Of a stretch of DNA of 35,352 nt, positions 1 through 35,352 are shown in pieces. A model generated the notes under the pieces. That model was not told the origin of the DNA. It ran no database searches and worked only from the letters and a program-made list of their open reading frames with translations. This DNA is from Acidobacteriaceae bacterium (GTDB lineage Bacteria; Acidobacteriota; Terriglobia; Terriglobales; Acidobacteriaceae), in assembly GCA_030037635.1 (NCBI GenBank), contig JASHQH010000209.1:1-35352 (forward strand). Direction: 5' to 3'. Both the position numbers and the translations under genes were made by a program. Each line of letters starts with the position of its first letter. The first letter of the stretch is position 1.

Positions 1-65
1 CTGGCGAAGGTGCAGGCGGAGATCGATGCGGCGCCGGCGCCGAATACCGGCCCGGGAGGCGCCAG

Positions 66-69
<4 letters not shown>
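1..69 (+). CDS. C-terminal end of an unidentified protein (partial)
   Basis: Frame 1 is open from the first base to a TGA at 67-69 and encodes about 22 residues rich in Ala, Pro and Gly (it ends PGGAR). The stop overlaps the first possible ATG of the next gene as ATGA, the kind of overlap seen between co-translated genes. The piece is too short to assign a family. It could also be a chance open stretch in GC-rich DNA. Confidence 0.4.
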
Positions 70-2417
<2,348 letters not shown>

Positions 2418-2432
2418 ACAGGAAGGGGATCG

Positions 2433-3460
<1,028 letters not shown>

Positions 3461-3461
<1 letters not shown>

Positions 3462-4348
3462 TGCAGCGCTTCCTCGATCCGGCGGTGCTGGCCAGCATCT
3501 CTTCGCTTGATTTGCTGGCCAAGACGGTTGTCGACGGTTTCGTCGCCGGCCTGCATCGTTCGCCCGATTTCGGCTTCAGCCAGGAGTTCGCCGAATACCG
3601 CGCCTATACGCCGGGAGACGACCTGCGGCACGTGGACTGGAATCTCTTTGCGCGCACCGAACGCTGTTATCTCAAGCGCTATCGCGGCGAGACGAACACC
3701 CAGCTCACCATTCTGCTGGACGCCAGCAATTCCATGCAGTACACCTCCGGGCCGCTTTCGAAGATGGATTACGCGCGTTTCATCGCCGCTTCACTCTTCT
3801 ATCTCTCCATTCGCAGCCAGCGCGACGCAGCGGGCTTGATCGTTTTTGATGATGAAGTGCGCGATTATATCCGCCCCTCCACGCGGCCGGGGCAGCTTGC
3901 GCGGTTGTTTACCGCCCTGGAACGCGCCGAGCCGCGGGCGCGCACGAATTTTGCCAAGCCGCTGCGCCACTTTCAGAGTTTTCTGCACCGGCGCGGTATG
4001 GCTATCGTCATTTCCGATTTTTACGAAAGCCCCGACGCCATCGTGCATACCATTGCGCCGCTGCGTTATCACGGCAACGAGGTCGTGCTCTTTCACCTGC
4101 TCGATCCGCAGGAGATTCGGCCTTTGTTGAAGGGCTCGTCGACTCTTATTGATCTCGAAACCGATCAAAAGATCGAGGTCATTCCCGATAATGCGAGGAC
4201 CACCTACTGCGCGAAGATCGATGCGCATATTGAAGAACTGCGCTCGCGTACCCTGGCTGCGGGCATGGATTACCAGCTGCTCGTTACCAACCAACCGCTC
4301 GACATGGCGCTGCGTCAATATCTCACCTTGCGCCAGGCAGGCAACTGA
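3461..4348 (+). CDS. DUF58 domain protein (VWA-like, MoxR partner)
   Basis: A 295-residue soluble protein with the DUF58 signature around residues 48-77: an arginine-rich YTPGDDLRHVDWN stretch followed by AR and LKRYRGE. A VWA-like fold follows, with the metal-site-like segment ILLDASNSM near 85-95 (DxSxS form). DUF58 proteins almost always sit next to MoxR ATPases, as here. It starts on the TGATG overlap with the MoxR gene and ends in the same kind of overlap with the next gene, so the block is a coupled operon. The biochemical role of DUF58 is not established; assembly or control of envelope complexes is a common inference. Confidence 0.95.
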
Positions 4349-6393
4349 TGGGATTTCTGGCTCCATGGTTTCTCGGTGGCTTGCTCGCGCTAGGGGTACC
4401 AGTCTTCGTGCACCTGCTGCGCAGGCATGTTACGCCACCACGGCCAGTCAGCTCGCTCATGTTTTTCGAGCGCGGCACGCAGAGCTCGACCCGTCACCGC
4501 CAACTGCGCTACCTTTTGCTGTTTTCCTTGCGCGCCGCATTAATCCTTCTCCTCGTGCTGGCATTTGCCAATCCATTTCTGCGCCGTGCCAATGCCGATG
4601 TCCACGCGCGGCTCCTCTTTATTGTTGTGGACAATTCTTTCAGCATGCGCGCGGGCACGCGCTTTGCTGACGCCAAGCAACAGGCTCTCGCAGCACTGGC
4701 CGCGAAGCCCGACGAGCAAAAGGCGCAGATCGTGGCGCTCGGCGGGCAGCTTGAGGTTCTCACGCAGCCCATTGCCGACGACGCACAGCTGCGTGCCGCG
4801 CTCGCCAGCATTGAGCCGGGCGATGGCCACGCAAATTTTGGCGAGTTGGGCCGCTACTTTCGCACCCTGAGTGAATCTGTGCGGTCGCCCATCGATCTCG
4901 AACTGTTCAGCGACATGCAGCGTACCGCAATGCCTTCCAACTTCGCCGATATGGTAATGCCTGCGAACGTCAAGCTGGTCCTGCATCCTGTTGCGCGCGG
5001 CAATGCACCGCCGAATTGGACCGTCGAAAGTGTGAATGCGCCTGCTGAGCTCGCCGACCCAAAGGATCCGAAGCGCTCACGCGTCGAGGCGGTCATTGCG
5101 GGTTTTGGAACCCCGGTGGCAGCAAAAAAGATATCGCTCCTTGTAAACGGCAAGGTCATTGCCACGAGAAAGGTGGAGGTTCCGGCCAACGGCCGCGCCA
5201 CCGTCGAGTTCGCCCCGCTCGATGTGGTGTACGGATTTAATCGCTGCCAGGTACGCATCGATGACGGCGACGCATTCCCGCAAGATGACGCCAGCGTTTT
5301 CTCAGTGCAGCGTTCCGATCCGCAACGCGTCCTCTTTGTCCACGCAGCCAACGACACACGTTCAGCGCTCTACTTCGGCGCTGCTCTCGAGGCGGCCTCT
5401 CACGGTGCGTTCCTCTTGCAGTCAGTGGCCGCAGAGCAGGCTACCGATCTCAATCCGTCGCGATTTGCGTTCGTCGTATTGTCCGACACTACTTCTCTCC
5501 CTTCGATCTTTGAACATTCCCTGGCAGCCTACGTGGACAAGGGCGGCAGCGTGCTTATTGCGCTGGGCACATCTGTTGCGCATCACCAGCACATTCCTCT
5601 TTGGGACGGCGAGACGCGCGACGTGCACGACTACGCACGCACGGGCAACTCGGCCACAGTGGTGTCGGTCGATTTTAGTTATCCGCCCCTGGAGCAAGCG
5701 GAGCCTGGGCGCGACAACGGGGGCTGGGCTGAGGTCAAGTTTTTCTATGCTGCAGTCGTCGATCCAGCGCAGGCGCGAGTCGCCGCGCGTCTGAATGATG
5801 GCACGCCCTTGCTGCTTGAAAAGCAAGTGGGCGAAGGACGCATTTTGTTGTTCTCATCGGGTCTTGATAACCTGACCAATGATCTTCCTCTGCATCCCGT
5901 CTTTGTCGCGTTTACCGACCGCATGGCGCACTTTCTTTCGGGCGGCGACCAACTAAGCGGAACGAAACTTGTGGACTCGATTGTGCAACTGCGCGCGGCG
6001 CCCGCGTCCTCTGAAGCCGGCGACGGCGTTGAGGTGATTGATCCCGAAGGCCACCATGCCCTTTCATTGAGCGATGCGCGAAGCGCGCAATTCCTGCGCC
6101 TCGGGCACGCGGGCTTCTATCAGATCCACTTTGCCAACGGTCGCGACGCCGTGATCGGTGTGAATCCTGACCGGCGCGAGTCCGATCTTCAGTCTATGTC
6201 GCCGGATCTGCTTGCGTTGTGGAGCGGAAGTTCGTCCGGAACCACATCGCAAATGGCGAGCGACGCTGCGGATCAACAGAAAAATCGCGACGTGAGCTTC
6301 TGGTGGTGGATTATGCTCATAGCACTGGCCGCCGCAATGGCTGAGACGGTGCTTGCCAGCGGATATATGGGTACACAGCGGGAGGAGGCATGA
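4348..6393 (+). CDS. BatA/VWA-type membrane protein (aerotolerance-operon-like)
   Basis: 681 residues. The N-terminal 80 or so residues match the BatA/aerotolerance N-terminal region: two membrane helices (LAPWFLGGLLALGVPVFVHLL and LLLFSLRAALILLLVLAFANPFL) separated by a basic loop with SSLMFFE. A VWA domain follows, with the metal-site motif DNSFSM near 92-97. The large middle part contains an Ig-like segment and a glutamine-amidotransferase-like region found in such proteins (SGLDNLTNDLPLHPVFVAF). One more membrane helix (WWWIMLIALAAAMAETVLASGY) lies at the C-terminus. It begins at a TGATG overlap with the DUF58 gene and ends in an ATGA overlap with the next gene. Probably an inner-membrane partner of the MoxR/DUF58 pair. 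Confidence 0.92.
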   Translation: MGFLAPWFLGGLLALGVPVFVHLLRRHVTPPRPVSSLMFFERGTQSSTRHRQLRYLLLFSLRAALILLLVLAFANPFLRRANADVHARLLFIVVDNSFSMRAGTRFADAKQQALAALAAKPDEQKAQIVALGGQLEVLTQPIADDAQLRAALASIEPGDGHANFGELGRYFRTLSESVRSPIDLELFSDMQRTAMPSNFADMVMPANVKLVLHPVARGNAPPNWTVESVNAPAELADPKDPKRSRVEAVIAGFGTPVAAKKISLLVNGKVIATRKVEVPANGRATVEFAPLDVVYGFNRCQVRIDDGDAFPQDDASVFSVQRSDPQRVLFVHAANDTRSALYFGAALEAASHGAFLLQSVAAEQATDLNPSRFAFVVLSDTTSLPSIFEHSLAAYVDKGGSVLIALGTSVAHHQHIPLWDGETRDVHDYARTGNSATVVSVDFSYPPLEQAEPGRDNGGWAEVKFFYAAVVDPAQARVAARLNDGTPLLLEKQVGEGRILLFSSGLDNLTNDLPLHPVFVAFTDRMAHFLSGGDQLSGTKLVDSIVQLRAAPASSEAGDGVEVIDPEGHHALSLSDARSAQFLRLGHAGFYQIHFANGRDAVIGVNPDRRESDLQSMSPDLLALWSGSSSGTTSQMASDAADQQKNRDVSFWWWIMLIALAAAMAETVLASGYMGTQREEA

Positions 6394-9300
6394 GCAACTC
6401 GAGCGAGCTCAATTTCTATATTTCGCGGCTGCGGCGGCGGTTACGGCTGGGTGCGTGGCTGCGCGGGGCCGCCGTCTTCGCTGGAACCGCGCTCGCCCTT
6501 ACGCTGGCTCTGGTGCTGGTCCTTAACCAGTTTGCATTTCCTGCGCATAGCGTGACAGTGGCGCGGCTGCTTGTTTTTGTCGCGCTTGCCGCTGCTGTCA
6601 TCTTCGGTCTTGCAGTTCCGCTACAGCGCCTGACCCACGCCCGCGCCGTCCACCGGGCCGAAGCAGCGAATCCTGACCTCGAACAACGGTTGACAACTTT
6701 CCAGGAAACCGTCAGCAAGGACGGCGATCCGTTTCTCGAATTACTCGCTGCCGATACGCTGCCGCGCGCGCAGGAAACTGAACCATCCTCGCTGGTTCCC
6801 GACAATCGTCTCTTCGCTCTCGCTGGCGCAGGACTCGCCTGCCTGTCTGTTCTCGTGTGGATGATCGTCGCCGGGCCCGGGTACATCGGTTACGGCGCCT
6901 CGCTTATCTGGACTGGGCCCAAGAACGGATCAAAGCCGTTCTACAGCATCGCGGTGACGCCGGGAGACATTACCGTGCGCCGCAACAGCGATCAGCTCGT
7001 CACAGCGCGTGTGACCGGCATGAAACCTGACAAGGCGCAACTCTTCGCGCATTTCCAGAGTGCCGAGGGGTGGGAGGCTGTCACGATGCAGGCGGGGCCC
7101 GACTCTGCCGGCGGGGCTGTTTACCAGTTTCTGTTGGCCGGCCTGCCGGAAAACGTAGAGTATTACGCCGCGGCCGGACCATTGGTTTCTCCTCACTACA
7201 AGGTCCACGTGGTTGACCTCCCTTCTGTTAAAGAGATTCGCGTGACGTACCGCTTCCCACAGTGGACCGGGATGAGGCCCGTGAAAGAGGAACACTCCGG
7301 TGACTTGCGCGCAATTGAAGGGACCGACGCGCAAATCGAAGTGGAAATGGATCGGCCTTTGCAGGATGGCCAGCTCGTACTCGACGGCGGACCGACCATC
7401 CATCTTGTTGGCCGTGCGGGCAACACCTACGAGGGCACGATTCGCATGGAGAAAGACGGCGCCTACCATGTGGCCGCGATTGACGAAGGCCAGCCCGTGC
7501 GCCTTTCGGAGGATTACTTCATTGCCACCGACAAGGCCATGCCGCCGGAGATTGCCATCGACCGTCCCGCCGGCGACTATCGCGCCAGCCCCATCGAGGA
7601 GGTCACAGTGGGAGTGAAAGCCGCCGACGAATTCGGGCTCAAGGACCTGCATCTCCACTACTCGGTCAACGGCGGCCCCGATCACGACGTGAGCCTGCTG
7701 AAAACACCCGGCGCAAAAAGCGCGGACGGCACGCACTTGTTGCCTCTCGAAGACTTCAAGCTCGTTCCCGGAGACGTCATCAGCGTTTACGCCACCGCAC
7801 GCGACGGCAACAGTGAGGCGCGCACCGATATCGAGTTCATCCAGGTCGATCCGTTCGAGCGTGAGTTTTCGCAGTCGCAACAGAGCGGCGGGGGAGGCGG
7901 TGGCAGGGGCGGAGAAAATCAGACCGAAATTTCCAAGCGCGAGAAGGAACTGATCGCGGCCACATGGAAACAGCAAAACGACAAAACTGCAACGCCGAAG
8001 GACACAGCCGCGCAGGGGCAGTTCCTTTCCGATGCGCAACGAAAGCTGCGCGACCAGGTGAACGCGCTTTCGGTGCGCATTCAGAGCCGCGACATCTCCG
8101 AGGCCAATGGGGAGTTCACCGACTTCGACAAGGATATGCAAGCTGCAGCCGAGGCCATGGCGCCCGCGGCTGACAAACTGCACATCATGCAGTGGAAAGA
8201 CGCGCTGCCCTTGGAGCAAAAAGCGCTGCAGGCGCTGCTGCGAGCCGAGGCAACCTTCCGGCAGATTGAGGTGGCTTTTGGCCAGCGCGGAGGAGGAGGC
8301 GGCAGCGGCGACAATGCCGGACGCGACTTGGCCAGCCTTTTCGATTTGGAGCTTGACACCGAGAAGAATCAGTACGAAACGGCGCAAAACACATCGCCCG
8401 CCGAACAGCATGAGAAGGACGTGGAAAACGCCCTGGAGAAGCTCGATGCGCTCGCCAAACGACAGGAGGACCTGACCAACCAGCCGCACGATCCGCAGCA
8501 GAGCTTCCAGGAACGCTGGCAGCAGGAAATGTTGCGCCGTGAAGCGGAGCAATTGGAGCGGCAAATGGAACAGATGGCACGGAATGGCCAGCAGGGCCAG
8601 CGGAGTTCGACTGATTCCAGTTCCCAGTCGTCGCCGTCAAAATCGCAGCAAAATTCTGCGTCGCAGGGCAGCTCCGTCGGCCAGAGTGGTTCGCAAAGCC
8701 GAGAGGCCGATGCCCAGGCTTCGAGTGCGGCCTCAGACCAGAACGGCGACGAGCGCGTGCAGCAAGCGCTCAGCCGCTTGCAACAAGCGACCGAGATGAT
8801 GCGGCGTAATGGCGCATCACAGCAGAATTCCGATTCGGCGCGCCAGGCTGCGGATCGCCTGCAAGACGCAGCGAGTCTCTTGGCTGGCACGCAGCAGCAG
8901 CTTGCTTCGGACAAGCTGGGCTCGCTGGCGCGCGAGGCTGCCCGCCTCACGCAGGAGGAGCGCAACCAGGCCGAACGCATTGATAAGCTCGCCAACCAGC
9001 AGAACGATTCCAACGCTGCCGAGTCGAGTTCCGGCGATTCGAAACCTGCTGACTCTGGTTCGGCCGACTCAGACACTCCCGATCTTCAAACCATGATGGC
9101 GCGCATTCGTCAGCGTGACCAGCTTGCCGAGGAGCGCCAGCAGCTCAGCGATGATTTGTCACAGCTGCAGAAAAACGTCCGCGACGCAGCCCGGGAAATG
9201 GCTCCCAATCAACCAGCTGTCTCGCAAAAACTCCGCGATGCACTCACTGAAATGGACGAATCCGATCTCGACAATCATGTGCAGCGAACAGCCGACTGGC

Positions 9301-10166
9301 TCCGTAGCGGAATCAATCCCAATTCCAATGGAACCGAAGGCGAGATCGCGCAAGGACTCGCCACGCTTAGCCAGCAACTGCAACAAGCTGAGACCGCGAT
9401 GGGCCAGGCCAAACCGGGTCAACGCGGCGCGACGGCCGGCGACCAATCGGCCGCACTCGATCAAGTGGAGCGGCTGCGCGGCCAGCTCGAAGCCATGGCG
9501 CGGGCGCAGGGCGTCAATGGCCGTGACGATCAGGGGGGCAAGCGGCGCAACGGGCAAAATGGTCCTGACCGGAACGGTCTGAACGGACAGAGATTCGGCC
9601 AACGGCCCGGAAACAGCGGCGGACTGAGCCGCAATGGCCAGCGCGGCGGCGACGACGCGCAAGTCGGCTCCGGCTCCAGCGACCGAAACACCGGCGTTCT
9701 TCGCAGCGGCTTGAGCGGTGACACGCGCTACGGTGGAGGCGCCACGGATGGCACGGTTTGGGGCAATTTCGACACCGGCAATAACACACCGAACTCCCGC
9801 GGCCGGCAACAACTTGCGCCAACCGATGCCTCAGGCAACCCCGCCGACACCGAACGTACCTTCGAGCAGGGCATGCGCGAGCTGAACCAGCTTCGCCAAT
9901 TGGTCCGCGACGATCCTCAGACCGTAAAAGACGTCGCTGACCTTACGCGGCAGATGCAGCGTCTCGATCCGAGCCGTTTTCCCGGAAACCCCGTCATGGT
10001 GGAGCAGATGCACCAGGAGATACTCAGCTCGGTCGACAAGCTTGAGCTTCAGCTCCAACGTAGCGGCGCCCCGTCCGAGGCGCGCGCGGGCAAACCCGAT
10101 GCTGTTCCCGAGGGGTATCGGGATGCTGTCGCAGATTACTATCGCCGGCTCAGCAAGAATCCATAA
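6390..10166 (+). CDS. Large DUF4175-like membrane protein with coiled-coil, Gln/Asn/Ser/Gly-rich region
   Basis: 1258 residues. Two membrane helices lie near the N-terminus and a third near residues 140-165 (LAGAGLACLSVLVWMIVAG). An extracytoplasmic beta-rich region with Ig-like segments follows to about residue 490, then a glycine run and a very long polar, coiled-coil segment rich in Q, N, S, E and R. The segment near 1040-1120 has repeated NGQ/RNG/GQR motifs. The layout fits the DUF4175-like proteins found at the end of MoxR/DUF58/VWA clusters. Overlap with the VWA gene as ATGA supports co-translation. A role in envelope integrity has been suggested for such clusters, but nothing in this sequence proves it. 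Confidence 0.9.
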   Translation: MSNSSELNFYISRLRRRLRLGAWLRGAAVFAGTALALTLALVLVLNQFAFPAHSVTVARLLVFVALAAAVIFGLAVPLQRLTHARAVHRAEAANPDLEQRLTTFQETVSKDGDPFLELLAADTLPRAQETEPSSLVPDNRLFALAGAGLACLSVLVWMIVAGPGYIGYGASLIWTGPKNGSKPFYSIAVTPGDITVRRNSDQLVTARVTGMKPDKAQLFAHFQSAEGWEAVTMQAGPDSAGGAVYQFLLAGLPENVEYYAAAGPLVSPHYKVHVVDLPSVKEIRVTYRFPQWTGMRPVKEEHSGDLRAIEGTDAQIEVEMDRPLQDGQLVLDGGPTIHLVGRAGNTYEGTIRMEKDGAYHVAAIDEGQPVRLSEDYFIATDKAMPPEIAIDRPAGDYRASPIEEVTVGVKAADEFGLKDLHLHYSVNGGPDHDVSLLKTPGAKSADGTHLLPLEDFKLVPGDVISVYATARDGNSEARTDIEFIQVDPFEREFSQSQQSGGGGGGRGGENQTEISKREKELIAATWKQQNDKTATPKDTAAQGQFLSDAQRKLRDQVNALSVRIQSRDISEANGEFTDFDKDMQAAAEAMAPAADKLHIMQWKDALPLEQKALQALLRAEATFRQIEVAFGQRGGGGGSGDNAGRDLASLFDLELDTEKNQYETAQNTSPAEQHEKDVENALEKLDALAKRQEDLTNQPHDPQQSFQERWQQEMLRREAEQLERQMEQMARNGQQGQRSSTDSSSQSSPSKSQQNSASQGSSVGQSGSQSREADAQASSAASDQNGDERVQQALSRLQQATEMMRRNGASQQNSDSARQAADRLQDAASLLAGTQQQLASDKLGSLAREAARLTQEERNQAERIDKLANQQNDSNAAESSSGDSKPADSGSADSDTPDLQTMMARIRQRDQLAEERQQLSDDLSQLQKNVRDAAREMAPNQPAVSQKLRDALTEMDESDLDNHVQRTADWLRSGINPNSNGTEGEIAQGLATLSQQLQQAETAMGQAKPGQRGATAGDQSAALDQVERLRGQLEAMARAQGVNGRDDQGGKRRNGQNGPDRNGLNGQRFGQRPGNSGGLSRNGQRGGDDAQVGSGSSDRNTGVLRSGLSGDTRYGGGATDGTVWGNFDTGNNTPNSRGRQQLAPTDASGNPADTERTFEQGMRELNQLRQLVRDDPQTVKDVADLTRQMQRLDPSRFPGNPVMVEQMHQEILSSVDKLELQLQRSGAPSEARAGKPDAVPEGYRDAVADYYRRLSKNP

Positions 10167-10246
10167 AACCGGCTTTCTCGCGCGCCGCTTGAAGCAATTT
10201 CGAGAAAACAGCAAGGAATACGAAATTCTGACGGGCTGCCTAGGGC

Positions 10247-10280
10247 GACGGACAAATCTCCCGTCCGGTTAGCAGGACGG
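10247..10280 (+). promoter_or_regulatory. Mutually exclusive small hairpins upstream of the DUF883 gene
   Basis: GACGG at 10247-10251 can pair with CCGTC at 10261-10265, or CCGTCC at 10261-10266 can pair with GGACGG at 10275-10280. Only one of the two stems can form at a time. No T-run follows, so it is not a classic terminator. It might mark the 3' end of the upstream operon or a leader structure. Evidence is weak. Confidence 0.22.
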
Positions 10281-10380
10281 ACAACAGGAACAGACCGGAA
10301 CACATCAGATAGTAAAAGGAGTCGCCACGGTTCTGGCCGTCCAAGAACCGCGGCGGACAATAAATCGAGGGGCGAAGCAT

Positions 10381-10647
10381 ATGGCAGTTGACCTACACGA
10401 GCAACAGGCAACCATCGATGACGTTTCCCGCGAGGTCTCGCGCATCAAGTCAATCGTGATCGATGCCGTGGACGACGGCGTTCGGTCAGCGCTTCGCGCC
10501 GTAAAACAAGGGCGCGACGCTGCCGAGGATGCAGTGCATGATGCCGGTTACGCAATCAAGCGAAACCCCTTTCAAGCAGCAGGCATCCTCCTCGCAGCTG
10601 GCATGATCCTTGGTACCCTGGTTACTCTCGCGTTGCGGCGTAACTAA
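10381..10647 (+). CDS. DUF883/ElaB-YqjD-like membrane-anchored protein
   Basis: An 88-residue protein with an amphipathic, heptad-like N-terminal helix (VSREVSRIKSIVIDAVDDGV...) and a single C-terminal membrane helix (FQAAGILLAAGMILGTLVTLAL), ending in a basic RRN tail. This is the architecture of the DUF883/YqjD group, whose E. coli members are inner-membrane proteins that bind ribosomes in stationary phase. A GAGGGG ribosome site lies a few bases before the ATG. It stands alone, with 214 bp of non-coding DNA before it and a convergent gene after it. The family call rests on layout rather than a strict motif. Confidence 0.75.
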   Translation: MAVDLHEQQATIDDVSREVSRIKSIVIDAVDDGVRSALRAVKQGRDAAEDAVHDAGYAIKRNPFQAAGILLAAGMILGTLVTLALRRN

Positions 10648-10774
10648 GAAGCTCCGCACCTCCAGAACCTGCCCCGCTTAAAGGTGCAGCTCATGCTTTG
10701 GCCATTCACGGCAGCAAGCTTTCAGCAGGCTGCAAGGGCAGTGCGCTTTCAAAGCCGGACTTACCCAACGAGTT

Positions 10775-13700
10775 CTAGTGCGATTTCCCCGTCACGGTTT
10801 GATTCGCCGACTGCGGCCCGGGCAGCGGCGCCTGCTTGGGCACGGGCACACGTGCATCGCGGGCAAAGTACCATCGTGCCGCAATTGAGAAGGTGTTCAC
10901 CAGCAGGCTCTGGTTGCTCACTTGGTTTGCATAGAAGAACGCGGAGTAGGTTGGTGCGAACGAAAGGTTTCCAATTGATGGCAGCACCAGTGACACGTTC
11001 AACGGAATAGCGTATTCCGTCTGCGTCGGCAACTCGGCAGCCGGTGGGCGTCCGAAATAATAATCCCCTTGTGAATCCGTAACCAAGCGGATCTGTTTTT
11101 GTTCGCTGCCTTTGCCGTAAATATGGTTTTGGAGATGGAGATCCCAGTAGTAGCCGGGTGTATGCAGGGTTTGTACGGCAGGCTTGCCGACGACAGTTGT
11201 TGTGTCGTTGAGGATAAGCGCGATGGCCGGAGTGCCGTACTTCGCGCTGCCGAAACAGGTTTGCAGCGTGACCGTCGCGAAGACGGGGCAGGTTTTTTGG
11301 TTGCTGCCCGTCTGCAGGGTCAGAGCTGACAAGTTGCCATTCGAGATGTTGAATTCCATGCCCGTCTCAACGTAGCTTCCGACCGTGGGCAGGTATCTGG
11401 AGGCGACTTTGGAGTGGCTCTGCCCAAACTCCTCCCTGAAACCGGCGCGGTCGGTCCAGGCGCTGATGCGCGGAAGCTGGACGGTGAGCTCGCCAGAAGG
11501 CACTTGGCCAGTCGTGTAGGTAAGGAACAAATAGGGTGTATCGATTTCAAGTTGATATTGATGCGGAGTGAAAACCAACAGACTCCGCGGGAGCGTCTGC
11601 ACGCTGCGCACTTCATCTGAGCCGCCGTTGGCGAGGCGGACCTGCAAGAAGCCGCCTTCGGTCAGATTGTTCAGCGGATAGGTCGCGTTGATAGGCTTGT
11701 TGGTTAGATTGCCGATGACCGCCCGGTCGTAGGAAAAGGCGCTCTGCACTCCCACGGAAAATGGCGGAAGCCAACCCTTGCCGGTTCCCGGGCCTGAAAC
11801 GTTGGCCAAAACCCGGCTGCCCATTTCCAGGTCGAGAGACTGTTGGTCAGGTGCTGAGGCGCGCGCGTCCGACACCCCTTGGAAAAGCTCGACGAACTGG
11901 TTTCCCCCCACCGCCTCGCGTGAATTGAAGCTGGCGATCACCTTGGCGAAATCAACCTGATAAAGCTCCCTCTGCTGAAACTTTTCGTTATCTGCCGTGA
12001 TGACCGTTTCCACCGGTTTCGTTGTCTGGCTGGTGCCATTGAACAGATCGAGCGCGAGGCTGGGCTGAGCATCGCCCTGAGCAGTGAGATTGTTTTGCAG
12101 GAAATGCGACAGCGGATTACTGACAAATCGCTCCGTCACCTTGTGCATGTCAGTCGGCAGCGCTTGCAGCGTTCCGTAGATAGCCTTGTCCTGGGCTAAC
12201 TGGTCGGTTGTCAGCAGCCAGTAGTAGGCATCGTCGCTAATTGGTGTCCCGTCGATGCAATAGGTTGGCTGTGCACTCGATGCTCCTTTGCAATGGGGAT
12301 CGACGGGAATCCAAAGTGGCTCGTCGTTCTGGCTCACCTGGGTCAAATTGCTCAGGGTGGACTGCACGATGCCATAGGAAATCAACCACTGCCCTGTAGG
12401 GCCGGTATCAGCCAGTTGAGCCTGCTGTGCCATGTTGCTTTCCGACAAGCCGAGCATCTCTTCCAGCTCTTTTCCCGTCACCGCGACGTATTCCAGGTAG
12501 TCTCCCTTCCAAAAGATGCGATCGAGAGCTGAGCGCAGCTCGCAAAGCTGGAATTTTTCCTCGTTGGTCTTTTCGTCTCTGCCCTCCTGGGTCTTCTCGC
12601 CGGCGCACATCTTGTAATCGGTGTATCCCTTGCCGATCGCGTCCAGTTCCACATCTCGGCTCTGCAGCAGAACCACGTCGGGCTTTGGCGGCGACGATTT
12701 CTGCAGGTCCCGCAGAAGCGCAAACTCGGCTTTCTGCTTGCTTTCCGTGTCCTGTCCCATCGCTGTCTGCGACGTCGCGTTCTGAACCGTCGCTGAGGGA
12801 TTTGGCTGCTGGGTTGCAGCATTTTTGAGCCTCTCGACCAATTTGTAGAGAAGAGAGATGGTGGTGTCGGACTTACCTACATCAGGAATCTTGAAATTGT
12901 CATCGTGTTGGTTCGCCAGCGAAAAGCTGTTATCGGCCTCCGTGCTTAGTGTCAGCAGTGAGACTGCTCCGGGATAGCTGCCGGTTTGGGAAGAGTAGCT
13001 GGTATTTGGAGTCACCACGAAAGCCGGGTGAGAGGCTTGCGCCCCATCCTGAGCCTGATAGGTCAGCGTGATGTGCGGCGTGCCGTAGCCCGACTCGACT
13101 TCGCTCAACACTACATCCACCTGTTGGCTCGCATTGGCCAGCTTAAGTTGCTCCCGGACGCGTTCCGACAGAATCTCCGCCTCGGTGTGAGGCATTTGTG
13201 CCATCACCACGACCCGCTTGAAGGGTTTTTCCTCGAGTAATCTCGCGCCGCGGACAATGGCTTCGGTTGCCTCCATCGGATCCGCAACCAGAACTTCCTG
13301 CTCGCCGCCGGATTTGCCGGCTTTTCTGCGATCGCCGCAGGTTGAAAAGTCAGTTTGGGCGCCGGGCTTGCCGGCAATACACAGATCAAGATTGGTTTCC
13401 GATACTGCCTTCATGGTATCTTCGCCGACAACGCCGACAATCAGGACATGGGTGCCGTCTCCCGCGTCCGCCACCGTGTAGCCGACATCCTTCTCTTCAC
13501 GAGCAATGGTGCGAAGCAGGCCATTGATGGCCGCAACTCTTGCCTCTTCGCTGAGCAGAAAACAAGCGCCTGGGCTGGGTGCTCCGTTGTCAACGGTGCA
13601 CGGACCGGGTTTGCTGCTGTCTTGCAGGCTTTCGCCCAGGCTTCCGAGAATTTCGACCATCCGCTTCGCGTAGATGCACAAATCAGCTGCGTTCGCCTTG

Positions 13701-14926
13701 TCGACATCATTGTCAAAGGTTGCATCGGATTGGCACGCCGGCAATGCGGAAAAAGTCTTTTCGAGGCCGTTCACCATATCCAAAGTCAGATCCGGGCTGC
13801 CGCTCTCTCGCGTCCCCATTCCAAATTTGCCGGGCAAAGCCGGAAGCTTGTGCTGCTTCGAAGAATCATCCGATGCCCACGTTTGGGGCGAACCCCACGC
13901 GGCCTGCAAGATAGCAATCTCGTCGCTCACCAGTGCATTCCGTCCCGCAGCTTTTCCAGCGGCCGACATTGATGTGCCGGTAGCCAGTTCACGAATTGCT
14001 TCCAATGCCGTAGTGCTCCTGCTGAGCCGGTCAAGGCGATTGAGCCAGTCGAACGGCTCCGGCTCATTGCCATCGCAGCGAAACTGTCCTTGCGAAAATG
14101 GATTCTTGCTGAACAGGAGTGGGCACGGGCCGCTGCCCCCGTTCGCATTGCCGGCCGAGTCACCTCCCGCTGCACCCTTGGCCTTCATTGAAATGCGAAG
14201 ATTGGCACCGAGCAAATAAAGCTGGTTTTCCGGATTGTTGATAAGCTTCCGCTCTGCCGGCGCATCTGCTTTACGTTCCTGCAGAACTTCTTCCCACGCA
14301 CACTTCTGTGCGTCTTCGTCTTTGCTTTTACCCGGGATCACATTCTTGCAATGCTCAGAAATCTCAACCTTAGGCGGAGCGGCATTCGGGTCGGCATGCG
14401 ATACCTGCGCGACGAGTACAGCTGCTTCTCTCAACCAGCGTGCCGTGTACATAAAGTCCTGGCTTCCTGGAACCACGGCTCGAAAGCCCGCATGCATGAG
14501 GAAGTTGAGTACGTTATCGCACTGCGCTTCATTGGGGACGCGATCGTCGTCCTTATAGAGGCTTTCCGGCCTGCCCTCGCCGCTTGGCGTTTCTTTGGGG
14601 GGCTGATCGCAGGGCTTTGCGCCCTGTAACTGGAGCGATGCGCCGAACTCCGGTCCGAAGTTGTCGCCCATCCCCAGCAGCAACCTGCTGGAATCCTGTT
14701 GGCGAACCTTAAGGAAACTCTGCACTGGAGGCAGGACGGCGTTGGTTGGGTCCTCGCCGTACTCCATTCGGTAAAAGCCCATCAGGCTGCCGCTGTAATC
14801 GATCTTGATCTCAGATGCCTGCGTCTGGTTGGTCTGCCCACGGACGACGCAAGCATAGAAGGGCGAAAGAGCCAACGTCAGGGACACGATTGGGAAAGAA
14901 CGGCAGAGCGGGTGGGACGCGCGCAT
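10775..14926 (-). CDS. Exported protein: degenerate 5'-nucleotidase-like module plus predicted C-terminal outer-membrane barrel
   Basis: 1383 residues starting MRASHPL after a GGAGGA ribosome site, with a signal peptide that ends around ACVVRGQ. The N-terminal half follows the order of the UshA/5'-nucleotidase metallophosphoesterase fold: LLLGMGDN near 83-90 in place of the DAGDN segment, VPGSQDF where GNHEFD is expected, and a VDVVLSE segment where the GGHTH-type motif belongs. Several metal-binding His/Asn ligands are therefore missing. A region resembling the 5'-nucleotidase C-terminal domain follows (KPDVVLLQSRDVELDAIG, GDYLEYVAVTGKELEEML, YCIDGTPISDDAYYWLLTTDQL). The last 300-400 residues are aromatic, amphipathic beta strands ending with FSIAARWYFARD, suggestive of a barrel. 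It lies 228 bp downstream of the TrkA/RyR gene on the same strand. Whether it retains catalysis is doubtful; it may bind a ligand instead. Confidence 0.72.
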   Translation of the reverse strand: MRASHPLCRSFPIVSLTLALSPFYACVVRGQTNQTQASEIKIDYSGSLMGFYRMEYGEDPTNAVLPPVQSFLKVRQQDSSRLLLGMGDNFGPEFGASLQLQGAKPCDQPPKETPSGEGRPESLYKDDDRVPNEAQCDNVLNFLMHAGFRAVVPGSQDFMYTARWLREAAVLVAQVSHADPNAAPPKVEISEHCKNVIPGKSKDEDAQKCAWEEVLQERKADAPAERKLINNPENQLYLLGANLRISMKAKGAAGGDSAGNANGGSGPCPLLFSKNPFSQGQFRCDGNEPEPFDWLNRLDRLSRSTTALEAIRELATGTSMSAAGKAAGRNALVSDEIAILQAAWGSPQTWASDDSSKQHKLPALPGKFGMGTRESGSPDLTLDMVNGLEKTFSALPACQSDATFDNDVDKANAADLCIYAKRMVEILGSLGESLQDSSKPGPCTVDNGAPSPGACFLLSEEARVAAINGLLRTIAREEKDVGYTVADAGDGTHVLIVGVVGEDTMKAVSETNLDLCIAGKPGAQTDFSTCGDRRKAGKSGGEQEVLVADPMEATEAIVRGARLLEEKPFKRVVVMAQMPHTEAEILSERVREQLKLANASQQVDVVLSEVESGYGTPHITLTYQAQDGAQASHPAFVVTPNTSYSSQTGSYPGAVSLLTLSTEADNSFSLANQHDDNFKIPDVGKSDTTISLLYKLVERLKNAATQQPNPSATVQNATSQTAMGQDTESKQKAEFALLRDLQKSSPPKPDVVLLQSRDVELDAIGKGYTDYKMCAGEKTQEGRDEKTNEEKFQLCELRSALDRIFWKGDYLEYVAVTGKELEEMLGLSESNMAQQAQLADTGPTGQWLISYGIVQSTLSNLTQVSQNDEPLWIPVDPHCKGASSAQPTYCIDGTPISDDAYYWLLTTDQLAQDKAIYGTLQALPTDMHKVTERFVSNPLSHFLQNNLTAQGDAQPSLALDLFNGTSQTTKPVETVITADNEKFQQRELYQVDFAKVIASFNSREAVGGNQFVELFQGVSDARASAPDQQSLDLEMGSRVLANVSGPGTGKGWLPPFSVGVQSAFSYDRAVIGNLTNKPINATYPLNNLTEGGFLQVRLANGGSDEVRSVQTLPRSLLVFTPHQYQLEIDTPYLFLTYTTGQVPSGELTVQLPRISAWTDRAGFREEFGQSHSKVASRYLPTVGSYVETGMEFNISNGNLSALTLQTGSNQKTCPVFATVTLQTCFGSAKYGTPAIALILNDTTTVVGKPAVQTLHTPGYYWDLHLQNHIYGKGSEQKQIRLVTDSQGDYYFGRPPAAELPTQTEYAIPLNVSLVLPSIGNLSFAPTYSAFFYANQVSNQSLLVNTFSIAARWYFARDARVPVPKQAPLPGPQSANQTVTGKSH

Positions 14927-15154
14927 AGATTCCTCCGTATCGGGTAGCGGGGGATGGAAGTAAATTTGAATCCATCATCCTTGAATGGGCAAGCCGCGTC
15001 AATTACTTTGAGATTCCCGGTTCACATTTTGCGCCACCTCCCGGTGCCAGCAGGCTCCAAGTCAAGCGTTCCGCAGGCGCAACGGAGCCTGAGAGGCGCG
15101 TTTCTCCGACGACCAAAGCCCGCCCAAGCGAGGCGTCGCGGCAACTTTTTGTGT

Positions 15155-17422
15155 TTACTTCTGGAGTGCGACCTGATTTCTCTTCGCCCATCCATTGGCC
15201 TGCTCGATGACGGCCGGACGTTCTTCCGGCTCGTCTGCTTTCGCCTTTCTTCGCGGCCCAAACTCGGGCGGTAGCTCGTCCGAAACCAGCCACACACTCC
15301 GCGAAGGCAGCGTCAAGGCATGTCCGGCGGCGCGAATCGCGTCGTGATTGTCCAGGTCGACGATCAGATTGTAGTGCGCAGCCCGAGCGTCGGCGGTCGA
15401 CCGATCGATCTCTTTCGCCGCTTCGGCCAGCCACTTGCCGTAGAGGCACATAGGGCGCACCGGGAGCATCTCGATCCCAAGCTCTGCCATGATTTGCGGA
15501 AGTTTGGCCACTTCTTCTCGGTTGTAATCCTTGTTTCCAGCTGCCAATTCCTTTTTATTGTCCGGCGAGTCGGTCCAGTCGTACAGGCTGGGGTCGTCCC
15601 GCCACGCCGAACGTGGTCGATTCTCAACCATCCGCCGCTCGATCTGGTAACGGCGGTGCTCGAGCCGGGCCAGGGTTTCAATTTGCGCTGCGCTGAGGGG
15701 GGCCACGGCCGGTGCCTTGGTCGTGGCTACCTCCGGTGATTCGGGGTCCTGGACGTACATCCCGGCAAGTTGCATCAGCAGTGGTGAGTGGTCGGCGCGC
15801 CAACGGTTAGACATCTTGAAAATCTCCGGCAGCCTGGGCCACTCCACGTCGGCTTTTGGGTTCTTGTCTTCCTTTGGCCGGCTCAGGTATTCGGCATGAA
15901 GCGCCAGCGCAAACTTATCCAGCTTCGATTCCAGCAGCACGCCAGGACTGAGCGTTTCTTCGAGTGTCCCGAAGATTTGTACGCGGTCGCCGAAGCTGGA
16001 CTTGTTTTCCAAGTCGCGCACGAGCTCACCCAGACGGCGGTAGTACTCGAGGCGCACATAGACAGGCACGTGAAGATGGGAGTTGCGATCGAGGATCGAA
16101 CGCACTTCCAACGCCGCGCTCAGGCTCACCTGGTCGTCGCCCAGCGCCACGGCGATGCCCAGTAACGGTTTCGCCTCCTCGAGTTTCGGTTCCAGCACTC
16201 GGGTCAGGTCAGGCGACCCCTCCGATACGTTTGCCTTAACAAACTCCACCGATGCCCACTCCAGGGCTGCCGGGTTGGTGACCGAGAATCGCTCCTTTGC
16301 TTTGTCGGCCTTCTCGTCGAAAACAATAATCCTGAGTTTCTGCCCCAGCGCAACCGGGCTCGAACGGATTAGGTGCAACGCGATCTCACGGCCATACTGT
16401 CCGAATCCGATGAGCACAAACGTCTGCGCGTCAAACTCCGGGCTGGGCAGCAAGCGCAGGGGCTTGATCAGCAAGCGCGCCGCGTCGGTAAAGGGGTTGA
16501 ACAGACGCAGGTCGACGCCGGCTGAGTCGGTCAGGCTCTTGTCGCTGCCCAGCAGCCGTTTGTGCATCCAGTCATTGCGCAACTGAGCCAGCACCCGGAT
16601 GCTTCCCGGGGCCAAATTGGAGGTCCTCTTATAAATGTCCTTGATCTGCAGAGCGATGTCGATGTTTTCGCTGTCGGAGCCGGTGCTGATAATGGCCTGT
16701 TGCGCATGGTGGATACCCGCTGCCTTGAGCACTTGCGGACTCTTGGCGTCGCCCTGCACCACCAGCACTCCGCTCTGCTCGCAGGTGGCGGCGGCAGGCG
16801 AGTCATCATGCAAATCAACCACAACAATACGTTGACCGGCCTTGCGGCCCGGATCCTTCTTGCGCAGGTTCTCCACCACCTGCATGCCCACGTCGCCGAT
16901 ACCGCAGACCACGGTGTGATTCGACTTGTGCCGCGCCATGACAGTGCGAAAATTCTTCCTGACTCCGACGAGAAACACCGCTGCCGCACCAAAAAGCGCA
17001 ACTCCCGGCACCAGGAACTGAGCAGCAATCAGTTGCCAGGGAGCTTCGCCGGGTTGATAGAGGTCGTAAAACCGCAGTAGCCCGAACGAACTGAAAACAC
17101 AGCGGATCGCTTCCATGCCGGATGATGACCATTTCTGTAGGTCCAGCGACCTTATCTGCGCCTCGAGTGCCCGTTTATCCGCGCCCGGTAAGTCCTCCTG
17201 GGCCTCCAGCGACGTTTTCTCCGCGTACAGCCGGCCGTTATGCCTACGCACGCTTTGAGTAAGTGCCTTGACAGGATTCTCGCTTGCTCCGTCGAATGTT
17301 CCATTGGGCATCCCCGGCTCAGGGCTGAAGTCACTGCCCGCCCTCGCGAATCCCCACCATCCGAATCCGAAGGCGATAATAGCGCCGGCGATGAAACCCC
17401 AGAATTGAGCGTGCTTTGCCAT
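15155..17422 (-). CDS. Two-TM protein with two TrkA-N (RCK-like) domains and a RyR domain
   Basis: 755 residues from the preferred ATG at 17422, which has GGAGG five bases upstream; a longer frame to 17497 would overlap the previous gene and lacks this site. Layout: TM helix 5-25, an extracytoplasmic stretch with a helical charged segment, TM helix about 130-154, then a TrkA-N Rossmann domain (GIGDVG 174-179, acidic VVDLHDD end of the second strand), a second TrkA-N domain (GFGQYG 339-344), and a RyR-type domain around 575-655 (LARLEHRRYQIERR, then a DW/DYNREEV stretch and LPQIMAELGIEML). A short unassigned tail follows. There is no TVGYG-type selectivity filter between the helices, so it is not an ordinary potassium channel. 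TrkA-N domains bind NAD(H) or other nucleotides; bacterial RyR domains are thought to sense ligands. It starts 29 bp after the SLOG/SLATT gene, so the two form an operon. Confidence 0.88.
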   Translation of the reverse strand: MAKHAQFWGFIAGAIIAFGFGWWGFARAGSDFSPEPGMPNGTFDGASENPVKALTQSVRRHNGRLYAEKTSLEAQEDLPGADKRALEAQIRSLDLQKWSSSGMEAIRCVFSSFGLLRFYDLYQPGEAPWQLIAAQFLVPGVALFGAAAVFLVGVRKNFRTVMARHKSNHTVVCGIGDVGMQVVENLRKKDPGRKAGQRIVVVDLHDDSPAAATCEQSGVLVVQGDAKSPQVLKAAGIHHAQQAIISTGSDSENIDIALQIKDIYKRTSNLAPGSIRVLAQLRNDWMHKRLLGSDKSLTDSAGVDLRLFNPFTDAARLLIKPLRLLPSPEFDAQTFVLIGFGQYGREIALHLIRSSPVALGQKLRIIVFDEKADKAKERFSVTNPAALEWASVEFVKANVSEGSPDLTRVLEPKLEEAKPLLGIAVALGDDQVSLSAALEVRSILDRNSHLHVPVYVRLEYYRRLGELVRDLENKSSFGDRVQIFGTLEETLSPGVLLESKLDKFALALHAEYLSRPKEDKNPKADVEWPRLPEIFKMSNRWRADHSPLLMQLAGMYVQDPESPEVATTKAPAVAPLSAAQIETLARLEHRRYQIERRMVENRPRSAWRDDPSLYDWTDSPDNKKELAAGNKDYNREEVAKLPQIMAELGIEMLPVRPMCLYGKWLAEAAKEIDRSTADARAAHYNLIVDLDNHDAIRAAGHALTLPSRSVWLVSDELPPEFGPRRKAKADEPEERPAVIEQANGWAKRNQVALQK

Positions 17423-17451
17423 TTTCCTCCACGAATCCCCGAGCAGGTCGA

Positions 17452-19374
17452 CTAGCCGGGTAGGTTTAACTTCCGGTAGCGAAAGACAAAGCTCCAATCC
17501 ATGGTTTCAGCAATCATGGTTGCTGCAATGCGTTGCGCTGCCCGGCGCAAAGCCGCTGAACCTTCGGGTACGCTTTTGATTGCCTCATCGAGATCGTTGG
17601 CGCGGAGGGACTCCAGCTCGTCGGTCATCGCTGAAGAACGGTCCGCGCTGCGTTCAAACTCCCCTTGGTTGGCGATGGCATAAAATGCCGCGCCCAAAGC
17701 GGGCGGAACAACAGCCAATAACACCAGCCACGAAACCAGCCACGGCGAATCCTCCTTGCTGATGGGCAGTGGCACCAGGTGTGCAACGCAGGCCAACAGC
17801 GTGATCACGAAGAGGCTCGTCCCGATGAGATGCACGCGATGGCTGAGCTTGTGCATGATCTTGTGGTTGGTTTTGTGGTAGTCAATCTGTCCAGCCAGGA
17901 TCTTATCCATCATTCCCCCTATCGCCAAGAGATAGCGCGGTCTGGCGTTCGCCGGTGCCAATCCAAGATCGCGGGCAATGACGCGAAACATGCCGTCTAC
18001 CCACGATCGGTGCGGGTTGGATCCAGTGTGGGCGGGAGGACGCGGTGAAGGCAGTGGGCACCCCAGCGGAGCGAGGTAACAGTATTGCCGAAGAAGCTCT
18101 GCCAATTGCCTGTAGTTAAGCCAGCGCTCATGCCAGCGCCTTCGTTGTCCATGAAACGTAATCGATAAGATCGCGACAATCAGCCCCAATTCCAACCATG
18201 TCGGGATTTTGTACCCTATTTCCATGCGGAACGAAAAACGGAGAATGTAGCCGATGATCGGCACCAGCACGGCGCAGGCGCTCAACAGGCTTGTGCCCAT
18301 CGAAGTGCTGCGCAGCAGTCCTGCATAATTCACCGACAAGCCGTCGGCCCAGGCATAATGCGGGCAAAGTCTGTCCAGCAGATAACGGCGCGTCGCTTCC
18401 GGCAAGTCGGGCGTTTTGGGGATCGTGCTCTCCCACTCGCTCCGCGCGGCCGCCTCGAAATTCTTGACTCGCCATGATCCCCTGCGAAATCTGCCGCGGG
18501 CAATCAGATCGCGAAAGATGCGGAAGATGCGCCCGGCATCGAATCTTGGTTGTCTCTCCGCGCAATAGGCTTGGCTCAGCATGCGAGACTCCTCGTCTTC
18601 GCCGGTGATTTGCGTGAACCGAGAGGCAAGCAACTCGCCCATCATTTTCAGCGGGTATTGCTTTCGCTCCCCCTTTTCGTTCATCACCAGGATGCGCGGC
18701 TCCATTGTTTCAGCAGCATGCAACCACACCACCGGCACATTCTGCGCGATGGCCTCGTCGATCATCTGCGTGGTCCCGCCTCGCCCGGCTGCCGGCTTCC
18801 CATCCCAGACGGCGATCAGGAAATCGGATTGCTCGATCACTATCCGGCCCACACCTTCATACGCTGCTTCTTCCGCGTCGCGCCGCCCGTCGGCCTCGAA
18901 AACCGCTGACGCCCGCGCCAGCAGCGCATAGAACTCCTCGCGCGACCCCTCGCTCGCAAAATCGCGGCTGTACTCATCGGCATCGAACGGCAGCGGGCAT
19001 TGCAAGTCCGCGCCCATAGCCAGCCCCGCCCGGGCCACAATCCGGTCTGAACCCTCCGCGATCGGCGAAATGATGCGCAGCAGCGGCGGCCCGGGCGCGT
19101 GCAGCAATGGGTCGCGCGCATGGGCCGCCAGCGCGGCAATCGCTTTCAGAACCTCTGTGCACTGCCGCGGCAAATCGCAGGTGACCTCGGGCGACAGCCG
19201 GTTGGGCCGATGGCCCGTCACTCCGACTTGCACTACCTGGCGTGGCCGCGGCGGCGAGGTGGATGGGTGGGTTCCCATGGCGCGCAGATTCGACGATGCT
19301 CCCAATTCTGCGTTGAGCATATCACGCCATAACTTGCGGCCTGTTGGCTGGTTAGAGCCCGATCTGGCACGCAC
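17452..19374 (-). CDS. SLOG-domain protein fused to a SLATT-like multi-TM region
   Basis: 640 residues from a GTG at 19374 preceded by GGAG at suitable spacing. The SLOG (Rossmann-like) domain spans about 46-230: VGVTGHR (50-56), ISPIAEGSDRIVA (102-114), GADLQCPLPFDADEYSRDF (121-139) and SDFLIAVWDGKPAAGRGGTT (183-202), all typical of this family. The C-terminal part has two pairs of membrane helices (about 357-379 and 391-408; 515-533 and 544-566). After the first pair comes a conserved-looking RWHERWLNYRQLAELLRQ stretch, as in SLATT modules, and after the second pair a helical tail ending WSFVFRYRKLNLPG. SLOG domains are thought to bind or process nucleotide-derived ligands and SLATT proteins to act as membrane effectors in conflict systems. 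It is the first gene of the SLOG, TrkA/RyR, nucleotidase-barrel group. Confidence 0.85.
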   Translation of the reverse strand: MRARSGSNQPTGRKLWRDMLNAELGASSNLRAMGTHPSTSPPRPRQVVQVGVTGHRPNRLSPEVTCDLPRQCTEVLKAIAALAAHARDPLLHAPGPPLLRIISPIAEGSDRIVARAGLAMGADLQCPLPFDADEYSRDFASEGSREEFYALLARASAVFEADGRRDAEEAAYEGVGRIVIEQSDFLIAVWDGKPAAGRGGTTQMIDEAIAQNVPVVWLHAAETMEPRILVMNEKGERKQYPLKMMGELLASRFTQITGEDEESRMLSQAYCAERQPRFDAGRIFRIFRDLIARGRFRRGSWRVKNFEAAARSEWESTIPKTPDLPEATRRYLLDRLCPHYAWADGLSVNYAGLLRSTSMGTSLLSACAVLVPIIGYILRFSFRMEIGYKIPTWLELGLIVAILSITFHGQRRRWHERWLNYRQLAELLRQYCYLAPLGCPLPSPRPPAHTGSNPHRSWVDGMFRVIARDLGLAPANARPRYLLAIGGMMDKILAGQIDYHKTNHKIMHKLSHRVHLIGTSLFVITLLACVAHLVPLPISKEDSPWLVSWLVLLAVVPPALGAAFYAIANQGEFERSADRSSAMTDELESLRANDLDEAIKSVPEGSAALRRAAQRIAATMIAETMDWSFVFRYRKLNLPG

Positions 19375-19418
19375 ATTCTTCTCCGGCCAGCTTAAGTGAA
19401 CCCGCGCCCGCGGTGGTT

Positions 19419-19428
19419 GAAATATTTC
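19419..19428. promoter_or_regulatory. AT-rich palindrome GAAATATTTC upstream of the SLOG gene
   Basis: A perfect 10-bp palindrome lies 45-54 bp before the GTG start of the SLOG gene, within GC-rich DNA. Its place fits an operator or the melting region of a promoter. Nothing else supports it. Confidence 0.25.
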
Positions 19429-19645
19429 CAGAATCCGAAGAAAAACGTGCGCGCATTTGCGGGGAATGCCGTACGATGAGGGCGGCTCACTTTCAGCCTT
19501 CTCAGTGCTCCTGCACGGCAGACGTCCGCTCGCTACCCACGCGGTCAGCCGCCCCCGGGCGACTCTCTTTGCGCTTCTGATGCTGGCAACGTTTGCTCCT
19601 TTTGCTCGCTTTCTTTGCCGGTCCGGCGCGCAAATTGTCCATCCT

Positions 19646-19673
19646 GCCGCACCGAGCGTCCACGCTCAGCGGC
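19646..19673 (-). terminator. Stem-loop after the truncated PBP gene
   Basis: GCCGC (19646-19650) pairs with GCGGC (19669-19673), and inside it GAGCG (19654-19658) pairs with CGCTC (19663-19667) around a TCCA loop. It begins 11 bp past the PBP stop on the minus strand. There is no T-run, so it may be a weak or Rho-assisted end that separates the metabolic operon from the SLOG group. Confidence 0.4.
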
Positions 19674-19683
19674 TCCCGGCCCG

Positions 19684-20334
19684 CTATTTCCACACCAGCC
19701 AAGCCCCACCCTTTGGCAACCGCTTCTCCGGGTCGCGAAACTCGGCCACAGCCTCATTGCGCGCAATCCCGGTAGAGCCGAGCAGCCCGGTCGGGCGCAG
19801 CAATCTTCCTAACTCTCCCGGCTGCAAAGAACGAGCCAATGCAGCAAAGTAGGTGTTGCACGACCAGGTGAGCGACTCACGTGCATCGAAGGGCGGCGCT
19901 GCTGGATGCGAGCACGCCAGCCGGTGGCCCGCCACCACAAGCTGGCGGTCGCACGCTACACGGCTCGCAGGGTTCCATCGCCCCGCGCTCACCAGGCCAT
20001 AAAGGACCAGGGGTTTCATCGTCGAACCCGGCGACGACAGGGTCTTGGCTGCTTCGTCAAGTGAATGCGCCACTGCCAAGCGCCCGCTGGCGATATCGAG
20101 AATAACGATTCTCGCCTGCGGACCTGATTTCGCCACGCGGTCCACGACGTTCTGCCATGCCTGTGCTCTCACAAGGCAACAGCCTCCGACAGCTCCCACC
20201 GCTGACAAAATCGCGATCAACCGCACCATACCACGCGCGGAAGAAGTATGCGCCGAGCGCACCAAACCACCACAGTTCTCAGCCCGCATAGCTCGCCGCA
20301 GCCAATCGAATGCGGAGGCAGGCCGCGCAAACAC
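19684..20334 (-). CDS. Truncated penicillin-binding protein (transpeptidase domain fragment)
   Basis: 216 codons. The protein has an N-terminal hydrophobic segment (MVRLIAILSAVGAVGGCCLV, starting at the inner ATG 20229) and then part of a PBP transpeptidase fold: the SxxK active-site motif as SPGSTMKPL and the SxN motif as WSCNTYF. It ends at KGGAWLVWK about 60 residues after SxN, so the third motif (KTG) and the rest of the domain are missing. No other frame downstream restores it. The GTG at 20334 overlaps the malic-enzyme TAG (TAGTG), suggesting coupling, but the ATG at 20229 makes a better membrane anchor; neither has a strong ribosome site. Either a decayed PBP or a short non-catalytic relative. 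Confidence 0.6.
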   Translation of the reverse strand: MFARPASAFDWLRRAMRAENCGGLVRSAHTSSARGMVRLIAILSAVGAVGGCCLVRAQAWQNVVDRVAKSGPQARIVILDIASGRLAVAHSLDEAAKTLSSPGSTMKPLVLYGLVSAGRWNPASRVACDRQLVVAGHRLACSHPAAPPFDARESLTWSCNTYFAALARSLQPGELGRLLRPTGLLGSTGIARNEAVAEFRDPEKRLPKGGAWLVWK

Positions 20335-22037
20335 TACGGCGTATGCTCGTACTGCTCATAAACGGGCTCCCAGATGTTCGCGTCAAGTTCGCGTAGAAGC
20401 TCTTCTTCGTCTGCAATCTGTGCTTCGCCGTCTCGAATCGCCTGCTTTCCCACCGCCTCACCGATCAGGCGGCCCAGGCACCGCGCCTCGGAAATCGGCG
20501 GCAAGAGGCTCCCATCTTTGTCGGTTTGCGTGGGCAAATGGCGGATCAACTCTGCCGCCGCGGCCTTCACCATGGCGTCGGTCACAAAGCTCGCCTTTGA
20601 AGCGACAATTCCCAGGGCAAGCCCCGGAAAGATGTAGGAATTATTTGTCTGGGCAATACGAACCTTCTTCCCGCCGAGGTCGACCGACCCGAACGGGCTC
20701 CCCGTTCCGACGAGCGCTCTGCCTTCCGTCCAGTCCATCAGATCCTGGGGCGTCGCCTCGCTGCGCGATGTGGGATTCGAAAGTGGAAAAATGACGGGCC
20801 GCCTTGTGTGCTTTGCCATTTCGCGTACCGCCCCCTCACTGAAGGCTCCGCCGTGCCCTGACACTCCGATCAATACCGTTGGCTTCACATTGCGCACCAC
20901 GTCCAGCAGCCCGATCTCCCCGGCCGGCTGGCGCCAGTACCGCACTTCCTCTTCTCTGCGTGCGTAGGGCAACTGCGAGGCATCCACGTTCTCCCGCTCC
21001 GCTGTAATCAGGCCGTTCACATCGATCGCATAAAAGCAGCCGCACGCCTGCTGCTGCGAGACGCCTTGCTCCTCGATCAATTGTGTCAGCAGATTCGCGA
21101 TGCCCAGCCCGGCACTCCCGAAGCCGAAAACAACAATTCTTTGCTGCTCCAATGGAATTCCGGTCACGTTGATCGCCGAAATCAACGTCGCGGTCGTCAC
21201 CGCCGCCGTCCCTTGAATGTCGTCGTTGAACGTGCACAACTGGTTCCGGTACTTAGTGAGGAAACGCGCAGCATTGGCCCCGGCGAAGTCCTCCCATTGC
21301 AACAGAACATGCGGCCAGCGCGTTTTCACGGCATCCACAAACACATCCACGAAATCATCGTACTCTTGCCCGCGGATGCGGTGATGCCTCCAACCAATAT
21401 AGATGGGATTTTTCCGCCTCTCCTCGTTATCAGTGCCCACGTCGAGCAGGATCGGCAGACAATTCTCCGGGTGAATGCCTCCCAATGCGGTATAGAGCGC
21501 CATTTTGCCGATGGGAATGCCCATCCCTCCCGCTCCCTGATCGCCCAGCCCCAGAATGCGTTCACCGTCGCTGACCACAATGCATTTCACGTTGTCGTAG
21601 CGCGAGTGGCACAGAATCTGCGCAATGCGTTGCTTGTTCGGATAGCTCAGGAAGAGGCCTCGTGGCTTTCTCCAGATCTCGCTGAATCGCTGGCACCCTT
21701 CGCCAACGGTCGGCGTATACACTAACGGCAGCAGTTTTTCCACGTTGCGCACCACCAGTGCGTAAAACAGCGTCTCATTGCTGTCCTGCAGGTCGCGCAG
21801 AAAATCGTACTTGCCGAGCGCGGTCGGGACTTCGTCCAGCGCCTGCATGCGGCGCTCAAGCTGTTCTTCGAGCGCACCCACATGAGGGGGCAGCAACCCG
21901 TGCAGGCCAAAGGTGTCGCGTTCGTGATGCGTGAAAGCCGTGCCCTTGTTCAGGCGCGGGGAATTGAGCAGGTGAAATCCTGACAAGGAAACCTTACGCA
22001 CTGTTTCGCCGGCTGAGGGCTGCACTGGAGTCGTCAT
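20334..22037 (-). CDS. maeA: NAD-dependent malic enzyme (malate dehydrogenase, oxaloacetate-decarboxylating)
   Basis: 567 residues, the usual length of the large bacterial/eukaryotic malic enzymes. The protein shows the family order: GLLPPHV near the N-terminus, VYTPTVGEGCQRFSEIWR, the catalytic-region DGERILGLGDQGAGGMGIPIGK, metal-site region WEDFAGANAARFL and FNDDIQGTAAVTTATL, then a Rossmann domain with VFGFGSAGLGIA. The reaction is malate plus NAD to pyruvate, CO2 and NADH, feeding anaplerotic or gluconeogenic metabolism. NAD preference is inferred from similarity to the MaeA/SfcA type. It lies 62 bp after the kinase/pyrophosphorylase gene on the same strand and its stop overlaps the PBP-fragment start. 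Confidence 0.95.
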   Translation of the reverse strand: MTTPVQPSAGETVRKVSLSGFHLLNSPRLNKGTAFTHHERDTFGLHGLLPPHVGALEEQLERRMQALDEVPTALGKYDFLRDLQDSNETLFYALVVRNVEKLLPLVYTPTVGEGCQRFSEIWRKPRGLFLSYPNKQRIAQILCHSRYDNVKCIVVSDGERILGLGDQGAGGMGIPIGKMALYTALGGIHPENCLPILLDVGTDNEERRKNPIYIGWRHHRIRGQEYDDFVDVFVDAVKTRWPHVLLQWEDFAGANAARFLTKYRNQLCTFNDDIQGTAAVTTATLISAINVTGIPLEQQRIVVFGFGSAGLGIANLLTQLIEEQGVSQQQACGCFYAIDVNGLITAERENVDASQLPYARREEEVRYWRQPAGEIGLLDVVRNVKPTVLIGVSGHGGAFSEGAVREMAKHTRRPVIFPLSNPTSRSEATPQDLMDWTEGRALVGTGSPFGSVDLGGKKVRIAQTNNSYIFPGLALGIVASKASFVTDAMVKAAAAELIRHLPTQTDKDGSLLPPISEARCLGRLIGEAVGKQAIRDGEAQIADEEELLRELDANIWEPVYEQYEHTP

Positions 22038-22099
22038 ATTTCACACACACGTGGCGAGAATAACATCGGCAACGACCCGCCCAGAACCAATCCTCTCGC

Positions 22100-25000
22100 T
22101 CATCGCGCCCCAAACTCGCACAAGCTGGTCACGTAGTCCGCCGAGCCGTCGCGAAGCCAGGCATCCAGTTGTGCGGGTTCCTTCAGTTGCTGGCCGCGCA
22201 TGCGCGGCACAATCACATACTCACACGCCATTTGCGGGAGCGCCGTCGTATCGCCCCACAGCTTTTCGAACTGTACCACCGGATAAATGTCTTCCTGCCC
22301 CTTGCCCCACCGTTTCTTCACATCTTTGAGCGTGATGTAGGTCGGCATGCGAGCTGCCATGGCGCGGACAGCGGCGGCAACCTTGTCTTGATTCGGCAGG
22401 TCGTCCCTGCTCAAGGAAAAGACGTGAAGCAGTGCATCAATGTCGATCCAGAACGTATTGGAGTTGTAATAGGAAAGCCTGAACTCCGTCTCTTCTGAAG
22501 GTAATGCCAGCCCTTCCACGAGACGCATGCGTCCGTCGACGCATGCCAGGCCGCCGCCGCGGTCCTCGATGCACCGCGGCACGACTTCCACCGTCATCGC
22601 CGCCTTGCGCGCCATGTGCCATCCCAGGATGCCGGGATCGAGATCAGCCCCCACCGTGTCCACGTTGTGCACCATGAGATGGCGCAACTGGGGCCGCACA
22701 TCAAGCAGCTTTTTTAGTATGCCGCTGCGAAAAAGATTCGGCACTTCGTACCAATGCCCCACCGGATGCAGGCATTGCAAGGGAAGATTATTGGTGTAGT
22801 CACTGGCCTCGCCCGATTGCTGCGCCCACGCTATCAGCGCAGCACGCACGCTGTCGCGCACCTTTTGCGCCTGAGAGTCGAGCAGCTGCTGTGGCGTTTC
22901 TTCCCATGCAAAATGAAGTTCCCGCACGGTGGGGATCAGCCGCAAACCAACGCTTTGTCCCCGCGACAGGTAAAGCGGCCCTGGATATCCGTAATTTCGC
23001 TCACAGCGAAGATGCTCATCGATGGCCCCATGAGTGAGGTAACTTGTGGTGATGACATGAGGCACGGTACAGCCGAAGAGTCGCCCGCTGCGCCGGCTCT
23101 TTGCCAGATGCACCTCGAGGAAGGTGCGATGTGTTTGCGCCAGGCGGCAGAAAGGGCTAAGCGCTTTCACCACACCCGCGCCTCTCGTCCAGCGGCTCCC
23201 CACACCTCCGCTCAGAGTAACGACAGCCACAGCTCCAGACGCAAGCGCATCTTCTCCCAGCGAACGGTATCCCGCATCGATCTCCGGTCTTGCATCAAAG
23301 AGCTTGTCGGCTGCAGCATCTTCAATCTGCACCGTCGCGGGAAGCCGGTTCTGCGCAAGTCCGATATGGCCGGCGCGCAGCTCGGCCTGGATGCGTTCAT
23401 GCTGAATCCGATCGAAGCCATTCTGCGCCAGCAACGAATCGAGCGAATCGCCGTGCCCTTCGTCGTGATCGCCGCGCGGCAGCAGCCGATCAAGGAGGTC
23501 CCGGCTTCGGTCGCGGGCGCCCGGAACATCATGGCAGAGAGCACTGAATCGCTCCAGGTCCGCGCGCTCACAGGCCGACAGCAGGCGCTGATCTTTCCTC
23601 AGCATGGCAGGCAGCACGATGTTGTAGTAGCCGTCGGGCAATACCGCAGCGCTGCCGGTTGTAAACTCTGCGAACGTCCCGCGTTCATTGATGCGGAAGT
23701 CGTAAACAACCGGTTCCATGGCAAAGGCAATGCCATCGGAGAGCCTGCCACTCACTTCCTTCATCAGGGCTTGCAGGCGGATTTGCGCCTCCGCCTTGCG
23801 TTGCGGATCGAAGATAAAGCCCATTCCACCGCCCGACATACCTCCCAGCATCCAGAAGCCCCAAAAAGCGTCTCCAAAGACACCCCGCACCCCTCTGATG
23901 AGAGTCTCGGTAAAAAAATTGCTCGCCCAGGGAATGATGGTTTGAATTGGCCCGTCGAAGTTCCTTTGCGTCGCCTTGCCAACTGCGCGCACATCTCCCC
24001 TGCGCAGATCCGCGAGAATTTCGTCCAGAATCGTGAATGCCGCCTGGCGAGCCTTCCATTCGGCATCGCAGCGAAGCAGGTATCTCTCGGTCACCATTTC
24101 CAGAATGGGTCCAACATCCTGTGCCATTCCGCCATGGACGAGAACAAGGCTTTCTTGCAGCCGCCGGCGTGTCTCTCCGCTGACTTCGGCGTGGGTGAGA
24201 ACGCAGTGATCCGGCAGCAACCTGCCGCGGCTGACGCCGAATTCAGGATCGCTCTCGCCTGCCCGCACTCCCTCAATCAGCTTGATCCCCGGCCACACAC
24301 CCCCTGAGTCCTGCCATCCGCCCCCTGACCCTCCCAACCACTCACCGAGAATAGCGCGCCCAGCCACAACGCGACGCTCCGCCTCTGTCAAACAGCCCGC
24401 GATGCACGAAGTCTGGCCCGTGGCGCGCATGCACACCGTAATCAGCGATGCGAGCAGTGTGGTGGAAACCGCCAGCCGCGAACCCTTGGGGATATTGTTC
24501 ACTTTGCTGACGATCTCAATACCCGCGCCGCTCCGCTGCATCAACTGAGCAAGCAAATCGGCAAGCGGATGACCTGAACCTTCCAAGCCGGGCGGCACAA
24601 ATCCCGAAGCGATCACAGCCGCCTTGAGCAATCCCAGATAGTCGCGGCCAAAGTCAAAAAGCTCTCGCAGGTCGCTGATTTCCGCGGTCGCATCCAGATC
24701 CACACTCACCAGGCGGATGACGGGGCGATCGATGACGCGCAGATAGGCTTCGACGGGCGGGCTCGGCCCATGCACACCCGCTCCATGGATTGCGAGGTCG
24801 ATGGAGACATTAAGCACGCGCGCCATTTCAGGCAGATCCATGCCCAGAAAAAAGATGTCGCTCCAGCCGCTGTGACTAAGGTCCATCCGCACCGGCGTGG
24901 ATTCATGCAGAATCGGATACGGATCTCCGGGTTCTCGATTGAGCAGCTCTCTGCGCAGGCGCAGCGGGTAATCGGCCGGGTGCCCGCTGCGAAACATCCA

Positions 25001-25432
25001 CTGATTGCCGCGTACCGATCGCACGCTGCGTCTTACCTGGTCGGCAAGCGTCTGAAAAGCGAGCCCGCGGTAAGCCGATGAAAGCGCGCTCGATAATCCG
25101 CCGCTCGGCCCTTCGGCGGTCTGAGCCGCCAGGAAGATTGCAATGGCCTCTTCATATCGCCGGCTGAGCAATTTCTCGTAACCGGCAAAGGGTATTAGAG
25201 CTCCCCCGATTCCAATCTCCCGCCTTGCCGGCAGATGAAAACGGTGAATCGCATGGAGAAAAAAGAGTGCTCGAACCCGCTCGTAGAGGTTTTCGCTGGA
25301 GCGCCTCAGGCCTTCGAGTTGCGACGCTTCAGCCAGCAGCTCGTTCGCCGTAGCGTTCCGGCAAAATGCGTCGAGAGGGCGGTTGCGTAACTCCGGATCA
25401 GTTGCCTTGATGATTTCCCAAAGTCCGCTCAC
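22100..25432 (-). CDS. Fusion of a fucokinase-like GHMP sugar kinase and a UDPGP-type sugar-nucleotide pyrophosphorylase
   Basis: 1110 residues from a GTG at 25432, 2 bp after the GalU-like stop, with AAAGGGG upstream. The N-terminal two thirds resemble L-fucokinase-type GHMP kinases: NNIPKGSRLAVSTTLLASL (312-330) as the ATP-binding motif, GGGWQDSGGVWPGIKLI (370-386) as a fucokinase-like hallmark, and GGMSGGGMGFIFDP (530-543) as the third motif. The C-terminal part from about 727 resembles the UDPGP nucleotidyltransferases: SGGVGSRW, VPHVITTSYLTHGAIDEHL, MVHNVDTVGADLDPGILGWH and YYNSNTFWIDIDALL. It would phosphorylate a free sugar at C1 and then activate it to a nucleotide sugar, a salvage route like bifunctional Fkp, but with the domains in the opposite order. 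The sugar and nucleotide cannot be told from the sequence. Confidence 0.8.
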   Translation of the reverse strand: MSGLWEIIKATDPELRNRPLDAFCRNATANELLAEASQLEGLRRSSENLYERVRALFFLHAIHRFHLPARREIGIGGALIPFAGYEKLLSRRYEEAIAIFLAAQTAEGPSGGLSSALSSAYRGLAFQTLADQVRRSVRSVRGNQWMFRSGHPADYPLRLRRELLNREPGDPYPILHESTPVRMDLSHSGWSDIFFLGMDLPEMARVLNVSIDLAIHGAGVHGPSPPVEAYLRVIDRPVIRLVSVDLDATAEISDLRELFDFGRDYLGLLKAAVIASGFVPPGLEGSGHPLADLLAQLMQRSGAGIEIVSKVNNIPKGSRLAVSTTLLASLITVCMRATGQTSCIAGCLTEAERRVVAGRAILGEWLGGSGGGWQDSGGVWPGIKLIEGVRAGESDPEFGVSRGRLLPDHCVLTHAEVSGETRRRLQESLVLVHGGMAQDVGPILEMVTERYLLRCDAEWKARQAAFTILDEILADLRRGDVRAVGKATQRNFDGPIQTIIPWASNFFTETLIRGVRGVFGDAFWGFWMLGGMSGGGMGFIFDPQRKAEAQIRLQALMKEVSGRLSDGIAFAMEPVVYDFRINERGTFAEFTTGSAAVLPDGYYNIVLPAMLRKDQRLLSACERADLERFSALCHDVPGARDRSRDLLDRLLPRGDHDEGHGDSLDSLLAQNGFDRIQHERIQAELRAGHIGLAQNRLPATVQIEDAAADKLFDARPEIDAGYRSLGEDALASGAVAVVTLSGGVGSRWTRGAGVVKALSPFCRLAQTHRTFLEVHLAKSRRSGRLFGCTVPHVITTSYLTHGAIDEHLRCERNYGYPGPLYLSRGQSVGLRLIPTVRELHFAWEETPQQLLDSQAQKVRDSVRAALIAWAQQSGEASDYTNNLPLQCLHPVGHWYEVPNLFRSGILKKLLDVRPQLRHLMVHNVDTVGADLDPGILGWHMARKAAMTVEVVPRCIEDRGGGLACVDGRMRLVEGLALPSEETEFRLSYYNSNTFWIDIDALLHVFSLSRDDLPNQDKVAAAVRAMAARMPTYITLKDVKKRWGKGQEDIYPVVQFEKLWGDTTALPQMACEYVIVPRMRGQQLKEPAQLDAWLRDGSADYVTSLCEFGAR

Positions 25433-25434
25433 GC

Positions 25435-26295
25435 TTAGGCCCCTTTCGCGGACAACATCTCACGAACAGCCAAAACGTTGAGCAGCTGATTGAGAACTTC
25501 GTCGCGGTCCTGCCCGCTCAGTGCCAGGGCCAGTTGTGCGGTAAACAGGCCATATTTCACTCCCACATCGAAACGCTGTCCTGCCTGAACCATGGCCAAA
25601 TATTGCTCGCGCTGTGCCAACACGGCAAGCGCTGACGAAAGACTTGGCCGCGCCGTTGGTGACTCCGATAGAAATGCGGAGAGAATTTCGAAGACCACTG
25701 GCGTGAGCACGTGCATCCCGTAAAAGCAAAGGTATTGGCCGCCGCGAAGCCCGGGAACTATTAGGCGCTGCTCGGCTTCGGTCGGTGACGGCTTCTCCAG
25801 AACCGTATCCACACGATAGAAGCCCGGCTTGCGTGGCAAGGGCTGGCCTCCGACGGTGCCGTAAAAGGGCAACAAAGCTTCTCGCGTCACCTGTACGGCC
25901 GAGACAGCACACCCTTCAACCGACGCCGCTTCCACCAGCCGCTTTGCGGCTCCGCTCGGTTCCGCGCCAACGTAAATATGATCGCCAACGAAATGGAGAA
26001 ACGGCTCGTCCTTGACGAAGCTCTGCGCGCACGCTACAGCATGCGCATAGCCTCGCGCTTCCTTCTGTTGCACAAAGGTCAGGTGCGCTCCATCATCTGC
26101 GAGGAGCCTCCCATAGGGTTCCTGATCTCCCGGCCAAACCACGATGCAAACGTCTGTGATGCCGGCTCGTACCGCCTCTCTTACTACCAGGCTGAGGACC
26201 GAGCGCTCTTCTCCCTCCCGGTCGATAAGCGTTTGCACCGGCAGGTTGCGCTGGTCTCTGCCTGCTGCTGTGATAACTGCCTTTCTCACTTGCAT
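25435..26295 (-). CDS. GalU-like nucleotidyltransferase with an altered signature motif
   Basis: 286 residues, the usual size of GalU/RfbA-type sugar nucleotidyltransferases. Preserved family features include the helix-rich VLSLVVREAVRAGITDVCIVV segment, QQKEARGYAHAVACAQ, FLHFVGDHIYVG (the metal/sugar-binding GD), VLEKPSPTEAEQ and GQRFDVGVKYGL near the end. The N-terminal signature, normally G-x-G-T-R ... P-K-E-M, is here AAGRDQRNLPVQTLIDREG, so the glycine loop and the key lysine are not intact. Activity as a UTP-glucose-1-phosphate uridylyltransferase is therefore uncertain. The stop lies 2 bp before the kinase/pyrophosphorylase start, so the two proteins are made together and may act as a pair. 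Confidence 0.82.
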   Translation of the reverse strand: MQVRKAVITAAGRDQRNLPVQTLIDREGEERSVLSLVVREAVRAGITDVCIVVWPGDQEPYGRLLADDGAHLTFVQQKEARGYAHAVACAQSFVKDEPFLHFVGDHIYVGAEPSGAAKRLVEAASVEGCAVSAVQVTREALLPFYGTVGGQPLPRKPGFYRVDTVLEKPSPTEAEQRLIVPGLRGGQYLCFYGMHVLTPVVFEILSAFLSESPTARPSLSSALAVLAQREQYLAMVQAGQRFDVGVKYGLFTAQLALALSGQDRDEVLNQLLNVLAVREMLSAKGA

Positions 26296-26451
26296 ATGGA
26301 GAATCTTACAGCAGCCGCACGTTGCCAGAATCTATTCCGCCCCCATTCTCGCCGCGTTCCCAAAGCACGGCTGGTTCTGGCGAGATTACGAGACTTCCGC
26401 TCCATGGAAAGTTCCTGGTCACACCAAAACCCACTTTGGAGGCGATGAACT

Positions 26452-29400
26452 ATGCTGGATCCTAAGCTCGCGTGGCGGACAATCTTGAAGAGAACTCTGT
26501 TTTGCGCTCTCACGTTCTGCGTCTGTCCAGCGGCCTTCGCCACGTCGGTGATCGCGACGCGTCCTGATGATCCCAAAGCTGTTTATTTCGAGGCGTCCGG
26601 TGCCAACGCCGACAGCTCAACTGCGCTGCAGGCCGCCATCGACAAGGCCGAAGGCGCAGGCCGTGAGGGCATCGTCTTCATCCGTGAGGGCCGCTACACG
26701 CTCACGCGCACTATCTACATCTGGCCCGGCGTTCGACTGATTGGCTACGGTGCCACGCGTCCTGCCTTCGTCCTACCGCCCCAAACGCCAGGCTTCCAGC
26801 AGGGAATGGGTGTGCTCGTAATTTTCGCCGGCCTCGGTCCCAGCGCGACCGCGCATTTGGATGGCTCTATCCCATTTCCACCGCCAGGCTCCGTTCCTCC
26901 GAACGCGAAGATAGCCGACGCCAACCAAGACACGTTTTACTCGGCGATGAGCAACATCGATATCGAAATCGGCGACGGCAATCCTGCCGCCGTGGCCATC
27001 CGTTTCCATGTGGCGCAACACTCTTTTCTCACCCACATGGACTTCCGCATTGGCTCCGGCCTGGCCGGGATCTACATGGTCGGAAACGAGGCTGAAGACC
27101 TGCACTTCCATGGCGGACGCTACGGCATTCTCACTGAAAAGACCTCGCCTGCCTGGCAGTTCACGCTGCTCGACTCCACTTTCGAAGGCCAGCGGGAATC
27201 TGCCATCCGTGAGCACGAAGCCGGCCTCACGCTGATCCGCGACTCTTTCCGCGACGTGCCCAAAGCTATCGATATTGACGAGGGTTATCCAGACCAGCTT
27301 TGGGTAAAGGACTGCCGCTTCGAGCGGATCGAACGCGCGGTCGTAACCATCAGCAAAGAGGAAAGCCCCCTGGCCGAGATCGGCTTCGAAAATGCGATTT
27401 TCGCCGATGCGCCAATCTTTGCGCAGTTCCGCGAAAGCGGCGAAATCATTGCCGGCAAGGGCGCAATCTATCAGGTCAAAACCTTCAACTACGGGCTGAT
27501 CGTCCCCGGCGAAGGCCGAATGGGCGCAATAGGCATGCAGTACGAGGCAGAACCCCTCACCGCAATGCCTGCGCCGCAACCGCCTGCAATCCGCGCCCTG
27601 CCTCCCTCGAGCGACTGGGTCAACGTGCACGATCTCGGCGTCAAGGGCGACGGCACCACAAACGACACCGCTGCCTTGCGGCAGGCCATCGAAGCGCACC
27701 GCGTGCTCTACTTTCCAAGTGGCCATTATGTGGTGCGCGACACGCTCAGGCTCAAACGCGACACCGTACTCATCGGACTGCACCCCACACTTACCCAGAT
27801 CGATCTGCTTGATGAGACTCCTGGTTACCAGGGTATTGGCGCACCCAAACCCATGATTCTGGCGCCGCCGGGTGGCACAAATATTCTCAGTGGCATCGGC
27901 ATGTTTACCGGAGGCATCAATGCGCGCGCAGTAGCCGTGCTCTGGAAAGCAGGCGAACAGTCGCTCATCGACGACGTGCGTTTCCTTGGCGGCCACGGCA
28001 GCGGCTTCAGCCCCTATAACAACAACCACACCGCCGACCCCGACCTGCGTAAGCGCTGGGATAGCCAATATCCGAGCCTCTGGATCGCCGACGGTGGAGG
28101 GGGCACATTCGCCGACATCTGGACACCGAATACTTTCGCGCAAGCCGGCTTCGAGGTCACGAACACCAAAACTGCCGGCCACGTTTACGAACTCTCCAAC
28201 GAGCACCACGTGCGCAATGAAATCAAATTCGACCACGCGGAGAACTGGGACATCAACGCTCCCCAGACCGAGGAAGAAGCCGGCGAAAGCCCCGAGGCGG
28301 TTTCGCTCGAAATCGACGATTCACGCAACCTGACCTTCGCCAACTACCACGCGTATCGCGTCACTCGCTCGCGAGCGCCGTTCCCGTCCGCTGTTCGCAT
28401 CTACAACTCATCCGACATTCGCTTTCGTAACGTTCACGTGAACGCCGAGAGTGGCTACGCCATTTGCGACAACAACGGATGCGGCACGTTTCTGCGCGTA
28501 AGCAAATTTCCCTTCGAGAACGCCATCCAGGATGTGACCCATCATCTTGAAGTGCGCGAGCGCGAATTTGCGGTTCTCAATATCCCCGCCGATCCGCCCC
28601 AGCCCGTTCCGGCTGACGCATCAGCCCTCCTCGCGCCTGGAACCGCCGTCCAGAAGTTGGAGGATGCTTTCTTTTCCATATCCGGTGCAGCGATTGATGC
28701 ACAGGGCAAGCTCTACTTCGTCGATCATCACAACCAGCGCATCTACTCGTGGTCGCAGAAAGAAGGTCTCGCCGTCGTACGCGACGATCCTCTAGATCCC
28801 GTCAACCTTGCCTTCGACAAGTCGGGCAACTTGCTCGTCGTTTCGTCTGCTGGACCCGAAGGAACGGTCTACACATTCAATCCTTCAAGCTCTGCCGAAG
28901 ATCTGATGCTTCTTGGGCCGCAGCCCGCGCAGCCTCGTGCAGGGGCGTCCGTCATCCTTCCTGTTAACTGGTGGAATAATGGCGAGTTTAAAGACCAGCT
29001 CAATCTGGAGACGATGCGATTTACCACATTAGCCGAATTGTTCGCGGCAGATGCGACGGCACCCAAGAAACGCGAATATGTCTCAACGGACGGCAGCGTA
29101 TTTCTCGCGGCACGCCGCGTCTTCCAGCAGGGTCCTGCGGACGAAACCTCCGGCTGGCGCTTCAGCGACAATCTGGACACGTACGGCTTCATCAGCGCTG
29201 ACCCGGGCCAGCGCGTGTATGTCAGCAGTGAGTCGGAAGATATCACCTATAGCGCCCGCGTCAACTCTGACGGCTCGCTGGCCGAACTCAAGCCCTTTGT
29301 GCAGCGTGGGGGCGAAAGTGTCGCCGTCGACGGCAACGGCAATGTTTATGTTGCCAACGGACAGATCTTCGCCTATTCACCGCTAGGGAAGCAGCTTGCG

Positions 29401-29508
29401 GAGATTGACGTGCCTGAGCGTCCATTGCAAATCGTCTTCGGTGGTCCGGACCGCAAAACCCTATTCATCCTCGCGCACCACGCACTCTACGCGGCGCATT
29501 TGCGCTGA
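26452..29508 (+). CDS. Secreted double pectate-lyase-fold (beta-helix) protein with C-terminal beta-propeller-like domain
   Basis: 1018 residues with an N-terminal signal peptide (LKRTLFCALTFCVCPAAFA). GGAGG lies about nine bases before the ATG. The first beta-helix domain opens at VIATRPDDPKAVYFEASGANADSSTALQAAIDKAEG and has the YTLTRTIYIWPGVRLIGYG segment. A second opens near residue 388 with DLGVKGDGTTNDTAALRQAIEA, the standard opening of pectate-lyase-superfamily (Pfam Pectate_lyase_3) domains. From about 740 to the end the sequence has propeller-like repeats (GAAIDAQGKLYFVDHHNQRIYSW, LAFDKSGNLLVVSSAGPEGTVY, VAVDGNGNVYVANGQIFAYS) as in SMP-30/NHL proteins. It is probably a periplasmic or surface carbohydrate-active protein; the substrate is unknown. 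It is divergent from the GalU-like gene and ends at a strong terminator. Confidence 0.88.
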   Translation: MLDPKLAWRTILKRTLFCALTFCVCPAAFATSVIATRPDDPKAVYFEASGANADSSTALQAAIDKAEGAGREGIVFIREGRYTLTRTIYIWPGVRLIGYGATRPAFVLPPQTPGFQQGMGVLVIFAGLGPSATAHLDGSIPFPPPGSVPPNAKIADANQDTFYSAMSNIDIEIGDGNPAAVAIRFHVAQHSFLTHMDFRIGSGLAGIYMVGNEAEDLHFHGGRYGILTEKTSPAWQFTLLDSTFEGQRESAIREHEAGLTLIRDSFRDVPKAIDIDEGYPDQLWVKDCRFERIERAVVTISKEESPLAEIGFENAIFADAPIFAQFRESGEIIAGKGAIYQVKTFNYGLIVPGEGRMGAIGMQYEAEPLTAMPAPQPPAIRALPPSSDWVNVHDLGVKGDGTTNDTAALRQAIEAHRVLYFPSGHYVVRDTLRLKRDTVLIGLHPTLTQIDLLDETPGYQGIGAPKPMILAPPGGTNILSGIGMFTGGINARAVAVLWKAGEQSLIDDVRFLGGHGSGFSPYNNNHTADPDLRKRWDSQYPSLWIADGGGGTFADIWTPNTFAQAGFEVTNTKTAGHVYELSNEHHVRNEIKFDHAENWDINAPQTEEEAGESPEAVSLEIDDSRNLTFANYHAYRVTRSRAPFPSAVRIYNSSDIRFRNVHVNAESGYAICDNNGCGTFLRVSKFPFENAIQDVTHHLEVREREFAVLNIPADPPQPVPADASALLAPGTAVQKLEDAFFSISGAAIDAQGKLYFVDHHNQRIYSWSQKEGLAVVRDDPLDPVNLAFDKSGNLLVVSSAGPEGTVYTFNPSSSAEDLMLLGPQPAQPRAGASVILPVNWWNNGEFKDQLNLETMRFTTLAELFAADATAPKKREYVSTDGSVFLAARRVFQQGPADETSGWRFSDNLDTYGFISADPGQRVYVSSESEDITYSARVNSDGSLAELKPFVQRGGESVAVDGNGNVYVANGQIFAYSPLGKQLAEIDVPERPLQIVFGGPDRKTLFILAHHALYAAHLR

Positions 29509-29552
29509 CTCGCTCGCGGGAACATTTAGCGCGGGGCACTTTCGATGCTTCC

Positions 29553-29583
29553 CCACCCCCCTCCCCCCGGGGGTGGTTTTCTT
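29553..29583 (+). terminator. Intrinsic terminator of the beta-helix gene
   Basis: CCACCCCC (29553-29560) pairs with GGGGGTGG (29569-29576) around a C-rich loop and is followed directly by TTTTCTT. It sits 45 bp after the stop codon of the beta-helix gene. The stem and T-run fit a Rho-independent terminator. Confidence 0.85.
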
Positions 29584-29747
29584 GGCGGCGTTCGCGGAGT
29601 TAGAACACGCCGCAACGCCTACGACACGAACACGGTGCAACACAGTGCAAGAACGACTCGCACAATTCACATCCAAGTTCAAATCCTCACAGATCGCTCA
29701 GTGAGGCGAATCTCGTTCGGACCCGAATTCAACTGATGAGGCCGGCT

Positions 29748-30204
29748 TCAAACGATGGGTCGCACGGGACCGACCCCATGTGCAGCCAGATGCTGGCCGA
29801 TCCAGGGCCGCCGTTGCAGAGGAAAGTGATGGGACGGGATTTCGCGGGAACGCCATCTTCGGTGTAAGCGACATAGAAAATGCTGGCGATGGCTTGTTGT
29901 GGTCGTCATTGATGAGCAGCGTTCCCGCTGTCGCCGTGTAGTGGACTGTTCGCGACCCGGCGGTCCAGTCGTGCTTAGTGTCAATCTTGGATTTCGGAGG
30001 AATGGGCAGCGGGTTTTCCTTTTTTTGATCGGGCGAGGAGTTCTCCTGGGATGATCCGGGCTCCTCTGCGCGATTGCCACGGGCAGCCTGGGCGCCTTGA
30101 CCACCAAGAGGCGGTATGAAGCCGGCGATGATGAGCAGCGATGCGCCCGTGAGGCGCAACGACCTCGCATAGCTCCTGATCACGAATTCCAAGTTTCCTC
30201 CCAA
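29748..30204 (-). pseudogene. Frameshifted and truncated S10-family serine carboxypeptidase remnant
   Basis: The first frame gives a signal-like start (SLRLTGASLLIIAGFIPPLGGQ), a Pro/Lys/Glu linker and TVHYTATAGTLLINDDHNKPS, the usual opening of these peptidases. Near 29888 the homology jumps to the next frame, which reads IFYVAYTEDGVPAKSRPITF and then LCNGGPGSASIWLHMGS; NGGPGS is the conserved oxyanion motif of S10 peptidases. A missing G explains the shift. A second shift near 29770 would continue as GPVRPIV before a stop. The catalytic Ser, Asp and His regions, hundreds of residues further on, are absent. Starts at TTG 30204, TTG 30192 or GTG 30183 are possible, with GGGAGG nearby. It lies 88 bp after the M28 peptidase gene. 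Confidence 0.78.
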
Positions 30205-30291
30205 GTCACTTCGGGTTGAGTAGAGAAAGGCTGCGGCAAGAGGATGAACCGACCCAAAATCCGACAGGCTAACTTTCGATCTCCGTTACGA

Positions 30292-32550
30292 TCAGCTGCC
30301 CGAAAGTATCTTGGAGGCAGCTTTCAACACTTCCACCTCGCGCTCAATGGCGGCGGCGGTTCTGGCGATCTGAGTATCGACGATCGCCCACTGTTTCTGT
30401 TCGATCGCTTCCCGCACGGCGGGCAGCGTCTTGACGCCATAACCGGTGTACATTCCCGGCGCATAGACCATGTTCTGAAACCATGGACGGTTGGGCAAGC
30501 CCCCGGGATCAGTGAGCGCGCGTTCGGTCTGAATCAACTCCGCGTTTACCTGAGCATTGCCGCTCGCGCCGTGCGCCGCGAAAGATTTCTCGTAATCAGC
30601 GGCCGCGGCGGTCAAATCGTCCGACGCCTGGTCGAGCGGCGCGAAGTTGAAGTAAGGCGGGACAGTTTCAACGGGAGGCACGACGCTCACTTTTTTGGGA
30701 TCGGCCGCCGCCTTGTACGCGCCCTCGGCGATATTCATATTGCGATCCTTGATCTCGGTGCGCATGGTGTCAGCCAGGCGCTTAACTTCCGTCACATAAC
30801 GATGAATTGTGTCCGCCTGATCGGTAAATTGATATGGAATCATGTCTGCATCGGCCATGCGCATCATCATCGTACCGGCAGTCTGCGCCAGAGCACGCCC
30901 GTAGACAAAGTCCGTGTCCATAAAATGGGTGTAGTAGTAGAAGTCGTCGTACACCGAGTGATACTGTCCGCCACCTTCGTCCTCGCCACCGTAGCCGAGG
31001 TTCACGCTGGCTATGCCCAGGTGATCAATGAAGACCGTGTAATCAGAGCCGGAGCCCAAAGCTGCGATGCGCGTATCGGGCCGGGCCCGATCTTCCCCTC
31101 TCGACTCGGGCAGCTCGGCGCGCATTTGCGGAGTCTGCCTGACCTCGTTGGCTAGCCGTTGCCGCTTCCAAACCGACATATTTGTTTCGGGATCCTCGAT
31201 ATCTTTCGTAACCGCGTTCACGAAGTTCTCGAGGGAATGCGACCCCTCCGCGCGGAAAAAACCGCGGGCGTTGCTGTCAGAATTGAAGTAGACGACTGCG
31301 TGCTTCTTCAACTCATCGGCGTGGTACTCGGCCCACTCAGTCGATCCCAGCAAGGCCGGCTCTTCGCCGTCCCAAAAGCAATAGATAATGGTGCGCTGGG
31401 GCTTCCATCCCTGCTTCAGCAATTCACCGAAGGTCCGCGCCTCCTCGAGCTCGGCGCTGGTTCCACTGAGCGGGTCGTCGGCACCGTTGACCCAGGCGTC
31501 GTGATGATTGCCGCGGATGACCCATTGATCGGGGAAGGTGGAACCCGGAATGGTGGCCACGACGTCGTAAAGCGGTTTGCGGTCCCAGTTGAAGGCAACC
31601 GCGAGGTGAGCCATGGTTTTGCTGGGGCCGGTCTTGTAAGTGATCGGCAAGCCTCCACGCCAGTTTTCAGGCACGGTCTGGCCTTCCAGAGCGAGGAGAA
31701 AAGGTTTGGCATCGGCGTAAGAGATCGGCAGAACAGGAATCTTGGTGATGGTCTGCACCTGATCCAAGGGGATGAGTTTGACACCGGGCACAGCGCCCAC
31801 GCCCGGAGTCTGCGGATCGCCGGGATAAATCGGCATGTCCATCACGCTGCCGCGCTGCACGCCGTCGGGCGGGCGCATCGGCCCGTCAGGGTAGGTATCG
31901 CCGCGGGCATAGCCATCGTCTTTGGGGTCGGAATAAATAATGCAGCCGACAGCGCCGTGTTGAGCTGCGAGCTTGGGCTTGATACCGCGCCAGGTTTCAC
32001 CATAGCGAGCGATCACGATGGCGCCCTTGACGGAGACGCCCATCGCATCGAGTTGTTCGTAATCCGCGGGTGCGCCGTAATTCACATAGACGAGCGGGGC
32101 GGTGACATCGCCATTACGCGAGTATGCATTGTAGGTTGGCAACTGCTCGTCCTTCTGGCCGGAGGTGGGGTCAACGGCCAGCGTCGGCTCCTCCAATTTG
32201 GCAACGAACCTTTGTGCCCCCAGCAACTCAAGCTTGCGCGACTTGGGAGTGGGAAACAGAGCCTCGAACTGCTCGATCTTCGCGTCCAGTCCGTAGGACT
32301 TCAACTGCGCCAGCAACCATTCTGCATTGTCTTTGTCGTAAGGCGAACCCACGTGATGCGGGCGCGCGGAAAGCCGCCGCATGTTCTCGCGAATGCGATT
32401 GGTATCGGGGATGGCGCGGAACTTCTGTTCCCACTGCACCTCAGTGGCCGAATCGGGGGCTGTATAACCGCGAAGTGGCACATCTGACGATGGCCCGGCG
32501 GCGTAAGAAGAGAGTGAGAGCAAAAATAGAGCCGCGTAGAGTCGACGCAT
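30292..32550 (-). CDS. Secreted M28-family zinc peptidase, glutamate carboxypeptidase II-like
   Basis: 752 residues from the ATG at 32550, which has GAGGTGA upstream and gives a clean signal peptide (MRRLYAALFLLSLSSYA). A longer frame to 32667 would run through the promoter. Order: a short leading domain, a protease-associated-like insert (AIVIARYGETWRGIKPKLAAQHGAVGCIIYSD), the M28 zinc-binding core with GNHHDAWVNGADDPLSG (348-362), CFWDGEEPALLGSTEWAE (391-408) and a later YHSVYDD, and a transferrin-receptor-like helical dimerization domain at the C-terminus. All metal ligands and the catalytic Glu appear intact. These enzymes remove C-terminal glutamate or other residues from peptides, here probably in the periplasm or outside the cell. 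Followed on the same strand by the broken S10 carboxypeptidase. Confidence 0.93.
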   Translation of the reverse strand: MRRLYAALFLLSLSSYAAGPSSDVPLRGYTAPDSATEVQWEQKFRAIPDTNRIRENMRRLSARPHHVGSPYDKDNAEWLLAQLKSYGLDAKIEQFEALFPTPKSRKLELLGAQRFVAKLEEPTLAVDPTSGQKDEQLPTYNAYSRNGDVTAPLVYVNYGAPADYEQLDAMGVSVKGAIVIARYGETWRGIKPKLAAQHGAVGCIIYSDPKDDGYARGDTYPDGPMRPPDGVQRGSVMDMPIYPGDPQTPGVGAVPGVKLIPLDQVQTITKIPVLPISYADAKPFLLALEGQTVPENWRGGLPITYKTGPSKTMAHLAVAFNWDRKPLYDVVATIPGSTFPDQWVIRGNHHDAWVNGADDPLSGTSAELEEARTFGELLKQGWKPQRTIIYCFWDGEEPALLGSTEWAEYHADELKKHAVVYFNSDSNARGFFRAEGSHSLENFVNAVTKDIEDPETNMSVWKRQRLANEVRQTPQMRAELPESRGEDRARPDTRIAALGSGSDYTVFIDHLGIASVNLGYGGEDEGGGQYHSVYDDFYYYTHFMDTDFVYGRALAQTAGTMMMRMADADMIPYQFTDQADTIHRYVTEVKRLADTMRTEIKDRNMNIAEGAYKAAADPKKVSVVPPVETVPPYFNFAPLDQASDDLTAAAADYEKSFAAHGASGNAQVNAELIQTERALTDPGGLPNRPWFQNMVYAPGMYTGYGVKTLPAVREAIEQKQWAIVDTQIARTAAAIEREVEVLKAASKILSGS

Positions 32551-33019
32551 GGGAAAATCACCTCGTAGAGCCACGGTGTTTGGGAACAGTGGAGATTGAC
32601 CTCGTCTTGCCCGGGAATTTGTTGCGGTGGCGAGAGGGAGTGTAATCCCGTCGCAGCGGAGTGTCAACCGAATACCACGCGCCTCGGACCAGCGTGCTTC
32701 AACTTGCGCCGCGCACCCGGGAAGCGCCCGACTTCCGGCGACTTTTCAGCATAATTTGGCATAGAAACCTGTAGCGCAACTTTTGCCGGGATGCGGGGTC
32801 TAAGTCGGGGACTCCGATTTGGGCGTTGGAAAGCGATGCCAATTCCCCCCTTGGCGGTTTTCAACGATTGGGCGGTAGGATGCGGCAGGGCTCAGCCGTG
32901 AAACCCTTTGCAGCTCGCTTGCAAAGCTGTTCGGCCATCGTGATCGGCGGATGTTATCGATAGGTCGCGATTCGACCCTTCTGTCACGCAAGCTGCACCC
33001 TGTATCACGGGGGTGATCC
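32551..33019. other. Intergenic region between the M28 peptidase and the TPR protein genes
   Basis: A 469-bp divergent spacer. It holds the M28 promoter near 32639-32667, listed separately, and a GGGGTGA ribosome site just before 33020. No other gene or RNA was recognised in it. Confidence 0.6.
32639..32667 (-). promoter_or_regulatory. Sigma70-type promoter of the M28 peptidase gene
   Basis: On the minus strand TTGACA (32667-32662) is followed after exactly 17 bases by TACACT (32644-32639). The -35 box is a perfect consensus and the -10 box matches 4 of 6 positions. Transcription would start about 80 bases before the ATG at 32550, which supports that start. Confidence 0.65.
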
Positions 33020-34231
33020 GTGCTTCTGAACAAGCTTGAATCCGGCTTCTTGGTGCTCCAAACGCAGCAAGGATCCGTTGCCGTTGAGCCCTCCTCCTTT
33101 TGGCAACGCATTTATCTGCTTTGGACCTTCCGCAACTTTCACGAGCTCTCGCCTCTCCTGTTAAACGCGCGCCAGACTGCGCTCATCAACAATCTTTTTC
33201 TTCAGCACGCGGCGGCGATTTCGCGTGAATACGAGCCATCACTGCAGATCGGCGTAGTTGAGGACTTTGTGCCTCCAGCGATCGAGATCGGCGCTCCGCT
33301 GGGCGCGAAAACTGACGGTTCGCTGGCAGTGAAAGCGACGTTGCCTCAGCCAAGGGCCGGCCAATACCTCGCGCCGCCGGCAATGCCGATTGCCGCTGCG
33401 CCTGCCATGAAGGCCGATGGGGCGCCGGCTGTGAAAAACGAAGAAGCGGAAATGGAAGCCACGGTAATCGATCGTGCGGAAATTGCGCCCAGGGATGCCC
33501 TGGACCGCGCTTTTGCGCCGATCATCTACTGGAACCGCGCTTTTGCGCCGATCATCTACTGCTTGAGACTTGCGTCGCGGAATCGTTCAACGTCGAGGCC
33601 GCCTGCGCCTCGACTTCAACTGTCGAGAGTTGTAATTTACGGGCTTGCAGCCGCGATCGGTGCGTTGTCACTGTGCGCGGGTTTCATGGTTGCATTTCAT
33701 CGAACCGGGCCGATACCTGGCCCCCAATCGCACAGCTCGCCCCGGCAGCTCAACTCGCCGGATTCTCCATCTCCGCCCGGACCAACCTCCGTCGCCGAGA
33801 ATCCCTCCGTCGTGCCTGAAGTGCCCCCCCAGCCCGACGCTGTCCGGGACGCTGCGGTCGAGGCGGCATCCCCGAAGGCAACATCATCGACAACCACGAC
33901 GCATCGGATGATGAGTCCGAAACGCAAATCTCGCGGAGCTACTTCACGCGTCGCATCGAGGTCAAGCGGAGGGTCTCATGCTGTGGCGATCTCGAGGGTT
34001 CCTGGCCGAACGGCCTCGGCGCCGGGGTCCCGCGGAGCCATGACACGTTCCGCGCAGCGTTATTTCCATTTGGCCGACCAACAGATGCACAAGGGCAATT
34101 ACGCCGCGGCTGCCGCTAACTATAAACGGGCTTGGCGAATCGAAGAGAATAGCGCGGCCGCCAAGGGCCGCCTGGCGCGCGCTCGCCGGGCGATGCAAGC
34201 GGAGAACGAGAGCATCGCTCCACCGCACTGA
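33020..34231 (+). CDS. Single-TM protein with Pro/Ser/Thr-rich linker and C-terminal TPR-like repeat
   Basis: 403 residues from a GTG with GGGGTGA a few bases before it. The N-terminal part (FWQRIYLLWTFRNFHELSPLLLNARQTALINNLF) is helical and basic and probably cytoplasmic. A variable Ala/Pro/Lys-rich stretch follows. A 10-residue block (RAFAPIIY core) is present twice in tandem near 162-181. A membrane helix (VVIYGLAAAIGALSLCAGFMVAF) lies at about 209-231. Beyond it is a low-complexity Pro/Ser/Thr linker, basic near residues 290-340, and a single TPR-like unit (AQRYFHLADQQMHKGNYAAAAANYKRAWRIE). I do not recognise a named family. It stands alone between the M28 gene and the tRNA. Confidence 0.7.
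   Translation: MLLNKLESGFLVLQTQQGSVAVEPSSFWQRIYLLWTFRNFHELSPLLLNARQTALINNLFLQHAAAISREYEPSLQIGVVEDFVPPAIEIGAPLGAKTDGSLAVKATLPQPRAGQYLAPPAMPIAAAPAMKADGAPAVKNEEAEMEATVIDRAEIAPRDALDRAFAPIIYWNRAFAPIIYCLRLASRNRSTSRPPAPRLQLSRVVIYGLAAAIGALSLCAGFMVAFHRTGPIPGPQSHSSPRQLNSPDSPSPPGPTSVAENPSVVPEVPPQPDAVRDAAVEAASPKATSSTTTTHRMMSPKRKSRGATSRVASRSSGGSHAVAISRVPGRTASAPGSRGAMTRSAQRYFHLADQQMHKGNYAAAAANYKRAWRIEENSAAAKGRLARARRAMQAENESIAPPH
33504..33561 (+). repeat. 30-bp in-frame tandem duplication
   Basis: The sequence CCGCGCTTTTGCGCCGATCA plus its next 7 bases is present at 33505-33531 and again 30 bp later at 33535-33561. It encodes RAFAPIIYW followed by NRAFAPIIYC in the TPR protein. The near-perfect identity suggests a recent duplication. 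Confidence 0.85.
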
Positions 34232-34687
34232 TGAATAACTTATTGATATTTCATGGCCGCGCATTGCTTGCCCTCGGCGCACCCGATCCCGGCCTTCACG
34301 CGCCTACTTCCTGGCTGCAGATCACACCCTGCAATTCCTGCTCACTTACTCGGCTCCCGCTAAGCCCACACTGACGTAGTTCACGGGCGCATGGAAGAAC
34401 GAAGCGCGCTTTGGAGTGTGCGATCATAGATGGGTTGAAAGGCAACTTTCGAGCTCTGATGGGCTGCACTTCGGAGGCTTGCATTATTCAACCATCGCGG
34501 GGCCGGTCTGCGCGATGGGCCAAATGATCTTGTTCACCCTTATTTGGCTTTCCTTCTAATTCTCGGGCGGGTGCACAGAGGAACACCCGGGGCCAAAAAA
34601 CGGTGGCCATGCTGCAAAGTGGTGCAAAACGGATTTTGGATCGATGTCGATAAGCGGGCTCATTACCAAGATGTTAGCCGCATTTTC
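34232..34687. other. Intergenic region upstream of the tRNA gene
   Basis: A 456-bp stretch between the TPR protein gene and the tRNA. No convincing gene, RNA or repeat was seen; a small frame running through the tRNA (34544-34771) is spurious. It may carry the tRNA promoter. Confidence 0.5.
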
Positions 34688-34763
<76 letters not shown>

Positions 34764-34807
34764 TAGAATAAACAATTTACGTAGAACCAAGAAAGCTATC
34801 ATTGCTG

Positions 34808-34831
34808 CTGGGGATACTTCTGGGGATACTT
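34808..34831 (+). repeat. Perfect 12-bp tandem direct repeat upstream of the integrase
   Basis: CTGGGGATACTT occurs at 34808-34819 and again at 34820-34831. It lies between the tRNA 3' end and the recombinase gene, just before a TACAAT box. Short direct repeats in this place are often arm-type binding sites of tyrosine recombinases or sites for a regulator. Confidence 0.85.
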
Positions 34832-34834
34832 TTG

Positions 34835-34840
34835 TACAAT
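34835..34840 (+). promoter_or_regulatory. Putative -10 box (TACAAT) of the integrase
   Basis: TACAAT matches five of six consensus bases and ends 22 bp before the integrase ATG. The matching -35 region (34812-34817, inside the direct repeats) is poor, so activity may depend on a factor that binds the repeats. Confidence 0.4.
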
Positions 34841-34862
34841 ACGCTCCAGGAGGCATTCCCCC

Positions 34863-35352
34863 ATGCCGCGCAGATCATCAGCCAGGGTCACAGGTGTCTG
34901 GGAGAAGGTTCCGGGCTCAGGAATTTGGTGGATTCGCTATCGTGAGAACGGCGCCCTTCACCGAGAGAGAGTTGGCCGGAAGTCCGATGCGCTGGCCCTC
35001 TATCAGAAGCGCAAGAATGAAATCCGCATGGGCGCGAAGCTGCCGGAGAACATGCGGCGCGCGTCTATCCGTTTTGGGCAGCTTGCCGAGGACATTCGAA
35101 GCTATAGCGAAAAGCACCACCGCGACCAGGGCCACATCGAATCGCGCCTGAAGCGAATCCTTCACGATTTCGAGACTAGGCAGGCCGATCAAATCAAACC
35201 CGAGGACATCGACGGCTGGATTGCAAGGAACACGGAAACCGCGGCGACGGCGAACCGTTACCGGGCGTTGTTCTCTCTCATCTTTCGAGAGGCTCTGCGC
35301 AACGGCAAGGTGACTGGCAATCCTGCGCGCTTGGTGCGATTGCGGCATGAGA
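34863..35352 (+). CDS. Tyrosine recombinase/phage-type integrase (5' part, runs off the window)
   Basis: The frame is open from ATG 34863 to the window end, with AGGAGG nine bases upstream (34848-34853). The first about 163 residues read MPRRSSARVTGVWEKVPGSG, then IWWIRYRENGALHRERVGRKSDALALYQKRKNEIR, the arm-binding DUF4102-like or AP2-like start of many integrases. A SAM-like core-binding domain follows (FGQLAEDIRSYSEKH ... IDGWIARNTETAATANRYRALFSLIFREALRNGKVTGNPARLVRL). The catalytic R-H-R-Y part lies beyond the window. Its position 100 bp downstream of the tRNA 3' end points to an element integrated at that tRNA. Good family call; the type of element is unknown. Confidence 0.88.
   Translation, partial: MPRRSSARVTGVWEKVPGSGIWWIRYRENGALHRERVGRKSDALALYQKRKNEIRMGAKLPENMRRASIRFGQLAEDIRSYSEKHHRDQGHIESRLKRILHDFETRQADQIKPEDIDGWIARNTETAATANRYRALFSLIFREALRNGKVTGNPARLVRLRHE

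Follow-up and report, generated by a model that had tools for sequence, protein, structure and literature searches.

The question of the locus and its architecture

Whether three genes of unlike domain content act together, and in what process, is the question raised by a soil acidobacterium in which neighbouring minus-strand genes (10775..19374 of the 35,352-nucleotide stretch of DNA analysed, hereafter the window) encode a SLOG-SLATT protein, a two-TM RCK (TrkA-N) RyR-type protein and a predicted exported pseudo-5'-nucleotidase with a C-terminal barrel. Burroughs et al., in NAR in 2015, are said to have described a nucleotide-centred network of SLOG, SLATT and RyR domains. Our tentative answer, held with somewhat less than even confidence, is that the genes form an accessory module, a Thoeris-like, ADP-ribose-type signal-gated permeability switch with an outer-membrane or surface arm.

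The three genes and the module parts given with coordinates below all lie on the minus strand. Gene 1 occupies 17452..19278 (608 aa from the ATG at 19278), gene 2 15155..17422 (ATG at 17422) and gene 3 10775..14926 (1383 aa), with gaps of 29 bp between genes 1 and 2 and of 228 bp between genes 2 and 3 (14927..15154), the latter holding no TIR gene here. The reading frame of gene 1 is open further upstream, from a GTG at 19374. Promoter and terminator scans of the locus stayed near chance level and yielded no transcript map.

Domain composition of gene 1

The SLOG Rossmann domain of gene 1 (18613..19239, model residues 14-222) is predicted from a structural model whose nearest structures are YpsA and DprA, and the modelled fold is that expected of a SLOG Rossmann domain; other folds missing from the structure-match lists, for this domain and for gene 3, carry no weight as evidence. 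It is followed by a predicted four-helix SLATT region made of two TM pairs, the first within the SLATT/DUF4231 match (18076..18312, DUF4231 residues 355-433, with hydropathy) and the second recognised by hydropathy at 17671..17829. The DUF4231 profile scored 25.2 bits on this protein (P0003) against a gathering cut-off of 24.7, and matched all 18 members of the gene-1 alignment A2 (E up to 10), identifying a SLATT region, while NCBIfam SLATT_1 reached 34.5 bits on gene 1, below its cut-off of 41. SLATT_1 also matched the second TM half in two relatives (L028 and L032), again under its cut-off, and from sequence the second TM pair is likely a second SLATT-type unit. The SLOG domain and four-TM SLATT region proposed in the initial annotation are thus borne out by model, profile and hydropathy. 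In passages of PMC7159879 and PMC9503650, SLATT is predicted to be an ADP-ribose-regulated pore effector; gene 1 shares the SLOG and SLATT domains and, potentially, this predicted role, and those passages name no RyR, TrkA or gene-3 partner.

A predicted two-TM RCK protein with a diverged RyR-type domain

In gene 2, a predicted two-TM region (16961..17404, from alignments and hydropathy) precedes the first TrkA-N (RCK) domain (16628..16912, PF02254 E 2.8e-18, ORF residues 196-290). Two hydropathy peaks lie ahead of this domain, TM1 being weak (1.48), and MthK alignments likewise begin ahead of it, at residues 144-157; profile and hydropathy together place the RCK domain after TM helices. This order of TM helices and RCK Rossmann domains resembles MthK/GsuK-type channels, from which gene 2 differs in its added RyR-type domain and in its pore region, where a TVGYG-type K+ filter between TM1 and TM2 was absent by eye in the 17 rows of alignment A1 and in the 13 rows of the hydropathy analysis. 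A K+ channel was rejected for gene 2, no filter having been found.

The RyR-type domain (15473..15679) is diverged. PF02026 matched neither the protein alone (P0002) nor anything in its own genome; it does match the proteins P0207, P0209, P0211, P0217 and P0222, and the gene-2 family profile matched an RyR1 chimera at E 1.7e-7. The combination of two predicted TM helices, TrkA-N domains and RyR assigned by the initial annotation holds, the last as a diverged RyR-type domain. Phage RyR domains (RyDEP) bind 2'/3'cADPR (PMC13232231), and gene 2 appears to share with them a domain of the PF02026 type and keeps the histidine equivalent to H75 (H614). It differs in the fusion to a two-TM RCK protein and in its key residues: the RyDEP positions H75, W78, H100 and D117 correspond to H, Y (Y617), D and N in P0002, the alignment of the H100 column being uncertain. 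With W78, D117 and probably H100 changed, the ligand may differ, and Y and N at the W78 and D117 positions make cleavage unlikely. A RyDEP-like RyR glycosidase is accordingly an unlikely identity for gene 2, given the N at the D117 position.

RCK domains are the classic NAD, ADP and ATP sensors of K+ systems. This background, together with passages of PMC6987127 on ADP/ATP gating of TrkA, favours a reading as nucleotide-regulated ion or envelope homeostasis, in which gene 2 would be an RCK channel that senses NAD(H) or other nucleotides, with gene 1 as a partner, and gene 3 would bind or scavenge nucleotides as an outer-membrane protein. The flanks of the window, which consist of ordinary metabolic and envelope genes, and the predicted nucleotidase fold of gene 3 point the same way. 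We nevertheless find this reading rather doubtful, since the module is patchy among species, gene 1 appears to have been reassorted between the loci compared, two copies enclose a TIR gene, SLOG, TIR and RyR recur together elsewhere, and gene 3 has lost the histidines of its catalytic motifs.

Gene 3 as a predicted pseudo-nucleotidase barrel

Gene 3 has a hydrophobic N-terminus, at residues 10-28 (hydropathy). The first half of a metallophosphatase-like domain (14432..14809) was delimited by motifs compared by eye with E. coli UshA: GMGDNFGPEFG, and GSQDFM in place of the UshA motif GNHEFD. A nucleotidase-like second half with a 5_nucleotid_C-like domain follows (12047..13519), and then a predicted outer-membrane barrel of about 12 long strands (10844..11974). 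The fold model, which starts after residue 465, places gene 3 near UshA and NadN as a putative UshA-type 5'-nucleotidase fold, and its barrel part is of moderate confidence. When alignment A3 was compared to UshA by hhalign, no real match emerged, so the fold claim is the model's alone.

By eye, the rows of A3 (21, of which 20 cover the first motif) carry no histidine at the positions of UshA H43, H117, H217 and H252, which we take to be catalytic or metal-site residues; a histidine three residues past the H217 position is kept in 18 of the 21. An active secreted 5'-nucleotidase was rejected on these four positions. The degenerate nucleotidase joined to a barrel that the initial annotation had described is upheld as a predicted combination of folds. 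This joining, and a conserved tail past the barrel, set gene 3 apart from both UshA/NadN and EstA-type autotransporters, to which its modelled halves are otherwise alike.

One could read gene 3 as an EstA-like autotransporter whose nucleotidase-like passenger serves as adhesin, decoy or receptor, genes 1 and 2 responding to the bound ligand. Type V autotransporters carry a 12-strand C-terminal barrel behind an N-terminal passenger, and about 12 long strands were counted in the modelled barrel; EstA is its top Foldseek match (2.3e-7), the barrels of BrkA, NalP and EspP are among the next, and the model puts a helix ahead of the first strand. Gene 3 is also the least identical of the three genes in five of the seven locus pairs compared. 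In the structure-match lists, however, OmpG and CymA score higher than the autotransporters and Tsx level with them, and the conserved C-terminal tail follows the last strand; we regard this explanation as improbable.

Distribution and genomic setting of the module

The initial annotation had treated the genes as one unit, to be abandoned if their homologues were never neighbours elsewhere. The unit is real: the triple adjoins in the same order and strand in seven of 80 genomes (species) of the genus, genes 2 and 3 both being missing in 71. Gene 2 stands alone in one further genome (G254) and gene 3 in another (G201), so the three-gene link is not absolute. The spread over scattered taxa that it named as support was not borne out, the complete triple being confined to one genus in the data searched. 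Elsewhere in the phylum, only SLOG with RyR is scattered: SLOG lies beside or is fused to RyR in 7 of 14 RyR-bearing genomes, and none of 26 RyR regions holds a gene-3 homologue. Plasmid carriage was set aside: among 72,556 plasmids, three distant matches to gene 1 (25-32% identity) were found, and none to P0222, a distant gene-2 relative used as query.

These patterns bear on whether genes 1 and 2 are a known-kind SLOG-SLATT/RyR signalling pair with gene 3 an unrelated surface protein alongside. The 228-bp gap, the solitary gene 3 in G201, more distant copies without genes 1 and 2 (G153, G139 and G134) and the gene-3-free RyR regions speak for it; against it, seven of the eight gene-3 carriers in the genus keep genes 1 and 2 adjoining on the same strand, even with a TIR gene inserted. 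We consider it unlikely.

A single shared mobile site was rejected for the window. Malic enzyme occurs in 58 of the 80 genus genomes and a BatA-type gene in seven; in the seven named loci, both are missing from the 10 kb on either side of gene 2 (three flanks being shorter). Around malic enzyme in three genomes that lack the module (L095-L097), no other queried window gene was found. A dnaG/pirin site is common to the loci L002-L004. The region upstream of dnaG is variable among 20 genomes chosen from the 69 of the genus with a dnaG match, one of which carries the module elsewhere, and in these 20 it gave no match to module or TIR profiles. Protein identity is 84-97% for three housekeeping flanks against 54-90% for the module, and DNA identity 75-82% for the downstream flank against 65-79% for the module, about equally diverged. 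Since housekeeping genes such as these flanks evolve slowly, and the downstream DNA has diverged to much the same degree as that of the module, this contrast is weak, and fast divergence, considered as proof of conflict, was lowered to weak evidence.

Relation to Thoeris and a possible mechanism

Two of the seven modules (L002 and L004) carry a ThsB-like TIR gene, in antisense orientation, in the gap that separates gene 2 from gene 3. Its absence between the genes in the other five counts against a Thoeris-like reading; at E 1e-12, no relative of that TIR was detected in the genome to which the window belongs, and no ThsB-type TIR was found among 18 window proteins scanned. PADLOC returned no family for the three proteins (E up to 1) and hence no Thoeris effector, and a Pfam scan of the 15 other window ORFs revealed no known defence gene, so the defence-island setting that the initial annotation named as support was not found in the window. 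Outright membership in Thoeris was rejected, PADLOC recognising no effector and the TIR gene lying inside two modules only. The likeness to Thoeris (ThsB TIR with ThsA Sir2-SLOG or other effectors) consists of the predicted SLOG fold, the TIR gene in those two modules and, putatively, a nucleotide-signal logic; the module differs in the fusion of SLOG to SLATT and in the added RCK-RyR and predicted outer-membrane proteins.

Beyond the initial annotation are the TIR gene in two modules, the loss of histidines in gene 3 and the changes at RyDEP-type residues of the RyR domain. The annotation's placement of the genes in the SLOG/SLATT/RyR nucleotide-signal network is supported, and its model of sensing inside and gating outside may be elaborated as follows. 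In the signal-gated switch that we favour, phage or another attack would be the trigger, and a TIR enzyme, encoded in cis in some genomes and elsewhere in others, would make the signal. SLOG of gene 1 and RyR of gene 2 would bind it, and SLATT and the two-TM region would conduct, opening the inner membrane. Gene 3, modelled as the outer-membrane or surface arm, may bind nucleotide without cleaving it, and either report it or loosen the outer membrane. On this reading the module would probably serve as an alarm, answering a nucleotide signal by opening the envelope.

A narrower reading, possible though on the whole doubtful, is a Thoeris-like immune module in which the bacterial RyR domain would be the receptor of a cADPR-type signal on the channel-like RCK protein. 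A single signal made by a TIR would then open both membranes, with SLOG-SLATT as the other pore and the pseudo-nucleotidase barrel at the surface, and the whole would correspond in prokaryotes to the signalling of cADPR through RyR channels.

The combination of SLOG, SLATT and RyR is of an already-known kind. What is new, as far as our searches of open-licence PMC papers reach, is the partner with a pseudo-nucleotidase and a barrel; within those papers this predicted barrel protein without the usual histidines would be the first outer-membrane partner for the network. If the proposed switch is correct, host-side RyR domains would be receptors on a membrane protein, just after the report of phage RyR and 2'/3'cADPR, and the module would offer a simple bacterial system for asking whether cADPR-type signals gate RyR-bearing channels.

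Organization and recurrence of the three-gene module

In the window, gene 1, encoding a SLOG-SLATT protein (19278-17452), gene 2, encoding a two-TM RCK (TrkA-N) RyR-type protein (17422-15155; both starts inferred from homologues), and gene 3, encoding a pseudo-5′-nucleotidase with a predicted outer-membrane barrel (14926-10775), lie consecutively on the minus strand, separated by 29 and 228 bp. They are bordered on the 5′ side by a transpeptidase-domain ORF (216 aa) and a malic enzyme gene and on the 3′ side by a convergent MoxR/DUF58/BatA/DUF4175 cluster (2433-10166), whose BatA-type gene occurs in just seven of 80 genus genomes. No known defence gene was found by Pfam among the 15 other window ORFs scanned.

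The adjacency described in the initial annotation is real and recurs in the genus. Across 80 genus genomes, 38 of which fail the joint standard of 90% completeness and under 5% contamination, gene 3 (E up to 1e-10) and gene 2 (E up to 1e-30) were each found in eight and a close gene 1 in seven, and all three coincided in seven (G000, G204, G207, G226, G260, G262 and G263), an overlap with a chance probability of 2e-8 by a statistic that ignores kinship. Gene 3 occurs without genes 1 and 2 in G201 and gene 2 without genes 1 and 3 in G254; neither gene 2 nor gene 3 is present in 71 genomes, and 14 genus genomes hold merely distant SLOG matches. Six of seven named loci carry all three genes in order on one strand, L005 having gene 2 without the others; in coordinates, L001-L004 match G226, G262, G204 and G207, and the loci and the genomes counted above are therefore not independent samples.

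Among 200 evenly drawn family genomes, eight of them from the genus, no close gene 2 was found beyond the window, and a clear gene 3 was found only in G153 (38%); with a profile, G139 and G134 also proved to hold remote relatives of gene 3. In the protein database, equal lengths of the longest listed contig, a proxy for one shared contig, linked clusters of genes 3 and 2 in 25 cases, 2 and 1 in 16, 3 and 1 in 24 and all three in nine.

Domain features of gene 2 and SLOG-RyR linkage

Gene 2 has a clear TrkA_N domain, a weak second Rossmann domain and two TM peaks flanking a loop in which no TVGYG-type filter was found. Its family profile matches RCK structures (KtrA, 6.3e-12; GsuK; MthK) and also RyR1/RyR3 (6uhi, 1.7e-7); as a single query, the window protein (P0002) matched RCK but not RyR. 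In phage RyR-domain proteins (RyDEP), PMC13232231 describes H75 and D117 as catalytic and W78 as stacking on adenine. In a 47-row alignment, the H75 equivalent is His in 46 rows. Within the window's clade (23 rows), the W78 position holds Y, F (three) or C (one) and the D117 position N (18), E (four) or K (one). Outside that clade (24 rows), W is invariant and D occurs in 22; the two exceptions, L071 and L077, both RCK-RyR proteins, have N. Set against the RyDEP roles, these changes suggest that the domain in the window's clade likely binds without cleavage, or binds another ligand.

PF02026 was matched in 14 of 396 phylum genomes; the RyR of the window's own genome, being too diverged, gave no match. 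A SLOG or SLOG-SLATT match lay in seven of the 26 regions around these matches (7/14 genomes), among which L070 overlaps L071 and L073/L074 represent one genus, as against none of 20 dnaG control regions, drawn from other genomes, of the window's genus (Fisher p 0.012). In L088, the SLOG match falls inside the RyR ORF itself, and in L083 SLOG-SLATT follows 9 bp after a RyR protein that matches AAA/nSTAND weakly. Two minus-strand genes (L077:13493-16006, 837 aa; L085:7895-10429, 844 aa) join RelA_SpoT and RyR in one protein, the stretch between the two domains matching LSDAT_prok (SLOG) weakly; each is possibly a signal maker carrying its own sensor. Gene 3 was found in none of the 26 regions.

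Large proteins in RyR or SLOG-SLATT loci (L083:10116-14867, L077:103-4572 and L087:754-3525) are, by eye, alike in a FISSTF-type N-terminus, and that of L083 matches a PADLOC HEAT-ARM model. At L028:7303-9946, a distant SLOG-SLATT gene adjoins a patatin-like phospholipase gene and a 535-aa gene that has no name; genes of similar size stand in a matching layout in L030 and L031.

Gene 3 as a nucleotidase-like protein with a predicted barrel

The gene-3 search returned 103 clusters, self counted, at E up to 0.001 among 7987 scored candidates. A model of residues 466-1383 (51 sequences; pLDDT 69.7, pTM 0.48) matched EstA (2.3e-7), the 5′-nucleotidase 3ive (3.5e-7) and autotransporter barrels. VIA placed the predicted barrel with OmpG (13.0), CymA (12.9), EspP (12.0) and Tsx (11.1), and the predicted nucleotidase part with UshA (10.8; rmsd 9.7 over 301) and NadN (10.4). 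Compared by eye, the UshA motifs DHHG, GNHEF, THMG and GGHSQ are replaced by GSLMG, GSQDF or GREDF, AQMP and SEAES, whereas GDNF is retained, as is a nearby His shared with UshA (H580 in the window protein, P0001) in 18 of 21 rows. After the last predicted strand follows a conserved 27-residue tail (window 10775-10858), an odd ending for a barrel protein, with a GP..S..QT core common to the 21 rows. Homologues in L034, L036 and L037 lack adjoining genes 1 and 2, and that of L034 precedes a sensor-kinase gene.

TIR genes and divergence at a shared site

In L002 and L004, genes 2 and 3 are separated by an antisense TIR gene; the two TIR proteins are 74% identical over 231 residues, with ThsB as best PADLOC model (7.3e-20 and 3.5e-20). 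A separate TIR gene in L001 (2201-2929; TIR_2, 2e-21) matches ThsB more weakly. Among 80 genomes, relatives of the L004 TIR half at 52% identity or above were confined to G207 (the L004 protein itself), G262 (with two) and G209, which lacks the module. The L002 and L004 genes (7789-9441 and 12149-13585) are alike in their TIR halves and differ C-terminally, with BNR/YCF48-type repeats in L002 and an unnamed part in L004.

L002-L004 share a common site. There, protein identity is 84-97% for the flanking pirin, primase and sigma-70, 66-78% for gene 1, 68-90% for gene 2 and 54-83% for gene 3; other ORFs compared, which may be mis-called, gave 51-84%. DNA identity runs mostly at 82-87% in the upstream flank, apart from one stretch of ~640 bases at 69-70%; it is 70-79% in genes 1-2 and 65-82% over gene 3 with the downstream flank, so a faster module clock is not established. 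Because this weakens the argument from fast divergence, nucleotide-regulated ion or envelope homeostasis becomes a slightly stronger explanation, one we still hold to be unlikely, and a Thoeris-like module a slightly weaker one.

Incongruence between genes is clearer than a faster clock: for gene 1, the closest match of L003 is L002 (78%, against 67% to L004), whereas for genes 2-3 it is L004 (90 and 83%, against 68 and 54% to L002). L004, in turn, has its closest gene 1 in L001 (82%). This pattern would fit allele exchange. A HipA-type gene (L003:6581-7924, plus strand) lies immediately 5′ of the module, and at L026:4581-9074 a distant SLOG-SLATT gene of another genus also lies beside dnaG, as at L002-L004.

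Overall interpretation

A 2015 paper reportedly gave the SLOG/SLATT/RyR network its name and may already depict genes 1 and 2 as a pair. Among the papers listed by searches on SLOG/SLATT/RyR/TrkA combinations and nucleotidase-barrel proteins, we recognised no account of this triple. The module exists, recurs and belongs to a known kind of signalling system; it has a third partner that is new within these searches, and a Thoeris-type TIR link, and the mechanism that we propose is likely. As a whole, we tentatively favour a Thoeris-like module in which an ADP-ribose-type signal would gate permeability and gene 3 would form an outer-membrane or surface arm, a reading that is plausible though short of an even chance.
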